Assembly: GCA_902825965.1 (NCBI GenBank)
Contig: CADEDA010000010.1
Span: 8,010 to 72,009 of the forward strand
Length of the DNA stretch: 64,000 nt
Origin: an uncultured Gemmatimonadota bacterium
GTDB taxonomy: Bacteria > Gemmatimonadota > Gemmatimonadetes > Gemmatimonadales > Gemmatimonadaceae
Direction of reading: 5' to 3'
Positions 1-64,000 of the stretch are shown piece after piece; positions within the stretch are counted from its first letter, which is position 1; the number at the start of each line of letters is the position of its first letter. The position numbers were made by a program, and so were the translations under genes. The notes beneath the pieces were generated by a model, which saw only the letters and a list, made by a program, of their open reading frames with translations, made no database searches and was not told the origin of the DNA.

Positions 1-59
1 GTCAGGCCGATCTCGACCTTCTTGTCGCGCGGAAGATCCACGCCGGAAATACGAGCCAT
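1..59 (-). CDS. rpsM: 30S ribosomal protein S13, N-terminal fragment
   Basis: The reverse strand reads MARISGVDLPRDKKVEIGLT from an ATG at 59-57 and runs off the window edge. This is the typical N-terminus of ribosomal protein S13, a small-subunit head protein contacting the P-site tRNA and the bridge to the 50S subunit. It follows rpmJ by 6 bp, the common rpmJ-rpsM order of the alpha operon. Only about 19 codons are visible, so identity rests on this N-terminal signature and the neighbour. Confidence 0.88.
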   Translation of the reverse strand, partial: MARISGVDLPRDKKVEIGL

Positions 60-65
60 AGTCTG

Positions 66-182
66 TTAACCCTGCCGCTGCTTGTGCTTGGGGTTGCGCT
101 TGCAGATGATGCGCGTCACGCCCGCACGCTTCACCACCTTGCAGTGCTCGCAAATCGGCTTCACGCTGCTGCGAACTTTCAC
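66..182 (-). CDS. rpmJ: 50S ribosomal protein L36
   Basis: This is a 38-residue protein starting [11 protein letters not shown] and ending KHKQRQG, the full length of the small L36 family. The four zinc ligands are present (C11, C14, C27, H33). The start is GTG at 182-180, chosen because it gives the exact family length; a GGAG lies about 6 nt upstream. A longer in-frame extension reaches 251 but has no family support. It belongs to the large ribosomal subunit and precedes rpsM in the same transcript. Confidence 0.93.
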
Positions 183-227
183 GGGGACTCCGAGAGGGAC
201 CGGTACTGATGACGGACACAGAGACGA

Positions 228-248
228 TCTGCCCTGTTTTTGGGCAGA
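228..248 (-). promoter_or_regulatory. 7-bp inverted repeat in the rpmJ leader
   Basis: TCTGCCC at 228-234 and GGGCAGA at 242-248 form a perfect 7-bp inverted repeat around a TGTTTTT loop. It lies in the 5' leader of rpmJ-rpsM, right where the predicted transcript would begin. No T-tract follows on either strand, so it is not a classic terminator. It could be an operator or a leader hairpin for ribosomal-protein autoregulation; the role is unproven. Confidence 0.35.
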
Positions 249-253
249 CACCT

Positions 254-282
254 AGGATAGTCGGCCACGCCCCTTGACACAA
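254..282 (-). promoter_or_regulatory. Predicted promoter for rpmJ-rpsM
   Basis: On the minus strand TTGTGT (282-277) and TATCCT (259-254) are separated by exactly 17 bp, placing a start site near 247 and a leader of about 65 nt before rpmJ. The hexamers match the sigma-70 consensus at 3/6 and 4/6. It would give rpmJ and rpsM their own promoter. Confidence 0.4.
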
Positions 283-322
283 GTGGGCTGACTGACGTGT
301 ACGGGTCCGCGCAATTCCGCGG

Positions 323-343
323 AAAACGGCCCCCGACGGGGGC
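323..343 (-). terminator. Rho-independent terminator of the smpB-pyrF operon
   Basis: Directly after the pyrF stop, GCCCCC (343-338) and GGGGGC (334-329) form a 6-bp GC stem with a 3-nt loop. On the minus strand this is followed by CG and TTTT. It sits at the end of the last gene of the operon and is one of the few hairpins in the window with a real T-run. Confidence 0.65.
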
Positions 344-1081
344 TCAGGCCGGCCCGGTCAGGTCCGCCACGATGCCGGCCAGGACCGCCGCCGGGTCCGC
401 AGCCGCGGTCACCGCGCGCCCCAGCACGAGATAGCGCGCCCCATCCGCCGCAGCCCGCAGCGGCGTCGCGACCCGCGCCTGGTCATGCGTCGCCCCGCCG
501 TCCAGCCGGAGGCCAGGGACCAAGGGCGCGAGCGATGGGTAGGTGGTGCGCACGGCGTTCACCTCGTGGCCCGAGCACACGATCCCGTGCGCCCGCGCGG
601 CCTGCGCCACTCCGGCCACGCGCAGGACCTCGGCCCCCATCTCCGGCACCTCCCGGCCGAGGCTCACCCCGAGCGACTGCGCATCGAAGCTCGTCAGCAC
701 CGTCACCGCGAGGATTCCGGTCCCGTTGCCGTTCCCATAGCCGGTCCCACTGCCGGCGCCCTCGACCGCTGCCTCCACCATGGCCGCCCCGCCGTAGCCG
801 TGCACGGTGAGCAACGAAACGCCCATCGCCGCCGCGGAGCGTGCGGCGCCACGCACCGTGTTGGGGATGTCGTAGAGCTTGAGGTCGAGGAACACGCGCT
901 TCCCCTGGCCCTGCATCCACTCGACCACCCGCGGTCCCTCGGCGGTGTAGAGCTCGAGTCCCACCTTCACGAAGTCGGCCCCGCTGCCCAGGCGGGCGCA
1001 GAGGTCCTGCGCCGCACGCAACGTCGGGACGTCGAGGGCCACGATGGGTTGTGCGCGGAGGGACGTGCTCACGAGGGCCAT
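344..1081 (-). CDS. pyrF: Orotidine 5'-phosphate decarboxylase
   Basis: This TIM-barrel enzyme decarboxylates OMP to UMP, the last step of de novo pyrimidine synthesis. The family signature DLKLYDIPNTV carries the catalytic Asp-x-Lys-x-x-x-Asp array, and DFVKVGLELY is the preceding conserved strand. The start is ATG at 1081 (MALVSTS), giving 245 aa, normal for the family; a longer frame lacks homology. It overlaps the end of pyrD by 13 bp, so the two pyrimidine genes are translationally coupled. A short Gly/Asn-rich insertion (SGTGYGNGNGTG) lies before the ILAVTVLTS strand and looks like a surface-loop expansion. Confidence 0.95.
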   Translation of the reverse strand: MALVSTSLRAQPIVALDVPTLRAAQDLCARLGSGADFVKVGLELYTAEGPRVVEWMQGQGKRVFLDLKLYDIPNTVRGAARSAAAMGVSLLTVHGYGGAAMVEAAVEGAGSGTGYGNGNGTGILAVTVLTSFDAQSLGVSLGREVPEMGAEVLRVAGVAQAARAHGIVCSGHEVNAVRTTYPSLAPLVPGLRLDGGATHDQARVATPLRAAADGARYLVLGRAVTAAADPAAVLAGIVADLTGPA

Positions 1082-2001
1082 TCGAGGGTGCCGATGAGGT
1101 CGGTCACGCGCGCCACACCGTGACGCTCGCACCAGTGGGTGAGGTCGCGCACCAGCCGCGCGGGGAGCTTCGGGTCGGCCAGGCCGGCTGTGCCGACGGC
1201 CACGGCCGACGCACCCGCCATGAGGTACTGCACCACGTCGGTCGCCTGCTGCACCCCGCCGGCGCCGATGATCGGAGTCGAGGGAAGCGCTTGGCGCACG
1301 CGCCAGGTGGCGAGGATCCCGACGGCCAGGAGCCCAGGCCCACTCACGCCGCCGGAGCCGAATCCCAACAGCGGGCGCCGACGCTCGACGTCCACGACGA
1401 GACCCGGGATCGTGTTGATCACGGTGATCCCGTCGGCCCCGGAATCCACGGCCGCCCGCGCAACGTCCGCGATCCGCGGGAGTGTGGGCGAGAGCTTCAC
1501 GAACAGCGGCCTCCGCGTGCCCGCGCGCGCCCCCCGGATGACCTGCGCGAGTGCCTCGGGGTCGGCACCGAACTCCAGTCCGCCCTGCTTCACGTTGGGA
1601 CAGGAGACGTTCAGCTCGAATCCCTGGAAGCCCGCGGCATGGTCCATCCGCGCCACCACCTCACCGAAGTCCTTCGCCTCGCGGCCCACCACGTTCACCA
1701 GCACCCGCGGGGCACGCACGTGCGACGCGATCCACGGCAGGTCCTCGGCGAGCACCCGCTCCACCCCGGGATTGGCCAGACCGACGGCGTTGATCATGCC
1801 GCCGTCGAAGTCGCCTACCCGCGGCGCGGGAGCCCCGGCGCGGGGCTCGACGCTGACCGCCTTGGTCACGAATCCGCCGAGTGCCTCCAGCGGCATCACG
1901 TCCGCGAGTTCGCGTCCGTAGGCCGCGGTGCCGGCAGCGAGGAGGATCGGGTTCTGGAACGTGATGCCGGCGGCGGAGACCTCGAGCCGGGCCGCACTCA
2001 T
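1069..2001 (-). CDS. pyrD: Dihydroorotate dehydrogenase, class 1B-type catalytic subunit
   Basis: This FMN enzyme oxidises dihydroorotate to orotate. The active-site loop reads ELNVSCPNVKQGG, with the Cys base typical of class 1 soluble enzymes rather than the Ser of class 2 membrane enzymes. INTIPGLVVD and GGVSGPGL are further class 1 blocks. At 310 aa it is the normal length of the PyrDB subunit. Class 1B normally pairs with the Fe-S/FAD subunit PyrK; no pyrK is visible here, so it must lie elsewhere or be absent. The start overlaps the amidase stop (ATGA), and pyrF follows with an overlap. Confidence 0.93.
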   Translation of the reverse strand: MSAARLEVSAAGITFQNPILLAAGTAAYGRELADVMPLEALGGFVTKAVSVEPRAGAPAPRVGDFDGGMINAVGLANPGVERVLAEDLPWIASHVRAPRVLVNVVGREAKDFGEVVARMDHAAGFQGFELNVSCPNVKQGGLEFGADPEALAQVIRGARAGTRRPLFVKLSPTLPRIADVARAAVDSGADGITVINTIPGLVVDVERRRPLLGFGSGGVSGPGLLAVGILATWRVRQALPSTPIIGAGGVQQATDVVQYLMAGASAVAVGTAGLADPKLPARLVRDLTHWCERHGVARVTDLIGTLEWPS

Positions 2002-3335
2002 CGCTGCGAGGCGCGCGTGCGCCGATCGTAGTGCCGCAGGTACTCGAGTGTCGCCTCGGCCATGGCCTCGGCAGCGGCCTGCTGGCCCGCCGCACTCGCC
2101 ATCCAGGTGGCATCGGCCTTGTTCGTCCCGAAGCCGATCTCCACCAGGACCGCCGGCATGTAGGCGCGCGCCAGCACCGCGAAGCCGGCCTGCTTCACGC
2201 CACGGTCGGGGCCCGGGTGCGTGCCCCCGAGCTTCTGCTGGATGGTCGCCGCCAGGTCGCTGCTCTCGCGCAGATGTTCGTTCTGCGCGAGGTCCGCGAG
2301 GATGAACGAGAGCGGATCCTCCTTGCCGTCCGGCGCCGTGGGCGCCTCGAATCGCACGACGTCGTTCTCCATCGCGGCCACCCGACGCTCGTCCTCGGTG
2401 CGCGCGGTCGAGAGGAAGTAGGTCTCGAAGCCGCGCGCGCCGGAGGCGTTCTTCCAGTTGGGGTTCGCGGCGTTGGTGTGGATGGAGATGAACAGGTCGC
2501 CCTTCTGCGCGTTCGCGATGCTCCCGCGGTCGTCTCGGGCGATGAGTGTGTCGGTGCGCCGGGTCATGTACACGTCGATCCCCAGCCGCTCCAGTTCCTT
2601 CTCGAGCCGCAACGCGATCGCGAGCGTGAGTTGGGACTCCCGCACGCGCTTCCCGTTGACGATGGTCCCCGGGTTGCCGGGATCGACGCCGCCATGCCCC
2701 GCGTCGACGACGACGCGGTAGCGCCGGGACAGTCCCGTCGGCACGGGGGCGGATGCCGGCACCCGGGCCGGCGCGTTGGCCGGAGTGGTCGACGACGCCG
2801 GCGACGGACGAGGGGGCGTGCGCGGCGCCGGCTCGGTGGCGGACACGGTCACGGCCGGCGGCTCACCGGCCAGCGGCTGCGGCACGGAGCGCCGGGCGAT
2901 GGACTGGAAGAGCCGGACCTCCCAGCGTGCCTTGTCCCAGAGGATCCCGATGCCGAAACGCGGGATGATCTCGGAGAAGAGCTGCAGGGTCACGTGCGGC
3001 CGGCCGTCGATCCGGCGCGTGGCCTCGAGCAGCGGCAGGGTGTAGCCGTTGTACGCCGCGAAGGGGGAACCGTCGACGAGTTCGAGCGTGGCGCCGTAGA
3101 GTCCCAGCCGCCAGCGGCCCGGCGCGGTCGAGTCGCAGGTCCCGCCGAGCAATCGCGCGATGACCTCGAGCGGCACCATGCCGCCCGCATCGCTCGGCGC
3201 GAGTTGCAGCACGGTGTCGGCCGACACGCCCTTCACGCGGATCGCGAGCCCCGGCGGCGTGGACGCGCCGAGCGCCACGACGGTCGCGAGGAGCAGGCCG
3301 AGGAGCGCGGGGCGGCGGAGGCGACGGACCGACAT
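1998..3335 (-). CDS. Exported N-acetylmuramoyl-L-alanine amidase (Amidase_3)
   Basis: This protein should cleave the amide between MurNAc and the stem peptide in the periplasm. Start ATG at 3335 gives 445 aa with an N-terminal hydrophobic signal (PALLGLLLATVVALG). Residues about 30-150 resemble a copper-amine-oxidase-like N-terminal domain (MVPLEVIARLLGG...). The C-terminal half is Amidase_3, with VVVDAGHGG, RESQLTLAIALRL, SIHTNAA and VLVEIGFGTN supplying the His-Glu-His zinc ligands and the catalytic Glu. A Pro/Ala-rich linker (APRTPPRPSPASS) joins the halves. It starts 7 bp after smpB and overlaps pyrD by 4 bp. Confidence 0.9.
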   Translation of the reverse strand: MSVRRLRRPALLGLLLATVVALGASTPPGLAIRVKGVSADTVLQLAPSDAGGMVPLEVIARLLGGTCDSTAPGRWRLGLYGATLELVDGSPFAAYNGYTLPLLEATRRIDGRPHVTLQLFSEIIPRFGIGILWDKARWEVRLFQSIARRSVPQPLAGEPPAVTVSATEPAPRTPPRPSPASSTTPANAPARVPASAPVPTGLSRRYRVVVDAGHGGVDPGNPGTIVNGKRVRESQLTLAIALRLEKELERLGIDVYMTRRTDTLIARDDRGSIANAQKGDLFISIHTNAANPNWKNASGARGFETYFLSTARTEDERRVAAMENDVVRFEAPTAPDGKEDPLSFILADLAQNEHLRESSDLAATIQQKLGGTHPGPDRGVKQAGFAVLARAYMPAVLVEIGFGTNKADATWMASAAGQQAAAEAMAEATLEYLRHYDRRTRASQR

Positions 3336-3342
3336 CACGGGA

Positions 3343-3813
3343 TCAGCGGGTGCGCAACGCACGCTGCATCTCGCGGGCGTCGTCCTTGGCCTTGAGGTCG
3401 GCGCGCTTGTCGTGCAACTGCTTGCCCCGCGCCAGCCCGATCCGGACCTTCGCACGACCGCGCTTGAAGTAGAGTTCGAGTGCCACGATGGTGAGTCCCT
3501 TCCGCTCGACCGCGCCGATGAGTTGCTTGATCTCCTTGGCGTGCATCAGGAGCTTGCGCGACCGGGTCGGTTCGTGATTCCAGATGTTGCCCTTGTCGTA
3601 AGGGGCGATATGCGCGTTCAGCAGCCACACTTCGCCGTCCTTCACGATGGCGTAGGCGTCCCCGATCTGCGCGCGGCCATCGCGGAGCGCCTTCACCTCG
3701 GTCCCGGTCAGCACGAGGCCCGCCTCCCACGTCTCGAGGATCTCGTAGTCGTGGCGGGCGCGCTTGTTCCGCGCGATCAGCGCGTCGTTCTCATCGGGTT
3801 CCGGCTTCGACAT
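3343..3813 (-). CDS. smpB: SsrA-binding protein SmpB
   Basis: SmpB binds tmRNA and delivers it to stalled ribosomes in trans-translation. The 156-aa protein shows the family blocks ARHDYEILETWEAGLVLTGTEVKALR, then HIAPYDKGN and HEPTRSRKLLMHAKEI, and a basic C-terminal tail (GKQLHDKRADLKAKD), matching the usual 150-160 aa. It is first in an operon with the amidase, pyrD and pyrF. A TATAGT hexamer lies only 7 nt upstream of the ATG, suggesting a leaderless transcript. Confidence 0.96.
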   Translation of the reverse strand: MSKPEPDENDALIARNKRARHDYEILETWEAGLVLTGTEVKALRDGRAQIGDAYAIVKDGEVWLLNAHIAPYDKGNIWNHEPTRSRKLLMHAKEIKQLIGAVERKGLTIVALELYFKRGRAKVRIGLARGKQLHDKRADLKAKDDAREMQRALRTR

Positions 3814-3820
3814 CTCCCGA

Positions 3821-3826
3821 ACTATA
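3821..3826 (-). promoter_or_regulatory. -10-like hexamer 7 nt before the smpB start
   Basis: TATAGT on the minus strand (5 of 6 matches to TATAAT) ends 7 nt before the smpB ATG, which would place transcription initiation at or next to the start codon. No good -35 is seen at 17 bp. GGGAG lies only 1 nt from the ATG, too close to act as a ribosome-binding site. Confidence 0.4.
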
Positions 3827-3838
3827 GACGACCGAGCG

Positions 3839-3867
3839 TTGACTTGGGTATCCGCTGCCGGTACGTT
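3839..3867 (+). promoter_or_regulatory. Promoter of tRNA-Leu
   Basis: TTGACT (3839-3844), a 17-bp spacer and TACGTT (3862-3867, followed by TC) precede the tRNA. The predicted start near 3874 is only about 3 nt before the mature 5' end. The -35 matches sigma-70 at 5/6; the -10 is of the TAnnTT type seen repeatedly in this window. It is divergent from the smpB promoter. Confidence 0.65.
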
Positions 3868-3876
3868 TCGCCTCTC

Positions 3877-3960
3877 GCCGAAGTGGTGGAATTGGTAGAC
3901 GCGCTGCGTTCAGGGCGCAGTGGGCGATAGCCCGTGGGGGTTCGAGTCCCCCCTTCGGCA
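3877..3960 (+). tRNA. tRNA-Leu(CAG)
   Basis: A complete 84-nt class II tRNA. The acceptor stem GCCGAAG pairs with CTTCGGC and discriminator A is at 3960. The anticodon stem CTGCG/CGCAG encloses loop TTCAGGG with CAG at 3911-3913. The long variable arm has stem GGGC/GCCC, and the T arm is GGGGG-TTCGAGT-CCCCC. CCA is not encoded (CTG follows). It reads the CUG codon, which should be heavily used in this GC-rich genome. Confidence 0.96.
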
Positions 3961-3980
3961 CTGTGGGACTGGTTGGAGAT

Positions 3981-4019
3981 GACAGCGGGGGCGGCGCCGA
4001 CGGCGCCGCCCCCGCTGTC
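3981..4019. terminator. 18-bp perfect GC palindrome between convergent genes
   Basis: Arms 3981-3998 and 4002-4019 are perfect reverse complements around a 3-nt loop. The hairpin lies between tRNA-Leu (+) and the gene ending at 4051 (-). No T-tract follows on either side. Position and symmetry suggest a bidirectional transcription barrier. Confidence 0.55.
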
Positions 4020-4050
4020 GTTCCGGCGGATTCGGACCGCGCCGGGGCGG

Positions 4051-4617
4051 CTAACGCGGCTTGACCACCGACGGCTTCACGTCCTCGGGCAGCGAGGCCT
4101 CGCCGTAGGTGCTCCGGAGTGCCGCGGCGAACTCGTCCCCGTAGCGTTCGAGCAGTTCGATCGCATAGGCCAACGGACTGCCCGCGGTCCGCGCCCCGTC
4201 ACTCGCGAATGCCAGCAGGCAGCGGCCCAGTCGATCCGCGGCCTGCACCGCGCCGCCCCGGAGGTGCATAGCCTCCCGGTAGGCGAGCAGCCGCTCGTTG
4301 AACTGCCGTTCGGCGAGCTCCGCGCGGTCCGTCGCGATGCGCGGGTCGCGGCGCATCTGCTCCAGCAGTGAAGCGGTCAGGTCGGCGACGGTGCGGTCGT
4401 CGAGCGCATCGCGCTGCGCGACGAGCAGCCCGAGGGCGCAGCGGGCGTAGCGCAGCTCCCAGCGCGCATGGTCCGCGTCGCCGTTGGCCGCCGCGTCCGC
4501 CAGCCACTGCACATCGGCCTCGTCCGGTTCAGCACGAAGGATGTCGACCATGCCCCTCGCGCGCTTCTGTCGCTCGCGCGCCGCGCGCCACTCCGGAGTG
4601 AACGGGAGCGGCAACAC
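4051..4617 (-). CDS. Uncharacterised alpha-helical protein
   Basis: This 188-aa protein is not recognised. It is rich in Ala, Arg, Glu and Leu and looks helical and cytoplasmic, with no signal peptide or membrane segment. The conserved-looking core is WELRYARCALGLLVAQRDALDDRT and AELAERQFNERLLAYREAM. I chose the GTG at 4617, 4 nt after the rrf2 stop; an ATG at 4551 with GAGGGG upstream is an alternative. Tight linkage to the Rrf2 regulator suggests co-transcription, but nothing visible assigns a function. Confidence 0.6.
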   Translation of the reverse strand: MLPLPFTPEWRAARERQKRARGMVDILRAEPDEADVQWLADAAANGDADHARWELRYARCALGLLVAQRDALDDRTVADLTASLLEQMRRDPRIATDRAELAERQFNERLLAYREAMHLRGGAVQAADRLGRCLLAFASDGARTAGSPLAYAIELLERYGDEFAAALRSTYGEASLPEDVKPSVVKPR

Positions 4618-4621
4618 CGCG

Positions 4622-5077
4622 TCAGGCCTGCAGGACCGGGAGCCCGACGCGCTCACGCACCTGCGGCTCGGCGTGCAGCAGGTCGGAGAGTCGCACTCCT
4701 TCGAGCACTTCGTCGATCCGGCGCTGGAGCATCATCCAGACCGGCCGGATGCTGCAATCGCAGGACTGCGCGCAGCGCTCGGAATCGAGTGGATGCGTCT
4801 CGCAGTGCAGGTCGAAGGTCACGAGTTCGGCCGCGGTGATGATCTCGCGGACGGTGATCTGCTGCGCCGCACGGGCCAACGCGTAGCCGCCCTTCGCACC
4901 GCGGGTGCTCTGCACGATCCCGGCGCGCCGCAGGCGGAGCAGGATCTGCTCGACGTAGTCGCCGGGCAGCCGCTCGCGCGCCGCGATGTCACGGCCCGTG
5001 ACCGGTCCGTCCTCGGAACGGCGCGCGAGGTGCAGCGCGCAGATGACGCCGTATTCGGCCCAGGTGGTGATCCGCAT
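4622..5077 (-). CDS. Rrf2-family transcriptional regulator (IscR-like)
   Basis: This 151-aa protein has the Rrf2 winged-helix N-terminus (WAEYGVICALHLARR, LPGDYVEQILLRLRRAGIVQSTRGAKGGYALAR) and a Cys cluster at C92, C102, C106 and C108, where IscR-type members hold a [2Fe-2S] cluster. Spacing differs from E. coli IscR (C92, C98, C104), so the ligand set should not be assumed. An AGGAGG ribosome-binding site precedes the ATG. No suf/isc genes are adjacent, so the regulated genes cannot be named; the A-type carrier at 24219 is a speculative target. Confidence 0.88.
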   Translation of the reverse strand: MRITTWAEYGVICALHLARRSEDGPVTGRDIAARERLPGDYVEQILLRLRRAGIVQSTRGAKGGYALARAAQQITVREIITAAELVTFDLHCETHPLDSERCAQSCDCSIRPVWMMLQRRIDEVLEGVRLSDLLHAEPQVRERVGLPVLQA

Positions 5078-5143
5078 TGCCTTGAAATTGCCTCCTGCAG
5101 CCCTATCGGGACAAGGGCACTCGGGACTGGATCGGCCGCAGGT

Positions 5144-6544
5144 TCAGCCCGGCACCCCGGGATCCGTGAGCCGCCGGAGGTCCAGGACCTGCGCGGCCTC
5201 TGCCGCCGTGAGCAGGCCCTCGCGCACCACGAGTTCGCGCACCGGGACCCCCTCGGCCACCGAGCGCTTGGTGAGCGCGGCCGCCGCGGCATAGCCGATC
5301 CGTGGCGCCAACGCGGTTGCCAGCGCCGCCGACCGCTCCACCCAGTACGCGAGCATCGCGCGATTGGGCTCGATGCCCTGCACGCAGCGCGTGTCGAGCA
5401 CCGCCAGTGCGTTCCCGAGGATCTCGATCTCGGCGAGCAGGTTGTGTGCGATGACGGGCATCATCACGTTGAGCTCGAGTTGCCCGTGTTCGGCGGCGGC
5501 CGCGATGGTCGCGTCGTGCCCGACGACCTGGAAGACCACCTGGTTCACCATCTCCGGAATGCTCGGATTGACCTTCCCCGGCATGATGCTCGACCCCGGT
5601 TGCACGGGCGGCAGCCGCAGTTCATCCAGACCCGTGCGGGGACCGCTCGCGAGCAGGCGCAGGTCGCTGGCCATCTTCCCGACGTCGAGCGCCAGCGTGC
5701 GCCATGCGGCACTCAGGCCGGCGGCATCCCCCATGCTCTGCATGAGCTGCACGCGATCCGCCCCGAGCCGGAGCGGGAGTGCCGTCAGGGCACGCAGCGC
5801 TTCGACCATGCGCTCGGGGTAGACCGGCTCGGCGTTGACACCGGTGCCGACGGCAGTGCCGCCGATCCCCAGGTCGAGCAGGTAGTCGGCTGCCTCGCGG
5901 ACGCGCCGCACGCCGCGTTCGATCGAGCCCGCCCAGGCGCCGAACTCCTGCCCGAGCCGGATGGGCATGGCGTCCTGCAGGTGCGTGCGGCCCGCCTTCA
6001 CGAGGTCGTCGAAGCTCGCGGCGCGATCGCGCAGCGTGCGCGCGAGCCGGTCCGCGGCACCCAGCGCCGGCACGAGGGCGGCGAGCGCGCTGATGCGGAT
6101 CGCGGTGGGGATCACGTCGTTGGTCGACTGCGCCATGTTGACGTGATCGTTGGGATGCACCGGCGCATAGCTGCCGCGCGGGTGCCCCAGCCGGTCGTTC
6201 GCGAGGTTCGCGAGCACCTCGTTGACATTCATGTTCAGCGAGGTGCCGGCGCCGGCCTGGAACACATCCACCACGAACTGGTCGCGATAGGCACCGGCGA
6301 GGACGCGGTCCGCCGCGTCGAGGATGGCATCCGCCCGCTCGGGATCGAGCCGCCCGGTCCCCCGATGCACCGACGCCGCCGCGCGCTTGATGCGCACGAC
6401 GGCGTCGACGAGCCGCGGGTGCGGGCGTTGCCCGCTGATCGGGAAGTTCTGCCTCGCGCGCATGGTCTGCGCACCGTACCACGCCTCGGCCGGGACCGGG
6501 ATGCTCCCCAGCGGATCCTGCTCGAGGCGCTCGGGCGTGGTCAC
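5144..6544 (-). CDS. aspA: Aspartate ammonia-lyase (fumarase/aspartase superfamily)
   Basis: A 466-aa lyase with the superfamily signature GSSIMPGKVNPSIPE. Several blocks follow aspartase rather than class II fumarase: YGAQTMRARQNFPIS, DQFVVDVFQAGAGTSLNMN, GRTHLQDAMPIRLGQEF and DLRLLASGPRTGLDE. The predicted reaction is L-aspartate to fumarate plus ammonia in the cytoplasm, feeding the TCA cycle. It lies 66 bp upstream of the rrf2 start on the same strand, and its ATG overlaps the preceding lipoprotein stop (ATGA). Fumarase remains the main alternative. Confidence 0.8.
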   Translation of the reverse strand: MTTPERLEQDPLGSIPVPAEAWYGAQTMRARQNFPISGQRPHPRLVDAVVRIKRAAASVHRGTGRLDPERADAILDAADRVLAGAYRDQFVVDVFQAGAGTSLNMNVNEVLANLANDRLGHPRGSYAPVHPNDHVNMAQSTNDVIPTAIRISALAALVPALGAADRLARTLRDRAASFDDLVKAGRTHLQDAMPIRLGQEFGAWAGSIERGVRRVREAADYLLDLGIGGTAVGTGVNAEPVYPERMVEALRALTALPLRLGADRVQLMQSMGDAAGLSAAWRTLALDVGKMASDLRLLASGPRTGLDELRLPPVQPGSSIMPGKVNPSIPEMVNQVVFQVVGHDATIAAAAEHGQLELNVMMPVIAHNLLAEIEILGNALAVLDTRCVQGIEPNRAMLAYWVERSAALATALAPRIGYAAAAALTKRSVAEGVPVRELVVREGLLTAAEAAQVLDLRRLTDPGVPG

Positions 6545-7335
6545 GGTTCGAGCGGACTCAGCGGCTGGCTGTAGGTGGAGGCGATCAGCAGCTTGGTCCG
6601 GGAATCGAGCTCGAGCTGGCGGGTGCGCAGGCGCACCACCATGGCTTCGCGGTTGTTGTTGAGCGCCGTGCGCCAGCCGACGAGGAACGCGGCCGGGACG
6701 GTGGCGCTCCCGTCATCGACGAAGGCGCAGAAGAGCTGCTCGTTCTTGGTGCCGGCCGAGAACGCGTTCGCGTAGCGCAGCGAGTACGTCATGAGCGACC
6801 CCGGCGCCGGCGCCGGGGTCCAGTTCAGCGTGAGGTCGACGCCTTCGGCGGGCACCCCGACCGCATCGTTGGTGAACGGTTCCGACGTCTTCACCGAGAT
6901 CGATGCCTGCGGGAACGCGTTGCCGCTGCCCTCGACGTCCACGTAGACGGAGTCTCCGGGCGTGTACGGGATGCCGCGCGTGCGGGCCGTCTGATACACG
7001 CGCACGGGCAGCCCGCTGATCGGGAACATGGAGTCGACCCGCGTCCCCGTCCGGACGCGCACGAACTCGCCGACGTTCAGGTAGCGCAGGTTGGTGTTGA
7101 TCGCGTTGGTCTCGAAGTACTGCGCCGTGAAGCAGGAGTCGCTGGCGGGCTGGGCGAACTCGAGGTCGGTCTCGCCGTAGAACGCCGCTTCGAGGTTCAG
7201 CACGCTGCCGATGCCCCCGCCATCGAAGGCGGTCACGGAGATGGAGCCGAACCGGCCATCCGGCGTGTCGAGTTGGTCGACGCAGGCCGTGACCGTGATC
7301 GCGAGGCCGAGGCAGGTGAGGATGCGCAGGCGCAT
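6541..7335 (-). CDS. Uncharacterised exported lipoprotein
   Basis: The N-terminus MRLRILTCLGLAITVTAC is a lipoprotein signal with lipobox VTAC, so the mature protein should be membrane-anchored. The 264-aa body is beta-rich (GSISVTAFDGGGIGSVLNLEA, DVEGSGNAFPQASISVKT) with two further Cys, and looks like an Ig-like or jelly-roll surface protein. No enzyme motif is visible. It overlaps aspA by 4 bp and probably shares its transcript, though a functional link is not obvious. Confidence 0.72.
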   Translation of the reverse strand: MRLRILTCLGLAITVTACVDQLDTPDGRFGSISVTAFDGGGIGSVLNLEAAFYGETDLEFAQPASDSCFTAQYFETNAINTNLRYLNVGEFVRVRTGTRVDSMFPISGLPVRVYQTARTRGIPYTPGDSVYVDVEGSGNAFPQASISVKTSEPFTNDAVGVPAEGVDLTLNWTPAPAPGSLMTYSLRYANAFSAGTKNEQLFCAFVDDGSATVPAAFLVGWRTALNNNREAMVVRLRTRQLELDSRTKLLIASTYSQPLSPLEP

Positions 7336-7423
7336 GGGTCAGGTGGGAAACAAGGTGAGGAAAACCAACAGCAACGTTACCCCGCGAGAGGGGCATGGTG
7401 CCACCGCCGGCACCGCCTGGGGC

Positions 7424-8074
7424 TCAGGTGCGCCGTGCGAGCGGTCGTGCCGCACCGGTCAGGAAGGGGTTGGAGGCCAGCTCGGTCCCGATCGTGGTCG
7501 CGGGACCATGACCGGGGTGCACGACACAGCCCGGCGGCAGGGTCGCCATCCGCTCCAGCGAGCGCAGCATGGCCGCGTGGTCGCTGCCGGGCAGGTCGGT
7601 GCGCCCGATGGACCCCGCAAAGAGCACGTCCCCGGAGAACACCCGGTCCGGCGCGACGAACGCAACATGCCCCGGCGCGTGTCCGGGCAGGTGCCAGACG
7701 GTGAAGTCGGTGCCCGCGAAGTGCAGGACGTCGCCTTCGCGGAGCAAGCGATCCGGGGCGTCCGGCTGCTCGAAAGGGATGCCGTACACGCGCGCCGAGC
7801 GCTCGGCGGCCGCATACACGACCTGCTCGTCGACGTGCAGCAGCACGGGCACACCGGGCCAGAGCCGGCGCAGCCCCTGCACCGCGCCGATGTGGTCGAG
7901 ATGCCCGTGGGTGAGCCAGATGGCGCGCAGGCGCGCGCCGACGCGCTCGAGTTCGCGGCCCAGGCGCGGGGCATCGTCGCCGGGATCGATGAACACCGCG
8001 TCGCGCGTCGCCGGATCGAGCAGCAACCACGCGTTCTCCTCGAACGCGCCGACGACGAAGGCCGCGATGTTCAC
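7424..8074 (-). CDS. Metallo-beta-lactamase-fold hydrolase (glyoxalase II-like)
   Basis: A 216-aa single-domain MBL protein with the metal-binding motif THGHLDH, further His in LPGHAPGH, the bridging Asp in FSGDVLF and the terminal His in VHPGHGP. This pattern matches the YcbL/GloB-like thioesterase group. The GTG start at 8074 overlaps the trxB TGA (GTGA), so the two are coupled. The substrate is unknown; hydroxyacylglutathione or another thioester is plausible from the family. It is the last gene of the long minus-strand run. Confidence 0.88.
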   Translation of the reverse strand: MNIAAFVVGAFEENAWLLLDPATRDAVFIDPGDDAPRLGRELERVGARLRAIWLTHGHLDHIGAVQGLRRLWPGVPVLLHVDEQVVYAAAERSARVYGIPFEQPDAPDRLLREGDVLHFAGTDFTVWHLPGHAPGHVAFVAPDRVFSGDVLFAGSIGRTDLPGSDHAAMLRSLERMATLPPGCVVHPGHGPATTIGTELASNPFLTGAARPLARRT

Positions 8075-9054
8075 GCGCGGGCGCCGCGGATGGGCGGTGC
8101 CGCCGGCGTCGGCTGGCGGTTCTTCCGCGCCGTGAGGAACTTCTCGACCGCGATGGCCGCGGTGGTCGCATCGCCGACGGCGGTGGTGACCTGCCGGGTG
8201 AGCTGGGCGCGGATGTCGCCCGCGGCGAAGAGACCCGGCACGGAGGTCTCCATCTGCGCATCGGTGATGAGATACCCCGACGCATCGTGCTCGACGTGGT
8301 CCTTGAGGATCCCGGTGTTGGGCTTGAAGCCCACGAAGATGAAGATCCCCGTGGCGACGAGGTCCCGCTCGGCACCCGTCTTCACGTGGCGGATCCGCGC
8401 GTGCGTCATGAGCCCGTCGGCGCCGGCGATCGCATCGACGACCGTGTCGTAGATGATCTCGATCTTCGGATTGTTGAAGACCCGCTGCTGCACGATCTTC
8501 GACGCGCGGAAGCTGTCCCGGCGGTGCACGAGGTACACCTTGTCGGCATAGCGGGTCAGGAAGTCGGCTTCCTCGCAGGCGGCGTCGCCGCCGCCGACCA
8601 CCATGATCGTGTGCCCGCGGTAGAAGGCCCCGTCGCAGATGGCGCAGTACGAGACCCCCTTGCCGGCGTACTCGAGCTCGCCGGGCACGTCGAGCTTGAT
8701 GGGCGTCCCGCCGCTGGTGACGATCACGGTCGGCGACACATACACGTCGCCGTTCTCCACCGTGGTCTCGAACAGGCCGTCGGCGCGCTTCTGCACGGTG
8801 TCGACCGGCGTGGAAGTGCGGATCTCCGCCCCGAACTTCTCGGCGTGCGACTGGAACTTCTGCGCCAGCTCGTGCCCGAGCACGTGCTCGAAGCCGATGT
8901 AGTCCTCGATCACTTCCGTGTTGAGCAACTCGCCGCCCGGGAACCCGCGCTCCAGCACCACGCTCTTCAACATCGAACGGCCGGCGTACATGCCGGCACA
9001 CATGCCGGCCGGTCCGGCCCCGACCACCACGACCTCGTACTCGAACGTCGCCAC
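8071..9054 (-). CDS. trxB: Thioredoxin reductase
   Basis: This FAD/NADPH flavoprotein reduces thioredoxin. Its 327 aa contain the FAD motif VVVGAGPAGMCAGMYAGR, the redox CAIC-DGAF site, the NADPH motif VVGGGDAACEEA and the C-terminal FAD block PGLFAAGDIR. Length and order are those of the low-Mr class. A TAGATT element 30 nt upstream suggests an internal promoter within the larger gene run. It overlaps the MBL hydrolase by 4 bp. Confidence 0.94.
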   Translation of the reverse strand: MATFEYEVVVVGAGPAGMCAGMYAGRSMLKSVVLERGFPGGELLNTEVIEDYIGFEHVLGHELAQKFQSHAEKFGAEIRTSTPVDTVQKRADGLFETTVENGDVYVSPTVIVTSGGTPIKLDVPGELEYAGKGVSYCAICDGAFYRGHTIMVVGGGDAACEEADFLTRYADKVYLVHRRDSFRASKIVQQRVFNNPKIEIIYDTVVDAIAGADGLMTHARIRHVKTGAERDLVATGIFIFVGFKPNTGILKDHVEHDASGYLITDAQMETSVPGLFAAGDIRAQLTRQVTTAVGDATTAAIAVEKFLTARKNRQPTPAAPPIRGARA

Positions 9055-9084
9055 CGCGCTATTCCCCAGTCGAATGAGTCCCGG

Positions 9085-9090
9085 AATCTA
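9085..9090 (-). promoter_or_regulatory. TAGATT -10-like element upstream of trxB
   Basis: TAGATT followed by C on the minus strand lies 30 nt before the trxB start, in the largest gap (83 bp) of the 7.4-18.5 kb gene run. The -35 region at 17 bp is poor. The same hexamer precedes tRNA-Ala and dedA. Confidence 0.35.
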
Positions 9091-9137
9091 GACGGGCGGG
9101 GAGAGCGACACCACGCCCGGATGCCCGAGCAATCGCC

Positions 9138-9968
9138 CTACGACGCCGCCAGTTCCAGCACCGCCAAGGCACCGTGGCAGTGCGACACCGTTCCCACCAG
9201 CACCTCGGCGGCCCGCTCGTCGGCGCATGCCGCGACGAGCCGGTCCGCACGCAGCACGGCGGCGACGTCGAACATGCCGACGCCGTAGGCCCGGTGCGCG
9301 CAGTGGAAGACCGCCGGACCCTCCAGCCGTCGGCCGCGCAGGTGCTCCGTCGCCACGAAGGCGCGCACGGTGGGCGGCAGGCTCCACGCGCGGGGGCCGC
9401 GGGTGTGCGGACACTTCGGCGGCTCGATGCAGTTGATCGGGCACTCCCAGGTGGCGAAGCTCACGTAGTGCGAGCCGTCCCCGCCGCCGCGCTGCCAGGG
9501 GACGTCGAGCGCGCCCTCGAGGCTTGGTGCGAGGCGGATCCCGCGGCCCGGCCACCGCTCGCGCGCCCGCGACACCAGCCACTGCGACATCAGGTGCGGC
9601 ATCAGCGGCGACGGCACGATGGCATGCCGCGCGACGGACGCGGCGCCGTCGCGGTCAAGGCGCGTTGCCATCGCGCCGAGGTACTCGCCGAAGAAGAGCG
9701 ACCACTCGCGGGCGACGAACAGCACCGCGCCCTCCGCGCTCGCGGCCTGCCAGGCCGTGGGCGCGAGTCCCTCCGCGCGTGCGACCGCGCAGGCGTGATC
9801 GCGGTCGACGACGAGCAGGCGGTCCCAGCGCAGCGCGCCGGCCGCGCGGGCACGGCGCAACTGCCGGAGGTAGTAGCCCCCGTAGCATCCGCCGCCCACG
9901 ACGATGATGTCGCCGTAGTCCGGGTGTGAGACGGACTCAGCGGCGGAGTCGGCGTCCACCATCGACAT
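9138..9968 (-). CDS. Rossmann-fold protein with a Cys cluster, family unknown
   Basis: I do not recognise this 276-aa family. Residues 22-37 (VVGGGCYGGYYLRQL) form a nucleotide-binding Rossmann turn followed by VVD at the end of beta-2. A second region carries C176-x3-C180-x5-C186-x-H188 (WECPINCIEPPKCPH), an arrangement suited to binding an Fe-S cluster or zinc. HCAH (222-225) and SHCH (262-265) add more potential ligands. GGGGAG 7 nt upstream supports the ATG at 9968. The start overlaps the SDR by 32 bp, so it is expressed with a pteridine-reductase-like enzyme. A redox or sulfur role is inference. Confidence 0.7.
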   Translation of the reverse strand: MSMVDADSAAESVSHPDYGDIIVVGGGCYGGYYLRQLRRARAAGALRWDRLLVVDRDHACAVARAEGLAPTAWQAASAEGAVLFVAREWSLFFGEYLGAMATRLDRDGAASVARHAIVPSPLMPHLMSQWLVSRARERWPGRGIRLAPSLEGALDVPWQRGGGDGSHYVSFATWECPINCIEPPKCPHTRGPRAWSLPPTVRAFVATEHLRGRRLEGPAVFHCAHRAYGVGMFDVAAVLRADRLVAACADERAAEVLVGTVSHCHGALAVLELAAS

Positions 9969-10671
9969 GCAACGTCTCCCCGGTCACGTATCCCGCCTCG
10001 ACGAGGTAGAGCACCGCCTCTGCGACGTCCGCGGGGGCACCCAGGCGGCGCAGCGGTGTCTCGTCCGCGAACCGCTGCGCGGCCGCTTCGGGGTAGCCCA
10101 CGGGCGCGAGCACGAAACCCGGCGAGACGGCATTCACGCGGATCCGCGGCGCCAGCGCGGCCGCGAGGTGTCGGGTGAGCGCGACCACCCCCGCCTTCGC
10201 CACGCCGTGCACCACGTACCCCGGCCATGGCTCCTCCGCCATGTGGTCCGCGATGTTCACGATCACCGCGCCGTCCGGCATGACGCGCGACGCCGCCTGC
10301 GCGAGCAGGAACGGCGCGCGCAGGTTGAGCGCGATGATCGCGTCGAACTCCTCGGCGCGCGTCTCGCCGAGCGGTGTCCGCTCCATGCTCGCCGCGGAGT
10401 TGACCAGCAGCGCGAGCGATCCGAACCGCGTGGTGACGGCGTCCACCAGACCCTCGGCAGCGGCGACGTCTTGGAGGTCGGCCCCGAAGGCCGCGGCTTC
10501 CCCTCCCCGGCCCCGGATCGCGTCGCAGAGTGCCTCCGCGCCGTCGCGCGAGCGATGGTAGTGTGCGGCGATGCACCAGCCCTGCCCGGCGAGCGCCTCG
10601 GCGATCGCGCGGCCGACGCGCTGCCCCGCGCCGGTCACCAGCGCCACGCGGCGCACGGTGGCGGCGCTCAT
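9937..10671 (-). CDS. Short-chain dehydrogenase, pteridine-reductase-like, atypical active site
   Basis: A 244-aa SDR with cofactor motif TGAGQRVGRAIA; the Arg in place of the usual Gly fits the PTR1/FolM type that prefers NADPH. LLVNSAAS is the structural Asn block. Aligned to Leishmania PTR1 (D181, Y194, K198), this protein has D142 (IADHM) and K159 (VAK), but the Tyr position is H155 (HGVAK), with a Tyr three residues earlier at Y152. It may reduce dihydropterins or a related quinonoid substrate, or have changed chemistry. It overlaps the PHP gene (ATGA) and the Rossmann gene. Confidence 0.83.
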   Translation of the reverse strand: MSAATVRRVALVTGAGQRVGRAIAEALAGQGWCIAAHYHRSRDGAEALCDAIRGRGGEAAAFGADLQDVAAAEGLVDAVTTRFGSLALLVNSAASMERTPLGETRAEEFDAIIALNLRAPFLLAQAASRVMPDGAVIVNIADHMAEEPWPGYVVHGVAKAGVVALTRHLAAALAPRIRVNAVSPGFVLAPVGYPEAAAQRFADETPLRRLGAPADVAEAVLYLVEAGYVTGETLHVDGGRRLRR

Positions 10672-11534
10672 CCGGCGCGCCGTGCGGCGACGCGGCGGTC
10701 CTGCGCCTCGAGCCAGGCCGTGGGGACCTGCATGCCACCGAGCACGCGCGTCCCATGCTGGGCGCCGTGCCAGTCGCTCCCGCCGCTCGGCACGAGGTCG
10801 AAGAACTCCGCCAGGGCGAGGATGCGCTTGGTGTCCTCGCCGGAATGGCTCGGGTGCTTCACCTCGAGGCCGTCGAGCCCGAGCGCGACCAACGGTTCGA
10901 TCCGCTCGCGGCGTCCCTCGCTGCCCGGATGCGCGATCACGGCGATGCCCCCGGCGTCGTGGATGATCGCGATGCCTTCGGCGATGTCGAGCCGTTCCTT
11001 CTCCACGTACGCGGGCTTACCCGCCCCGAGGAAGCGGTCGAAGGCGTCGCGCGAGTCCTTCGCGTGCCCGGCCGCGATGAGGGCGCGAGCGACGTGCGGA
11101 CGTCCCACGGCGCCGCCGGCCGCCGCGTCGAGCACCTGCGCCATCGTGAGGTCCACGCCGAGCGCGCGCAGCTTGGTGACGATCTCCTCGGCGCGCGCCA
11201 CCCGCCGGTCCCGATAGACCTCGAGCCGCGCCTGCAGGGCCGGGACATCGCGGATGTGCAGGCCCAGCAGGTGGACCTCGTTCGCGTCCTGGTGGACGCT
11301 CAACTCCACACCGGGCACGAGGCGCAGGCCGGCGGCGTCGGCCGCAGCCTGCGCCTCGGGGATGCCGGCGAGCGTATCGTGGTCCGTGAGAGCGTAGGCG
11401 GCGAGGCCCGCCTTCACCGCGAGTTCCACCCCGACGGCCGGCGGGTGGGCCCCGTCGGACGCCGTCGAGTGCGCGTGGAGGTCGACCGTGGGCGGGGCGG
11501 CGCCGTGGTCCGCGACGCCCGCGTCAGCGCTCAC
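10668..11534 (-). CDS. PHP-domain phosphoesterase (RNase AM / nucleotide phosphatase-like)
   Basis: A 288-aa PHP protein with metal-binding motifs DLHAHSTASDG, TDHDT, VELSV, AVIAHPG and GSDWHG, in the order of the YciV/RnmA family (3',5'-nucleoside bisphosphate phosphatase or 5'-3' RNase). A trinuclear metal site and phosphomonoester hydrolysis are expected. The GTG start overlaps the upstream small gene, and its stop overlaps the SDR (ATGA). Whether the substrate is pAp, RNA 5' ends or another phosphoester cannot be told here. Confidence 0.88.
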   Translation of the reverse strand: MSADAGVADHGAAPPTVDLHAHSTASDGAHPPAVGVELAVKAGLAAYALTDHDTLAGIPEAQAAADAAGLRLVPGVELSVHQDANEVHLLGLHIRDVPALQARLEVYRDRRVARAEEIVTKLRALGVDLTMAQVLDAAAGGAVGRPHVARALIAAGHAKDSRDAFDRFLGAGKPAYVEKERLDIAEGIAIIHDAGGIAVIAHPGSEGRRERIEPLVALGLDGLEVKHPSHSGEDTKRILALAEFFDLVPSGGSDWHGAQHGTRVLGGMQVPTAWLEAQDRRVAARRAG

Positions 11535-11797
11535 AGGGCGTAACCGGCCTCTGGCGAGGTCGCACTCGGCTGCGAGAGGTCGAACAGGCGCCGCAGTTCC
11601 GCCTCGCCGAGCTCGGCCAGCGACTGCTCACGCGAGCGGCTGCCCGACGGCGAGTAGCGCGTGACGCGGACTTCGCGCTGATCGGCGGTGCCGTGCACGA
11701 AGATGAGGCCGTACTCGTCGGCGTCGTACTGCGTGATGTAGCCGCTCGGGTACACCTGCCACGAACGGCCGTCGATCTCCACACGGCGGGTCGGCAT
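11531..11797 (-). CDS. Small conserved-looking protein, 88 aa
   Basis: The protein begins MPTRRVEIDGRSWQVYPSGYITQYDADEYGLIFVHG, an all-beta pattern of short strands, and ends with a charged helical segment (SLAELGEAELRRLFDLS). No signal or membrane segment is present. It overlaps its upstream neighbour by 1 bp (TGATG) and the PHP gene by 4 bp, so it is clearly part of the transcript. Function unknown. Confidence 0.68.
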   Translation of the reverse strand: MPTRRVEIDGRSWQVYPSGYITQYDADEYGLIFVHGTADQREVRVTRYSPSGSRSREQSLAELGEAELRRLFDLSQPSATSPEAGYAL

Positions 11798-12057
11798 CAG
11801 CTCAGCTCCACGATCGAATAGATGCGCGCCGGGTCATGGACTCGTCCCGGCGCGGCCGCATGTGCGGCGGTAAGGGTCTTGGCGTCGTTCGCTTCACAGA
11901 ACTCGATGAACGCCCCCGGCAGTGCCTGCTCCTCGAAGACCCAGTACCGGCAACCGTTGGCGACGTAGTGCGCCTCCTTCGTGCGCACCTGCTCGAGGAA
12001 GCGCTCCCGCTCGCTCGGCGTCACCACGGTCCGATGCATGGTCAAGGAGCGCGGCAT
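11797..12057 (-). CDS. Small conserved-looking protein, 86 aa
   Basis: An 86-aa protein with VTPSERERFLEQVRTKEAHY and CRYWVFEEQALPGAFIEFCEA, reminiscent of small ferredoxin-like (dimeric alpha/beta barrel) fold proteins, but this is only an impression. It starts 1 nt after the E2 stop and overlaps the next small gene by 1 bp. An ATG at 12039 is an alternative start. Function unknown. Confidence 0.65.
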   Translation of the reverse strand: MPRSLTMHRTVVTPSERERFLEQVRTKEAHYVANGCRYWVFEEQALPGAFIEFCEANDAKTLTAAHAAAPGRVHDPARIYSIVELS

Positions 12058-12058
12058 C

Positions 12059-13387
12059 TCAGCCGGTCACCGACTCCAACGTCTTCTTCAGGTCCGCCAT
12101 GAACCGATCCGCGTCGGCGCCGTCCACCACCCGGTGGTCGAAGCTGAGCGAGAAGTACGCACAGGTGCGGATGGCGATCGTGTCCTCGCCGTCCGCGCCG
12201 GTGATCACCTTGGGTCGCTTCTCGATGGCGCCGAGCCCGAGGATGGCGGTGGTGCCCACCGGGATGATCGGCGTGCCCATGAGCGAGCCGAACACGCCCG
12301 GGTTGGTGATGGTGAACGTGGCGTCCTGCACGTCCGCGGGGCTGAGCTTCTTGGACCGCGCGCGCGCGGCGAGATCGTTGGTGCCGCGCGTGAGCCCCGT
12401 GAGGTTGAGGCCGTCGGCATCCTTGAGCACCGGCACGATGAGGCCGGTGGGCTCGAGGGCGACGGCGATGCCGATGTTGAAGCGCTTGCGCAGGATCACG
12501 TCGGTGCCGCTCACGGTCGCGTTGAGCACCGGATGGCGGCGGAGGTTCTCGATGACCGCGCGCATGATGAACGGCAGGAAGGTCAGCTTCTGCCCCGTCT
12601 CGGCCTCGAAGCCGGCCCGCATCCCGGCCCGCAGCTTCGCCACACGTGTCAGGTCGATCTCGAAGAAGCTCGTGACGTGCGCCGCCACCTGCCGCGCCTG
12701 CCGCATGTGGTCGGCGGTCAGCCGCCGGATCTTCGACATCGGCTCGACCACGTCACCCGGCCATGGCGCGAAGGTGGGCTCCGCGTGGCCTCCCACGGGC
12801 ACCGCGATCGACGCCGGCAGGCCACTCGGCATCGCCGCCGGGGCGGTCGGCGCGGCGGGTACCCCCTTCTCGAGGTAGTCCACCAGGTCCTTCTTGGTGA
12901 CACGACCGGCGATGCCGGAGCCGGAGAGCGCGCTCAGCTCGACGCCCGCGTCCGCCGCCATGCGCCGGACGAGCGGCGACGACTTGGTGCGGATGCGTTC
13001 CTCGAACGACCCGGCGGCCGCGGCGGGACGCGCCGGCGCGGCCGGCGACGCGGCCGCCGCAGCGGGGGCCGTCGGAGCGGAGGACGGGGCGGCCTTGGCC
13101 GGCGCCGCCGGCGCCGGCGCAGCGGCCGCGCCCACCGCGGCGCCCTTCTCGGTCTCGATGCGCGCCACCACCGCGTTCACGGGCACCGTGGTGCCTTCGT
13201 GCACGATGATCTCGGCGAGCACGCCGGCGGTGGGCGCAGGGATCTCGGCGTCGACCTTGTCGGTCGAGATCTCGAAGATGGGTTCGTCGCGCTTCACCTC
13301 GTCGCCGATCTTCTTGAGCCAGCGCGACAGGGTGCCTTCGGCGATCGATTCGCCCATCTGGGGCATGATCACATCTACACGAGCCAC
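12059..13387 (-). CDS. 2-oxoacid dehydrogenase E2 (dihydrolipoamide acyltransferase), branched-chain type
   Basis: A 442-aa E2. Residues 1-80 are a lipoyl domain with the lipoylated Lys in EISTDKVDAEIP. An Ala/Pro linker follows, then a peripheral-subunit-binding domain (SPLVRRMAADAGVELSALSGSGIAGRVTKKDL), then a catalytic domain ending in the active-site block SFDHRVVDGADADRF. The GTG at 13387 (VARVDVIMPQMGES) begins exactly at the lipoyl domain. Together with the E1 genes it forms a BCKDH-like complex that makes acyl-CoA from branched 2-oxoacids. Pyruvate or acetoin are alternative substrates. No E3 gene is nearby. Confidence 0.9.
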   Translation of the reverse strand: MARVDVIMPQMGESIAEGTLSRWLKKIGDEVKRDEPIFEISTDKVDAEIPAPTAGVLAEIIVHEGTTVPVNAVVARIETEKGAAVGAAAAPAPAAPAKAAPSSAPTAPAAAAASPAAPARPAAAAGSFEERIRTKSSPLVRRMAADAGVELSALSGSGIAGRVTKKDLVDYLEKGVPAAPTAPAAMPSGLPASIAVPVGGHAEPTFAPWPGDVVEPMSKIRRLTADHMRQARQVAAHVTSFFEIDLTRVAKLRAGMRAGFEAETGQKLTFLPFIMRAVIENLRRHPVLNATVSGTDVILRKRFNIGIAVALEPTGLIVPVLKDADGLNLTGLTRGTNDLAARARSKKLSPADVQDATFTITNPGVFGSLMGTPIIPVGTTAILGLGAIEKRPKVITGADGEDTIAIRTCAYFSLSFDHRVVDGADADRFMADLKKTLESVTG

Positions 13388-13397
13388 GGGGAGGACC

Positions 13398-13664
13398 TCA
13401 GGTCTTGTTATCTGGGGACTCGGTCGGCGCCGGCGGGCGGCGCAGGGCCGAGACCACGAGCCACGGAAGGGTGAGGGCGCCGATCGCGCCCCCCACTGCT
13501 GCATAAATGTACCAATCGCACGTCGGAATGCCGTCGCACTTGGGGGCGCGGGTCGCGTAGGCGACCCCCTTGGACACCAGGACCCCCACCATGGACCCCG
13601 AGAAGCCGCCGATCCAGGCCATGAAGCAGCCGATGGCGACCTGCCGTCCGGTCGAGGCGCTCAC
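13398..13664 (-). CDS. Small two-helix membrane protein inserted between E1 beta and E2
   Basis: An 88-aa protein with two hydrophobic segments (VAIGCFMAWIGGFSGSMVGVLV and YIYAAVGGAIGALTLPWLVV) separated by a loop with two Cys (APKCDGIPTCDW). The C-terminus is Pro-rich and charged. The GTG start overlaps the E1 beta stop (GTGA), and E2 begins 11 bp after its stop. It could anchor the complex or be an unrelated passenger. Function unknown. Confidence 0.65.
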   Translation of the reverse strand: MSASTGRQVAIGCFMAWIGGFSGSMVGVLVSKGVAYATRAPKCDGIPTCDWYIYAAVGGAIGALTLPWLVVSALRRPPAPTESPDNKT

Positions 13665-14635
13665 CACTGCACCAGGCGCTTGGCCGCAGTGACGATGTCG
13701 GCGACCTGCGGCAGCACGAAGTCCTCCAGCGCCGGTGCGTACGGGAGCGGGATGTCGTGCGCCGTGACGCGCAGTACCGGGGCATCGAGGTGGGCGAAGC
13801 AGCTCTCGTTGATGCGCGCCGTGATCTCACCCGCGATGCCGCCCGTCCGCGTGTCCTCGTGGACGACGAGCACGCGATTGGTCTTCCGCACGGTGTTGAA
13901 GATCGCCTCATCGTCCAGCGGGGCGAGCGTGCGCAGGTCGATCACCTCGGCCGAGATGCCCTCGGCCTGCAGCTGCTCGGCGGCGTCCAGCGCTTTGTGC
14001 ACCGTCGCGGCGTAGGTGATGATGGACAGGTCGCGACCATCGCGCGCTGTCCGCGCCTTGCCGATCGGCACGACGTGGTCCCCGGCAGGCATGACCCCCT
14101 TCACGCGGCGATACAGGTACTTGTGCTCGAAGAAGAGCACGCAGTCCTCGTCGCGGATGGCGGCCTTCATGAGGCCCTTGGCGTCCTCGGCGGTCGCCGG
14201 ATACACCACCTTCAGGCCGGGCGTGTGGATGAAGCCGGCCTCCGGGTTCTGCGAATGGAACGGGCCACCGCGCACGTAGCCGCCGCTGGGGCCGCGCACC
14301 ACCATCGGGCACGGGAGGAACGCCCGGTAGCGCGCCGTCGCGACGTAGTTGGTGAGCATGTCGTAGGCGTTGGCGACGAAGTCGATGAACTGCATCTCGA
14401 CCACGGGCCGCATGCCCATGTGGGCGGCACCGGCGGCGGCGCCCACGATCGCGATCTCCGAGATGGGGGAGTCGATCACCCGCGGTTCGCCGTACTTGGC
14501 CAGCAGGCCTTCGGTGACCTTGAAGGCACCGCCGAACACGCCGATGTCCTCGCCGAGCAGGAAGACGTTCGGGTCGCGCGCCATCTCCTCGTCGAGGGCT
14601 TCGCGGATCGCCTCGAGATACGTGATCTCGGCCAT
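13661..14635 (-). CDS. 2-oxoacid dehydrogenase E1 beta subunit, branched-chain type
   Basis: The 324-aa subunit starts MAEITYLEAIREALDEEM and carries GEDIGVFGGAFKVTEGL, the PISE-type block (DSPISEIAIVGAAAGAA), RGPSGG and the transketolase C-domain (VIDLRTLAPLD, VLVVHEDTRTGGIAGEI). These fit the BCKDH/PDH E1 beta family of about 325 aa. It binds the ThDP pyrimidine ring with E1 alpha. The ATG overlaps the E1 alpha stop by one base, indicating coupled, equimolar synthesis. Confidence 0.93.
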   Translation of the reverse strand: MAEITYLEAIREALDEEMARDPNVFLLGEDIGVFGGAFKVTEGLLAKYGEPRVIDSPISEIAIVGAAAGAAHMGMRPVVEMQFIDFVANAYDMLTNYVATARYRAFLPCPMVVRGPSGGYVRGGPFHSQNPEAGFIHTPGLKVVYPATAEDAKGLMKAAIRDEDCVLFFEHKYLYRRVKGVMPAGDHVVPIGKARTARDGRDLSIITYAATVHKALDAAEQLQAEGISAEVIDLRTLAPLDDEAIFNTVRKTNRVLVVHEDTRTGGIAGEITARINESCFAHLDAPVLRVTAHDIPLPYAPALEDFVLPQVADIVTAAKRLVQW

Positions 14636-15780
14636 CAGCGCGGCCCTCCCTTCGACGCATCCCAGGTGCCCCAGCCCTCGGCGCGCTCCTTGCCGAGTGA
14701 CGAGACATCGGCGCCCTCGCGATACCACAGGGGGCGCTCGGCCGGCGGGTCGGCGTAGACGCCGAGCAGCGCGTCGAGCGGCTGCGGGAACGGCGCCGCC
14801 TCGGCGACGTCGGTCGCGGCATCCACCTCGCGCCCGATCCGCGCGTCGATGTCGTCGAGCGTGGCCTGCGGCACCTTCTCGCGCTGCCGCAGCACCTGCA
14901 CGTAGCGGTCGATCGGGTCGTTCTCCTTCGCCCAGAGCTCGATCTCGCCGGGCGGCACGTACGACTGGTTGTCGTGCTCGGCGTGGCCCTTGCGGCGGAA
15001 CGTCATGAACTCGAGCAGTGACACCCCTTCGCCCGCGCGCGCGCGGTCCACCGCGCGCTTCGTGCAGTCGTACACGGCGAGCACGTCGTTGCCGTCCACC
15101 TGCTCGCCGTACACGCCGTAGCCGATCGCCTTGTCGACGAACTGCTTGGCCGCCGTCTGCTTGGCCGTCGGTGTGGAATAGGCGTAGCCGTTGTTCTCGA
15201 TGATGACCACGAGCGGCAACCGCTGCACCGCAGCGAAGTTGATGCCCTCGTGGAACGCCCCGGTGCTGGTCGCGCCGTCGCCGACGTACACCAACCCCAC
15301 CCGGTCCTCGCCGCGCATCTTGAACGACAGCGTGACGCCGGCCATCACCGGCACCATGTCGCCGAGCGGCGAGATCTGCCCGAGGAATCCGCGGGTGGCC
15401 CCGGCGGCCCCGATGTCGCCGAAGTGGATGTTGAGCTCGCGTCCGCGGGTCGGCGAGTCGCCCTTGGCCATGTACTGCTTGAGGATCTCCACCGGTGTGG
15501 CGCCCTTCACCAGCATCGCGCCCATGTTGCGGATGAGCGGCGACATCACGTCGCGGTGCTCGAGCGCGTAGCAGGAGCCGACGGCGTCGGCTTCCTGTCC
15601 GAGGGAGCGGAAGAGCCCACCGACGACCTTCGTCTGGCGGTAGAGCGCCACGAGCCGCTCCTCGAGCGTGCGCGTGAGCCGCATCCAGTAGTAGAGCTCG
15701 AGCTTGCGCTCGAGGGGCAGCAGGTCCCCGAGGTGCTGCCCGCCCGGACCGTCACTGGTCCGGCGGCGACGCGACATCAT
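14635..15780 (-). CDS. 2-oxoacid dehydrogenase E1 alpha subunit, branched-chain type
   Basis: A 381-aa ThDP-binding subunit. The ThDP-Mg motif spans GDGATSTGAFHEGINFAAVQ and ends in ENN. The phosphorylation-loop region reads RRKGHAEHDNQSYVP, and GGLFRSLGQEA and RGRELNIHFGD are E1 alpha blocks. It decarboxylates the 2-oxoacid and passes the acyl group to E2 lipoate. Start ATG at 15780 overlaps the previous stop by one base. Substrate class is inferred as branched-chain from the split alpha/beta organisation and the sequence type. Confidence 0.92.
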   Translation of the reverse strand: MMSRRRRTSDGPGGQHLGDLLPLERKLELYYWMRLTRTLEERLVALYRQTKVVGGLFRSLGQEADAVGSCYALEHRDVMSPLIRNMGAMLVKGATPVEILKQYMAKGDSPTRGRELNIHFGDIGAAGATRGFLGQISPLGDMVPVMAGVTLSFKMRGEDRVGLVYVGDGATSTGAFHEGINFAAVQRLPLVVIIENNGYAYSTPTAKQTAAKQFVDKAIGYGVYGEQVDGNDVLAVYDCTKRAVDRARAGEGVSLLEFMTFRRKGHAEHDNQSYVPPGEIELWAKENDPIDRYVQVLRQREKVPQATLDDIDARIGREVDAATDVAEAAPFPQPLDALLGVYADPPAERPLWYREGADVSSLGKERAEGWGTWDASKGGPR

Positions 15781-16091
15781 CAGTAGGCGGGCGCGAAATG
15801 ATGGGCCGCGTCCACCTGCTTGTGGAGCTCCACGAAGAACTTCTTGACGTTGCGATCGAGCCGGCTCTCGCCCATTTGGTCCGTGTGCGCCTCGACGAAC
15901 GTGTAGTGCCCGCCCTCCATGCGCACGCTCAGCTCGAGCGTGGACGGGAGCTCGGGCGTGCCGACGACGCCGGCGAAGCTGCGCGAGCGCGCGCCGCTGC
16001 CGGTGGCGCGGAGTCCGATGGTCGGGAAGAAGCGGTCCGCGGTGGCGAGGACGGTATCCGGGTGCAGCGAGGTGCGATGGAAATGGCGCAT
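15780..16091 (-). CDS. Uncharacterised 103-aa protein
   Basis: The protein begins MRHFHRTSLHPDTVLATADRFF and ends VKKFFVELHKQVDAAHHF. The pattern (strand, STLELSVRMEGGHYTFVEAHTDQMGESRLDRN, terminal helix) resembles small START-like or ligand-binding folds, but no family can be named. It is cytoplasmic by sequence, overlaps E1 alpha by 1 bp and follows the lipoprotein by 52 bp. Confidence 0.65.
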   Translation of the reverse strand: MRHFHRTSLHPDTVLATADRFFPTIGLRATGSGARSRSFAGVVGTPELPSTLELSVRMEGGHYTFVEAHTDQMGESRLDRNVKKFFVELHKQVDAAHHFAPAY

Positions 16092-16143
16092 CGGAGCGGT
16101 AGGGGGAGGAAAGGGACGACGAGGGTGGGACGCGGCGCCGGCC

Positions 16144-16580
16144 CTACTGCGGACCGGGCGCCACTTCGTTCTTGACCTGCTGCCGCCAATCGTGCGTACG
16201 CTGCAGGGCCTGCGTGGAATCCCGGCGGAACTGGATGCCCATCGCCCACTCGCCTGCCGTGACGAACGTCAGGGTGGCCCGATAGGTGCCGACCTCGGGA
16301 CCGTACGTGAAGCCGTTCCAGACCGTCTTGCGGTCGGCATTGGTGGCGAAGATGCGCCCCTCACCGTCGGTGATGGGCTCCTGCGTCTTGCGGTCGCGGA
16401 CCACGATGGTGTACGTGATCCGCTCGATCGCGCGTGGGGGCATGACGTCGGCCGTGATCCGGAAGTCGAAGTCGTCCGTCGCCGTGCGCAGCACGCCGTC
16501 ATCCGGGCCCGGTCCGCAGCTGGTCGCGGCGACGACCAGCGGCATCAGCAGCAGCGCGAGCAGTCGTCCGCGTCCCGTCA

Positions 16581-16581
<1 letters not shown>
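16144..16581 (-). CDS. Exported lipoprotein, Ig-like/YtkA-like
   Basis: The ATG at 16581 gives 145 aa with a lipoprotein signal (LLALLLMPLVVAATSC) and a short beta-sandwich: FDFRITADVMPPRAIERITYTIVV and VGTYRATLTFVTAGEWAMGIQF. The GTYRATLTFxxAGEW block is like YtkA/FixH-type periplasmic domains that bind copper or other small ligands, but no Cu-binding Met/His cluster is visible. It overlaps the inositol-phosphate synthase stop by one base. Confidence 0.72.
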
Positions 16582-17888
<1,307 letters not shown>

Positions 17889-17906
17889 TGCGGGAGAAGT
17901 CTCCGG

Positions 17907-18539
17907 TCAGGCCACAGAGCGCGCGTCGGCAGTCACGCGCGCGACATGGCGGATTCGTTGAACAAACGTGATGCGGGCCGTGGCAGCCAGTACGGTGATG
18001 ACGGTCGCCAGGATCCAGCCGTCGAGCGCGAGCCCGAGGAACGCCTGCGGCGAGGCGAGCAGTGCGATGCGTTCCGGGCGCTCCATCATGCCGACGCCCT
18101 TCATCTCGACGCCCAACCCCTCCGCCCGCGCCCGGGTGTACGAGGTGAGCATGGTCGCCAGCAGCGCGACGATGCTCACCACCACCATCGGTCCCGAATG
18201 GTGCGAGGGGTGAGTCGCGTAGAAGTATGTCAGGCCGCCGAAGAGCGCGCCGTCCGCGACGCGGTCGAGCGTCGAGTCGTAGAACGCGCCGAACACCGTC
18301 GACTTGCCGGTCCGTCTCGCGACGGTGCCGTCCACCACATCGAAGAAGGCGGTCAGGCCCAGTGTCCAGCCGGCGATGGAGATGTGGCCGTAGGCGAAGA
18401 TCAGCCCAGCGGCGCACGTGCACAGGGTCCCCGCCGTCGTGATGACGTTCGGGGACACGCGGTGCCGCACGAACCACTCCACAATGGGCTCGATCAGGGC
18501 GAGGTAGCCCACCTTGATCCAGCCCCAAAGCTTCACCAT
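17907..18539 (-). CDS. CDP-alcohol phosphatidyltransferase, probable phosphatidylinositol(-phosphate) synthase
   Basis: A 210-aa integral membrane enzyme with the complete family motif D67-x2-D70-G71-x2-A74-R75-x8-G84-x3-D88-x3-D92, whose four Asp bind two metals. Several hydrophobic helices follow. It transfers a phosphatidyl group from CDP-diacylglycerol to an alcohol. Because inositol-1-phosphate synthase is next in the operon, the acceptor is most likely inositol 1-phosphate, as in actinobacterial PIP synthase. Glycerol phosphate is the main alternative. It is first in the long minus-strand gene run. Confidence 0.88.
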   Translation of the reverse strand: MVKLWGWIKVGYLALIEPIVEWFVRHRVSPNVITTAGTLCTCAAGLIFAYGHISIAGWTLGLTAFFDVVDGTVARRTGKSTVFGAFYDSTLDRVADGALFGGLTYFYATHPSHHSGPMVVVSIVALLATMLTSYTRARAEGLGVEMKGVGMMERPERIALLASPQAFLGLALDGWILATVITVLAATARITFVQRIRHVARVTADARSVA

Positions 18540-18677
18540 ACCGATGGACCGGCTACGCGCGACGCCCGCTAACCGGTTGCGGGGGATGACGTTAGCACCA
18601 CGCGGACGCCCTCGCGCCCGATGTCGTGCAAGCTATCGGCGCGACCACCCACGGGCAACGGCCTTGTCACGCGAGTG

Positions 18678-19994
18678 TCAATAGAGCAGGTATGGCCTGA
18701 TCCGGCGCTGGAACGCGACGATCGACGGCTGGATGCGATCGATCACCTCGTCGGGGTCCTCGCCCCGCAGCAGCGCCTCGCGCAGCGCGGGGATCCCGAA
18801 CCGATCGTCGTACGTCCGCGCATTCAGCTTCATCGAGTCCGGGTGCTCGCGGCCCAGCGCCCAGAGGATCGCCGCCCCCAGCCGGCCGACCTGGACGCGG
18901 TCGCGGTCCTCGACGACGATGCGCACCATGGGGATCGCCTTCCCCGCGAACTTGCCGTCACCCGGCTTGTCGGGCGTCACGCGCACCGCATCGAACCGCA
19001 CCCCCGAGAGCCCGTACTCCTCCAGGCGCTTGGCGACCTTGCCGGCGTCCATCCACGGGGCCCCGAACTGCTGGAACGGGTTCGGCGTGCCCCGCCCCAC
19101 GGAGAGGTTGGAGCCTTCGAAGGCCACGAGCGCCGGATACGTCAGCGCGCTCGTCAGCGAGGTCATCGAGGGCGACGGCACCACCCAGGCGAGCCCGGTC
19201 TCGTCCCACCACATTGCGCGCCGGTACCCGCCCATCTGCACCACCGTCAGCTGCACCGGGATCCGCAGTTCGCCGGCGAACCAGCGCGCCATCTCCCCGT
19301 TCGTCATACCGTGCCTGAGCGGCGCGGGGTATAATGCGTAGGCCTTCCCGCGGCGCGACGGCGTCGGGTCCTCGGGATTGGCCAGCGTCGAATCGAGCAG
19401 CGGCCCCTCGGACCGCCCACCCAGCGGATTCGGTCGGTCGAGCACGATGAACGGGATGTTGTTGCGCGCCGCGGCGCGCATCGCGTACACCATCAACCCG
19501 ACGTACGTCCAGGTGCGTGTGCCGATATCCGCCAGGTCGAACACCAGTCCATCGAGATCCTTGAGCAACGAGTCCGGCGGCGGGATGGTCCCGTTGCGGT
19601 ACAGGGAGTGCACCATGAGCCCGGTCCGCGGGTCCACCATGTCCGGCAGGTTCTCGGTATCCTCGGTGCCGCGGATGCCGTGCTCGGGCGAGAACAGCCG
19701 CACCACGGTCACATTGTTGCGCTTCACCCGCGGGTCCTGCGTGAGCCGATCGACGACGGACACCCCCTCGACGTCGACGCCGGTGTGGTTGGTGATGACG
19801 CCGATCCGCCGCCCGGCGAGCACCTGCAGCGAGTCCTCGAGCAGCACGGTCATGCCCACGCGGAACGCCGGCCGCGACGGTGCGCCGCGCGCCGCCGGCG
19901 CCTGCTGCGCCTCGGGTGCCTTCGCGCAGGCGGCACTCGTCCACCCCACGAGCACGAGCGCCAGCATCACCGGCCAGGGTGCCCCTCGTCCCAC
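18678..19994 (-). CDS. namZ: Exo-beta-N-acetylmuramidase NamZ-like (DUF1343) lipoprotein
   Basis: A DUF1343 protein of about 430 aa. Conserved blocks are GVITNHTGVD, LFSPEHGIRG, VFDLADIGTRTWTY, DRPNPLGGRSEGPLLD and WWDETGLAWVVPSPSM. Family members release terminal MurNAc from peptidoglycan fragments. A signal ends at lipobox SAAC. I chose GTG at 19994, so the n-region has Arg and GGGA lies upstream; ATG at 19967 is the alternative. It is divergent from the NagZ-type gene across about 25-50 bp. The B. subtilis orthologue is clustered with nagZ and amiE, supporting a salvage role. Confidence 0.87.
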   Translation of the reverse strand: MGRGAPWPVMLALVLVGWTSAACAKAPEAQQAPAARGAPSRPAFRVGMTVLLEDSLQVLAGRRIGVITNHTGVDVEGVSVVDRLTQDPRVKRNNVTVVRLFSPEHGIRGTEDTENLPDMVDPRTGLMVHSLYRNGTIPPPDSLLKDLDGLVFDLADIGTRTWTYVGLMVYAMRAAARNNIPFIVLDRPNPLGGRSEGPLLDSTLANPEDPTPSRRGKAYALYPAPLRHGMTNGEMARWFAGELRIPVQLTVVQMGGYRRAMWWDETGLAWVVPSPSMTSLTSALTYPALVAFEGSNLSVGRGTPNPFQQFGAPWMDAGKVAKRLEEYGLSGVRFDAVRVTPDKPGDGKFAGKAIPMVRIVVEDRDRVQVGRLGAAILWALGREHPDSMKLNARTYDDRFGIPALREALLRGEDPDEVIDRIQPSIVAFQRRIRPYLLY

Positions 19995-20018
19995 CCGTCC
20001 CACGCCCACTTCGCGCTG

Positions 20019-22997
20019 ATGTCGCACTCGAACGTCCTCCGCATGGCCGGCCTCGCCGGCGTGATCACCACCCTGGGATGCGCCACCGCGCTCCCCACCC
20101 GCGCCCCGACGCCCGAACCCGGTGCCGGTCACGGCCTGCCGGCCGAGGTCTCCCTCACCGGTCCGCTGCCCGCGTCGGCTACGGCGTGGATCGACCGGAC
20201 GCTGGCCGGGCTCACGCTCCGCGACCGCGTGGCCCAGATGCACATGTTCTGGCTGCTCGGGGATTATACCAGCACCACGGACTCCACGTTCGCGATGGCC
20301 GTCGAACGCGTGGAACTCGACAAGGTCGGCGGCGTGATCATGTCGCTCGGCACCCCGATCGAGGTCGCCGCCAAGGTGAACGCCCTGCAGGCCCGCGCCC
20401 GCATCCCGCTGCTCGTCGGCTCGGACGTGGAGCCGGGACTCGGTCGCCTGGAGGGCGGCACCTTCAACCCGGGCCTGCTCCGCGGCGGTGACGCGACCGT
20501 GCTGCCGAGCAATATGGCGATCGGGGCGACGGGCAGCGACGCGATGGCGCGCGAGGCCGGCCGGATCACGGGACGCGAGTCCCGCGCGATCGGCATCCAC
20601 ATCGGATTCGCCCCGTCCGTCGACGTGAACAACAACCCGGCCAATCCCGTGATCAACGTGCGCTCGTTCGGCGCCGAGGCGAACGCCGTCTCGCGCCTGG
20701 GCGCAGCGTTCATCGAGGGCATGCAGGCCGAGGGCGTGGCGGCGACGATGAAGCACTTCCCCGGCCATGGCGACACCGACACCGACTCCCACCTGGCCAT
20801 GCCCATCGTCTCGGCGTCCCGTGCGCGGCTCGACACCCTCGAACTCAAGCCCTTCCGGGCGGCGGTGGCCGCCGGCGTGGCCGCGGTGATGAGCGCCCAC
20901 GTCGCGCTCCCCGCGGTGGTCGGCGACTCCACACCGGCCACGCTGGTCGCGTCCGTGCTCTCGGGACTGCTGCGGGACTCGCTGCAGTTCCAGGGCGTGA
21001 CGTTCACCGATGCCATGGACATGCGCGGGATCGGGGCGGGGTACACCACCGAGGTGAGTTCCATCGCGGCCGTGAAGGCCGGCGTGGACGTGCTGCTCAT
21101 GCCCGCCGACATCCCGGCGTCGATCGCCGCGGTGACCGCGGCCGTCGAGCGCGGCGAGATCAGCGAGGAACGCATCAACGCCTCGGTGCGCCGCCTCCTC
21201 GAGCTCAAGGTCCGCACCGGCGCGATCCAGCGCCCGATCGTCTCGCTCGATTCGCTGCGTGAGATCGTCGGGTCGGCGGCGCACCGGCGTGCCGCGGACC
21301 GGATCGCGGAGCACGCCATCACGCTGCTGCGCGACGATGACCGGCAGCTGCCGCTCTCCACCGGCGCGGGTGCCCCCCGCACCGCGATCATCACGTTCTC
21401 GGGGGAGACCGACGTCCAGGGTGGGCGGGTGTTCGCGAACGAACTGCGCAGCCTGCTGCCACAGAGTCGCGTGCTGCGCATCGGCCCCGGCACGCCGCGC
21501 GCGCGGCTCGACTCACTGCTCCGGCCCGGTGAGCGTGTGGTGCTCGCCACCTTCGTGCGCACCATCGAGGGCGAAGGGCGGTTCTCGGTCGGCGAACACG
21601 TGGCGCGCTGGGTGGACTCGATCGCGATGGAGCGGCGCACCACCGTGGTCGCCTTCTCCAATCCGTACGTGATCCGCGAGTTCGCCTGGGTGGGTTCGTA
21701 CGTGGCCACCTTCGGTCGCGGTGACGCGATGGAGCGGGCGGCCGCTCGCGCACTCGCCGGACGCATCCCGTTCCGCGGGCGGTCGCCGATCGCACTGCCC
21801 GGCTTCTTCGACGTGGGTGACGGGCAGGGCGCCGATCGGCCGGCCGATGGGCGGGCCGATGCGGCGGCCGCTGCGTCGGCCACGACACCGGCAACGACAC
21901 CGGCAACGACACCGGCACTCGCCGACACGCTGCAGGCGCTGCTGGACCGCGCCGTGCGTGACTCCGTCTTCCCGGGCGCGATCGCCGTGATCGGGAGCCG
22001 CGCCGGGATCGTCACGCGGATCACGGCGGGGCGGATCGATTGGGCGGCCGACGCCCCTGCCCCGGACCTGCAGACCATCTGGGACGTCGCGTCGCTCACC
22101 AAGGTGCTCGGCATGACGACCGCGATGATGCAGCTCGTCGAGCAGGGTCGGGTGAAGCTCGATGCGCCGGTCCAGCGCTACCTGCCCGAGTGGACGGGCA
22201 AGGACAAGGACCGCGTCACCGTGCGGCACCTCCTCACGCACTCCTCCGGGCTCGCCCCGTTCATCCAGCTCTGGAAGTTCACCACCGACGCGGACTCCGC
22301 GCGCCGCATCGTGCTCAACGCGCCGCTCGACACGGCGCCGGGCACCAAGATGGTCTACTCCGACCTCGGGGCCATCCTGCTCGGCATGATCGTCGAACGC
22401 GTCAGCGGCGAGTCGCTGGACCAGTACGTCACGCGGCACATCTTCACGCCGCTGGGCATGCAGGACACTCGGTATCGCCCGGGGGCGGACGTGCTCGCAC
22501 GTGTGGCACCGACCGAACGCGACCCGTGGCGCGGTCGTCACCTGCGGGGCGAGGTCCACGACGAGAACGCGTTCCTGCTCGGTGGCGTGTCGGCACACGC
22601 GGGTCTGTTCAGCACGGCCGCGGACCTCAGCCGGTTCGCCCAGGCCATGCTGGGTGGCGGCGCGCTCGGCGGCGTGCGCATCGTGCGCAGCGAGACCGTG
22701 CGCGACTTCACGCGCGTGCAGAATGCGCTGCTCTCGCACCGGGCCCTCGGCTGGGAAACGCCGAATGGCAGCAACTCGGCGGGACGGGTACTGCGGCGGC
22801 CGGCCTTCGGCCACACCGGATTCACGGGCACGAGCATCTGGATCGACCCCGCCAATGACCTGTTCATCATCCTGCTCAGCAACCGCGTGAACCCCTCACG
22901 CGAGAACTCGCGCATCGGTCCGGTCCGCACGACCCTCGCGGACCTCGCCGCCACGCAGGCGATGCAGGGCCGTAGCGCCGTCCGCGGAACGCCCTGA
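20019..22997 (+). CDS. NagZ-type glycoside hydrolase family 3 fused to a beta-lactamase-fold serine hydrolase, lipoprotein
   Basis: A 992-aa two-enzyme fusion. The start at 20019 gives a lipoprotein signal (lipobox TLGC). Residues 60-380 are a GH3 N-acetylglucosaminidase with KHFPGHGDTDTDSH (about 245-258), bearing the NagZ Asp/His loop, and the nucleophile Asp331 in TFTDAMDM. A GH3 C-terminal domain follows. A repeat-rich TTPA linker (about 622-633) leads to a class-C-like serine hydrolase with S692-x-x-K695 (SLTK), Y780-S-D and H932-T-G. In B. subtilis the corresponding NagZ and AmiE (a MurNAc-L-Ala amidase of this fold) are separate genes. Amidase is likely; esterase is possible. Confidence 0.9.
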   Translation: MSHSNVLRMAGLAGVITTLGCATALPTRAPTPEPGAGHGLPAEVSLTGPLPASATAWIDRTLAGLTLRDRVAQMHMFWLLGDYTSTTDSTFAMAVERVELDKVGGVIMSLGTPIEVAAKVNALQARARIPLLVGSDVEPGLGRLEGGTFNPGLLRGGDATVLPSNMAIGATGSDAMAREAGRITGRESRAIGIHIGFAPSVDVNNNPANPVINVRSFGAEANAVSRLGAAFIEGMQAEGVAATMKHFPGHGDTDTDSHLAMPIVSASRARLDTLELKPFRAAVAAGVAAVMSAHVALPAVVGDSTPATLVASVLSGLLRDSLQFQGVTFTDAMDMRGIGAGYTTEVSSIAAVKAGVDVLLMPADIPASIAAVTAAVERGEISEERINASVRRLLELKVRTGAIQRPIVSLDSLREIVGSAAHRRAADRIAEHAITLLRDDDRQLPLSTGAGAPRTAIITFSGETDVQGGRVFANELRSLLPQSRVLRIGPGTPRARLDSLLRPGERVVLATFVRTIEGEGRFSVGEHVARWVDSIAMERRTTVVAFSNPYVIREFAWVGSYVATFGRGDAMERAAARALAGRIPFRGRSPIALPGFFDVGDGQGADRPADGRADAAAAASATTPATTPATTPALADTLQALLDRAVRDSVFPGAIAVIGSRAGIVTRITAGRIDWAADAPAPDLQTIWDVASLTKVLGMTTAMMQLVEQGRVKLDAPVQRYLPEWTGKDKDRVTVRHLLTHSSGLAPFIQLWKFTTDADSARRIVLNAPLDTAPGTKMVYSDLGAILLGMIVERVSGESLDQYVTRHIFTPLGMQDTRYRPGADVLARVAPTERDPWRGRHLRGEVHDENAFLLGGVSAHAGLFSTAADLSRFAQAMLGGGALGGVRIVRSETVRDFTRVQNALLSHRALGWETPNGSNSAGRVLRRPAFGHTGFTGTSIWIDPANDLFIILLSNRVNPSRENSRIGPVRTTLADLAATQAMQGRSAVRGTP
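21882..21917 (+). repeat. Three perfect 12-bp tandem repeats in the interdomain linker
   Basis: The unit ACGACACCGGCA occurs three times in a row, encoding the TTPATTPATTPA linker between the GH3 and serine-hydrolase domains. Being a multiple of 3, copy changes keep the frame and only alter linker length. Confidence 0.9.
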
Positions 22998-23000
22998 CCG

Positions 23001-24113
23001 GTGCACACGTCGCCGGCGGGTCATGTCCGGCCGCTTACGTCCCTCCGGTTCATCGCGGCGATCTGGGTGCTGCTGCACCACGCCCTGCCGCGGGAGCGCG
23101 CCGGCCGCGTCGGTGCCGCGATCGGGGAGAGTGGCTGGCTGGGCGTCTCGCTGTTCTTCGTGCTCTCGGGGTTCCTGCTCACGCTGCGGTACGCACCCAC
23201 CGGAACGCTCCGGGGGAGCACCCGGCGCTTCTGGCTCGAGCGCGTCGCTCGCCTGGGGCCGACGTACCTCCTCGCCCTCGCGTTCGCCCTGCCGCTGTTC
23301 CTGCGTGACGCCCGCGTGCAGGACTGGGGCGCGACCCTGACGGCCGGGATGGCCGCGGCGGCCCTGACGTTGCAGCAGGCCTGGCGTCCCGAGACCGCCT
23401 GCGCCTGGAACTGCCCAGCCTGGTCGCTCTCCGTCGAGACCTGGTTCTACCTGCTGTTCCCGGTCGGTATCGCGCTGGGTGGCCGATGGTTGATGGCCTC
23501 GCGTGCCCGGGGCGCCCTCCTGCTCGCCAGCGCGTTGGGCGCGGCACTGGTCATCTTCCCTGCGCTCGAGGACGCGTCGGCGGGCTGGCTCCTGCCGATG
23601 TACTCGCTCTCGCCGCTGAGCCGCTGGCCCGAGTTCCTGGCCGGTGTGGGACTCGCCGGCATGACCTTGGCGTGGCGGCCCGCGCGCGCCGCGCCGGCCT
23701 GGGCGCTCACGGGCATGGGCGTGCTCTGGGTGACCTCCGCCGTGGCACAGCGTGCGGCGCTCGAGCGCTTGGGCGGGCACCTGCTGCCACTGGCCCTGCC
23801 GGGCTTCGTCCTCGTGCTCCTCGGCGCCTGGGGGTTGCGCGCGCACGGTGCCGGGCTGCTCGGCGCGCCGGCGCTGGTGCGCCTGGGGGACGCGAGCTAC
23901 GCCCTCTACCTGCTCCACGCCCCGCTGCATTCCTACTTCCTCGCGGCGGCCAACCGCACAGTCGGACGGGGCTTCGACACGAGTTGGGCGCTGTTCGCCG
24001 TGTACCTCCCGCTGGCGATCGGACTCTCCCTCCTGGTGTACCAGTGGGTGGAGGTCCCGGCACGGGCAGCCCTGCGCCGCCGGTTCGGGCTCGACACCGC
24101 TCGCAGTCCCTGA
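23001..24113 (+). CDS. Acyltransferase family 3 membrane protein
   Basis: A 370-aa multi-pass protein of the OafA/YrhL family. The N-terminal motif RPLTSLRFIAAIWVLLHHA contains the conserved R and HH-type pair, followed by FFVLSGFLLTLRY and RRFWLERVARLGPTY (the R-x10-H-region block). It transfers acyl groups to carbohydrates across the inner membrane. The GTG start is 3 nt after the preceding stop, so it is coupled to the GH3/serine-hydrolase gene. O-acetylation of peptidoglycan or LPS sugars is plausible; the acceptor is not visible. Confidence 0.86.
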   Translation: MHTSPAGHVRPLTSLRFIAAIWVLLHHALPRERAGRVGAAIGESGWLGVSLFFVLSGFLLTLRYAPTGTLRGSTRRFWLERVARLGPTYLLALAFALPLFLRDARVQDWGATLTAGMAAAALTLQQAWRPETACAWNCPAWSLSVETWFYLLFPVGIALGGRWLMASRARGALLLASALGAALVIFPALEDASAGWLLPMYSLSPLSRWPEFLAGVGLAGMTLAWRPARAAPAWALTGMGVLWVTSAVAQRAALERLGGHLLPLALPGFVLVLLGAWGLRAHGAGLLGAPALVRLGDASYALYLLHAPLHSYFLAAANRTVGRGFDTSWALFAVYLPLAIGLSLLVYQWVEVPARAALRRRFGLDTARSP

Positions 24114-24132
24114 CGGTCGGCCGGTGCTTGAC

Positions 24133-24161
24133 TTGGCCGGTGGAACCGCCGAGCCTATATT
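24133..24161 (+). promoter_or_regulatory. Promoter of the A-type Fe-S carrier gene
   Basis: TTGGCC (24133-24138), a 17-bp spacer and TATATT (24156-24161, 5/6 to consensus) precede the gene by about 57 bp. An overlapping TTGACT begins at 24128 but is 22 bp from the -10. TATATT also precedes sodA. Confidence 0.5.
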
Positions 24162-24218
24162 CAGATTGGTTCGGCAGCCGCGGCTCCGCGGCGCCAGTCT
24201 TCCCTCTGGAGGGATGCG

Positions 24219-24575
24219 ATGAGCACGATGAACGCCCCTGAGGTCGCGGTCACCATCACCTCGGCCGCCGCAGTCGAAGTGCAGAAGTTCATGGTCGCGG
24301 AGAACGTGACGCCCGAAGTCGGCGGGCTCCGTGTCTCGGTGCAGCCCGGCGGATGCTCGGGCTTCAAGTACAGCCTCCTCATCGAGGACAAGGCGGCCGA
24401 GGACGATACGATCCTCGCGCAGAACGGCTTCAACGTCTTCGTCGATCCGTTCTCGATGCAGTACCTCAACGGCGTCATCATCGACTATGTGACGTCGATG
24501 CAGGGCTCCGGCTTCACCTTCAAGAACCCGAACGCCACGGGCGGATGCGGGTGCGGCAGCAGCTTCTCCGCCTGA
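24219..24575 (+). CDS. erpA: A-type iron-sulfur cluster carrier (ErpA/IscA family)
   Basis: A 118-aa HesB/IscA protein with the three conserved Cys: C46 in QPGGCSGFKY and C110/C112 in the GGCGCGSSF tail. It accepts and transfers [Fe-S] clusters to apo-enzymes. A GGAGGG ribosome-binding site precedes the ATG, and the gene has its own promoter and a terminator, so it is monocistronic although it sits inside a peptidoglycan-salvage neighbourhood. ErpA versus IscA or SufA cannot be resolved from the sequence. Confidence 0.9.
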   Translation: MSTMNAPEVAVTITSAAAVEVQKFMVAENVTPEVGGLRVSVQPGGCSGFKYSLLIEDKAAEDDTILAQNGFNVFVDPFSMQYLNGVIIDYVTSMQGSGFTFKNPNATGGCGCGSSFSA

Positions 24576-24596
24576 GGTGACCGCAGGCTGACAGTC

Positions 24597-24630
24597 GACG
24601 GGCGTCCCACAAGGGCGCCCGTCCGCTTTT
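24597..24630 (+). terminator. Terminator after the A-type Fe-S carrier gene
   Basis: GACGGGCG (24597-24604) pairs with CGCCCGTC (24616-24623), with an inner CCC/GGG pair in the loop, followed by CGCTTTT. It is a conventional Rho-independent terminator 20 bp after the stop and just before the symporter gene. Confidence 0.7.
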
Positions 24631-24649
24631 CCCCCCCTTCCGACTCCCG

Positions 24650-26167
24650 ATGACCGCCGCGTTCACCGCCCTCGACTGGGCGATCCTGCTGCTCTATCTC
24701 ATCGGCACCACGGCGCTCGGCGTCTGGCTCGGCCGCGACCAGAAGGACGCGAAGGACTACTTCGTCGCCGGCGGCCGCATCCCGTGGTGGGCGGTGCTCT
24801 TCTCGATCGTCGCGACCGAGACCAGCGCCCTCACCTTCATCTCGATCCCCGGCCTCGCCTACCTCGGCGACTTCACGTTCCTCCAGGTCGCCCTCGGCTA
24901 CGTGATCGGCCGCTGCATCATCGCGTACACGTTGCTGCCCAAGTACGTCGAGGGGGAGCTGGTGACCGCGTACGCCCTGCTGGAGCGGCGCTTCGGCACC
25001 AGCACGCGGCGCTTCGCCTCGGTGACCTTCATGGTCACGCGGGCCTTCGGCGACTCGGTGCGCGTGTTCGCCACCGCGATCCCGATCGCGCTCATCCTCG
25101 GGCCCGTGCTGCCGGGCATGAACGTCACGCCCATCGCGATCCTGGCCCTCGGCGCGACGACGCTGCTCTACACCTACCACGGCGGCATGAAGGCGGTCGT
25201 CTGGACGGATGTCATCCAGACGTTCGTGTACCTCGGCGGCGGCATCGGGGCGTTGTACCTCATCGGGGCGGCGGTCGACGGCGGCTGGGGCGCGATCTTC
25301 GATCGCGCCGGCGAGGCGGGCAAGCTCAAGGTCCTCGACGCGTACGCGGGCATGGACCGGCCGCACACCATCTTCGCCGGCATCCTCGGCGGCACCTTCC
25401 TCTCCATGGCCTCCCACGGCGCCGACCAGATCATCGTGCAGCGCCTGCTCACGTCCGGGTCGCTCGCCGACGCCCGGCGTGCGCTCATCGGCAGCGGCTT
25501 CGCGGTGCTGCTCCAGTTCGCGCTCTTCCTGTTCATCGGGCTCGGCCTCTGGGCGTTCTACGACGCGCGCAGCTTCAGCGCGCCCGACCGCATCTTCCCG
25601 ACGTTCATCATCGAGGAGATGCCGCCGGGCATGACCGGTCTCGTGATCGCCGCGATCCTGGCGGCCGCCATGAGCACCATCTCCGGCGCCCTCAACTCGC
25701 TCTCGGCGGCGACCACGCACGACCTCTGGGTGCCGATGCGCGGCGGCAAGGCCTCGACCGAGGCGACCTTCAAGGCCTCGAAGGTCTTCACGCTGGTCTG
25801 GGCCGCCATCCTCATCGGCGGCGCCCTGCTCTACAAGGCGGAGGGCACTCCCGTGGTGGTGATCGCCCTGTCGATCGCCTCGTTCACGTACGGTGGCCTG
25901 CTCGGGGCGTTCTTCCTGGCGATGCTCTGGCCGCGCGCCATCCAGCGCGACGCGATCACCGGCATGGCCGTGGGCATCGGCACCATGTCCGTGATCGTGT
26001 TCGCCGGGCGCATCGCGGCGGCGCTGCCCGGGCTCGCCGGCGCCCTGTCGCCCGTGATCGGCATCGCGTGGCCGTGGTTCGTGCTCATCGGTACCACGAT
26101 CACCTTCGGTACGGGTATCTTGTCCTCACTCACCCATGCGGCGCCGAGCACGGCGCCGCGATCCTAA
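24650..26167 (+). CDS. Sodium:solute symporter (SSS family)
   Basis: A 505-aa inner-membrane transporter with about 13 hydrophobic segments. SSS features are FVAGGRIPWWAVLFSIVATETSALTFISIPG near the N-terminus and the helix-8 block LVIAAILAAAMSTISGALNSLSAATTHD, which includes the sodium-site Ser/Thr. The solute is not readable from sequence. The sugar kinase 18 bp downstream and the NamZ/NagZ genes upstream suggest an amino sugar such as MurNAc; SSS-type MurNAc transporters (MurT) are known in Tannerella. No Shine-Dalgarno motif is obvious. Confidence 0.87.
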   Translation: MTAAFTALDWAILLLYLIGTTALGVWLGRDQKDAKDYFVAGGRIPWWAVLFSIVATETSALTFISIPGLAYLGDFTFLQVALGYVIGRCIIAYTLLPKYVEGELVTAYALLERRFGTSTRRFASVTFMVTRAFGDSVRVFATAIPIALILGPVLPGMNVTPIAILALGATTLLYTYHGGMKAVVWTDVIQTFVYLGGGIGALYLIGAAVDGGWGAIFDRAGEAGKLKVLDAYAGMDRPHTIFAGILGGTFLSMASHGADQIIVQRLLTSGSLADARRALIGSGFAVLLQFALFLFIGLGLWAFYDARSFSAPDRIFPTFIIEEMPPGMTGLVIAAILAAAMSTISGALNSLSAATTHDLWVPMRGGKASTEATFKASKVFTLVWAAILIGGALLYKAEGTPVVVIALSIASFTYGGLLGAFFLAMLWPRAIQRDAITGMAVGIGTMSVIVFAGRIAAALPGLAGALSPVIGIAWPWFVLIGTTITFGTGILSSLTHAAPSTAPRS

Positions 26168-26185
26168 CGAGAGAATCCCAGGCAC

Positions 26186-27109
26186 ATGTCGCATCTGGTG
26201 GTGGGCGTCGATGGCGGTGGCAGCAAGACGCAAGTGATCGTGGCGGATGGGCGCGGCAAGGAACTCGCGACGCTCACCGGCAGCGGGAGTGCGGTCCGCC
26301 CCGGCGAGGCCCTGCACTCCGCCGAAGTGATCGGCGCGCTGGTGCGGGATGCCCTGGCGATGGCCGAGCAGGAGGACCGTCCGCGGATCCTCACCGTCGG
26401 CGTGGCCGGCGTGGGCCGCGAGAAGGAGCGCAAGAACCTGCTCCGCGCCCTCGAAGGCGAGGCGATCGCCGAGGAGATCCAGGTCGTGACCGACGCCGAG
26501 GTGGCGATGGAGGACGCGTTCGGGGATGGCCCGGGCATCCTCCTCATCTCCGGCACGGGTTCCGTGGCGTACGGCCGCGGACCGACCGGCACCATGCTGC
26601 GCTGCGGCGGTTGGGGCCCCAACTGCGGCGACGAGGGCAGTGGCGCCTGGATCGGCCGTCGCGCGCTGAGCGTGGTGACCGCGTCCCATGACGGCCGCGA
26701 ACCGGAGACGCGCCTGGTCGGCGCAGTGCTCACGGCGCTCGAGCTCGACGAGGTGGACGACCTGGTGGCGTGGTCGGCGACGGCCACGCCGAAGCAGCTC
26801 GCCGCGCTCGCCGTGCCGGTCCTCACGTTGGCCGCCGAGCGCGACCTTCGCGCCAACTCCATCTGCACGATCGCCGCGGAGGAGCTCGTGGGCCACGTAC
26901 GCACGCTCGCCCGGCAGCTGTTCGTGGACGAGCGCGCGGCGGTCCCCGTGGCGCTGGCCGGCGGCATGATGAAGCGCGGGTCCTTCCTGCGCCGCCTGGT
27001 GGAGCACCGGCTCAAGTCCGCCGTGCCCGGCGCGCACCTGCATGGCGAGGACGTGCTGCCGGCGCGCGGGGCGGTCAAGCTCGCGCGCCGGAGTCTCGCG
27101 ACGGTCTAG
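26186..27109 (+). CDS. BadF/BadG-family sugar kinase, probable MurNAc/GlcNAc kinase
   Basis: A 307-aa ASKHA-fold kinase. Phosphate-1 loop VGVDGGGSKTQVIVAD, the adenosine block ILLISGTGSVAYG, GWGPNCGDEGSGAWIGRRAL and the C-terminal VALAGGMMKRG match the N-acetylglucosamine/N-acetylmuramate kinase branch (human NAGK, clostridial MurK). It should phosphorylate an imported amino sugar at O6. The neighbours (symporter, NamZ, NagZ/AmiE fusion) favour MurNAc or GlcNAc. The stop shares CTAG with the convergent permease gene. Confidence 0.85.
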   Translation: MSHLVVGVDGGGSKTQVIVADGRGKELATLTGSGSAVRPGEALHSAEVIGALVRDALAMAEQEDRPRILTVGVAGVGREKERKNLLRALEGEAIAEEIQVVTDAEVAMEDAFGDGPGILLISGTGSVAYGRGPTGTMLRCGGWGPNCGDEGSGAWIGRRALSVVTASHDGREPETRLVGAVLTALELDEVDDLVAWSATATPKQLAALAVPVLTLAAERDLRANSICTIAAEELVGHVRTLARQLFVDERAAVPVALAGGMMKRGSFLRRLVEHRLKSAVPGAHLHGEDVLPARGAVKLARRSLATV

Positions 27110-28617
27110 TCGACCGACTCGTACGAGTGCGGCGGCAGCCCGCGCCGCAGGCGCGAGTTGCGATAGCCATACAGCGCGTAGAGCACGAGGCCGATCGCGA
27201 GCCAGATGCCGAAGCCGTACCATGCGCGCGCCGGCAGTCCGACCATCACGAAGAAGCAGGCCGAGGCGCCACCGAGCCCCACGAGCCAGACCCCCGGCAC
27301 CTTGAAGGGGCGCGGCCGGTCGGGCTCGACCACGCGCAGCACCAGCACGCCGAGGCAGACCAGCACGAACGCGAACAACGTGCCGATGTTGGTGAGGTCG
27401 TAGGTGGCGACGTCATCCGCGACCAGCGCCGCAAGCCCCACGCAGACCCCGGTGATGATGGTCGTCACGTGCGGCGTCCGGTACTTCGGGTGCAGCTTGG
27501 CGGCCCCCTGCGGCAGCAGACCGTCGCGCGCCATCGAGTAGAAGATGCGCGGCTGTCCGTACTGGAACACGAGCAGCACCGCGGCCATCGACACCACCGC
27601 GCCCGCGGCGATGATCCAGGAGAACCGCTGCAGCCCGGCGATCTCGAAGGCGTGCGCCAGCGGGTCCGACGAGGCGAGTTGCTGGTAGGGCACGAGGCCG
27701 GTGGCCACGGCCCCGACGATCACGTAGATGAGCGTGCAGATGCCGAGTCCCCACAGCAGCCCGCGCGGCATCGTGCGCTGCGGGTCCTTCACCTCCTCGG
27801 CGGCCGTGGAGATGGCGTCGAAGCCGATGTAGGCGAAGAACACGATCGCCGCACCGTGGTGGATACCCGTGAACCCGTTCGGCGCGAACGGCGTGTAGTT
27901 GGCCGGTTCGATGTACATCGACCCGACGATGACGAACAGCGCCAGCACCGCGAGCTTGATGAGCACCATCACGGTGTTGGCCCGCGTGCTCTCCTTCACG
28001 CCGCGGACCAGCAGCCAGGTGATCGCCATGACGATCAGGAAGGCGGGCAGGTTGATCAGGATGGGGATGCCGCCGATGTTCGGTGCGGTCTCGAACAGCG
28101 CCTGCACCGCCGGGTCCGCGCTCGCCTTCGCCTGGAAGTAGCCGTGCGTGAGCCAGCCGGGGATCTTGATGAACGGCGAGACCAGCGAATCGAAGTAGCC
28201 ACTCCAGGAGATCGCCACGGCCACGTTGCCCACGGCGTACTCGAGGATCAGGTCCCAGCCGATGATCCACGCGATCAACTCGCCGAACGACGCATAGCTG
28301 TAGGCGTAGGCGGAGCCGGCCTGCGGGATCATCGAGGCGAGCTCCGCGTAGCAGAGCGCCGCCAGCGCGCACACCGCCCCCAGCAGCACGAACGAGAGCA
28401 CCAGCGCGGGTCCGGCGCCGAACCGCATCACCTCGCCGTTCTCGGCGATCTCGCCGGCGGCGGCCGTACCCAGCGTGGAGAAGATGCCGGCGCCGATCAC
28501 CGCGCCGATCGAGAGGAAGATCAGGTCCTTGGTGCCCAATGTGCGCCGCATGCCCTTCCCCTCGGCGCCTTCGGGGACGAGATCGGCGATGGGCTTACGA
28601 CTCCACAGCGATTTCAT
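27106..28617 (-). CDS. APC-superfamily amino acid permease (CAT-like)
   Basis: A 503-aa permease with about 12-14 membrane helices and APC motifs: DLIFLSIGAVIGAGIF in helix 1, CALAALCYAELASMIPQAGSAYAYSY in helix 3, FFAYIGFDAISTAAEEVKDPQRTMPRG in helix 6-8 and FYSMARDGLLP. These are typical of the cationic amino acid transporter group. The substrate is probably an amino acid, identity unknown. It ends convergently with the kinase gene in a shared CTAG; a TAGCTT promoter-like element lies 40 nt upstream. Confidence 0.88.
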   Translation of the reverse strand: MKSLWSRKPIADLVPEGAEGKGMRRTLGTKDLIFLSIGAVIGAGIFSTLGTAAAGEIAENGEVMRFGAGPALVLSFVLLGAVCALAALCYAELASMIPQAGSAYAYSYASFGELIAWIIGWDLILEYAVGNVAVAISWSGYFDSLVSPFIKIPGWLTHGYFQAKASADPAVQALFETAPNIGGIPILINLPAFLIVMAITWLLVRGVKESTRANTVMVLIKLAVLALFVIVGSMYIEPANYTPFAPNGFTGIHHGAAIVFFAYIGFDAISTAAEEVKDPQRTMPRGLLWGLGICTLIYVIVGAVATGLVPYQQLASSDPLAHAFEIAGLQRFSWIIAAGAVVSMAAVLLVFQYGQPRIFYSMARDGLLPQGAAKLHPKYRTPHVTTIITGVCVGLAALVADDVATYDLTNIGTLFAFVLVCLGVLVLRVVEPDRPRPFKVPGVWLVGLGGASACFFVMVGLPARAWYGFGIWLAIGLVLYALYGYRNSRLRRGLPPHSYESVD

Positions 28618-28656
28618 GTGTCGGGGTCGGGGGGAACCGGCAACGCGAACCGGGTG

Positions 28657-28662
28657 AAGCTA
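28657..28662 (-). promoter_or_regulatory. TAGCTT element upstream of the permease
   Basis: TAGCTT followed by CACC on the minus strand, within the 16-bp sequence CGCCGGTAGCTTCACC that is identical to one upstream of the kinase gene at 36117. It lies 40 nt before the permease start. The -35 at 17 bp is weak (TGGCCT). Confidence 0.4.
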
Positions 28663-28699
28663 CCGGCGTCCCGAGGCGGAGGCCAGCCCGACGCGCAGT

Positions 28700-29554
28700 T
28701 CAGCGCGGGGCCTCGGCGGTGATCGAAACCGTGTCGCGGACGGGTGTGCCGTCGGGTCGCACCGCCGGGCGGAAGCGGACCTCGGCGAGCATGTCGCGGA
28801 TCTTCTTGTTGTAGCCGCTGTCCTTGGACGGATTGAACGCGATGAGCTTCGCGTTGCCGCGCTCGTCGACATCGAACCAGGCCACCATCTTGTACGGCCG
28901 CACCTTGTTGGGCACGGGGATCGGCAGCAGGGCGAGGTTGGTCACCTGCGGCGGGTAGATGTCGCCGGCGCCCCCACCCGTGCCGGGGCCGTTGCCCGAG
29001 CCGCGGCCGGTCCCGGTGCCCGATCCCACGCCGCCGCCGCTGCCCGGCCCGTTGCCCCCAGAACCATCGTGGCCCGAGCCGCCCCCGACACCAGCCGTTG
29101 GGACAGTCGGGCCCGTGGATGCCGCTTCCTTGGTTTCGGTCGGCGTCGGGGTGGGCGGCGTGATCTCCGGTTTTGGTTCCGGCTTGGGCTCTTCCTTCGG
29201 CGGTGTCGGCGGCGGGACGACCGGCGGCGTCACTGTCGGCGCCTTCGTCTGCGGCGCCATGGGTGCGACCTGCAGGAAGCGCACGCGCTCGGCCCGGACC
29301 TGCGTACCTCCCGAGCCGCCGGTGCCCCCACCGCCGCCGCCGGCGGCGCCGGGGCCTCCCCCACCCTCGGTCAGCGGCAGGTCCAGCTGCGACGCGATGA
29401 GGGGGGGCAGGAAGAGCACCAGCAGGATGAGCCCGTGGATCAACGCCGAGACCACGAAGCCCGTGGGACCACGCCGATCGCGGTCCGGGATCCCATGCAG
29501 GGGCCGGAGCGGTCGACGCGGCTTGTCAGCGGGGGTGGAAGCGGGAGCGGTCAC
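28700..29554 (-). CDS. TonB-like energy transducer, Pro- and Gly-rich
   Basis: A 284-aa protein with one N-terminal transmembrane anchor (GFVVSALIHGLILLVLFLPPLIA; the SxxxH motif of TonB is present). A Pro/Glu/Lys-rich stalk (PPPTPPKEEPKPEPKPE) and a long Gly/Ser/Thr stretch follow, then a C-terminal TonB domain (VRPYKMVAWFDVDERGNAKLIAFNPS). It lies after the TonB-ExbB-ExbD-ExbD genes, separated from them by two strong hairpins. The GTG start has no clear ribosome-binding site. It is the second transducer of this locus. Confidence 0.8.
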   Translation of the reverse strand: MTAPASTPADKPRRPLRPLHGIPDRDRRGPTGFVVSALIHGLILLVLFLPPLIASQLDLPLTEGGGGPGAAGGGGGGTGGSGGTQVRAERVRFLQVAPMAPQTKAPTVTPPVVPPPTPPKEEPKPEPKPEITPPTPTPTETKEAASTGPTVPTAGVGGGSGHDGSGGNGPGSGGGVGSGTGTGRGSGNGPGTGGGAGDIYPPQVTNLALLPIPVPNKVRPYKMVAWFDVDERGNAKLIAFNPSKDSGYNKKIRDMLAEVRFRPAVRPDGTPVRDTVSITAEAPR

Positions 29555-29633
29555 GTGGGTCGGTGGAGATCGGGGCGTTGCCGGGGAGGGCCGACGGCGC
29601 CGGGGACGGGCGACGGAGACTGTACATATGTAA

Positions 29634-29695
29634 TACGGCGGACGAGCCTCGAAAGGTTCGTCCGCCGTACCAACACCGGGTGGTCACCCGGTGTT
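29634..29695. other. Two adjacent strong hairpins between exbD and the second tonB gene
   Basis: Hairpin 1: arms 29634-29645 and 29658-29669 (12 bp perfect), extended by a G-T pair and CCT/AGG to about 16 bp with a CGAA tetraloop. Hairpin 2: arms 29672-29682 and 29685-29695 (11 bp perfect, minimal loop). They are only 2 bp apart, with no T-tract. They may slow or attenuate transcription between genes, or protect mRNA ends. Confidence 0.6.
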
Positions 29696-29700
29696 CCGAC

Positions 29701-30108
29701 TCACTTCGGCGGGACGCCGATGACCTTGACGCCGGCTCCGCGCGCGACGTCCATCGCGAGGATGACGTCCTGGTACTGCACCTTCGGGTCGCCCTTCACG
29801 AAGATGATCTTGTCGGGCCGGGGATCGTAGATCTCCTTGAGCCGCGTGCCAAGGTTGTCCTTGGTGAGGGGTTCCTTGTTCACGGCGAACTTCCCTTCCG
29901 GGAGCACCTCGAGCACGATCTGGTCTGAGGCCGTGTTGGCCGTGACCACGTTCGGCTGCGGGTCCGGGAGCTGCAGGTCGATCGCCTTGCGCATCATCGG
30001 CTGCATGATCATGAAGATGATCAGCAGCACGAGCATGATGTCGATCATCGGCACCACGTTGGGCTCGTTGTTGAGCCCGCTGTTGCCACCACCAACGCTC
30101 ATTCCCAT
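29701..30108 (-). CDS. exbD: ExbD/TolR family protein (second copy)
   Basis: A 135-aa protein with one N-terminal helix carrying the conserved Asp: PNVVPMIDIMLVLLIIFMIM. A periplasmic domain (PDKIIFVKGDPKVQYQDVILAMDVARGAGV) follows. It forms the proton channel with ExbB and drives TonB. An AGGAG ribosome-binding site is present. It follows the first exbD by 9 bp; the two share the MGMSV start and transmembrane segment but differ in the periplasmic part. Confidence 0.92.
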   Translation of the reverse strand: MGMSVGGGNSGLNNEPNVVPMIDIMLVLLIIFMIMQPMMRKAIDLQLPDPQPNVVTANTASDQIVLEVLPEGKFAVNKEPLTKDNLGTRLKEIYDPRPDKIIFVKGDPKVQYQDVILAMDVARGAGVKVIGVPPK

Positions 30109-30117
30109 GGTCGACTC

Positions 30118-30585
30118 CTACGGCGTCTTGTTGGTGGTCTTGATCTCGTCGCCCGCCACCGTCGACTCCGTGCCCGGCGTCTGCTCGGTGATGGCCGCGA
30201 CGACACGCACCCCGTTCTTGGCCGCCATGTCCATGGCTTCGAGGATCGCGCCGTACTCGAGTTCCTTGTGCGCCTTCAGGTAGATGATCTGGTCCACCGT
30301 CCGGGCCGTGTAGATCTGCTTGATCAGCGGCCCGATGTCTTCCGTCTTCACGGGCTGCTTGTTCAGGTAGTAGTTCCCGAACTTGTCGATGCCGAGGATC
30401 TGGTCCTCATCCGCTTCGGGGTGCGCCTTCAGGTTGATGCCCGAGGGCGGCTCGGCGGTGAAGCCCGCGGCGATCGCGGGCGTCACCACCATGAAGATGA
30501 TGAGGAGCACCAGCATCACGTCGATCATGGGGACGACGTTCGGCTCGGCCTTGACGCCGCCCCCGGTGCTGACTGACATACCCAT
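30118..30585 (-). CDS. exbD: ExbD/TolR family protein (first copy)
   Basis: A 155-aa protein with PNVVPMIDVMLVLLIIFMVV, including the essential Asp, then a periplasmic domain with VDQIIYLKAHKELEYGAILEAMDMAAKNGVRVVAAI. AGGAGG precedes the start. It is paralogous to the next gene but has an extended polar C-terminus (TEQTPGTESTVAGDE). Two ExbDs per operon may form a heteromeric channel with ExbB. Confidence 0.92.
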   Translation of the reverse strand: MGMSVSTGGGVKAEPNVVPMIDVMLVLLIIFMVVTPAIAAGFTAEPPSGINLKAHPEADEDQILGIDKFGNYYLNKQPVKTEDIGPLIKQIYTARTVDQIIYLKAHKELEYGAILEAMDMAAKNGVRVVAAITEQTPGTESTVAGDEIKTTNKTP

Positions 30586-30615
30586 CGCGAAACCCTCCTA
30601 GGGTTCTCGAGGCGA

Positions 30616-31356
30616 TTACTGCGAGATCGGCGACGAGCCGGCCTGGGCCTTCGTGCTGAACTCGCGCGTGAACCGCGAGCGGCCGAACTCACCCGAGACG
30701 CCCTTGATGAGGTAGTCGATCATCTCCTTGGAGACGTACGTCATCTCGGCCGTGAGGTTGTCGATCTTCGTCTGGAAGTAGTTGAAGAACCACACCGCCG
30801 GGATGGCCACGAGGAGGCCGAAGCCGGTGGCGATGAGCGCCTCGGCGATGCCGACCGTGATGGCCGCGATGCCCGTCGAGCCCGACGTGCCCATGGCGGC
30901 GAAGGCGTTGATGATGCCGAACACCGTGCCGAGGAGGCCGACGAACGGCGAGGTCGAACCCACCGTCGCGAGCACCGCGAGGCCGCGCTTCAGCGACACG
31001 ATCTCGACGAGCATGTTGCGCTCCACCGCGCGCTCGGCCGAGTTGATGTCGGAGACCGTCACCGAGCCGTCGAGGATGAGCGGCTTCACCTCATCCAGCG
31101 CGCCGCCGAGGACGCGGGCGACGTGCGACTTCTTGTACGACTGCGCGAGGTTGATCGCCTCGGAGAGGTTGTCCTCCTCGAGGAACTGCGAGAACTCGGG
31201 CGCGAACTTCAGCGTCTCGGCCTGCGCCTTGCGCAGGTTCCACCACTTGCCGATCGCGACCGTCAGCGACCAGAGCGACATGACCGCGAGCACGAACCAG
31301 ATGCCCTTGGCGAACGGCGGGCTATGCTGGAAGATGTAACCGATATCCATGTTCAT
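30616..31356 (-). CDS. exbB: ExbB/TolQ/MotA family proton channel
   Basis: A 246-aa protein with three membrane segments. The core motif spans VSLKRGLAVLATVGSTSPFVGLLGTVFGIINAF and is followed by GIAEALIATGFGLLVAIPAVWFFNYF, typical of ExbB/TolQ. It energises TonB or TolA with the proton motive force. It lies 44 bp after tonB and 30 bp before the first exbD, with AGGAG upstream. Confidence 0.93.
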   Translation of the reverse strand: MNMDIGYIFQHSPPFAKGIWFVLAVMSLWSLTVAIGKWWNLRKAQAETLKFAPEFSQFLEEDNLSEAINLAQSYKKSHVARVLGGALDEVKPLILDGSVTVSDINSAERAVERNMLVEIVSLKRGLAVLATVGSTSPFVGLLGTVFGIINAFAAMGTSGSTGIAAITVGIAEALIATGFGLLVAIPAVWFFNYFQTKIDNLTAEMTYVSKEMIDYLIKGVSGEFGRSRFTREFSTKAQAGSSPISQ

Positions 31357-31400
31357 ACGGCGGATCTCCTAAAGGTGAAGCGGTAGTGGGTGGACCGAGA

Positions 31401-32114
31401 CTACTTCTGGAGGGCGAAGACGAACGGCTGCTGCACGAGCTGCTTCACCTTGCGTCCGCCGACCTCGGCCGGCAGGAAACGCATGTTGGGCAGGGCCTGG
31501 CGCACCGACGCCGAGAAGAGCTCGTGCGAGGTGCGGATGACCTTGAAGGAGCTGACTTCGACGCGGCCGGTCGTGTCGACGACGAACTGCGCCAGCACCT
31601 CTCCTTCGATGCTCGACGACCGCAGGATGTCCGGGAAGCGCGGCACGCCCGTGTTGGGCACCGGCGCGACCGGCTTCTCCACCTGGAAGTCGAAGAACGT
31701 CTGGTTGTTGTCGATGACCTGCGGCGTCCCGCCCACCACGCCCGACGCGATACCGCCGGCGACACCCTTGCCGGAGAAGTCCGCTTCGTTGGTGAGCTTC
31801 TTGGACAGGTCGATCTCCGGGATCACGTCCGGGATGTTCACGGGCGCGGTGAGCACCTGGAAGCCCTTCGCGATCGGCGGCGGCGCCACGACGTCGGGCG
31901 GCGGCGGCGGCTGATCCTCGGGCGGCGGCGGCTCCTCCTTCTTGATCTCGACGAAGTCGACCTTCTGCATCACTTCCTCTGCCACCGCCTCGCCGACCTG
32001 CTTGGTCGCGTACACCGACATCGTGATGATGACGGCGTGGAGGACGATGGAGAAGACCGTCGAGCCCAGGGACTTCTGCTTCTGGGGCTTCGACTCGATC
32101 AGGTTGTTGAACAC
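31401..32114 (-). CDS. tonB: TonB energy transducer
   Basis: A 237-aa protein with an N-terminal anchor (STVFSIVLHAVIITMSVYA, including the SxxxH motif), a Pro-rich stretch (EEPPPPEDQPPPPPDVV) and a C-terminal TonB domain (GEVLAQFVVDTTGRVEVSSFKVIRTS, ASVRQALPNMRFLPAEVGG). It couples the ExbBD motor to outer-membrane receptors. The GTG at 32114 is preceded by TTGGAG. It is first in the operon; upstream is a 307-bp intergenic region. Confidence 0.9.
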   Translation of the reverse strand: MFNNLIESKPQKQKSLGSTVFSIVLHAVIITMSVYATKQVGEAVAEEVMQKVDFVEIKKEEPPPPEDQPPPPPDVVAPPPIAKGFQVLTAPVNIPDVIPEIDLSKKLTNEADFSGKGVAGGIASGVVGGTPQVIDNNQTFFDFQVEKPVAPVPNTGVPRFPDILRSSSIEGEVLAQFVVDTTGRVEVSSFKVIRTSHELFSASVRQALPNMRFLPAEVGGRKVKQLVQQPFVFALQK

Positions 32115-32421
32115 GCGTCCGTCTCCAAGAGTGATAAGTCGCGTGACGGCGCCCCCGCTGCCTCGTCAGGGGCGTCGACCGTGCCTGAACCTATCCCGGC
32201 CTGTCGCGGCTCGTAATCCTGCGAAGATTAAGTTTCGCTTAATGGATGCGGCCGCACGGTCGGGAGGCGCCATCGCACGGTCTCCGGTGGCGCTAGCGGA
32301 GAATACCCGGGTCACATGAACCCACCGCACAGGTTTTCGTGAAGATTCGGTGACGATCTGCGGGGTGGTCCGACCGACCCCCGCCGTCGCACCGCCGTCG
32401 CACCTGCCGTCGCACCTGCCG
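32115..32421. other. Intergenic region upstream of tonB: palindrome, weak promoter, tandem repeats
   Basis: This 307-bp gap holds no supportable gene. ATTAAG-TTTCG-CTTAAT (32227-32243) is a 6-bp inverted repeat, AT-rich against a very GC-rich background, about 110 bp upstream of tonB, and could be an operator. A weak promoter candidate on the minus strand is TTACGA-17 bp-TAGGTT about 60-90 bp upstream of tonB. Tandem repeats adjoin the kinase stop (listed separately). No terminator with a T-run is seen after the kinase. Confidence 0.45.
32382..32421. repeat. Short tandem repeats (about 12 bp) after the histidine kinase stop
   Basis: The motif GCCGTCGCACC(T) recurs about three times with small changes, ending at the stop codon of the kinase gene at 32422. 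It is a simple repeat of unknown function and could vary in copy number. Confidence 0.7.
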
Positions 32422-33873
32422 TCACGCCGCGCGTGAGGCCGGGAGCGTGATCGTGAACGTGCTGCCGCGCCCGAGGCGCGAGGCGACGCTGATCGCCCCG
32501 CCGTGCGCATGCGCGATCCACTGCGCGATCGCCAGCCCCAGGCCGAAGCCGCCCCGTTCCCCGCCGCGCGAGCGGGCGCGGTCCGCGCGCCAGAAGCGCT
32601 CGAAGATGAACGGCAGGTCCGCCGCGGCGATCCCGAGGCCCGTGTCCTGCACGATGAACGCCGCCTCGTGCCCGCGCTTCTCCAGCGCGATGGTCACCGA
32701 GCCACCCTGCGCCGTGTACTTCACGGCGTTCGTCAGGATGTTCAGGAACAGCTGCCGCAGCCGCACGGGGTCGCCCTGGACCTCGAGTGGCGCGACCTCC
32801 CCCAGCGTCACGGTCACGCCGGCGGCCTCGCCCAGCATCGAGGCCGTGTCGGCCACGTCGCGGACCATGGGCTCGAGCGCCACCCGCTCGCGGTGGATGT
32901 CGAAGCGGCCCTCGTCCGCCCGCGCGAGCGTGAGCAGCGAGTCCACGAGGTCGGCCATGCGCGCCGTCTCCGCCAACGCCTCCTCCAGCGCCGGCAACTG
33001 GTCGGCGGCCACGTTCGGCGAGCCCATGGCCCGCTCCAGGTCGGCGCGCAGCACGGTGAGCGGCGTCTTGAGCTCGTGGCTCGCGTCGGCGGTGAAGCGC
33101 CGCAGCCCGGCGAACGAACCCTCCAGGCGCGCGATCATCGCGTTGATCTTCTCGGCCACCCGGTCGAGTTCGTTCTCGTCGCTCTCCACCGGCAGCCGGC
33201 GATGCAGCGAGCGGCCGTCCTGGATGGCCTCGAGGTCGTCGATCAGCCGGTCCACCGGCTGGAGGTTCGCCCCCGCGAGGCCCCAGGCCACGATCACCGA
33301 GAGGATGAAGATGAGCGGGAAGGTGACGAGGATGGGCGTGAAGATGTCGAGCCGCAGCAGCTCCAGCGACTCGGAACTCTCGCCGGCGAGGACCCGCAGC
33401 TGGGGCGAGCGCGCCTCCGAGCGCTCGAACTGCATGCGCACGAACAGGCGCGTGGAATCGAGGGTGATGAAACCCGCGGCGCTGTCGGGGGAGAAGCTGC
33501 GGAAGACCGCGCGGGAGAGCCGGGTCTTGTCGCGGTCCTGCAGGCGCTCCACGGCGCTGCTCTCGTAGAGCAGCCGCGAGGAGTCGGCCACGATCAGGTA
33601 GCCCGGCAGGGCGGCCAGCAGCCGGCGCAGGCCGGGCGAGAGTTCGGGCAGCTTGGGGGCCGGCCCCTCGGTGACGACCACGCTGCCGAACACGCCGGTG
33701 CCCCCCTGCTCGATCATCCGCGACGCGAGGTCGGCGACGTTGAGCACGCGCGACTGCAGCGCCCGTTCGGCCGCCCGGCGGCTGGCCGAGAGCATGACGG
33801 CCGCGAAGATCAGCAGCGTCGCGCCGACCGCGATGGCATAGGCGAGGGTGAGCCGCCCGCGGATGCTGCGCAT
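32422..33873 (-). CDS. Membrane sensor histidine kinase
   Basis: A 483-aa two-TM kinase. TM1 is [19 protein letters not shown] (about 10-28), a periplasmic sensor of about 150 residues follows, and TM2 is [26 protein letters not shown]-like segment ([17 protein letters not shown]) leads to the HisKA H-box [23 protein letters not shown], the N box [20 protein letters not shown], the G1 box [11 protein letters not shown] and G2 ([13 protein letters not shown]). It pairs with the OmpR-type regulator starting 11 bp upstream. The signal is unknown. Confidence 0.93.
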
Positions 33874-33883
33874 GGCGCGGGCC

Positions 33884-34552
33884 TCAGCCCTTGATCACGT
33901 AGCCCACGCCGCGCACGGTCGAGATCAGCTTCTTGTCGTGCGGCGCGTCGATCTTCTTGCGGAGGTGGTTGATGACCACGTCCACGATGTTGGTCCCCGG
34001 ATCGAAGTGGTACCCCCAGGCGTACTCGGTGATGAGCGTGCGGCTGAGCACGCGCCCGGCATGCCGGGCGAGGTACTCGAGCACCAGGAACTCCTTGGGC
34101 GTCAGCTCGATCCGCTGGCCGGCCCGGGTCACCTCGCGCGCGTCGAGGTCCACGACCAGGTCCGCGACCGTGATCTGCGGCGAGACGATCGACCGCGGGC
34201 GCCGCGCCAACGCCTCCACGCGCGCCAGCAGTTCCTCGAACGCGAAGGGCTTGGTGACATAGTCATCGGCGCCGGCGCGCAGGGTCTCGACCTTCGCGTC
34301 CACGGCATCCTGGGCCGTGAGCACGAGCACCGGCTTCTCGAAGCCGCGGGCGCGCAGGTTGCGCAGCACCTGCTGGCCGGAGCGCCCCGGCAGCCGCAGG
34401 TCGAGCACGACGAGGTCGTAGGGTTGGCTCTTGGCCAACGCCTCGCCCTCCTCACCGTCCGCGACGAGGTCCACCGACCAGCGCTGCTCCTCGAGCCCGC
34501 GCTTCACGAACTGCCCGACCGTCGGGTCGTCCTCGATCACCAGGACCTTCAT
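33884..34552 (-). CDS. OmpR/PhoB-family response regulator
   Basis: A 222-aa regulator. The receiver has the acidic pair EDD (7-9), phospho-acceptor D51 (VVLDLRLPG), T80 and K102. A winged-helix DNA-binding domain follows ([45 protein letters not shown]). Its ATG overlaps the stop of the upstream kinase (ATGA), and a second kinase follows at 11 bp. It may integrate both kinases. Confidence 0.95.
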
Positions 34553-36117
34553 GTCTCCACCACCGGAAGGATGACGCGGAAGGTACTCCCCTGCCCGATC
34601 GTCGAGTCGACCTCGATGCGACCGCCGTGCTCCTGCACGATGCCGTAGCAGATGGAGAGGCCGAGGCCGGTGCCCTGCCCCGGTTCCTTGGTCGTGTAGA
34701 AGGGCTCGAAGATCTTGGTGAACTCGCTGCGGGCGATGCCGTGCCCGGTGTCGATGACCTCGAGGATCACGCCGTCGTGCACGGTCGGCCCCGGGCGCGT
34801 GACGATGCGCACGGTACCCCGCTCCTGCATGGCATCCATGGCGTTGAGCAGCAGGGCCATCAGCACCTGCACGAGCTGCTCGGTGCTGGCCTGCGGTACG
34901 CGGCCGATCAACGGGTCGAGGGTGGTCTGCACCGAGAGCCGCTTGAAGCGCACGTGGTGCTTGAGGAGGAACAGGGTGCGCTCGACGACCTCGTTGAGGC
35001 TCACGCGCTCCTTGCGCGGCTGCTTGGGGCGGCTGAAGTCGAGCAGGCCGTCCACGATCTGCTTGCAGCGCACGACCTCGTTCTCGATGATGCCGAGGAA
35101 GTCACGGGTCTCGGGCGACACGGGCGCGCCGGCCTTCTCGAGGTCCTCGATCCGATACCCCAGCGACTCCGCGCAGGCCGCGATGGTCGCCAGCGGGTTG
35201 TTGATCTCGTGCATGACCCCGGCGGCGAGCTGGCCGATGGCGGCGAGCTTCTCCGACTGCGAGAAGCGCTCCTGTGCCTGCTGCCAGTCGGTCACGTCCT
35301 CCCCGATGGTGATGACGTGTGTCACCGGACCATCGCCGAGCCGCATGGGGATCTTGCTGATGCGGTAGGTGCGCTGCTCGCCGGAGAGCGTGCTCTCCAT
35401 CTGGTACTCCTGCATGCGGCCGGTCGCGAAGACCTGGTCGAACTCGCGCCGGAGCATGTCGCCCGGCTGGCGGTGCAGGATCTCGAAGATGGTGCGCCCG
35501 AGCGCTTCCTCGCGCGAGACACCCTGCATGCCGGTCTCGCGCTTGCGGTTCCAGCTCTGGATGCGGTACTCCCGGTCGATCACATAGAGACCGAGCGGGA
35601 GGGAGTCGATGACCTTCTCGATGAAGCGGTGCCCGCGCTCGATCTCGGCGGTGCGCGACGCCACCTCCACCTCCAACTGCCGTGAGCGCTCGGCATGCGC
35701 CAGCTCGGGGGCGAGCAGGTTGGCGAGGGCGCTGAGCAGGAGCCGCTCCTCGGGCTCCAGGATGCGCGTGGTCCGCAGCGCCAGCGCGCCCACACGCCGC
35801 TCGCCGAAGACGATGCCCTCGAGCCGGAGATCGTTGCGCGACTGCTTCTCCGTGGCGCCCGGCAGGCCGTTCCGGATCTCCTGTTCCGTGAGCAACCGGG
35901 TCCCCCGGCCCCAGCCGAGCGTCATGCCGTTCGGCGTGTGCAGCCACACCCCTACCTCGGCCGCGTCAGTGACGGCCGTGATGGTCCCGAGGATCCGGTC
36001 GATGATGGCCTCGAGCGGCCGCGCCGACGCCAGCTCGGCGCTGATGGCGGCGAGTGTGCCCAGCGCGCGGGTCGCGCGCTCTTCGGAGGACTCGGTCGCG
36101 TACTGGTGGTCGGCCAC
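34549..36117 (-). CDS. Cytoplasmic GAF-PAS sensor histidine kinase
   Basis: About 522 aa with no membrane segment. A GAF-like region (AIIDRILGTITAVTDAAEVGVWLH... LLSALANLLAPELA) is followed by a PAS domain (FIEKVIDSLPLGLYVIDREYRIQSWN, GEDVTDWQQAQ). The HisKA box is SEKLAAIGQLAAGVMHEINNPLATIAACAES, the NtrB/ATO-type H-box, with HATPase boxes LNAMDAMQERG, DTGHGI and GTGLGLSICYGIVQEHGG. The GTG at 36117 is chosen near the TAGCTT promoter; the frame extends further. This H-box type usually partners NtrC-like regulators, yet the neighbour is OmpR-type. Confidence 0.88.
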   Translation of the reverse strand: MADHQYATESSEERATRALGTLAAISAELASARPLEAIIDRILGTITAVTDAAEVGVWLHTPNGMTLGWGRGTRLLTEQEIRNGLPGATEKQSRNDLRLEGIVFGERRVGALALRTTRILEPEERLLLSALANLLAPELAHAERSRQLEVEVASRTAEIERGHRFIEKVIDSLPLGLYVIDREYRIQSWNRKRETGMQGVSREEALGRTIFEILHRQPGDMLRREFDQVFATGRMQEYQMESTLSGEQRTYRISKIPMRLGDGPVTHVITIGEDVTDWQQAQERFSQSEKLAAIGQLAAGVMHEINNPLATIAACAESLGYRIEDLEKAGAPVSPETRDFLGIIENEVVRCKQIVDGLLDFSRPKQPRKERVSLNEVVERTLFLLKHHVRFKRLSVQTTLDPLIGRVPQASTEQLVQVLMALLLNAMDAMQERGTVRIVTRPGPTVHDGVILEVIDTGHGIARSEFTKIFEPFYTTKEPGQGTGLGLSICYGIVQEHGGRIEVDSTIGQGSTFRVILPVVET

Positions 36118-36142
36118 GGGCTCGGAGTGAGGTCTTGGGGTG

Positions 36143-36171
36143 AAGCTACCGGCGGCCCTCAGGGCGGACAA
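36143..36171 (-). promoter_or_regulatory. Promoter of the kinase-regulator-kinase operon
   Basis: TTGTCC (36171-36166), a 17-bp spacer and TAGCTT (36148-36143) on the minus strand, ending 25 nt before the start of the first kinase. The -35 matches 4/6. The 16-bp CGCCGGTAGCTTCACC core is repeated upstream of the permease at 28617. The divergent region up to hsp20 (36350) shows no CIRCE element. Confidence 0.5.
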
Positions 36172-36349
36172 GGTGAACGCGCGGTCACCGTGCCAGCGTG
36201 ACAGCGCGACACGTCGGCACGGCAGACGCGTGGGTCGCTCTGACCGGGAATGCCCGGCATGCCCGATGCGCATTGCGAGGGCGTGCGGCTCCGGACGGGG
36301 CCGCCGTCCCACATGACCACGCAGACCCCATTGCCGGAGGATTCATCCT

Positions 36350-36778
36350 ATGGTGTACCGCACGACGCTGACCCCGCTCTTCACGCTCCGCCGCGAGATG
36401 GACCGCATCCTCGAGGATGCGTTCGGACGCGAGCAGCAGCCGACGGTGGCCTGGACGCCCGCCGCGGACGTCCGCGAGGAGGAGGGGGCATATGTGTTCG
36501 AACTCGACCTGCCCGGCGTGGCCGGGGAGTCGATCGAGGTGACGACGGACCAAGGCGTGCTGACGGTGCGCGGTGAGCGCCGCAGCGAGGCGCGCGAGAC
36601 GAACGCGGGCCGCTGGCATGTCGTGGAGCGCGTGCAGGGCAGCTTCCGCCGGAGCTTCCAGCTCCCGGGTCAGGTGGCCGAGGACAAGATCGAGGCGCAG
36701 CTGACCAACGGCCTGCTGCGGGTGCGGGTGCCGAAGGCGGAAGTGCCGAAGGCGAAGAAGATCGAAGTCAAGATCTGA
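36350..36778 (+). CDS. Hsp20 family small heat-shock protein
   Basis: A 142-aa sHSP with the alpha-crystallin domain from about residue 36 (WTPAADVREEEGAYVFELDLPGV, GVLTVRGERRSE, GSFRRSFQLPGQV, NGLLRVRVPKAEV). The N-terminus (TTLTPLFTLRREMDRILEDAF) is the usual amphipathic arm. It holds unfolding proteins in the cytoplasm. A strong GGAGG lies 9 nt before the ATG. The expected C-terminal I-x-I anchor is KIEVKI. Confidence 0.93.
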   Translation: MVYRTTLTPLFTLRREMDRILEDAFGREQQPTVAWTPAADVREEEGAYVFELDLPGVAGESIEVTTDQGVLTVRGERRSEARETNAGRWHVVERVQGSFRRSFQLPGQVAEDKIEAQLTNGLLRVRVPKAEVPKAKKIEVKI

Positions 36779-36832
36779 CCCCGCGTCGCGGGAAGGTGCG
36801 GGCGGCACCGCACGCTCGCGCTGCACTGAACG

Positions 36833-36871
36833 ACGATGCGGGAGGGCTCGGTCAGAGCCCTCCCGCATCGT
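36833..36871. terminator. 17-bp perfect hairpin between hsp20 and peroxiredoxin
   Basis: Arms 36833-36849 and 36855-36871 are perfectly complementary around a GGTCA loop. It lies 54 bp after hsp20 and 28 bp after the convergent peroxiredoxin stop, so it can terminate both. No T-tract follows. Confidence 0.6.
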
Positions 36872-36899
36872 CATGCGGTCGCTGTCCGGCGCCCGCGGC

Positions 36900-37367
36900 T
36901 CACTGGAGCTTCGCGATCTCGGCCAGGATCTCGCTGTTCTCGCGCCGCGTGCCCGGCGTCGCCTCGACGAACTGCCAGCGGATGACGCCGGCCTTGTCGA
37001 TGAGGAAGTAGGCGCGGTTGGAGAAGAACGTGGCGTCCATGAGCGTGCCGTAGGCGCGGCTGGCCTCGCGCTTGAAGTCGGAGGCGAGGTCCACCGACAT
37101 CTGGTACTTCGCCTTGAACTCCTTGAGCGAGGGCACGGCGTCGACGGAGATCGGGATCACCGTGACGTCCTGCCCTTGGAACGCGGCGTAGTCGTCGGTG
37201 AAGGCGCAGAGCTCGGCCGTGCAGGTGCTGGTGAACGCGAGCGGGAAGAACGCCAGGAGCACGTTCTGCTTCCCCTTGAACGCCGACAGGGTGACCTTCT
37301 CGCCCTTGGTCGTATCGAGGGTGAAGTCCGGGGCGGCCGAGCCGACCGCGGGGACGGGTGTGGACAT
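36900..37367 (-). CDS. Peroxiredoxin (AhpC/TSA family, AhpE/BCP-like)
   Basis: A 155-aa thiol peroxidase. The start at 37367 (MSTPVPAVGSAAPDFTL) gives the standard family N-terminus; an upstream in-frame extension is translation of the tRNA-Ala gene and is discarded. The peroxidatic Cys sits in AFTSTCTAELCAF, with a second Cys 5 residues later as in BCP-type resolving pairs. Other blocks are ISVDAVPSLKEFKAKY and FLIDKAGVIRWQFV. It detoxifies peroxides with thioredoxin (compare trxB at 8071). Confidence 0.92.
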   Translation of the reverse strand: MSTPVPAVGSAAPDFTLDTTKGEKVTLSAFKGKQNVLLAFFPLAFTSTCTAELCAFTDDYAAFQGQDVTVIPISVDAVPSLKEFKAKYQMSVDLASDFKREASRAYGTLMDATFFSNRAYFLIDKAGVIRWQFVEATPGTRRENSEILAEIAKLQ

Positions 37368-37390
37368 CGGGATGGTGTCGTGGGGTGGAG

Positions 37391-37463
37391 TGGAGCGTGC
37401 CGGGATCGAACCGGCGACCCCCTGCTTGCAAAGCAGGTGCTCTCCCAGCTGAGCTAACGCCCC
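37391..37463 (-). tRNA. tRNA-Ala(TGC)
   Basis: A 73-nt cloverleaf on the minus strand. Acceptor GGGGCGT pairs with ACGCTCC (one G-T), followed by discriminator A. The D arm is of the GCTCAGCTGGGAGAGC type. Anticodon stem CCTGC/GCAGG encloses TTTGCAA with TGC at 37430-37428, and the T arm contains GGTTCGATCC. CCA is not encoded. It ends 23 bp before the peroxiredoxin start and may be co-transcribed with it. Confidence 0.96.
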
Positions 37464-37476
37464 ATGGGATGCAGGG

Positions 37477-37482
37477 AATCTA
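37477..37482 (-). promoter_or_regulatory. TAGATT -10-like element of tRNA-Ala
   Basis: TAGATT followed by C on the minus strand ends 13 nt before the tRNA 5' end, predicting a start about 6 nt upstream of the mature tRNA. A clear -35 is not seen. The same hexamer precedes trxB and dedA. Confidence 0.45.
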
Positions 37483-37535
37483 ATGCGGGGTGGTGCGGAG
37501 TGGGATAGTTGAGTGGATGCGGGAGAATCCATGCG

Positions 37536-37570
37536 CGAGGGGCGCCCGGTCGAAGACCGGGCGCCCCTCG
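37536..37570 (-). terminator. 16-bp perfect hairpin after the act operon
   Basis: Arms 37536-37551 and 37555-37570 are perfectly complementary with loop GAA. It begins 25 bp after the actF stop, at the end of the alternative complex III operon. No T-run follows on the minus strand. Confidence 0.6.
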
Positions 37571-37595
37571 TTGTTCCGTGCGGCCCGCGGCGGTC

Positions 37596-38939
37596 CTACT
37601 CGTGTGCGGGCAGCGGTTCCATCGTCTCGGGGTCCACGGGCACCTGCACCTCATCCCGGTACGGCGAGGTCATCTTGAACACCTGCGCCTTGGGGAACGC
37701 ATCCATGAACTGTGCGTAGCTCCACGCGAAGAGGCCGAGGAAGCCGGCGAAGATGCCGAGTTCCCAGAAGCCGAGCGGGAGGTGCTCGACCTTGGAGCCG
37801 TAGATCGACGGATAGATCTCGGTGTAGCGCGAGAACCAGAGGCCCAGGAACGACGACGTCGCGAACAGGATCATGGTCGGGGAGAAGGTCTTGGCCTTCA
37901 CCGAGAGCAGGCCGAAGAACGGCACGATGAAGGTCAACACCGCCGCCGCCATTGTGGTCGGCTTCCAGGCGCCGGTGAGGCGCAGCGTGAAGAAGTGCGT
38001 CTCTTCCGCGAGGTTGCCGTACCAGATGATCAGGAACTGCGAGAACGTGATGTAGCCCCAGAACGCCGTGAAGGCGAAGCAGAGCTTGCCCACGTCATGA
38101 TAGTGCTTCTCGGTGACGAGCTCGGGCAGTTCGGGGAACATGCCCTTGTACCACCGCAGCAACACGGCCCAGATCATGAGCGCCACCAGCCAGCCGCCCA
38201 TGAACACCTGCCAGCCGTACATCGTCGAGAAGAAGTGGTAGTCCAGCGACATCGAGTGGTCCCAGGCCAGGACGCACCAGCCGAAGCCGAACACCAGCGC
38301 CATCACCACGGCGATCTTGCCCTGCAGCGAGTGCGTCGAGTGCAGCTCGCGGCGTTCCTCGCCGAAGCGCGCGCGCATCTTCGCGCGCAACCCGGCCGCC
38401 CAGGAGGCGCCGAACTCCGGCGTGACGCCGACGTCGAGGCGGACGGACGTCCACACGTACCAGACCTGCAGCCCCACGAGCGCCGCGAAGATCAGGATGT
38501 TGCGCAGGTAGAAGAAGCCGTGATTGAAGTAGGCCTCCTTCTCCGGGATGAGTTCCCCGGTGCCAACCAGGTCCCACCAGGGGTAGAGGTGTCCCTTGCC
38601 GCCGAAGAGGATCACCAGCAGCCCGACCGCGGCGATCGGCAGGAAGGCGACGAACCCTTCGAGGAAGCGGATCACGCCGCGCGACCAGCGCGCGGTGACG
38701 ATACGCTGCACCGCCGCGAACATCACGGCGGCCGACGCGATGGTGGTGAAGAACAGCCAGTTGACGAGGAACGCCTGCCAGGCGCGCGCCTGGCCCGTGG
38801 CAGCGCCCACGACGAAGAGGATCATCCCGAGGATGCCGACGATGAGTCCGCCCTTCTTGAGGGCGTCGGGCATCGTCTTGTCGCGCAGCGCGGCGACGAG
38901 TTGCTCGCGCGGCGGGGAGTAGTGGTGCTGGCCGCTCAT
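37596..38939 (-). CDS. actF: Alternative complex III membrane subunit ActF
   Basis: A 447-aa protein with about 10 hydrophobic segments, the second polytopic subunit of the quinol:cytochrome c oxidoreductase. Recognisable stretches are FLVNWLFFTTIASAAVMFAAVQRI, GFGWCVLAWDHSMSLDYHFFSTMYGWQVFMGGW and FAFTAFWGYITFSQFLIIWYGNLAEET. ActC and ActF form the membrane core that takes part in quinol oxidation and possibly ion movement. The ATG overlaps the actE stop (ATGA). It is last in the operon. Confidence 0.92.
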   Translation of the reverse strand: MSGQHHYSPPREQLVAALRDKTMPDALKKGGLIVGILGMILFVVGAATGQARAWQAFLVNWLFFTTIASAAVMFAAVQRIVTARWSRGVIRFLEGFVAFLPIAAVGLLVILFGGKGHLYPWWDLVGTGELIPEKEAYFNHGFFYLRNILIFAALVGLQVWYVWTSVRLDVGVTPEFGASWAAGLRAKMRARFGEERRELHSTHSLQGKIAVVMALVFGFGWCVLAWDHSMSLDYHFFSTMYGWQVFMGGWLVALMIWAVLLRWYKGMFPELPELVTEKHYHDVGKLCFAFTAFWGYITFSQFLIIWYGNLAEETHFFTLRLTGAWKPTTMAAAVLTFIVPFFGLLSVKAKTFSPTMILFATSSFLGLWFSRYTEIYPSIYGSKVEHLPLGFWELGIFAGFLGLFAWSYAQFMDAFPKAQVFKMTSPYRDEVQVPVDPETMEPLPAHE

Positions 38940-39685
38940 TCGTGACCTCCGGACTTGCTTTCCTTTGCCGCGCCCTCAGCCGCCTTCTCGGCCTTGGGCG
39001 TGATGCCGTCCGTGCTCGGCTTGCGGTGCATCACCGGGACGGTAGGACCGACGTTCGACCGCCCGGGCAGCGCGCTGCCCGTCTGCCCCGGGAAGCCCAC
39101 GGGTCCGGCCTGCACCGGGTACCGCCCCTGCAAGCCGCGCAGGTAGTTCACCACGTCCCAGCGGTCCGCCTCGGGGATGCGGTTGAACGAGGGCATCAAG
39201 CCGCGACCGTTGCGCATCATGCCGAAGATGTAGCCGTCGGTGCGTTGCTGGGTCATGGGCAGGATCAGGCTCGGCGCGATGCCGTACGCCGGGTTGAGCT
39301 GCTTCAGGCTGCCGTTGCCGTCGGCGAGGTCGCCGTGGCAGACCGCGCAGTTGATCTGGTAGACCTTGTGGCCGTTCTCGAGCGAGCGCGCGTCGGGCTG
39401 CGTCGGGTTCGGGATGCCGGCCAGGGAATCGATCTGGAACGGCAGCGCCTGGTAGGACACCTGCCACGACGTCATCGCGACGCCGGTGACGGGCACCGAG
39501 CCCTGCGGGTTGCCGCGGAACGGGATGGTGTCCGCCGCCGCCGAGTCGCTGGAGAACTTCTGCCAGGTCCCCACCGACGGCTGCTGCTTCATGTCGGTGA
39601 GCCACTCGTCGCCGTTGCAGGCGCCGAGCAGCACGGGGAACGCGACCAGCGCGAGGCGCCGGGCGAGACGAGGATTACCGGTCAC
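38936..39685 (-). CDS. actE: Alternative complex III monoheme cytochrome c lipoprotein ActE
   Basis: GTG at 39685 gives 249 aa, beginning with signal RRLALVAFPVLLGAC (lipobox LGAC). One heme c site, CAVCH, is followed by the axial-Met region NGRGLMPSFNRI. A Gly/Pro/Lys-rich tail ends the protein. ActE carries electrons out of the complex. Overlaps actD by 11 bp and actF by 4 bp. Confidence 0.92.
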   Translation of the reverse strand: MTGNPRLARRLALVAFPVLLGACNGDEWLTDMKQQPSVGTWQKFSSDSAAADTIPFRGNPQGSVPVTGVAMTSWQVSYQALPFQIDSLAGIPNPTQPDARSLENGHKVYQINCAVCHGDLADGNGSLKQLNPAYGIAPSLILPMTQQRTDGYIFGMMRNGRGLMPSFNRIPEADRWDVVNYLRGLQGRYPVQAGPVGFPGQTGSALPGRSNVGPTVPVMHRKPSTDGITPKAEKAAEGAAKESKSGGHE

Positions 39686-40178
39686 CGCGCACCTCCACCG
39701 CGCCGTGCCGGCGCAGGATCGCTTCGGCCTCGGCGAGCTTCTCCGGCGCGCACTCGCACCAGACGCCGTAGCTGCCATGGCTGAACGCGGGGTCGTACCC
39801 GACGGTCGTCGTCAGGCGCGGGATCCCCGCGAGATAGAACATCCCGAACACGGTCGACAGGCAGCCGACCATGACCATCACCTCGAACCCGAACACCGTG
39901 TACGGCAGCCAGGTGGAGATCGCCTTGCCGCCGACCACCAAGGGCCAGTAGTTGGAGCCCCAGATGGCGATCCAGTAGCCGAAGCAGACGCCGGACAGTG
40001 CACCGATGAGCGTGAACTTGCGCACCGGGCTCTGCGGCGGATCCACCGCGTGCTCCAGCTCGTGCCGCGGCGTCGGCGAGAAGACCGTGAGCTTCCCCAC
40101 CTGCTTGTGCTTCAACTCCTCGATGGCTTCCACGGTGCTATCGAGCTCCGCGAAGACGCCCAACATGCCTTGCATCAT
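39675..40178 (-). CDS. actD: Alternative complex III subunit ActD (DUF3341)
   Basis: A 167-aa DUF3341 protein: a soluble N-terminus (MLGVFAELDSTVEAIEELK), two membrane helices (FTLIGALSGVCFGYWIAIWG, VFGFEVMVMVGCLSTVFGMFYLAG) and a C-terminal tail. It bundles the membrane subunits of the complex. One base separates it from actC and it overlaps actE. Confidence 0.92.
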   Translation of the reverse strand: MMQGMLGVFAELDSTVEAIEELKHKQVGKLTVFSPTPRHELEHAVDPPQSPVRKFTLIGALSGVCFGYWIAIWGSNYWPLVVGGKAISTWLPYTVFGFEVMVMVGCLSTVFGMFYLAGIPRLTTTVGYDPAFSHGSYGVWCECAPEKLAEAEAILRRHGAVEVRGDR

Positions 40179-40179
40179 C

Positions 40180-41586
<1,407 letters not shown>

Positions 41587-41599
41587 GGTCCGCGCCCCC

Positions 41600-44650
<3,051 letters not shown>

Positions 44651-44659
44651 CAGGCGGTC

Positions 44660-45382
44660 CTAGTAGTGGCAGGTGGCGCAGTCGTACGTCGCCTTCTTGC
44701 GCGGGAGCGCGAGCGTGGCGGAGTCGGGTTCGAGACCCGCGGCGCGCACCCCTTCGGCGGGGGAGTAGCCGTTCACGTGGCAGTTCACGCACCAGCCCAT
44801 GTTGAGGCTCTGGGCCTGGAAGACCTGCTGCATGTTGTTGACCTGGCCATGGCAGCTCTGGCAGGTGACACCGGCGTTCACGTGGCGCATGTGCGGGAAG
44901 TGCACGTACTCCGGCACCTTATGGACGCGCACCCACGGGATCGGCTGCTTCTTGGTCCAGTACTCCGTGAGCTTGGCGATCTCCGGACGCCCGGCGCCGA
45001 CGATGGTGTGGCACCCCATGCACGTCGCGACGGCGGGGAGGCCCGGATCCGGCGACTTGTCGGCCGCATTGTGACAGAACGCGCAGTTCATCTTGAGCGC
45101 GTTCACGTGCACCGGATGCGGGAACTTGATCGGCTGCTCCGGCGAGCGGCCGATGCCGCCGCCGAGATAGTGCGTGTAGCCGGAGGCGCCGCTGTAGGCC
45201 CAGGGGCCCGGCTTGGCCTTGCCGAACGCTTCGCGATTTGCGGCTTCGGTCGCCGTCTCCGGCGCCCCCGCGGGCGCCTTCGGCGCGGCTGCTTGTGATC
45301 CCGCGTAGGCGGACATCATCGTCGCGGTGAGCGCGATGGCCACCAAGCCCGGGACGACGACCCACTTGCTGCGACCGGTCAT
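44660..45382 (-). CDS. actA: Alternative complex III pentaheme cytochrome c ActA
   Basis: ATG at 45382 gives 240 aa, with an N-terminal signal-anchor (VVVPGLVAIALTATMMSAYA). Five heme c motifs are present: CAFCH, CMGCH, CQSCH, CVNCH and CATCH, the ActA count. It is the periplasmic electron acceptor. First gene of actABCDEF. A perfect CRP/FNR-type palindrome is centred about 53 bp upstream of the ATG. Confidence 0.95.
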   Translation of the reverse strand: MTGRSKWVVVPGLVAIALTATMMSAYAGSQAAAPKAPAGAPETATEAANREAFGKAKPGPWAYSGASGYTHYLGGGIGRSPEQPIKFPHPVHVNALKMNCAFCHNAADKSPDPGLPAVATCMGCHTIVGAGRPEIAKLTEYWTKKQPIPWVRVHKVPEYVHFPHMRHVNAGVTCQSCHGQVNNMQQVFQAQSLNMGWCVNCHVNGYSPAEGVRAAGLEPDSATLALPRKKATYDCATCHY

Positions 45383-45423
45383 CAGCACAACTCGGAGTGG
45401 AGGGAAATCCGAATGGTCTATTC

Positions 45424-45447
45424 GGCTTGTGAACGATTTCACAAGCC
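45424..45447. promoter_or_regulatory. Perfect CRP/FNR-type palindrome upstream of the act operon
   Basis: GGCTTGTGAA-CGAT-TTCACAAGCC is a perfect inverted repeat with 10-bp arms, and contains TGTGA-N6-TCACA, the exact CRP half-site spacing. It is centred about 53 bp before the actA ATG. A core promoter is not clear, so activation versus repression cannot be stated. A 10-bp palindrome GTAGTACTAC lies further upstream at 45471-45480. Confidence 0.72.
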
Positions 45448-45527
45448 ACAGGAACACCCAAAAATGCCCCGTAGTACTACCTGCCGCAAGTGCGCCCCAC
45501 ACGATGCGTTAGGTCGCCCGGAACGGG

Positions 45528-46274
45528 CTACTCCAACCCCCGCTTCACGCGGTCGATCGTCCGCAGCACCTCGATCGCCATCGCCCGCACCAGCGTCAGC
45601 TCGCGCGAGTCGGGGCCCGCGCGATTCAACAGCGAACGGACGGAGCGCATGATGTGTTCCGGGTTGCGCGTACGGTAGAACGCGATGGCGCCGAGGCAGC
45701 GGTCGATGTCGGCGAGGGCGCGCTCCCATTCGTCGTGTTTGGGCAGCGCCGCATGGTGCTTGTGCCGCGCGAGGGTGCGCGTGGCGTCGCCTGCCTCGAG
45801 GTGCAGCTCGTACGCCGCGACGAGCACCGCCTGCGCGACGTTCAGCGAGCTGTGTTCGGTGGTGGGGATGGTGCAGAGCGTGTGCGCGCGGTCGATCGCC
45901 TCATTGGGCAGCCCGTGGTCCTCCTGCCCGAAGAGCAGCGCCACGCGGCCCTCGGCGGCCTTCTCGAGCACCACCGGGGCCAGCGCGCGGGGGGTCGTGA
46001 GCGGCCAGCGGTGCGCGCGGCGCTTGCCCCCGAAGGCCGCGACGTACACGCAGTCCGCCAGCGCGGCATCCAGGGCCTCGTAGTGCACGATCCGGTCGAC
46101 GATGTCGCGGGTGCCGTGCGCCACGCCCTCGATGCGCCAGGGATCGTACGCTACCGGCTGCACGAGGCGGAGGTCGGCGAGTCCCATGTTCTTCATCACC
46201 CGCACCGTGGCGGCGATGTTGACCGGGTCCTGTGGCCGGTTGATGACGACGACGACCTGGGCGAGGGCGGACAT
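45528..46274 (-). CDS. trmJ: tRNA (cytidine/uridine-2'-O-)-methyltransferase TrmJ-like
   Basis: A 248-aa SPOUT methyltransferase: VVVVINRPQDPVNIAATVRVMKNMGL at the N-terminus, then ALLFGQEDHGLPNEAIDRAHTLCTIPTTEHSSLNVAQAVLVAAYEL, the knotted SAM-binding motif 2/3 region of TrmH/TrmJ. A C-terminal helical extension (LTLVRAMAIEVLRTIDRV) is typical of TrmJ, which methylates position 32 in tRNA. It is divergent from dedA. Confidence 0.87.
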   Translation of the reverse strand: MSALAQVVVVINRPQDPVNIAATVRVMKNMGLADLRLVQPVAYDPWRIEGVAHGTRDIVDRIVHYEALDAALADCVYVAAFGGKRRAHRWPLTTPRALAPVVLEKAAEGRVALLFGQEDHGLPNEAIDRAHTLCTIPTTEHSSLNVAQAVLVAAYELHLEAGDATRTLARHKHHAALPKHDEWERALADIDRCLGAIAFYRTRNPEHIMRSVRSLLNRAGPDSRELTLVRAMAIEVLRTIDRVKRGLE

Positions 46275-46344
46275 GGGGCGGACGGCGGAGGGCGGAGTGC
46301 GGACAGCCGGGTGCAGCGGGCGGACGGTAAGGTAGTCGAGTCGC

Positions 46345-46350
46345 TAGATT
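46345..46350 (+). promoter_or_regulatory. TAGATT -10-like element 9 nt before dedA
   Basis: TAGATT followed by G ends 9 nt before the ATG at 46360, implying a start at or within about 3 nt of the start codon and thus a leaderless mRNA. No -35 is evident. Confidence 0.4.
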
Positions 46351-46359
46351 GCGGCCGAT

Positions 46360-46989
46360 ATGGATACGCTGATCGATCTCTTCAACCAGCTCCGCGACCT
46401 CAACACGCTGGTCGCGACCGCCGGCTACGCGGGCATCACCGCGATCATCTTCATCGAGACGGGACTGCTCTTCCCGTTCCTTCCCGGGGATTCCCTGCTC
46501 GTGACCGCCGGCCTCTTCTCGGCGCAGCAGGAAGGGCTGGTGGACCTGAACGTGTGGACGCTGGGCATCCTGTGCACCATCGCAGCGATCGCCGGCGACC
46601 AGATCGCCTACGCCATCGGTCGGCGCTCGGGCGAGGCGCTGTTCAAGCGCCCGGACTCGCGCTGGTTCAAGCAGAGCCACCTGCTCGCCGCGCAGGCCTT
46701 CTACGAGAAACACGGCGGCAAGACCATCATCATGGCGCGCTTCATGCCGTTCGCGCGGACGTTCGCGCCGGTGGTCGCCGGGGCCGCGCGGATGCGGTAC
46801 TCCACGTTCGTCTTCTACAACGTGATCGGGGGCATCGCCTGGATCTGGTCGATGCTGCTCACCGGCTACTACGTCGTCCGCATGGTGCCGGGGCTCGAGC
46901 ACCACGTGGAGAAGATCGCGATCGGCATCATCATCGTGTCGGTGATGCCGGGCGTGTGGGCGTGGTGGAAGTCCAAGACCAAACGCTGA
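46360..46989 (+). CDS. DedA family membrane protein
   Basis: A 209-aa DedA/VTT-domain protein: GYAGITAIIFIETGLLFPFLPGDSLLVTAGLF (conserved E and the FxPGD motif), GDQIAYAIGRRSGEALF, then HGGKTIIMARFMPFARTFAPVVAGAARMRYSTF, the conserved R block. It has several membrane helices. DedA proteins act in lipid-carrier (C55-P or phospholipid) translocation and envelope homeostasis. It precedes sodA on the same strand. Confidence 0.92.
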   Translation: MDTLIDLFNQLRDLNTLVATAGYAGITAIIFIETGLLFPFLPGDSLLVTAGLFSAQQEGLVDLNVWTLGILCTIAAIAGDQIAYAIGRRSGEALFKRPDSRWFKQSHLLAAQAFYEKHGGKTIIMARFMPFARTFAPVVAGAARMRYSTFVFYNVIGGIAWIWSMLLTGYYVVRMVPGLEHHVEKIAIGIIIVSVMPGVWAWWKSKTKR

Positions 46990-47026
46990 CCCTGCCGCCG
47001 ACGCCGATCCGCGCGACGGCGACGGC

Positions 47027-47032
47027 TATATT
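47027..47032 (+). promoter_or_regulatory. TATATT -10 element of sodA
   Basis: TATATT followed by G lies 26 nt before the sodA ATG (5/6 to consensus). The -35 at 17 bp is not recognisable (CCGATC). CTGGAGAC is the ribosome-binding site. Confidence 0.45.
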
Positions 47033-47058
47033 GACCCGATACCTCACTGGAGACCCCG

Positions 47059-47667
47059 ATGGCCCATACGCTGCCTGCCCTGCCCTACGCCCCCGACGCG
47101 CTCGAGCCGCACATCGACGCGCAGACCATGCAGATCCACCATGGCAAGCATCATCAGGCGTACGTCAACAACCTGAACGCCGCGATCGAGAAGGCACCCG
47201 AGCTCGCGACCTGGACGCTCGACCAGCTCTGCCGCGACATCGCCAAGGTGCCGGAGGGTGTGCGCGCCGCGGTGCGCAACAACGGGGGTGGCCACTGGAA
47301 CCACTCGTTCTTCTGGAACCTCATGGTGCCCAAGTCGGGCGGCGCGCCGTCGGGCAACGTCGCCACGGCGATCGACAAGGCGTTCGGCGACTACGCGAAG
47401 TTCCGCGAGGCCTTCAAGGCCGCCGCGACCGGACGCTTCGGCTCCGGCTGGGCCTGGCTCGTGACGGACAAGGCCGGTGTCGTCTCCATCGAGAGCACGC
47501 CCAACCAGGACAACCCGCTCATGGAAGGCCGGCACGCGCTGCTCGGGCTCGACGTGTGGGAACACGCCTACTACCTCAAGTACCAGAACCGCCGTCCGGA
47601 CTACGTGGATGCGTTCTGGAACGTCGTGCACTGGGGCGAGGTCGCCAAGCGCTACGACGCGCGCTGA
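47059..47667 (+). CDS. sodA: Superoxide dismutase (Mn/Fe family)
   Basis: A 202-aa Mn/Fe SOD with the four ligands H27, H82, D165 and H169 (DVWEHAYY). The [11 protein letters not shown] block and Q150 (STPNQDNP) in the second-shell position favour Mn over Fe, though cambialistic enzymes exist. It lacks a signal peptide and is cytoplasmic. The stop TGA abuts the convergent antiporter stop in TGATCA. Confidence 0.95.
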
Positions 47668-48945
47668 TCAGCCGTGCGGTGTGCCTCGTCGCCGGCGCGT
47701 GCTGCCGGCGACGAGGTCATCGATCCCGCTCTGGTCGGGAGCCGCCATCGCGTCGGGCGGCAGCCGCTTCACGATGGACCCCAGCAGTGGCGGCGTGACG
47801 AAGGTGGTGACGATGACCATCAGCATCAACGCCCCGAACAGGCTCGGCGTGAGCACCCCCGCCGCCAGTCCCATCTGCGCGAAGATGAGTCCCACCTCGC
47901 CGCGCGGGACCATCGCGACGCCCACCAGCAGCTTGTTCCCGCGGAACCACCAGGGCGCATACCCGGCGGCCACCTTGCCCGCGATGCCCACGGCGACCAA
48001 TGCCCCGCCGATCAGCAGCGCGTCGCGGGACGCGAGCGCGGCGAGTTCGACCTGGGCACCCACCGACGCGAAGAAGATCGGCACGAAGAAGTAGCCGAGC
48101 TGCGTCGCGCTGGCTTCGATCTCCTTGCGCTGCGGCGTGGGGTGCAGGATCAGGCCCGCCGCGAAGGCGCCGATGATCATCGCGCTGCCGACCGCGTCGG
48201 CGAGCCAGGCGAGCAGGAGCGCGAAGCCGAGCGCGATCACCCCGAGGGCACCGGTGAGCTGGATGCCGGCCACGAGGCGGAACAGCGGCGGCACCGCGAC
48301 GCTGCCGAGCGCCACGGCCACCACCACGAACCCGATGGCCGGCCCGGCGGTCCCCACGACGCCACCGGCCGTGAGTGCCGCGCCGCCGACCAGGCTCGCC
48401 ACGATGGACAGGATGATCAACCCGATGACGTCGTCGAGCACGGCGGCACCGATGACGACCTGCCCTTCGGGGCTCGAGAGCTGGCCGAGCTCGGAGAGCA
48501 CGCGCGCCGAGATGCCGATGCTCGTCGCGGTGAGCGCCGCGCCGATGACGATGCTGGGCATGAGCGCGACCCCCAGCGCCTGCGCCACCACCACGCCCCC
48601 GACGAACGGAAGCAGCACGCCGACCCCACCGACGGTCAGCGCGGTGGACCCGACGCGGGCGAGCGCACGAAGGTCCGTGTGCAGCCCGATCTCGAACAGG
48701 AGGATGAGCACCCCCATCTCGGCGAAGGCATGCAGCACGGGATCGGCGGGATCGAGCACCCCGAGCACGCTGCCACCCAGCAGGATGCCGGCGAGCAGTT
48801 CGCCGAGCACGGCCGGTTGGCCCACGCGCTGGGCGAGTTCGCCGAGGAGCTTGGTGGCCGCGATGAGGGCACCGAGGACCAGCAACAGCGCGGCGAAGGC
48901 GTGTGCGTCGGGCGCAGCGAGGAGGAACGGCGGGAACGAATGCAC
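47668..48945 (-). CDS. Kef-type cation:proton antiporter (CPA2 family)
   Basis: A 425-aa membrane protein with about 12 helices. CPA2 features include LGELLAGILLGGSVLG in helix 2, VLILLFEIGLHTDLRAL, GAALTATSIGISARVLSELGQL, and the ion-binding Asp pair in VIGAAVLDDVIGLIIL. No C-terminal RCK/TrkA domain is present, so it is the short type. Likely K+ or Na+/H+ exchange. Its stop abuts sodA. Confidence 0.9.
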   Translation of the reverse strand: MHSFPPFLLAAPDAHAFAALLLVLGALIAATKLLGELAQRVGQPAVLGELLAGILLGGSVLGVLDPADPVLHAFAEMGVLILLFEIGLHTDLRALARVGSTALTVGGVGVLLPFVGGVVVAQALGVALMPSIVIGAALTATSIGISARVLSELGQLSSPEGQVVIGAAVLDDVIGLIILSIVASLVGGAALTAGGVVGTAGPAIGFVVVAVALGSVAVPPLFRLVAGIQLTGALGVIALGFALLLAWLADAVGSAMIIGAFAAGLILHPTPQRKEIEASATQLGYFFVPIFFASVGAQVELAALASRDALLIGGALVAVGIAGKVAAGYAPWWFRGNKLLVGVAMVPRGEVGLIFAQMGLAAGVLTPSLFGALMLMVIVTTFVTPPLLGSIVKRLPPDAMAAPDQSGIDDLVAGSTRRRRGTPHG

Positions 48946-49019
48946 GACGGAATCGCTCCGTGGCAGGCGAGGAAGACGTCACACGCCGAGGGAACCGTGG
49001 CGCGCGGGCGATTGTGCGC

Positions 49020-49025
49020 AGTATA
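49020..49025 (-). promoter_or_regulatory. TATACT -10 element upstream of the antiporter
   Basis: TATACT on the minus strand (5/6 to TATAAT) lies 74 nt upstream of the antiporter start. A -35 at 16-18 bp is poor (GAACAA). Confidence 0.35.
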
Positions 49026-49050
49026 CGTCGCGTCGCAGCGAATTGTTCAC

Positions 49051-49081
49051 GCGCGCCGCGAGATTTCCGCTCGCGGCGCGC
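49051..49081 (-). terminator. 12-bp perfect hairpin after speA
   Basis: GCGCGCCGCGAG (49051-49062) and CTCGCGGCGCGC (49070-49081) form a perfect 12-bp stem with a 7-nt loop, 63 bp after the speA stop and before the antiporter promoter. No T-run follows. Confidence 0.5.
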
Positions 49082-49143
49082 GCATTCCCTTCCTATTTAA
49101 CCGCCGCTGACCCGCGCGCGGATGGCGCAGGTGCATCGCGCGC

Positions 49144-51162
49144 TCAGCGCGCCGCTTCGCCCTCGAGGTAGGTGTAGCCCTCGAGTCCGGCCACGTACTC
49201 GGCGATGAACATGTTGGCTTCCTCGCGCGAGAGGTCCTTGGCGCCCTGGACCTTGCGACGGAACGTGGCGAGCAGGTCGCTGGCGCGGAACTGCACGTAG
49301 TTCAGCACCTCGGTGACGGTGTCCCCGTGCACGAGGTGCGTGATCTCGTAGTGATCGCCCTGGAGCCGCAGGTGCACGGCGTTGGTGTCGCCGAACAGGT
49401 TGTGCAGGTCGCCGAGGATCTCCTGGTACGCGCCGGTGAGGAAGATGCCGAGGATGTAGGCCTCGCCGTCGCGGAAGACGTGCAGCGGCAACGACGGCTG
49501 CCCGTCGCGCCCGCCGATGAAGCGGTCGATCTTGCCGTCGGAGTCGCAGGTGACGTCCTGGATGGTCCCGCGGCGCAGGGGCTCCTCGTCGAGCCGGTGG
49601 ATGGGCATGATCGGGAAGAGCTGGTCGATCGCCCAGTTGTCCGGCAGCGACTGGAACAGCGAGAAGTTCGCGAAGTAGCGGTCGACCAGCGCGGCATCGA
49701 CGTCCTTGATGATGTCGTCGAAGTGGTCGCGCTTGGGCCCGATGAGCCGCGAGACGGCGTTCAGCGTGCAGAGATAGAAGGTCTCCGCCAGCGCGCGCTC
49801 CCGGAGCGAGAGCACACCGGAGTTGAACAGCTGCTGGGCGCGTTCCTTGTCGAAGGTCGCGTCGTGGAAGATCTCACGCACGCGACGCATCGAGACGTTC
49901 TTGCGGCTGACCGTCTTGAGGTCGTCGGCCATCTCGTGCAGCAGGGCGTGGTCGTCCTCGACCAGCTGCGGCACCGTGGGCTCGGCCGCCGACTCCACGT
50001 CGATGACCGAGAGGAGCAGCAGCGCGTGGTGCGCCGTGAGCGCGCGTCCCGACTCCGAGATGAGGTCGGGCATCGGGAGGTTCTCCTCGCGGCAGGTCTC
50101 GGCGAGGGTGTAGACGATGTCGTTGGCGTACTCCTGGGCGGAGTAGTTCATCGACGCCTGCGCCGTGGACTGGGACCCGTCGTAGTCCACGCCGAGCCCG
50201 CCGCCGACGTCCACGTAGCGGATGTCGAGCCCGAGGCGGCGCAGCTCCACGTAGAAGCGGCTCACCTCCTGCAGTCCGCGCTTGATGAAGCGGATGTCGG
50301 TGATCTGCGAGCCGAGGTGGAAGTGGATCAGCTTGATGATGTCGAGCTGTCCCTCGGCCTTGAGGCGGTCGATCACCTGCATCAGCTGCGCGGACGTGAG
50401 GCCGAACTTCGACTTCTCGCCGCCCGACTGCGCCCAGCGTCCCGAGCCCTCGCTGGAGAGCTTGATGCGCACGCCGATGGTCGGCGTGATGCCCATCTCC
50501 TTGGCCACGGGGAGGAGCACGTCGAGTTCGCTGACCTGCTCGACGACGATGAGCACGGTGTGCCCGAGCTTCTGGCCCATGAGGGCGAGGCGCATGAACT
50601 CCTCGTCCTTGTAGCCGTTGCAGATGATCAGGTGGTCGGTGCGGTCGGAGAGGGCGAGCACCGCCTGGAGCTCCGGCTTGCTGCCGCACTCGAGGCCGAC
50701 GCCGGTCTTCTCGCCGAACTCGACGATCTCCTCGATGACGTGCCGCTGCTGGTTGACCTTGATGGGGTACACCGTGGTGTACTTCCCCGTGTACTGGAAC
50801 TCCGCGATCGCGCTCGCGAAGCGCATGTGCAGCATCTCGATGCGCGCCTTGAGGATCTCGGAGAAGCGCAGCAGCACAGGGAGACTGACCCCCTGAGCCT
50901 CGAGGTCGTGCGCGAGCTCGAAGAGGTCGAGCACCTGCTCCGGGCGGTCCTTGTCGGGGCGCACGACGACACGCCCGGCGGGGCTCACGTCGAAGAAGCC
51001 GTCGCCCCAGCCCTCGATGTTGTAGAGCGCCTTGGCGCGTTCGATGGACCAGGGTGACGCGGCGACCGCGCCGGTGCTCGTGCTGGTGCTCGTGCTCGTG
51101 CTGGTGCCGGAAGTCGGCGCGGGAGCCGGCGTGACGGCGTCGGAGGTCGGGGTGGCTGCCAT
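49144..51162 (-). CDS. speA: Biosynthetic arginine decarboxylase
   Basis: A 672-aa PLP enzyme converting arginine to agmatine, the first step of polyamine synthesis. The PLP Lys is in TTVYPIKVNQQRHVIEEI. Further blocks are GLECGSKPELQAVLAL, IHFHLGSQI, YVDVGGGLGVDYDGS (substrate-binding Gly-rich), ISESGRALTAHHALL and the C-terminal LTGAYQEILGDLHNLFGD. The ATG at 51162 gives an N-terminal Ser/Thr-rich leader encoded by a hexamer repeat, which is outside the catalytic fold. A TACTAT hexamer ends 7 nt before the ATG. Confidence 0.96.
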   Translation of the reverse strand: MAATPTSDAVTPAPAPTSGTSTSTSTSTSTGAVAASPWSIERAKALYNIEGWGDGFFDVSPAGRVVVRPDKDRPEQVLDLFELAHDLEAQGVSLPVLLRFSEILKARIEMLHMRFASAIAEFQYTGKYTTVYPIKVNQQRHVIEEIVEFGEKTGVGLECGSKPELQAVLALSDRTDHLIICNGYKDEEFMRLALMGQKLGHTVLIVVEQVSELDVLLPVAKEMGITPTIGVRIKLSSEGSGRWAQSGGEKSKFGLTSAQLMQVIDRLKAEGQLDIIKLIHFHLGSQITDIRFIKRGLQEVSRFYVELRRLGLDIRYVDVGGGLGVDYDGSQSTAQASMNYSAQEYANDIVYTLAETCREENLPMPDLISESGRALTAHHALLLLSVIDVESAAEPTVPQLVEDDHALLHEMADDLKTVSRKNVSMRRVREIFHDATFDKERAQQLFNSGVLSLRERALAETFYLCTLNAVSRLIGPKRDHFDDIIKDVDAALVDRYFANFSLFQSLPDNWAIDQLFPIMPIHRLDEEPLRRGTIQDVTCDSDGKIDRFIGGRDGQPSLPLHVFRDGEAYILGIFLTGAYQEILGDLHNLFGDTNAVHLRLQGDHYEITHLVHGDTVTEVLNYVQFRASDLLATFRRKVQGAKDLSREEANMFIAEYVAGLEGYTYLEGEAAR
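51074..51109 (-). repeat. Hexamer tandem repeat in the speA N-terminus
   Basis: On the plus strand GTGCTC or GTGCTG occurs five times in a row (51074-51103), followed by GTGCCG. It encodes alternating Ser-Thr near the speA N-terminus. Copy changes keep the reading frame. Confidence 0.85.
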
Positions 51163-51169
51163 GGCGTGA

Positions 51170-51175
51170 ATAGTA
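51170..51175 (-). promoter_or_regulatory. -10-like hexamer 7 nt before the speA start
   Basis: TACTAT on the minus strand ends 7 nt before the speA ATG, predicting little or no leader. No clear Shine-Dalgarno motif separates it from the ATG. The rest of the 193-bp divergent gap to 51356 shows no further strong promoter; AGGAGG precedes the cytochrome gene. Confidence 0.35.
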
Positions 51176-51355
51176 GGGCCGTCGTCCCGTCCACGAAACC
51201 GGCGTCGCTCCGGAAGGCGCACCGACGGTCGCGGTCCGGGGTACTGAATCCAAACGCTGTCCCCCACCGTATCTCGGGGGCATCGCAGGATGCGACAGTG
51301 TCGGCGCCCGAGCGGCGTGGCACCCTGAAGAGCAAGGACCGTCAGGAGGACGGAG

Positions 51356-52264
51356 ATGAAACGAATCTTGAAAGTGGTGGGATACCTGGTCGTCGCGCTG
51401 GTGGTCGGCGCGGGGGTCGGCGTCGCCGGGTTGTACGCCTGGTCGGGCGCCGAGCTGAAGAAGAAGAATCCGCTGCCCTCGCACGATTTCGCGGCCGCGA
51501 CGGACAGCGCGAGCATCGCGCGGGGCGAGCACCTGCTGCGGGCGATCGCGAAGTGCAGCGATTGTCACGGGCAGGACCTCGGCGGTGCGATCATGATCGA
51601 CGACCCGGCGTTCGGGACGATCTACGCCCCCAACCTCACGCGCGGCGACGGCGGCGTGGCGGCCTCGTACGACGACGCCACGTGGGAGCGTGCCGTGCGG
51701 CATGGCATCGCGAAGGACGGCCGCCGGTTGCTGATCATGCCCTCGAACGAGTACCAGTACCTCTCGGACGAGGACCTGGCGGCGCTGCTGGGCTACCTGA
51801 AGCAGGTGCCGGCGGTGGCCCGCACGCACCCCGCGCCGCAGGTGGGCCCGGTCGCGCGCGCGCTGTACGCGGGTGGCGTGCTGCCGCTCTTCCCGGCGAA
51901 CGCGGTGACACACGCGAACGAGGTGGTCCCGGCCGTGGCCGTGGACAGCTCCATCACCTACGGCAAGTACCTCGCCGACATCGGCTGCTCAGGCTGCCAT
52001 GGTGCCGGGTACGGTGGCGGCGCGATCCCCGGGGGACCGCCGGACTGGCCGCCGCCGGCCAACCTCACGCCCGCCGGACTCGACGCGGGGCAGTACGACC
52101 TCGCGGGCTTCACCAAGGCGCTGCGGGAGGGGGTGCGGCCGAACGGATCCACCATCAACCCGTTCATGCCGATCCACGCCACCAAGCTCATGACCGACGT
52201 GGAGATCATCGCGACCTACAAGTACCTGCGTTCGCTGCCGTCGAAGGAGTTCGGCACGCGGTGA
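51356..52264 (+). CDS. Membrane-anchored diheme cytochrome c
   Basis: A 302-aa protein with an N-terminal transmembrane anchor (VVGYLVVALVVGAGVGVAGLYAW) and two class-I cytochrome domains: CSDCH (about residue 67) and CSGCH (about 212). Axial-Met candidates are in LLIMPSNEYQYLSDEDLAALLGYL and INPFMPIHATKLM. The arrangement resembles alcohol or aldehyde dehydrogenase cytochrome subunits, but no dehydrogenase is adjacent. AGGAGG precedes the ATG. Could receive electrons from alternative complex III. Confidence 0.9.
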   Translation: MKRILKVVGYLVVALVVGAGVGVAGLYAWSGAELKKKNPLPSHDFAAATDSASIARGEHLLRAIAKCSDCHGQDLGGAIMIDDPAFGTIYAPNLTRGDGGVAASYDDATWERAVRHGIAKDGRRLLIMPSNEYQYLSDEDLAALLGYLKQVPAVARTHPAPQVGPVARALYAGGVLPLFPANAVTHANEVVPAVAVDSSITYGKYLADIGCSGCHGAGYGGGAIPGGPPDWPPPANLTPAGLDAGQYDLAGFTKALREGVRPNGSTINPFMPIHATKLMTDVEIIATYKYLRSLPSKEFGTR

Positions 52265-52271
52265 ATGCCAC

Positions 52272-52304
52272 GCGGCGTGCCGGGTCGATGACCCGGCACG
52301 CCGC
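52272..52304. terminator. 15-bp hairpin after the diheme cytochrome gene
   Basis: Arms 52272-52286 and 52290-52304 are perfectly complementary with loop GAT. The hairpin begins 8 bp after the cytochrome stop, between convergent genes. No T-tract follows. Confidence 0.55.
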
Positions 52305-52319
52305 CGTGTGAGGCTGGCG

Positions 52320-52351
52320 GAGGCCGCGGCGCCGGACGGTGCCGCGGCCTC
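52320..52351. terminator. 14-bp hairpin before the S9 peptidase 3' end
   Basis: Arms 52320-52333 and 52338-52351 pair over 14 bp with one G-T and a GGAC loop. It ends 11 bp before the convergent peptidase stop, so this gap carries one hairpin per direction. Confidence 0.55.
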
Positions 52352-52362
52352 GTCGCGTCCGC

Positions 52363-55314
52363 TCAGGGGATGTACGGACGCCCCATCTGGTCGCGGCCCT
52401 TCTCGGTGAAGGGGATGCCGTTCTTCATCCAATCCGGCTCGGGTGCACCGAGCAGCTTGGCGCCGAGGAACTCCTGCATGCGACGGTCGATGTCCTTCTG
52501 GTTGGCGTACTTCCGCGGATTGTGGGCGTCACCGTTGTAGTTGAGCATGTACGCTTCCTTGCCCAGGCGGCGCATGGCGACGAAGAACTCGATGCCCTGG
52601 TACCACGGCACGGCCCCGTCGTTGTCGTTCGCCATGAAGAGCACCGGCGTCGTGACCCGGTCGAGGTAGAAGAGCGGCGAGTTCTCCATGTAGCGCTCGG
52701 GATACTGCCACAGCGAGCCTCCGATGCGGCTCTGCCCGCGCTCGTAGTTCACGATCGCGCGCTCCACCCCCGACTCCCAGCGGATGCCGCCGTACGCCGA
52801 GGTCATGTTCACCACCGTCGCGTTGGGCACGGCCGCCGCGAAGAGGTTGGTCTGCGTGATGATGTAGGCCGTCTGGTAGCCGCCCCAGGACTGGCCGCCG
52901 ATGCCGATCCGCTTGGGATCCGCGACGCCGCGTGCGATGAGCGACTGCACGCCCGGCACGATCGACTTGACTGCGCTGGGCCCGGGGTACCCGGGCGTGT
53001 AGTGGATGTTCGGCATGAACACCACGTAGCCCAGCGAGTTGTAGACGACCGGGTTGATGATGTTGCGCCCCGCCGGCCGGGTGTAGTTGTAGAGCCCGTC
53101 CGAGAGCTGCTCGTAGAAGTAGACGAGCATCGGGTACTTCTTGGCGGGATCGTAGCCCTCGGGCTTGTAGAGCAGGCCCTCGATCTCGACGCCGTCGCTG
53201 TTGAGCCACTTCACGAGTTCCACGTCGCCCCAGGAATACTGGGACTGCTCGGGCATCGCATCGGTGATCCGCTCCAGCCGATCGAAGCTGCTGCCGGTCC
53301 AGAGGTCCGGGAACTCCCGGTGATCGGCGCGCGCGACGAGGTACTGATCCGCGCCCTTGGCCTTCTGCAGCACCGGCCAGGACTTGGGGGCCATGACGAG
53401 CTTCTCGGGATTCCCCGGCGCGCCGACGCGGTCACGGTAGAGCCCCGCGTACTTGGTGGCGTTGTCGAAGGTGCGCAGCAGCAGCGGCTGCGCGGGATCG
53501 ATGAACCGCTCCTCGGCGTCGAGGCGCACGACGCGGAACGTGAGGTTCTCCTTGCGCCCCACACCATCGGTGAGGTTGCGCGCGGCGGCGACGCCGAGCG
53601 GATCGACCTCCCACACGTCGTAGCGATCGTAGACGAGCACGCGCGCATCGTCCTTGGTCCAGCCCGCGAGTCCGTACGGGTTGGGTTCCGACGGCGTGTC
53701 GTGCTCCTCGTTCACGAGCGAGACGCCGGTGATGCCGGTGGAGATGTCGCGCGTGCGGCCGGTGGCCACCTCGTGCGCCTTCCACTGCCCGCCCTCGAAC
53801 CACGTCACGTACTTGGCGGCCGGGGAGAGCTGCGCCGTGCCGCGGATCTTCACGGCGAGCTGCTTGCTGGCGCCGGTGACGGTGTTGACGAGGTGCACGT
53901 CGTTGCCGTCGTCCCCGGCGATCGCGGCGATGTCGTAGGGTACGCCGGTGACGAGGAGGCCGGTCCGGCCATCGTCCGAGAGTTGCAGCTGCGGCATGGA
54001 GTCGTTCGCGATGCGCCGCATCTGGCGGGTGGCGACGTGGTAGACCGCCGTGTAGCTGCGATTGCGGTCCTGCGCGGCCTGCAGGCGCTGCATCGGCTGC
54101 GGGCGGGTGTCGCGCCAGTGCCAGACGTCCACGACCGCCTTGTCGGCGAGGGAGTCAGCGGGGATCGAGTCGAGCGGGACGGGCTGCACCCCGAAGCGCA
54201 GCACGGCACCGGTCTTCACGAAGTCCACGCTGCCGCGCTCCGCGATGCGCATGCCGCCACCGACGGCGCCGGCGGCGACGGCCACGCTGGCCGCCTGCGG
54301 GCCGGGCTTGGCGCGCGTGCCCGCGAGCGACGCGTGATAGAGCGTCACGCGCGGCTTGGTCTCCGTCCATTCGTCCGCATCGGTGACGAACGCCACCTGC
54401 GTGGCGGCTTCATCGATCGCGAGGCTGCGGTAGTTCCCGGTCCCCACCTTGAGCGGCGTGACGACACCGCTGGCGAGATCGCGGGCGTAGACGCCGTCGA
54501 CCTTGAGCGAATCCGCACCGGTGACGCTGTAGACGAGGAACTTGCCGTTCGCGTCCATGGTGTAGTTGGTCACCCCTTCGATGCGCACCTCGCTGCCGGT
54601 GGCCAACTCGCGGAGCACCAGTGGCGCGCCGGAATCCTTGCGGCGCGCAGCCGCGCGGGTGGAATCGCCGCGTGCGGCCGCACCAGCGGCGCCTCCTGCA
54701 GCGCGCCCGCCGGCACCGGCGCCACCACCGGCGCCACCACCGGCACCCGCCGCAGCCGTCGTGTCGGCGTCGATCTGGTACGCCACGTAGCGCCCGACAT
54801 CCGCCGCGAGCTGGAAGCCGCGCACGCGATCGACCGTGGTCACCTCACCCGTCGCGAGCGCGAGGATCGCGAGCTTGTTGCGCGGCGTATCCGCGGGCCG
54901 TGCGCGGCGCAGCCGCGCGGAATCCATCGCGGCCTTGCCGGGATACTGCAGGAACACCACGTACCGAGAGTCGGCGGTGACCTGAGCAGCCTGCAGGGTG
55001 AAGGGTGTGCCGGTGACCGAGTTGAGCGGCCGGCCGGTCCAGCCGCGCGCGACGCGGTGCTCGGTGTTGCCTGCCGTCGCACGCGCGACCAGCTGGCCGT
55101 CGCCGACGGTGGGCGTGAGCGTGTAGACCGCCCACTTGCCGTCGGGGGACAGGGTCGGCTGCGCGATGCTGCGCCAGAGGTCGTAGGTGTCCTGCGTGAG
55201 GGGCTTCTTGGTCCCCTGGGCCGCGAGCACGGCGTCCGTCGTGGCGGGCGCGAGCGCGGTCGCAAGTGCGGTCGCCGCAGCGGCCGCGAGTACGAGGAAG
55301 GAACGCATGGGCAT
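52363..55314 (-). CDS. Exported S9 family prolyl-oligopeptidase-type peptidase (large)
   Basis: About 983 aa. The N-terminus has a signal peptide (SFLVLAAAAATALATALAPA). A beta-propeller-like domain follows (repeats such as LSPDGKWAVYTL and LSDDGRTGLLVTG), interrupted by an Ala/Gly-rich stretch encoded by 12-bp repeats. The C-terminal hydrolase has nucleophile Ser in GGQSWGGYQ, Asp in NDNDGAVPW and His in DAHNPR. Probable periplasmic dipeptidyl or acylaminoacyl peptidase. Start chosen at ATG 55314; ATG 55308 is an alternative. Confidence 0.9.
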   Translation of the reverse strand: MPMRSFLVLAAAAATALATALAPATTDAVLAAQGTKKPLTQDTYDLWRSIAQPTLSPDGKWAVYTLTPTVGDGQLVARATAGNTEHRVARGWTGRPLNSVTGTPFTLQAAQVTADSRYVVFLQYPGKAAMDSARLRRARPADTPRNKLAILALATGEVTTVDRVRGFQLAADVGRYVAYQIDADTTAAAGAGGGAGGGAGAGGRAAGGAAGAAARGDSTRAAARRKDSGAPLVLRELATGSEVRIEGVTNYTMDANGKFLVYSVTGADSLKVDGVYARDLASGVVTPLKVGTGNYRSLAIDEAATQVAFVTDADEWTETKPRVTLYHASLAGTRAKPGPQAASVAVAAGAVGGGMRIAERGSVDFVKTGAVLRFGVQPVPLDSIPADSLADKAVVDVWHWRDTRPQPMQRLQAAQDRNRSYTAVYHVATRQMRRIANDSMPQLQLSDDGRTGLLVTGVPYDIAAIAGDDGNDVHLVNTVTGASKQLAVKIRGTAQLSPAAKYVTWFEGGQWKAHEVATGRTRDISTGITGVSLVNEEHDTPSEPNPYGLAGWTKDDARVLVYDRYDVWEVDPLGVAAARNLTDGVGRKENLTFRVVRLDAEERFIDPAQPLLLRTFDNATKYAGLYRDRVGAPGNPEKLVMAPKSWPVLQKAKGADQYLVARADHREFPDLWTGSSFDRLERITDAMPEQSQYSWGDVELVKWLNSDGVEIEGLLYKPEGYDPAKKYPMLVYFYEQLSDGLYNYTRPAGRNIINPVVYNSLGYVVFMPNIHYTPGYPGPSAVKSIVPGVQSLIARGVADPKRIGIGGQSWGGYQTAYIITQTNLFAAAVPNATVVNMTSAYGGIRWESGVERAIVNYERGQSRIGGSLWQYPERYMENSPLFYLDRVTTPVLFMANDNDGAVPWYQGIEFFVAMRRLGKEAYMLNYNGDAHNPRKYANQKDIDRRMQEFLGAKLLGAPEPDWMKNGIPFTEKGRDQMGRPYIP
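54718..54750 (-). repeat. 12-bp repeats in the peptidase gene
   Basis: GGCGCCACCACC occurs twice in tandem (54718-54741) with degenerate flanks, encoding part of an Ala/Gly-rich insert in the propeller region. In-frame unit. Confidence 0.8.
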
Positions 55315-55427
55315 CCGGTGGGAAGGCGGTGGGTTATCTTCTGCCGACGACGCGGATTCTACGCAATTCCCACCCCCTCCGCTGGCCTGCGCGCCCAGAC
55401 GGCACGCACGCACGCCCGAGTGACCCC

Positions 55428-55994
55428 ATGAAGCGCCTCCTCACCTACTTCCTGCGCGGCCTGGTCCTCACCGTGCCGCTCGTCGTCACGGTCGCGGTCT
55501 GCTGGGTCGTGCTCACGCGCATCGACGGATGGCTCGGCCTCTCCATCCCCGGGCTCGGCCTCATCATCACGCTGGCCGCGATCACGCTCGTGGGATTCGT
55601 GGGCTCGACCTTCCTCTGGCGCACCATGGAGGGCTGGCTGGATGAGCTGCTGGAGCGGCTGCCGTTCGTACGGCTGCTGTACTCGTCCACCAAGGACCTG
55701 CTCAACGCCTTCGTCGGCGAGAAGCGTCGGTTCGACGCGCCGGTGCTGGTCGCCCTCAGCGAGGACGGCGCCGTCCGTACGTTCGGGTTCATCACGCAGG
55801 CCTCGCTGGCGGCGCTCGCCCTGCCGCAGGACGTGGCCGTGTACTTCCCGCAGTCGTACAACTTCGCGGGCCAGCTCGTGGTCGTGCCCTCGTCCCGCGT
55901 GACACGTCTCGAGGCCGAGAGTGCGGACGTGCTCGCGTTCATCGTGTCGGGCGGCGTCACGGACGTGCCCGGCACCCCCAAGGTGGAGGCCTGA
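55428..55994 (+). CDS. DUF502 family membrane protein
   Basis: ATG at 55428 gives 188 aa with two hydrophobic segments (YFLRGLVLTVPLVVTVAVCWVVL and PGLGLIITLAAITLVGFVGSTFLW) and DUF502 blocks LPFVRLLYSSTKDLLNAF and VAVYFPQSYNFAGQLVVVPSSRVT. Function of the family is poorly known. The stop overlaps the next ATG by 1 bp. Confidence 0.9.
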   Translation: MKRLLTYFLRGLVLTVPLVVTVAVCWVVLTRIDGWLGLSIPGLGLIITLAAITLVGFVGSTFLWRTMEGWLDELLERLPFVRLLYSSTKDLLNAFVGEKRRFDAPVLVALSEDGAVRTFGFITQASLAALALPQDVAVYFPQSYNFAGQLVVVPSSRVTRLEAESADVLAFIVSGGVTDVPGTPKVEA

Positions 55995-57301
55995 TGCGTC
56001 GCCCTTCGGTCGTCGCCGCCCTCGTGGCGTCCGCGATGGTGGTCCTCGGATCCCGCAGTGCCCCAGCCCTCGCGCAGCGCGTGCCGGCGGCACACCCCGA
56101 CTCGGTCGTGCTGCTCCTGCCCGACCGCGTGTTCACGGGGCTGGAGGATTCGGCCCGCACGGGGTGGGCGGTGCTCGTCCGCGGCGAGCGCATCGTCGCG
56201 GTCGGGCCGCGGGAGCGGCTCAGTGTTCCCGCCGGCGCGCGACGTGTGGAGTTGCGCGGCAGCACGCTCATGCCCGGCATGATCGAGGGCCACACGCACC
56301 TCTTCTTGCACCCGTACAACGAGACGTCGTGGAACGACCAGGTGCTCAAGGAGTCGCTCAGCCTGCGGACGGCCCGCGCGGTGAACCACGCCGCCGCCAC
56401 GCTCCGGGCGGGATTCACGACCGCGCGTGACCTCGGCACCGAAGGCGCGGGGTTCGCCGACCACGGCCTCAAGCAGGCGATCGAACAGGGCATCATCCCG
56501 GGCCCGCGTCTGCTGATCGCGAGCAAGGCGATCGTCGCGAGCGGCAGCTACGGGCCGGCCGGATACGCGAGCGAGTGGGAGGTCCCGCAGGGCGCCGAGG
56601 AGGCGGATGGTGTGGAGGGGCTCACCCGCGCGGCCCGCGACCAGATCGGACACGGCGCCGACTGGATCAAAGTGTACGCGGACTACCGCTGGGGCCCGAA
56701 CGGCGAGGCGCGAGCGACGTTCAGCGAAGCGGAACTGCGTACGCTGGTCGAGGTCGCCGCCTCGAGTGGCCGGCGGGTGGTCGCGCACGCGGCCACCACG
56801 GAGGGCATGCGGCGCGCGGTGCTGGCCGGTGTGGCTTCCATCGAACACGGCGATGCGGGATCGGCCGAGGTGTGGCGGCTGATGGCCGAGCGGCAGGTGG
56901 GGTACTGCCCGACGCTGGCCGCGGTGGAGGCGACCGCGCGTTATGCGGGTTGGAAGGAGGGCCAGCCTCCGACCGCACGTACGCTGCAGAAGCGGGAGGG
57001 TCTACGTGCGGCCGTGGCGGCCGGCGTACCGATCTGTGTGGGCGGCGACGCGGGGGTGTTCGCCCATGGCGACAACGCCTGGGAGATCGAGCTGCTGGTG
57101 GCCGCCGGCCTGGCGCCGGCCGCGGCACTGCGCGCCGCGACCAGCGGCAATGCGCGCATCCTCGGACTGGACGACCGTCTCGGGAGCCTGCGCGAGGGCC
57201 TGCTCGCCGACCTCGTGGCGGTGGAGGGTGACCCGCTGCGCGAGATCGGCGCCGTGCGTCGCGTCCGCCTCGTGATGTCGGGCGGACGCATCGTGCGCTG
57301 A
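55994..57301 (+). CDS. Exported metal-dependent amidohydrolase
   Basis: A 435-aa imidazolonepropionase-like amidohydrolase with signal peptide (ALVASAMVVLGSRSAPALA). Metal ligands are in PGMIEGHTHLFLH, KVYADY (with the carbamylated-Lys position), VVAHAATTEG, SIEHGD and VGGDAGVFAHGDN (catalytic Asp). Substrates of this group include dipeptides (prolidases) and secondary metabolites. It sits between two S9 peptidases, which is consistent with peptide degradation. Confidence 0.9.
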   Translation: MRRPSVVAALVASAMVVLGSRSAPALAQRVPAAHPDSVVLLLPDRVFTGLEDSARTGWAVLVRGERIVAVGPRERLSVPAGARRVELRGSTLMPGMIEGHTHLFLHPYNETSWNDQVLKESLSLRTARAVNHAAATLRAGFTTARDLGTEGAGFADHGLKQAIEQGIIPGPRLLIASKAIVASGSYGPAGYASEWEVPQGAEEADGVEGLTRAARDQIGHGADWIKVYADYRWGPNGEARATFSEAELRTLVEVAASSGRRVVAHAATTEGMRRAVLAGVASIEHGDAGSAEVWRLMAERQVGYCPTLAAVEATARYAGWKEGQPPTARTLQKREGLRAAVAAGVPICVGGDAGVFAHGDNAWEIELLVAAGLAPAAALRAATSGNARILGLDDRLGSLREGLLADLVAVEGDPLREIGAVRRVRLVMSGGRIVR

Positions 57302-57305
57302 GGGA

Positions 57306-59450
57306 TCAGTCCGTGATGGGGCGCGGGGCGATGAGCCAGTGCCCGAACCAGTCGCGGAGCCGCCCGAGCCGGTCCACCAGCAGCCAGGGCTCGCCGGTGC
57401 GCGAGAGGTCGTGCGTCGAGCGCGGATAGCGCACGAACTCCACGGGCGTGCCCTGCTTGCGCAGCGCCATGAACCATTGCTCCGCGTCGGTCATCGGCGT
57501 GCGGTGGTCCTCCTCCGACTGCAGGATGAAGGTCGGGGTCTTCACCTTGCGCACGTAGCGGATGGGCGAGAGCGAGTCGTACATCGCCGGATTGTCCCAG
57601 GGACGGCCGAAGAACTCGAACTCGGTCAGCCCCTGCACATCCGACGTGCCGTACCAGGACCACCAGTTGGCGATCATACGGTCGGCCTGCGCGGCCTTGA
57701 AGCGGTCGGTCTTCACCGTGATCCAAGCCGTCATCACGCCGCCGTAGGACCCGCCCGTGACGCCCATACGCGTGGAGTCCACGTCGGGGCGCTGCGCCGC
57801 GATGTCCACCGCCTTCATGAGGTCCTGATAGTCCTCGGCGAACCAGCGGCCGCGCGTGGAGTACGTGAAGTCCGCGCCGTAGCCGCTCGAGCCGCGTGGG
57901 TTGGTGTAGAGCACCATGAAGCCCGCGGCCGCGAGGTTCTGCGTCTCGTCGAACCACTGCTCGCCGTACTGCGAGTGCGGACCGCCGTGCACATAGAGCA
58001 CCAGCGGGTACTTCTGCCCTGCGGTGTAGCCGAACGGCTTCATGAGCCAGCCTTCGATCTCGAGGTCACCGACACTCTTGAACGTCAGCCGCTCCGCGTC
58101 GCTCCACGCGACCTCGGCGTTGAGCTTGTCGTTGAACGATGTCACGCGCCGCTCTCCCTTGCCGTCGACGCCCGCGATGTAGAGCTCGGTGGGCTTGTTG
58201 ACGCTGGTGGACACGTAGGCGACCTGGCGGCCCGCCATGTCGAACGTGAAGCCGTTCATCTTGCGCCGGCCGCCGAGGACCTCGCGCATCTTCCCGTCCT
58301 TCGCGTTCACGAGGAAGAGGCCGCTGGAACCGCCGATGTCCGCCCACATCGCGATCTCGCCGCTGGGCAGCCACTGGATGCCGTTGGGCTCGTACTGCCA
58401 GGTGGGCGTGAGGTTCGTGGCCTGGCCGCTGGCCACGTCCACGACCATCAAGCGGGCGTTCTTCACGCGGCCGGGGCGATCGATGTACGCGAGCCGACGT
58501 CCGTCCGGCGACCAGGAGAGGTTGCCCTCGATGCCCGGCAGCGTCGCGACCTTGCGCGGGGCGCCGCCGGCGACGGGGATCACGTAGATGTCGGAGTCGT
58601 TCTCGTCCACCTCATCGCGCGCGGCGTCGTACGGCAGGATCGCGCGGCGCTCGTTCTCCAGCGCGACGGCGCTATCGGAGCGGAGCGCCGCGTCCGCGGT
58701 GAAGGCGATCCAGCGACCGTCGGGCGAGACGGTGGCCGAGCCGTGCGAGTAGCTGGTGTTGGTGACCTGCACGCGCTTGGCGCCCGGCACCTGCGTGAAC
58801 AGCTGCTGCGGACGGATCACGCGCGCCTCGCGCGGTCCCGGCAGGAATCCCTGTCCGTTCGCCTTGTAGCGCGTCTCGGTGATGTGGCGACCGTCGAAGC
58901 GCGCGGGGTCGACCGGCTTGGTGATCGCGCCGTACGGCGGCCGCGCCATCGGCTGCATGCGGCCATAGGGATCGTCGCTGCGGGGCGCGGCGGGTCCGCC
59001 CTCCGCGGTCGCGGGCGCCGCGAAGACGGCGAACTTGCCGTCGCGCGTCCACGAGCCGGCCGGGTAGTCGGTCAGCTGCATCGCCTCGCCGCCGGGGGCA
59101 TCCATGCGGATGGCCCACACCGGGCCCGAGCCCCCGGGCCGCTGCGAGTTGAAGAACAGGTACTTGCCGTCGGGGGAGAAGCGCGGATTCGAGCTCTCCG
59201 TGCTCGGCGCCGTGTAGCGCACCGCATCGCCACCGCTGGTGGGGACCACCCACACCTCTTGGTGCCGCTTGTTCTCGCGCTCATTCACCGTGGTGACCGT
59301 GAAGGCGACGACACGACCATCGGGCGACATGGCCGGCTGCGACAGCGTGGTCAGGCGGTGCCAGTCGTTGGGCTGCATCGCGCGCTGCGCAGGCAGCGCC
59401 GACGCGAAGGCGACGAACAGCACGGACAAGGTGCGAGCGGAACGGATCAC
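57306..59450 (-). CDS. Exported S9 family peptidase (S9C/DPP-like)
   Basis: A 714-aa protein with a signal (TLSVLFVAFASALPAQ), a beta-propeller with SPDG repeats (MSPDGRVVAF, FSPDGKYLFF, VSPDGRWIAF, WSPDGRRLAY) and a catalytic domain: LYVHGGPHSQYGEQW, nucleophile in VTGGSYGGVMTAW, Asp in SEEDHRTP, His in STHDLS. GTG start preceded by GAGGAG. Acts on oligopeptides in the periplasm. Convergent with the amidohydrolase (4 bp between stops). Confidence 0.93.
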   Translation of the reverse strand: MIRSARTLSVLFVAFASALPAQRAMQPNDWHRLTTLSQPAMSPDGRVVAFTVTTVNERENKRHQEVWVVPTSGGDAVRYTAPSTESSNPRFSPDGKYLFFNSQRPGGSGPVWAIRMDAPGGEAMQLTDYPAGSWTRDGKFAVFAAPATAEGGPAAPRSDDPYGRMQPMARPPYGAITKPVDPARFDGRHITETRYKANGQGFLPGPREARVIRPQQLFTQVPGAKRVQVTNTSYSHGSATVSPDGRWIAFTADAALRSDSAVALENERRAILPYDAARDEVDENDSDIYVIPVAGGAPRKVATLPGIEGNLSWSPDGRRLAYIDRPGRVKNARLMVVDVASGQATNLTPTWQYEPNGIQWLPSGEIAMWADIGGSSGLFLVNAKDGKMREVLGGRRKMNGFTFDMAGRQVAYVSTSVNKPTELYIAGVDGKGERRVTSFNDKLNAEVAWSDAERLTFKSVGDLEIEGWLMKPFGYTAGQKYPLVLYVHGGPHSQYGEQWFDETQNLAAAGFMVLYTNPRGSSGYGADFTYSTRGRWFAEDYQDLMKAVDIAAQRPDVDSTRMGVTGGSYGGVMTAWITVKTDRFKAAQADRMIANWWSWYGTSDVQGLTEFEFFGRPWDNPAMYDSLSPIRYVRKVKTPTFILQSEEDHRTPMTDAEQWFMALRKQGTPVEFVRYPRSTHDLSRTGEPWLLVDRLGRLRDWFGHWLIAPRPITD

Positions 59451-59479
59451 GGCGGGGGCTCCTCGAGGGTGGTTCGGAT

Positions 59480-59501
59480 CGGACGCCGCGTCGGGCGTCC
59501 G
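59480..59501 (-). terminator. 8-bp hairpin between the lipoprotein and peptidase genes
   Basis: CGGACGCC (59480-59487) and GGCGTCCG (59494-59501) form a short stem 33 bp after the lipoprotein stop and 30 bp before the peptidase start. No T-run; weak call. Confidence 0.35.
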
Positions 59502-59533
59502 CAGGCAAAGTACGCGCTCCGGCCCCGCTCCGC

Positions 59534-60157
59534 TCAGCGCGGGGACCGCGCCATCAGCGCCCGCACGAGCGCCTCGGAGAGCGCATCCGCCGCGGGGTCG
59601 ATGCGCAGGAATCGCGTCTCGTGGAAGAAGCCGGCGCCGTCGGCACGCATGATGCCCAGCATGGCGATGTGTTCGGTGTAGCGCTCCTGCCGACGTTGCG
59701 TCTGGGTCTCTGTCCGGGGACAGGGCGGGAGCCGCGGATCGCGGAGCGCCGGGTCGCAGCGTTGGCCGAGGGTCGCCTCCGGCACCGGCTCACCGGACGA
59801 CGCCGCATTGACGTCCCGCGTGCGGACGCGCGTCTGCACGAAGACGGTCACCTCGAACTCGCCCGTCCCGGCGGGCACCTCGCGCCAGCGACTGCCCCGC
59901 AGCACGAGGGCGATCGACTCGCGCAGTTCCTGCGCCGCCTCGCCGGCGCTCGAGCGGTCGTCCTCGGGGATGGTCCGCTCGAAGATCCGCGACGGCAGCA
60001 CCCAGCTGAATGTCGCGTCGGCGGGGAGCGACTCCAGTCTGGCGCCGGCCGGGCGCCGCACGCTCGGCGTGCGCACGGACTGCGACGCGGAGGCGCAGCC
60101 CAGCGCCGCCATTGCGGCCAGCGCGAGGAGTGCGCGCGCGAGCGTGCGGCGGTGCAT
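59534..60157 (-). CDS. DUF4136-like lipoprotein (copy 2)
   Basis: A 207-aa lipoprotein (signal LLALAAMAALGC). The domain contains LPADATFSWVLPSRIFERT, RGSRWREVPAGTGEFEVTVFV and a C-terminal LSEALVRALMARSPR, resembling DUF4136-type proteins. It is paralogous to the gene immediately upstream and starts right after its stop codon. Two extra Cys (QRCDPALRDPRLPPCP) may form a disulfide. Function unknown. Confidence 0.75.
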   Translation of the reverse strand: MHRRTLARALLALAAMAALGCASASQSVRTPSVRRPAGARLESLPADATFSWVLPSRIFERTIPEDDRSSAGEAAQELRESIALVLRGSRWREVPAGTGEFEVTVFVQTRVRTRDVNAASSGEPVPEATLGQRCDPALRDPRLPPCPRTETQTQRRQERYTEHIAMLGIMRADGAGFFHETRFLRIDPAADALSEALVRALMARSPR

Positions 60158-60679
60158 CTACTGCTTCTGCGTACCCAGCAGGAGCAGGCGCAGGATCTCG
60201 CCCGCCACGACGTTCCCGGTGCGCTCGGGGTCGTCGTACGGCAGTCGCCAGTCCACCCCGCGTCCGTCCACGCGTCGGATGCCCACGACGAGTTGCTCGA
60301 TCACCGTCGCGACGGATCGCGGCCCGAAAGCCTTGCGCCGATACACCCAGGCCGTGACCTCGAACTCGCCGGCGCCCTGTGGCACCTCACGCCATGCACT
60401 CCCGCGAAGGACCGTCTCGACGCTGCTGCGGATGCTGCGTCCCTCGGCCGTGTGCATCGCCAAGCTGTCCACCTCGAACGTCCGGCGGAACACCGAGGCA
60501 GGTCCGACCCAGGAATAGGTCGCGCTCTCGGGCAGGACCCGCAGATCAACACTTCCGAGGCGTTCGAGGGGACTGCCCAGCACGGGGTAGACGTATCCCG
60601 ACGGCGACGGGGACGCACCCTGCCCCGACGGGCCGTGGCAGGCCACGAGTGCGAGTCCCAGTGCCGCGACGGCCTTCAC
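60158..60679 (-). CDS. DUF4136-like lipoprotein (copy 1)
   Basis: A 173-aa lipoprotein (signal AALGLALVAC). Blocks LPESATYSWVGPASVFRRT and RGSAWREVPQGAGEFEVTAWV align with the next gene, showing a tandem duplication with divergence. The C-terminus NVVAGEILRLLLLG fits the family. The ATG overlaps the aminotransferase stop (ATGA), so it belongs to the operon of the dapL-like gene. Function unknown. Confidence 0.75.
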   Translation of the reverse strand: MKAVAALGLALVACHGPSGQGASPSPSGYVYPVLGSPLERLGSVDLRVLPESATYSWVGPASVFRRTFEVDSLAMHTAEGRSIRSSVETVLRGSAWREVPQGAGEFEVTAWVYRRKAFGPRSVATVIEQLVVGIRRVDGRGVDWRLPYDDPERTGNVVAGEILRLLLLGTQKQ

Positions 60680-61863
60680 GCGGTGCCGGCCCCGGTGAAG
60701 CTGCGCAACACGCGACCTGCCCGCACCGCCGCTTCGGCGATCCGCGCCGGACTGGTGATGAACGAGATGCGGAAGAAGCCCTCGCCGCCCGCGCCGAGCG
60801 CACTGCCGGCAAGCACGATCACACCCTCCTGCTCCATGAGTCGCTCGTGGAACGCCATCGACGGCACACCCTCAGGCAGCGGAACCCACAGGTACATCGA
60901 CGCCTTGGGCGCCTCGGCGATGGCGAAGCCGTTGGCGCGGAACGCGGCGACGGCCGCATCCCGGCGCTCCTTGAACACCGCGACGTTCCCCGGCACCCAA
61001 CTCGCCCAGGATTCCAGCGCCGCGATCCCCGCCTTCTGCACCGCCATGAACTGCCCCGTGTCGAGGAAGCTCTTCACCTTCGCCAGTGCCCCCACGACCT
61101 CGGCGTTGCCGCAGGCCCAGCCGCAACGCCAGCCGGTCATGTTGTAGGTCTTGGACAGCGAGTGGAACTCGATCGCCACATCCCGCGCTCCGGGCACGTC
61201 GAAGATGCTCGGCGCCACGTAACCGTCGAACGTCATCTCGGAATACGCATTGTCGTACACCAGGATGATGCCGAGTTCCTTGCAGCGCCGGACGACCGTC
61301 TCGAGGTAGTCCATCGGCGCGATGGCCGCGGTGGGGTTGTTGGGATAGTTCAGGAAGAGGAGCTTGGTGCGCTTGAGGACGTCGGCCGGGATCTCGTCGA
61401 GGTCCACGAGGAAGTCGGTGCGCGGCGTGATGGGATAGAGGTACGGCTCCCCTTCGCTGAGGAGCGTGCCGCCGAGGTACGCGAGATAGCCTGGGTCCGG
61501 GATGATGGCCACGTCGCCCTTCTGCAGGAACGCGAACGACAGGTGCGCGATGCCTTCCTTGCTGCCGATGAGCGGCACGATCTCCTTGAGCGGGTCGAAG
61601 CTGTGGCCGAAGCGCCTCGACATCCAGCTCGCGACGGCGTCGCGGAAGGCGGGGAGGCCGAGTCCGAAGCCGTAGCGCGACATCGCCGGGTCGTCGGCCG
61701 CCGCCTTGAGCGCGGCGACAGCGGCCGGCGGCGCGGGCAGGTCGGCGTCGCCGGCGCCCAGGTCGATCACGTCCATGCCGCGCGCGATGAGGTCGCGCTT
61801 CTTCTGCGGGATGGTGGCGAGGAGGTAGACGGGGAGGCGGGAGAACCGGTCAGTGAAGGGCAT
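60676..61863 (-). CDS. dapL: Class I/II aminotransferase, LL-diaminopimelate aminotransferase-like
   Basis: ATG at 61863 gives 395 aa. The PLP Lys is in HSLSKTYNMTGWRCGW; NYPNNPTAAIAP, YDNAYSEMTFDGY and FFRISFITS (terminal Arg) are fold-type I markers. The N-terminus RFSRLPVYLLATIPQKKRDL and the overall type are those of DapL/alanine-synthesising transaminases. DapL makes LL-DAP from tetrahydrodipicolinate for lysine and peptidoglycan. Other substrates, such as alanine or methionine, are possible. Confidence 0.85.
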   Translation of the reverse strand: MPFTDRFSRLPVYLLATIPQKKRDLIARGMDVIDLGAGDADLPAPPAAVAALKAAADDPAMSRYGFGLGLPAFRDAVASWMSRRFGHSFDPLKEIVPLIGSKEGIAHLSFAFLQKGDVAIIPDPGYLAYLGGTLLSEGEPYLYPITPRTDFLVDLDEIPADVLKRTKLLFLNYPNNPTAAIAPMDYLETVVRRCKELGIILVYDNAYSEMTFDGYVAPSIFDVPGARDVAIEFHSLSKTYNMTGWRCGWACGNAEVVGALAKVKSFLDTGQFMAVQKAGIAALESWASWVPGNVAVFKERRDAAVAAFRANGFAIAEAPKASMYLWVPLPEGVPSMAFHERLMEQEGVIVLAGSALGAGGEGFFRISFITSPARIAEAAVRAGRVLRSFTGAGTA

Positions 61864-62372
61864 CAGGGATGTGAGGAGGGACGGTCGAGTCGCATGACAT
61901 GGCAATCGTCGGCGCCGAACCAGCGGCGCTCGACGAACCGGAAGCCGAACCGTTCGTAGAAGCGGATCGCCCGCGTGTTGCTGGCGAGCGGATCGATGAG
62001 GATGGCCCGCACGCGCGGGTCGGCGAAGCAGCGGTCGATGGCCTGCTGCATGATGACGCTGCCGTAGCCCTGGCCCAGCGCGTCGGCTTCGCCGATCCAG
62101 ATGTCGATGGCCGCGAGATCCGTCGCGCAGTCGCCCCAGTAGTGGGATTCCTCCCGCGCCGGGTCGATGATCTGCACGAAGCCGATCGCGCGGCCATCGA
62201 CCTCCGCGACGAGTTGCTCGCGCCAGGCCGGCGTCTTCGCGAGTTCGGTCTCCCAGTGCCAGTCGTCGTTGGGATCCGACTCGACCACGTGCGGTTCCTC
62301 GTCCCAGCGCTGGAGCAGGGGCAGGTCCGCGAGGGTCGCGTTGCGCAGCGTGATGACGGCCACGCCGGTCAC
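61863..62372 (-). CDS. GNAT acetyltransferase, AAC(6')-like
   Basis: GTG at 62372 overlaps the flavin reductase stop (GTGA) and gives 169 aa. Features are LRNATLADLPLLQRWDEEPHV, FVQIIDPAREESHYWG, IDIWIGEADALGQGYGSVIMQQAIDRCF (acetyl-CoA motif A) and DPLASNTRAIRFYERFGFRFVE. This is the Acetyltransf_8/AAC(6')-Ib type that acts on aminoglycosides, but chromosomal relatives often have other substrates. Followed by the aminotransferase with a 1-bp overlap. Confidence 0.88.
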   Translation of the reverse strand: MTGVAVITLRNATLADLPLLQRWDEEPHVVESDPNDDWHWETELAKTPAWREQLVAEVDGRAIGFVQIIDPAREESHYWGDCATDLAAIDIWIGEADALGQGYGSVIMQQAIDRCFADPRVRAILIDPLASNTRAIRFYERFGFRFVERRWFGADDCHVMRLDRPSSHP

Positions 62373-63013
62373 CCTGGGGTCTGTCCGCTGGGGCGGCCGA
62401 CGGTCGGGCGCACCAACGAGAAGATCGAATCGGTGGTCACATGCGACCACTCGGTCCGGCCGAGCCGCGCCGCCGGGTCGAGCTTGGCCGTGTCGGGCAA
62501 GCCGTCGGCCGCGAGGATGCCGTCATCGATGTGGGCGGCGAGCACCTCGCCGATCACCCAGGTGCCGTGCAACGGCCCGCTGCCGTGCGGGATGACCTGG
62601 AACACCCGGCACTCCAGACTGGCCGGGCTCTCGGCGACCCGTGGCGGCTGCACCATCACCGACGGCACACGCGTGAAGCCGACGACGTCGAACTCATCGA
62701 CGCCATGCGGATACGGGGCCGAGGCCTGGTTCACCCGTTCCGCCATCGCCCGTGTGACGATGTTGATGACGAACTCCCCCGTCGCACGCACGTTGCGGAG
62801 GGTGTCCTTGGGATTGCCGTTGCGGTCGGCCACCGGGCAGAACGCGACGGACTGCGGACTCTGCCCGCCCATCGCGAAGAAGCTGAACGGCGCCAGGTTG
62901 CCGATCCCGTCCGCGCCGCGCGTGCTCACGAACGCGATGGGGCGCGGCGTGATGAGCGGAGTGAGGAGGGCGTGGCGGTCCTGCGGCTGCAGATCTTCGA
63001 GGATGGCGAACAT
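62369..63013 (-). CDS. Flavin reductase-like FMN-binding protein
   Basis: A 214-aa protein with the flavin reductase-like (DIM6/NTAB) split-barrel pattern: LLTPLITPRPIAFVSTRGADGIGNLAPFSFF, NPKDTLRNVRATGEFVINIVT and PSVMVQPPRVAESPASLECRVFQV. It binds FMN and probably serves an oxygenase or as an oxidoreductase. Start chosen at MFAILEDLQ. Located downstream of homogentisate dioxygenase, so a link to aromatic catabolism is plausible. Confidence 0.87.
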   Translation of the reverse strand: MFAILEDLQPQDRHALLTPLITPRPIAFVSTRGADGIGNLAPFSFFAMGGQSPQSVAFCPVADRNGNPKDTLRNVRATGEFVINIVTRAMAERVNQASAPYPHGVDEFDVVGFTRVPSVMVQPPRVAESPASLECRVFQVIPHGSGPLHGTWVIGEVLAAHIDDGILAADGLPDTAKLDPAARLGRTEWSHVTTDSIFSLVRPTVGRPSGQTPG

Positions 63014-63127
63014 TGGATCCTGCGGTAGGAGATGGGAGGTGGGAGGTGTGAAGTGCATGGAACGGCGATGCGGGGCCCCGTCGCCCTCGCACCGCGGCTC
63101 CCACGCCTCCCACCTGCTCCGTCGCGT

Positions 63128-64000
63128 TCAGCTCGTCGGCGGCGCGAACCCGTCCCCACCCTGCTCCAGCCACGAGAACTGGTACTTCTTGTCCTCGAAC
63201 GGCAGGATCTGCCTGGCCACCTTGAGCGGGCGGAACGAGTCCATCATGACCGCGAGCTCGTTGGTGTGCGTCATGCCGATGCTGCCCTCGTAGCGACCCG
63301 GGTGCGGGCCGTGCGGGATGCCATCGGGGTGATGCGTGATGCTGCCGTACTCGATACCCTTGCGGCTCATGAACTCGCTGGAGGCGTAGAACAGCACCTC
63401 GTCGGAGTCGACGTTGCTGTGGTTGTACGGCGCCGGGATCGCTTCCGGGTGGAAGTCGTAGGGGCGCGGGCAGAAGGAGCAGATGACGAATCCGTCGCCC
63501 TGGAAGGTCTGATGCACCGGCGGCGGCTGGTGCACCTTGCCGACGATGGGCTCGAAGTCGTGGATGTTGAACGCCCAGGGATAGAACTGGCCGTCCCAGC
63601 CGATCACATCCAGCGGGTGATGATCGAGCACCACCTCGTTGAGGCCGTTGTACTGCTTGATGACGATCGGGAAGTCGCCCTTCACGTCATGCGTCCTGAG
63701 CTCGCGCGGGATGCGGAAGTCGCGCTCGCTGTAGGGCGCCCCTTCCACCAGCTGTCCCACGTTGTTCAGGTAGCGCGACGGCGGGCGCACGTGGCCGCGG
63801 CTCTCCATCACCAGCAGCTTGGCCGGCTTGGTGAAGCGATAGCGGTGCAGGATGTGGCGATGGATGACGAGGTAGTCGCCCGGCTTGATCGGGAGGTCGC
63901 CGTACTGCGTCTCCAGGTTCCCTTCGCCCTCGGCGACGTACACCACCTCGTCCCCTTGCGCGTTCCGGTAGAAGTGCTCGTCCTGCTTGTCCGGCGCGAC
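63128..64000 (-). CDS. hmgA: Homogentisate 1,2-dioxygenase family protein, 5' truncated by the window
   Basis: 290 codons are visible; the frame stays open to 64000, so the N-terminus lies outside. Blocks include EHFYRNAQGDEVVYV, PGDYLVIHRHILHRYRF, WAFNIHDFEPIVGKVHQPPPVHQTF, APYNHSNVDSDEVLFY (iron-binding His/Glu region) and SITHHPDGIPHGPHPG. The enzyme opens the ring of homogentisate in tyrosine/phenylalanine catabolism. Fumarylacetoacetase and maleylacetoacetate isomerase are not in the window. Confidence 0.93.
   Translation of the reverse strand, partial: VAPDKQDEHFYRNAQGDEVVYVAEGEGNLETQYGDLPIKPGDYLVIHRHILHRYRFTKPAKLLVMESRGHVRPPSRYLNNVGQLVEGAPYSERDFRIPRELRTHDVKGDFPIVIKQYNGLNEVVLDHHPLDVIGWDGQFYPWAFNIHDFEPIVGKVHQPPPVHQTFQGDGFVICSFCPRPYDFHPEAIPAPYNHSNVDSDEVLFYASSEFMSRKGIEYGSITHHPDGIPHGPHPGRYEGSIGMTHTNELAVMMDSFRPLKVARQILPFEDKKYQFSWLEQGGDGFAPPTS

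Follow-up and report, generated by a model that had tools for sequence, protein, structure and literature searches.

A locus encoding a NamZ-type muramidase, a NagZ/beta-lactamase-fold fusion, a sodium:solute symporter (SSS) and a BadF-type kinase raises the question of whether this bacterium salvages the amino sugars of peptidoglycan, and by which transporter, kinase and downstream enzymes. The locus was examined in a 64-kb stretch of DNA, referred to here as the window (C10:8010-72009 of a 4.07 Mb draft genome; 69.5% GC). We conclude that it is likely a locus for peptidoglycan amino-sugar salvage (recycling) by monosaccharide import, with substrates that we infer throughout.

Gene content of the locus

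The following features were identified (window coordinates):

18678-19967 (-), NamZ-type exo-beta-N-acetylmuramidase, probable lipoprotein (PF07075 7.8e-62 and PF20732 2.2e-36, full length)
20019-22997 (+), fusion of a NagZ-type GH3 glucosaminidase with a beta-lactamase-fold (AmiE/PBP4B-like) serine hydrolase, probable lipoprotein, 992 aa
20214-21203 (+), GH3 (NagZ) domain of the fusion (PF00933 at aa 66-395, 1.5e-79)
21936-22904 (+), beta-lactamase-fold serine hydrolase domain of the fusion (PF00144 at aa 640-962, 1.1e-67)
23001-24113 (+), Acyl_transf_3 membrane acyltransferase (family match; not conserved, probably not core)
24219-24572 (+), ErpA-type Fe-S insertion protein between the acyltransferase and SSS genes, probably an unrelated neighbour
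24650-26167 (+), SSS, candidate MurNAc and/or GlcNAc importer (PF00474; TIGR00813 222 bits)
26186-27109 (+), BadF/NagK-type kinase, candidate MurNAc/GlcNAc 6-kinase (PF01869, BcrAD_BadFG)

A first-pass annotation of this DNA described NamZ as divergent from the fusion, with the SSS and the BadF-type kinase following, and all of these family matches are confirmed. The NamZ gene has its start near 19967, leaving 51 bp to the divergent fusion gene; the longer ORF 18678-21314 was rejected as the NamZ gene, being an over-long artefact of open frames in DNA of this GC content. The gap between SSS and kinase is 18 bp, and a promoter scan of the pair returned weak consensus matches only. Strong family matches and the conservation of the SSS-kinase pair across three families of the order exclude an assembly of these genes by chance.

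Two genes within the locus are neighbours outside the salvage system: that of the ErpA-type protein, overlooked in the first-pass annotation, and that of the acyltransferase, which had been proposed to modify or de-mask sugars. The acyltransferase occurs in few of the 19 neighbourhoods from the order and is missing from most related loci, and was for that reason rejected as a core part. On the other side of the locus, genes for a myo-inositol-1-phosphate synthase and a phosphatidylinositol-phosphate synthase-like protein (16581-18539, minus strand) adjoin NamZ and are kept beside it across the order.

Extracytoplasmic enzymes

NamZ is full length, with both its N- and C-terminal domains over cut-off (208.7 and 126.4 bits versus 26.9 and 25), and has homologues in the PDB (4k05, 4jja). 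Its gene is the sole PF07075 match in the genome. Judged by its family, NamZ would release terminal MurNAc. In the PDB the GH3 domain is best matched by GH3 beta-N-acetylglucosaminidases, B. subtilis YbbD/NagZ among them, and its translation carries the NagZ-type His-Asp motif KHFPGHG....DSH, as KHFPGHGDTDTDSH. The serine hydrolase domain matches PF00144 at 229 bits, with SLTK as SxxK and HTG as HxG in translation. Its best NCBIfam match is the PBP4B model, to which it is related only, scoring under the curated cut-off (170 versus 385 bits). AmiE is itself a beta-lactamase-fold protein. NamZ, a NagZ-type GH3 domain and a beta-lactamase-fold domain stand side by side, the same three kinds of enzyme as in the B. 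subtilis region murQ-murR-murP-amiE-nagZ-ybbC, in which amiE-nagZ-ybbC comes after murQRP (PMC5061867); this speaks for the salvage reading.

Most GH3 relatives and many NamZ relatives have a hydrophobic N-terminal stretch with Cys at its end. This recurrence is consistent with NamZ and the fusion being probable lipoproteins, and supports the lipoprotein reading of the first-pass annotation.

The kinase and the symporter

By sequence, the best PDB match of the kinase is the MurNAc/GlcNAc kinase MurK of C. acetobutylicum (8zo3, 1.7e-30, about 30% identity). A 15-sequence kinase profile scored Clostridium MurK at 211 bits, S. tokodaii hexokinase at 144, a putative NagK at 140, human NAGK at 100, and Tannerella MurK and K1058 at 28-32. 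Clostridium MurK is therefore the best sequence match among solved BadF-family kinases, and takes the place of Tannerella MurK, which had been offered as the model for this enzyme. The nearest named relatives, 75-82% identical, are kinases from Gemmatimonadota/Gemmatimonadaceae metagenome genomes, which would place the host in Gemmatimonadaceae, probably in Gemmatimonas or close to it. The AlphaFold model of the kinase (pLDDT 91.9) superimposes on 8zo3 with a TM of 0.86, which makes MurK second by fold, level with S. tokodaii hexokinase; the equally good fold match to a hexokinase counts against the salvage reading.

The kinase and C. acetobutylicum MurK have the motif GGWG...GDEGSG in common. 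The segment reads RCGGWG...GDEGS in the kinase, and its RxGGWG form is common to Clostridium MurK and MurQ-linked kinases, with CGGWG in human NAGK, an enzyme for which MurNAc is about as good a substrate as GlcNAc (PMC9477735). The GGWG pocket motif was discarded as proof of MurNAc specificity: an uncharacterised NagK-type protein has it too, so the motif cannot separate MurNAc from GlcNAc kinases. Dual use of MurNAc and GlcNAc is more probable for the kinase than strict specificity.

A kinase for GlcNAc only is nevertheless conceivable, because NagK-type proteins have the same motif, and the sole NCBIfam match of the kinase is the GlcNAc kinase equivalog model (NagK, NF046058), for which it lies under the curated cut-off (100 versus 370 bits). 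The SSS-kinase pair would then handle GlcNAc freed by the GH3 domain from murein or chitin, MurNAc would go elsewhere, and MurQ would serve just the AnmK route for anhydro-MurNAc. The GH3 and beta-lactamase fusion RmNag3 of Rhodothermus marinus, which cleaves chitooligosaccharides (PMC6987092), fits such a role. We consider GlcNAc-only use unlikely: NamZ at the locus would make free MurNAc, and the closest characterised relative of the kinase takes MurNAc as well as GlcNAc.

The best solved relative of the SSS is the sialic-acid transporter SiaT (5nv9), with SGLT types further down, and no close relative with a known substrate was found. TfMurT of Tannerella has been assigned to the sodium symporter superfamily (PMC5790795), and NagX has been called distantly related to TfMurT (PMC9007349). 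If MurT were NagX/DUF5009-like, TfMurT would be unrelated to the SSS; DUF5009 was found in 0/41 genomes of the order.

MurQ, AnmK and downstream genes elsewhere in the genome

MurQ is missing from the window, as the first-pass annotation had stated. A genome search located it on another contig than the kinase (G000:C3:52064-52933; 357.7 bits, cut-off 302), where it adjoins AnmK; next after AnmK comes a second GH3 protein, which has no signal peptide. The MurQ-AnmK adjacency recurs in each of the 29 relatives fetched. In one example of the second GH3 beside MurQ-AnmK (L034:11091-12536, plus strand), the motif reads KHFPGLGRASVDPSL and lacks the NagZ catalytic His, possibly with altered activity.

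Across 41 genomes of the order, NamZ was found in 41, the kinase in 40 (one copy each), MurQ in 40 and AnmK in 38. Co-occurrence across these genomes was set aside as evidence, being uninformative where all parts are nearly universal. NagA was over cut-off in none of the 41, our own genome included. A fusion of NagB with a PIG-L domain (NF002557) is present in 25 of them, including our genome, where it lies away from the locus (G000:C6:13774-15615, L083); a second listed example is L036:11588-13576 (minus strand). The PIG-L half is a candidate for the deacetylation of GlcNAc-6P. Both NagA and the NagB-PIG-L fusion are missing from the other 16 genomes, which counts against the salvage reading. 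Single absences of this kind are weak because the genomes are drafts; the pattern over 41 is not.

The locus had been proposed to be a non-PTS one, and this is borne out by the lack of a PF02378-type PTS EIIC in the genome; one was found in 1/41 genomes of the order. PTS enzyme I is present in the genome and over cut-off in 38/41, so that the PTS of the order is probably a regulatory or otherwise different one. AmpG models had no match in the genome and a match in 4/41, just one of them over cut-off, to be set against the near-universal MurQ-AnmK of the order.

The match to no AmpG model, together with probable lipoproteins that could act on external murein, would also suit NamZ, GH3 and beta-lactamase proteins engaged in wall remodelling, or in predation on the walls of other bacteria, and not in recycling of the cell's own wall. 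This seems improbable: nearly every genome of the order has them, mostly in single copy, along with MurQ and AnmK, which looks like housekeeping recycling.

Conservation of the locus within the order and beyond

In 19/19 neighbourhoods from the order the SSS and kinase genes are adjacent, and NamZ or the fusion accompanies them in most; the gene order noted in the window is conserved. NamZ and the beta-lactamase domain were each found in 15 of the 19 and GH3 in 14, some contigs being cut. The gap 5' of SSS holds HesB/ErpA and NagB-PIG-L genes in many relatives, the latter ending just before SSS. A second, divergent SSS lies between the beta-lactamase gene and the SSS-kinase pair in many relatives (L050, L051-L053, L088, L090, L097, L107, L108), on the opposite strand in some, and might transport the other sugar.

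Synteny in the order extends over the whole region and takes in unrelated genes for inositol-phosphate synthase, PI-phosphate synthase and TonB/ExbB. Synteny inside the order was accordingly downgraded as proof of function, and local gene order within Gemmatimonadales is weak evidence, since unrelated neighbours are kept just as well.

Named genomes scanned with the kinase alignment yielded 80 loci, of which 32 were counted as Gemmatimonadota and 48 as others. Among the 48 non-Gemmatimonadota loci, 20 have MurQ no more than 1.5 kb from the kinase; these come from Bacillota, Poribacteria, Chloroflexota and Acidobacteriota. Examples are Tumebacillus (L122), with the order kinase-MurQ-GH3-AnmK-NamZ; a member of the Anaerolineae (L125), with NamZ-kinase-MurQ and an oligopeptide ABC transporter nearby; and a member of the Acidobacteria (L140), in which beta-lactamase, SSS, kinase, NagB and MurQ genes lie together within about 6.3 kb. 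A MurR-like RpiR regulator adjoins the kinase in Paenibacillus (L136). The transporter beside the kinase varies by phylum: BT1/MFS in Ignavibacteria and Bacteroidetes (L119, L156), and SSS in Gemmatimonadota and some Acidobacteria, with no transporter identified beside the kinase in the Acidobacteria loci L131, L129 and L139.

A murein-sugar substrate has its strongest evidence in this cross-phylum linkage to MurQ, and the repeated adjacency of related kinases to MurQ also argues against GlcNAc-only use. In the kinase tree the Gemmatimonadota kinases form one side, beside and not inside the MurQ-linked kinases, so that the murein-sugar assignment holds at family level only. MurQ is near the kinase in none of the 32 Gemmatimonadota loci and sits with AnmK instead; MurQ could thus serve AnmK only, which weighs against the salvage reading and favours GlcNAc-only use. 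One further locus (L114), from a MAG labelled Gammaproteobacteria, holds NamZ, two GH3 genes, beta-lactamase, SSS and a kinase of Gemmatimonadota type that groups with Gemmatimonadota in the tree, through gene transfer or mis-binning.

The cross-phylum links bear as well on whether the SSS-kinase pair handles glucose, sialic acid or another hexose, and stands beside NamZ/NagZ by inherited synteny only. The SiaT and SGLT kinship of the SSS, the equally good hexokinase fold match of the kinase and the synteny of the whole region all agree with such a pair. We regard it as very unlikely in view of the links of the kinase to MurQ, NagB, NamZ and GH3-beta-lactamase genes in other phyla, and of the NagB-PIG-L genes directly upstream of SSS-kinase in many relatives.

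Comparison with known salvage systems

In Tannerella forsythia, ampG-ybbC(namZ)-murT-murK-murQ occur in sequence (PMC5388701). Like the present genome, this diderm without a PTS has a NamZ-family gene, a non-PTS transporter, a kinase gene, there for MurNAc, and MurQ (PMC5388701, PMC5790795, PMC10465942). It differs in having MurQ inside the cluster and AmpG adjoining, and its MurK is a distant relative of the kinase described here; no AnmK ortholog is predicted in Tannerella (PMC7670621), whereas AnmK is present here. A single operon of the murTKQ type (transporter, kinase and MurQ) is not found in this genome, although MurQ is encoded in it. The first-pass annotation had presented the locus as combining the Bacillus and Tannerella schemes; any novelty in this falls away with ybbC (NamZ) directly upstream of murT-murK-murQ in Tannerella (PMC5388701). 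The two genomic checks suggested with that annotation, a search for murQ and one for conserved gene order, both came out in its favour. Its salvage interpretation survives as a non-PTS amino-sugar locus, shorn of the scheme's novelty, the acyltransferase role and Tannerella MurK as model.

B. subtilis shares the three extracytoplasmic enzyme kinds (amidase, NagZ and NamZ) and MurQ (PMC5061867). Its import is by the PTS transporter MurP, in place of the SSS and separate kinase found here, where the NagZ and serine-hydrolase domains are also fused and MurQ lies elsewhere in the genome. RmNag3 resembles the fusion in its GH3 glucosaminidase, C-terminal beta-lactamase domain and signal peptide, and acts on GlcNAc substrates; a peptidoglycan role for it has only been proposed (PMC6987092). 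The murQ operon of E. coli includes the PBP4B gene yfeW (PMC5061867). This murQ-murP-yfeW operon, with anmK, nagZ and ampG, recalls the present genome in MurQ, AnmK and PBP4B, the last as the best domain match. E. coli imports MurNAc by a PTS and disaccharides by AmpG, and has NagA, whereas the present genome gave no EIIC, no NagA and no match to an AmpG model.

The grouping of NamZ with a kinase and a non-PTS transporter is therefore already known. What differs here is a Clostridium-type kinase paired with an SSS, a fused NagZ-serine hydrolase, MurQ with AnmK, and no AmpG, EIIC or NagA matches. Every enzyme class is known; it is in the way they are put together that the locus departs from the textbook schemes of E. 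coli and Bacillus. A literature search of partial coverage found no description of the pathway in Gemmatimonadota.

Proposed pathway and its meaning

From the genes that are present we infer transport, activities and the order of steps as follows. The lipoproteins, by their families, would dismantle muropeptides outside the cytoplasmic membrane: the GH3 domain would free GlcNAc, NamZ would free terminal MurNAc, and the beta-lactamase-fold domain would probably remove the stem peptide (AmiE-like) or trim it. The SSS would then take up MurNAc and/or GlcNAc with Na+, and the kinase, being akin to Clostridium MurK in sequence and structure, would form MurNAc-6P and GlcNAc-6P. MurQ, encoded beside AnmK elsewhere in the genome, would convert MurNAc-6P to GlcNAc-6P. 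Finally, the NagB-PIG-L protein, whose gene is also present, would deacetylate and deaminate GlcNAc-6P to fructose-6P, replacing the absent NagA. Speculatively, the same SSS might also bring in anhydro-MurNAc, which would account for the presence of AnmK where no AmpG is recognised.

Extended to the phylum, the scheme is a tentative one: Gemmatimonadota may recycle their walls without AmpG, PTS or NagA, using lipoproteins, an SSS clade that imports MurNAc (perhaps also anhydro-MurNAc and GlcNAc), a Clostridium-type MurK with AnmK, and NagB-PIG-L as a NagA substitute. If true, a substrate would be assigned to this SSS clade, and the PIG-L half of the NagB fusion would answer the missing NagA. 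An entire phylum of diderms that abound in soil and water would then recycle its peptidoglycan by taking it fully apart outside the cytoplasm and importing the monosaccharides with sodium; such a layout has otherwise been described for Bacillus, where import is by a PTS.

Follow-up and report, generated by a model that had tools for sequence, protein, structure and literature searches.

An amidase and a glucosaminidase are combined in one protein in staphylococcal Atl, as the two putative activities are in the protein described here; Atl differs in its folds and in its role, the separation of daughter cells. In Bacillus subtilis, the murQ-murR-murP-amiE-nagZ-ybbC cluster provides extracellular NagZ followed by AmiE as separate proteins acting in sequence (PMC5061867). 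RmNag3 from Rhodothermus marinus consists of a signal peptide, GH3 domains 1 and 2 and a C-terminal domain of the beta-lactamase type (PMC6987092). It is active on acetyl-chitooligosaccharides, and in the available sections of that account muropeptides are not among the reported substrates. Its authors drew a parallel to the Bacillus NagZ/AmiE set-up and tied the C-terminal domain to murein turnover by way of beta-lactamase induction; in the same sections the domain is neither named nor assayed as an amidase, and NamZ goes unmentioned. In Tannerella, free MurNAc is handled by the symporter-type transporter MurT, the kinase MurK and the etherase MurQ (PMC5790795), while the source of the MurNAc imported by MurT is described as unclear (PMC7670621).

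We analysed a window of 64,000 nucleotides from a contig of an uncultured Gemmatimonadota bacterium, in which the original prediction had seen a NagZ-type GH3 and an AmiE-like enzyme joined in one 992-aa lipoprotein. The reading frame at 20019..22997 (+ strand) is indeed stop-free over 992 aa, with a third-codon-position GC of 0.88–0.95 in all five blocks of 200 codons, and both domains with their catalytic residues are present. An upstream extension of the frame to 19608 is possible. We favour the start at 20019, since a signal-like sequence, judged by eye, begins there (20019..20081); it carries the lipobox TLGC with LGC at residues 19–21 and Cys21 as the putative lipidation site. A lipobox pattern also occurs in all five same-genus relatives, in line with the predicted lipoprotein. 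With this signal, two GH3 domains and a PF00144 domain in one chain the protein matches the RmNag3 architecture. The comparison with RmNag3 rests on its published description; a fusion from Rhodothermaceae is 37% identical to the window protein.

The GH3 catalytic domain covers residues 66–395 (20214..21203, +; PF00933, E 1.5e-79, 268.2 bits against a cut-off of 27). It contains the motif KHFPGHGDTDTDSH at residue 245 and TDAMDM at residue 330, which provide K245, H246, the dyad D256/H258 and the nucleophile D331. K245, H246, D256 and H258 correspond at a constant offset to K216, H217, D227 and H229 of RmNag3 (PMC6987092). We aligned the window protein with 60 of 79 fused loci from named genomes (taken from the best 80 of at least 592 matches) and used this alignment for conservation as well as for folding. 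D256, H258 and D331 are invariant in all 61 rows. The best fold match of the GH3 half in the predicted model was B. subtilis NagZ (3bmx_A) over residues 49–609, with Z 54.0 and an rmsd of 2.4 for 533 aligned residues. This match adds to the original prediction a second GH3 domain of the B. subtilis NagZ type at about residues 400–600 (21216..21818, +), between the catalytic domain and the linker, for which a Pfam match of its own is absent in the window protein. Profile, catalytic residues and predicted two-domain fold thus all agree with a NagZ-type enzyme.

The linker lies at 21831..21917 (+), with pLDDT below 50 for residues 605–629 and the TTPA repeat at residues 622–633. Linkers were compared in 32 other fused sequences, and none contains this repeat; it is peculiar to the window protein, and we rejected a conserved role for it. 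Linker lengths were taken as distances between the matched parts, which for three loci (L072–L074) include part of a domain. With a pTM of 0.65, the relative orientation of the domains in the model is uncertain.

The C-terminal half holds a class-C serine hydrolase domain at residues 640–962 (21936..22904, +; PF00144, E 1.1e-67) with the motifs SLTK at 692, YSD at 780 and HTG at 932. The corresponding residues S692, K695, Y780, H932 and G934 are retained in 60 of the 61 aligned rows, the sole departure being a MAG from the Acidobacteria. The Thr of HTG is variable (Thr in 36 of 61 rows). On this basis we rejected the possibility, named by the original prediction as a way to refute it, that one half lacks its catalytic residues. 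Compared with a panel of nine AmiE-like/PBP4B members, which did not include B. subtilis AmiE itself, the domain scored 151–215 bits, against 71 bits for E. coli AmpC, 76 bits for AmpH and at most 96 bits for the 21 further PF00144 proteins encoded in the same genome. Most panel members are adjacent or fused to murein-salvage genes: E. coli YfeW (PBP4B) is encoded in murR-murQ-murP-yfeW, relatives on two Deinococcus plasmids occur together with AnmK, NagZ and MurQ, and one from Thermomicrobium is found near NagA, AnmK, a beta-N-acetylhexosaminidase, a BadF protein and MurQ. The Priestia member is not beside such genes. In Burkholderia and Cupriavidus, AmiE-like domains are joined to NamZ. A class-C tree was built without the paralogue L101; of the other 20 paralogues from this genome, 10 lacked a profile match and were omitted. 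The tree has long branches and required two changes for the AmiE-like group, which formed a single clade in 34% of the bootstrap trees. Scores set the putatively AmiE-like domain clearly apart from AmpC, AmpH and the paralogues, and the tree does so less cleanly; amidase activity is predicted.

The PF00144 match and the predicted fold, which resembles EstG, Est-Y29 and other esterases of the same fold, would also suit a mere travelling companion of NagZ, either a family VIII esterase or a class-C beta-lactamase, and the RmNag3 authors' link to beta-lactamase induction points the same way. We give this reading very little credence. The domain reaches 59.2 bits with the class C beta-lactamase model (NF033085; cut-off 415), and it shares YSD and GHTG with YfeW, whereas AmpC has YAN and GATG. 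On motifs, panel scores and model score we rejected a true beta-lactamase.

Somewhat less remote, though still improbable, is a DD-carboxypeptidase or endopeptidase of the PBP4B kind, which would trim stem peptides while the GH3 half acts as NagZ, so that MurNAc stays on the peptide. The best NCBIfam match of the domain is PBP4B (NF002968, 174.6 bits), and E. coli PBP4B appears in a list of DD-carboxypeptidases (PMC4916385). The score is far below the model's cut-off of 385, however, and relatives of the domain occur in MurNAc-salvage clusters; PBP4B itself belongs to a murQ operon, which fits an amidase at least equally well.

A sequencing error joining two genes had been named as a further way to refute the fusion. 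We searched 150 genomes of the phylum and fetched 40 hand-picked stretches. All five other same-genus genomes of this sample contain the fused form, as do 79 of the 80 loci from titled records; full-length matches are favoured in this set, which holds the top scorers among at least 592 matches. An assembly join was therefore rejected. In the Bacteroidota, single proteins of roughly 1000 aa likewise hold the two domains, for example in Parabacteroides distasonis (WP_121956276.1, where a Pfam run found both domains in one protein) and Bacteroides finegoldii (WP_237924375.1), at 29–30% identity to the window protein. Neither NamZ nor a symporter is annotated within 6 kb of these two; a ROK-family protein is encoded near the B. 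finegoldii fusion. Being widespread and of the same kind as RmNag3 (PMC6987092), the fusion is largely ordinary and the window protein alone one more member of a known architecture; novelty of the architecture is not supported.

Tethering also carries less weight than predicted. Among the 40 fetched loci, NagZ and amidase-like genes were separate and side by side in four, each with its own signal-like start, and an amidase-like gene stood without NagZ in ten (10 of the 37 holding an AmiE-like domain). On unrooted trees the fused/split label changed at least 3–4 times, which makes tethering optional. The rows of these trees were the 30 best full-length matches and 20 of the 40 fetched stretches, a choice that biases the count of fused rows upward. 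The natural split versions may serve as controls for the effect of tethering.

Upstream of the fusion, and divergent to it, lies a gene for NamZ (18678..20009, − strand; PF07075 and PF20732) with a lipobox-like start at either GTG 20009 or ATG 19967. B. subtilis YbbC is a NamZ. Downstream follow a sodium:solute symporter (24650..26167, +; PF00474, TIGR00813), a candidate MurNAc importer with a MurT-like role, and a BadF-type sugar kinase (26186..27109, +; PF01869), a candidate MurNAc/GlcNAc kinase with a MurK-like role. Both assignments are family-level matches; the best PDB match of the kinase is 8zo3, 'N-acetylmuramic acid/N-acetylglucosamine kinase' (E 1.7e-30). An AmiE-like domain occurs in 37 of the 40 fetched phylum loci, and all 37 have the symporter within 4.5 kb downstream of it; the kinase is nearby in 32 and NamZ in 27. 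In each of the 20 loci that had been picked for carrying the fusion, NamZ is divergent to it. A contig from Calditrichaeota brings kinase, fusion, symporter and MurQ together. Around the best 80 of at least 592 named loci, mostly Bacteroidota and often truncated in their flanks where the contig ends, we found the symporter at 10, NamZ at 7, MurQ at 5, the kinase at 3 and AnmK at 1.

Elsewhere in the genome, MurQ and AnmK are adjacent on another contig. The gene set resembles MurT-MurK-MurQ of Tannerella in a symporter-superfamily transporter and a sugar kinase, both putatively specific for MurNAc, and in MurQ, with murQ apart from the other two. The fusion is the genome's sole GH3 protein with the NagZ dyad; two other GH3 proteins are without this motif. 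Nowhere in the genome was the cut-off of the NagA model reached. AmpG, not reported for R. marinus in the available text (PMC6987092), had no match in this genome either, which is given as 95% complete, and we rejected E. coli-type cytoplasmic recycling through AmpG. By homology, NagZ (YbbD), AmiE (YbbE) and YbbC of B. subtilis provide the same three activities near MurNAc uptake genes (PMC5061867), with a PTS protein for uptake there versus, we infer, symporter and kinase here.

We consider it likely that the fusion is an exported, probably lipid-anchored protein that dismantles muropeptides outside the cytoplasm and feeds a MurT/MurK/MurQ-like route. The GH3 half would work like NagZ, using its Asp-His dyad to take the terminal GlcNAc off a GlcNAc-MurNAc-peptide. 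In the MurNAc-peptide thus exposed, the C-terminal half would then hydrolyse the MurNAc-L-Ala bond via Ser692, in the manner of Bacillus AmiE, and NamZ would release terminal MurNAc from glycan ends. Free MurNAc would enter by the symporter, be phosphorylated by the BadF kinase and be converted to GlcNAc-6-P by MurQ. We infer each substrate, the order and location of the steps and any benefit of the join. Several points speak against this dismantling role: among the 37 phylum loci NamZ is absent at 10, the kinase at 5 and NagZ at 10; salvage genes are rare near the named loci; the AmiE-like group is no clean clade; kinase and symporter are placed by family; NagA stays below its cut-off; and YfeW, a close relative of the C-terminal half, is the listed DD-carboxypeptidase. 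Given the activity of RmNag3 on acetyl-chitooligosaccharides (PMC6987092), the fusion might instead be chiefly a chitin-oligosaccharide hydrolase, but its amidase-like half, together with NamZ, the kinase and the symporter nearby, argues for murein and makes this highly unlikely.

The useful part of these data is the context of the fusion in the phylum rather than its architecture. The steady pairing of the AmiE-like domain with the symporter, and mostly with the kinase, offers a concrete, testable answer to where the MurNAc of MurT comes from. A bolder and rather doubtful extension is that the fusion, with both active sites on one anchor, and NamZ form an exo-acting unit that strips GlcNAc, peptide and MurNAc in turn from glycan ends outside the cytoplasm, supplying free MurNAc to symporter-type importers. 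As AmiE-like domains are joined to NagZ or NamZ depending on lineage, partner swapping would be a general route to such units.

Two further genes lie between fusion and symporter. An acyltransferase-3 family protein (23001..24113, +; PF01757) is encoded directly downstream of the fusion; it was matched in one of 40 other loci (L035) and probably stands outside the conserved set. It is followed by an ErpA/IscA-type Fe-S protein (24219..24575, +), assigned by profile matches and a frequent neighbour in the fetched loci.

Translation bore out an intact open reading frame at 20019-22997 (+) encoding 992 aa, in which we found all the GH3 and class-C serine-hydrolase motifs named in the original prediction. 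The N-terminus carries, as judged by eye, a signal-like segment and a lipobox (TLGC, Cys21). Pfam placed GH3 at residues 66-395 and the beta-lactamase family at 640-962, both far above cut-off. For AlphaFold2 we used an alignment of 61 fusions: the window protein plus 60 taken from the 79 fused proteins of named genomes. The model had a mean pLDDT of 87.8 and a pTM of 0.65, with an uncertain relative orientation of the domains and low-confidence stretches at 1-39, 147-150, 605-629 and 988-992. Residues 49-609 superposed on Bacillus subtilis NagZ (3bmx; Z 54.0, rmsd 2.4, 533 aligned residues), and residues 627-985 matched class-C serine hydrolases of the esterase/beta-lactamase fold with Z up to 39.8. 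In sequence, the GH3 half was closest among solved structures to a Paenibacillus GH3 N-acetylglucosaminidase, 6k5j, followed by 3sql and B. subtilis NagZ. The observation of NagZ and AmiE-like halves in one lipoprotein is true, and the functional guess attached to it, that one protein could cut two muropeptide bonds, is largely right.

The active-site residues of both halves are highly conserved. K245, H246, D256 and H258 correspond at a constant offset of 29 to K216, H217, D227 and H229 of RmNag3, a Rhodothermus marinus protein of the same architecture (PMC6987092). The nucleophile D331 aligns with position 318 of B. subtilis NagZ, an Asn in the structures titled D318N. All five residues are invariant in the 61 aligned fusions, as are S692 and H932 of the C half; K695, Y780 and G934 are kept in 60, D782 in 59 and T933 in 36. 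The exception at the former three is an Acidobacteria MAG fusion (L127:2220-4646), in which the SxxK Lys, the Tyr and the HxG Gly all differ in the alignment. Its C half is possibly an inactive hydrolase domain, or else a misaligned row.

The identity of the C half was investigated by BLAST against a panel of class-C-type proteins that included the PF00144 paralogues of its own genome. The highest score (215 bits) was obtained for a Thermomicrobium protein with NagA, AnmK, beta-N-acetylhexosaminidase, a BadF protein and MurQ as neighbours. It was followed by a NamZ-fused Burkholderia protein (196 bits), a Priestia protein annotated PBP4B, whose gene is without salvage neighbours (183 bits), Bacteroidota fusions (178 and 170 bits), a Halorussus protein (170 bits), two Deinococcus proteins (167 and 151 bits) and Escherichia coli YfeW from the murR-murQ-murP-yfeW region (162 bits). 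Both Deinococcus proteins are encoded beside NagZ, with AnmK; MurQ is adjacent in one locus and about 7 kb off in the other. AmpC and AmpH gave 71 and 76 bits, and of 21 other own-genome PF00144 proteins 10 matched at all, with at most 96 bits. YSD and GHTG are common to the C half and most of the nine high-scoring panel members, with departures in Parabacteroides and Halorussus (YSC) and in the Burkholderia protein (AHLG). The C half lies below the cut-offs of the PBP4B and class-C beta-lactamase profile models. In a class-C tree of 33 rows this high-scoring group fell nearly together; since support was weak and branches were long, we call the C half AmiE-like rather than AmiE.

The fusion architecture is known and common. 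The RmNag3 study described it in 2020 and pointed to relatives from Salinibacter and Rhodohalobacter; the authors likened it to the B. subtilis NagZ/AmiE set-up and, in the accessible part of the text, do not term the C domain an amidase (PMC6987092). No closer literature was found among the matches listed in openly licensed papers, which is no proof of absence. A scan of named genomes gave at least 592 matches; among the 80 that scored best, 79 were fused. These 80 come from Bacteroidetes groups, Rhodothermaceae/Rhodothermales, Gemmatimonadota, Calditrichaeota, Planctomycetota, Candidatus Kuenenia and Acidobacteria. Two fused proteins carry the NCBI name "GH3 domain-containing". The worth of the finding lies in the salvage cluster around the fusion.

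In this cluster a divergent NamZ gene lies upstream of the fusion. The Pfam name of its family is exo-beta-N-acetylmuramidase NamZ, and we take ybbC of B. subtilis to be namZ. Downstream on the same strand follow an acyltransferase (23001-24113), an ErpA-type protein (24219-24575), a sodium symporter (best solved match 5nv9, a sodium:solute symporter) and a BadF kinase, whose closest solved relative is a MurNAc/GlcNAc kinase. With a fusion start at 20019, only 9 or 51 bases separate it from the start of namZ (19967-20019), so that the two promoters must overlap coding sequence or one another. An inositol-1-phosphate synthase and a phosphatidylinositol-phosphate-synthase-like gene (16581-18539) adjoin the cluster, as they do in many fetched loci of the same family.

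We compared 40 stretches of 14-20 kb from 150 searched genomes of the phylum; 20 were picked as fusion loci, the other 20 because their halves lay apart or in tandem. The nearest titled loci point to Gemmatimonadota as this phylum, among them L112, from a Gemmatimonadaceae MAG (56% identical). An AmiE-like domain was found in 37 loci, all with the symporter at most 4.5 kb downstream on the same strand; the BadF kinase was present at 32 (one miss being a contig end) and NamZ at 27. NamZ was divergent in all 20 loci picked for the fusion. Symporter, kinase and NamZ were absent from all three fetched loci with NagZ alone, and 10 loci keep AmiE-like domain, symporter and kinase without NagZ. It is therefore the uptake gene, not NagZ, that constantly accompanies the amidase-like domain. 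Support from a second phylum is provided by a Calditrichaeota MAG (L114), in which one 13-kb contig holds BadF kinase, fusion, symporter and MurQ. Near the fusion in the 80 named loci we counted symporter 10, NamZ 7, MurQ 5, kinase 3 and AnmK 1 times, using the window's own proteins as queries and with many flanks ending at contig ends. Given this rarity, the link is strong in this phylum and may not extend to Bacteroidota.

B. subtilis NagZ and AmiE break down muropeptides sequentially outside the cell and are encoded in the cluster murQ-murR-murP-amiE-nagZ-ybbC (PMC5061867); according to a review, efficient MurNAc release by this NagZ requires AmiE (PMC6403190). In Tannerella, MurNAc enters through MurT of the symporter superfamily, is phosphorylated by MurK and is then converted by MurQ (PMC5790795, PMC10465942). 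The window cluster unites outside hydrolases of the B. subtilis type with a symporter, kinase and MurQ of the Tannerella type: the fusion and NamZ would act outside, the symporter and kinase would follow, and MurQ would be supplied from elsewhere in the genome. No AmpG was matched in the 4.07-Mb own assembly (stated completeness 95%). The situation is similar to the account that the RmNag3 authors give of R. marinus, for which they report no AmpG and for this reason place NagZ in the periplasm, as in the B. subtilis set-up (PMC6987092).

The same assembly holds one NamZ and one MurQ above cut-off, with AnmK directly after the latter; NagA had no match above the model cut-off. This murQ-anmK pair lies on another contig, C3 (L204:6049-9535), and after it comes a gene for a GH3 protein with no evident signal peptide. 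The His of the dyad is replaced in this protein (KHFPGLGRASVDPS), which may therefore not function as a NagZ. In the third GH3 protein of the genome the NagZ dyad motif is absent.

The 40 fetched loci comprised 23 fusions, four with side-by-side NagZ and AmiE-like genes (L055, L056, L057, L064), 10 with the AmiE-like gene alone and three with NagZ alone. Seven of the 14 separate AmiE-like genes showed a simple lipobox pattern; by eye, two others were lipoprotein-like and five had hydrophobic signal-like starts. The fused label required six changes on the AmiE-like tree (47 rows; four forced by well-supported branches) and four on the NagZ tree (50 rows; three forced). Because the trees carry no root and their rows were selected by match, we state no direction of fusion or fission. 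The linker between the matched parts spans 20 to 151 residues, and the TTPA linker occurred only in the window protein among 33 fused sequences. In L048-L050, L054 and L072-L074 an extra separate NagZ-like gene lies in tandem just upstream of the fusion.

Other combinations were found on plasmids. A single polypeptide of some 780-796 aa combines AmiE-like and NamZ parts in Burkholderia savannae (L106:5827-8217) and Cupriavidus metallidurans (L206:3866-6208). For the former, Pfam gave PF00144 at 54-379, NamZ_N at 446-645 and NamZ_C at 650-796, and four plasmid records, its own included, matched it in one piece over 91-100%. Upstream in both annotated records lie a polysaccharide deacetylase and a putative glycoside hydrolase. 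A plasmid of the haloarchaeon Halorussus vallis (L107) carries AnmK, a peptidoglycan-recognition-family protein, an AmiE-like hydrolase, NamZ and NagZ together. Archaea are not known to contain murein, and the set suggests that walls of bacteria are scavenged. Other Halorussus and Haladaptatus plasmids hold hydrolase-DUF1343 pairs as well.
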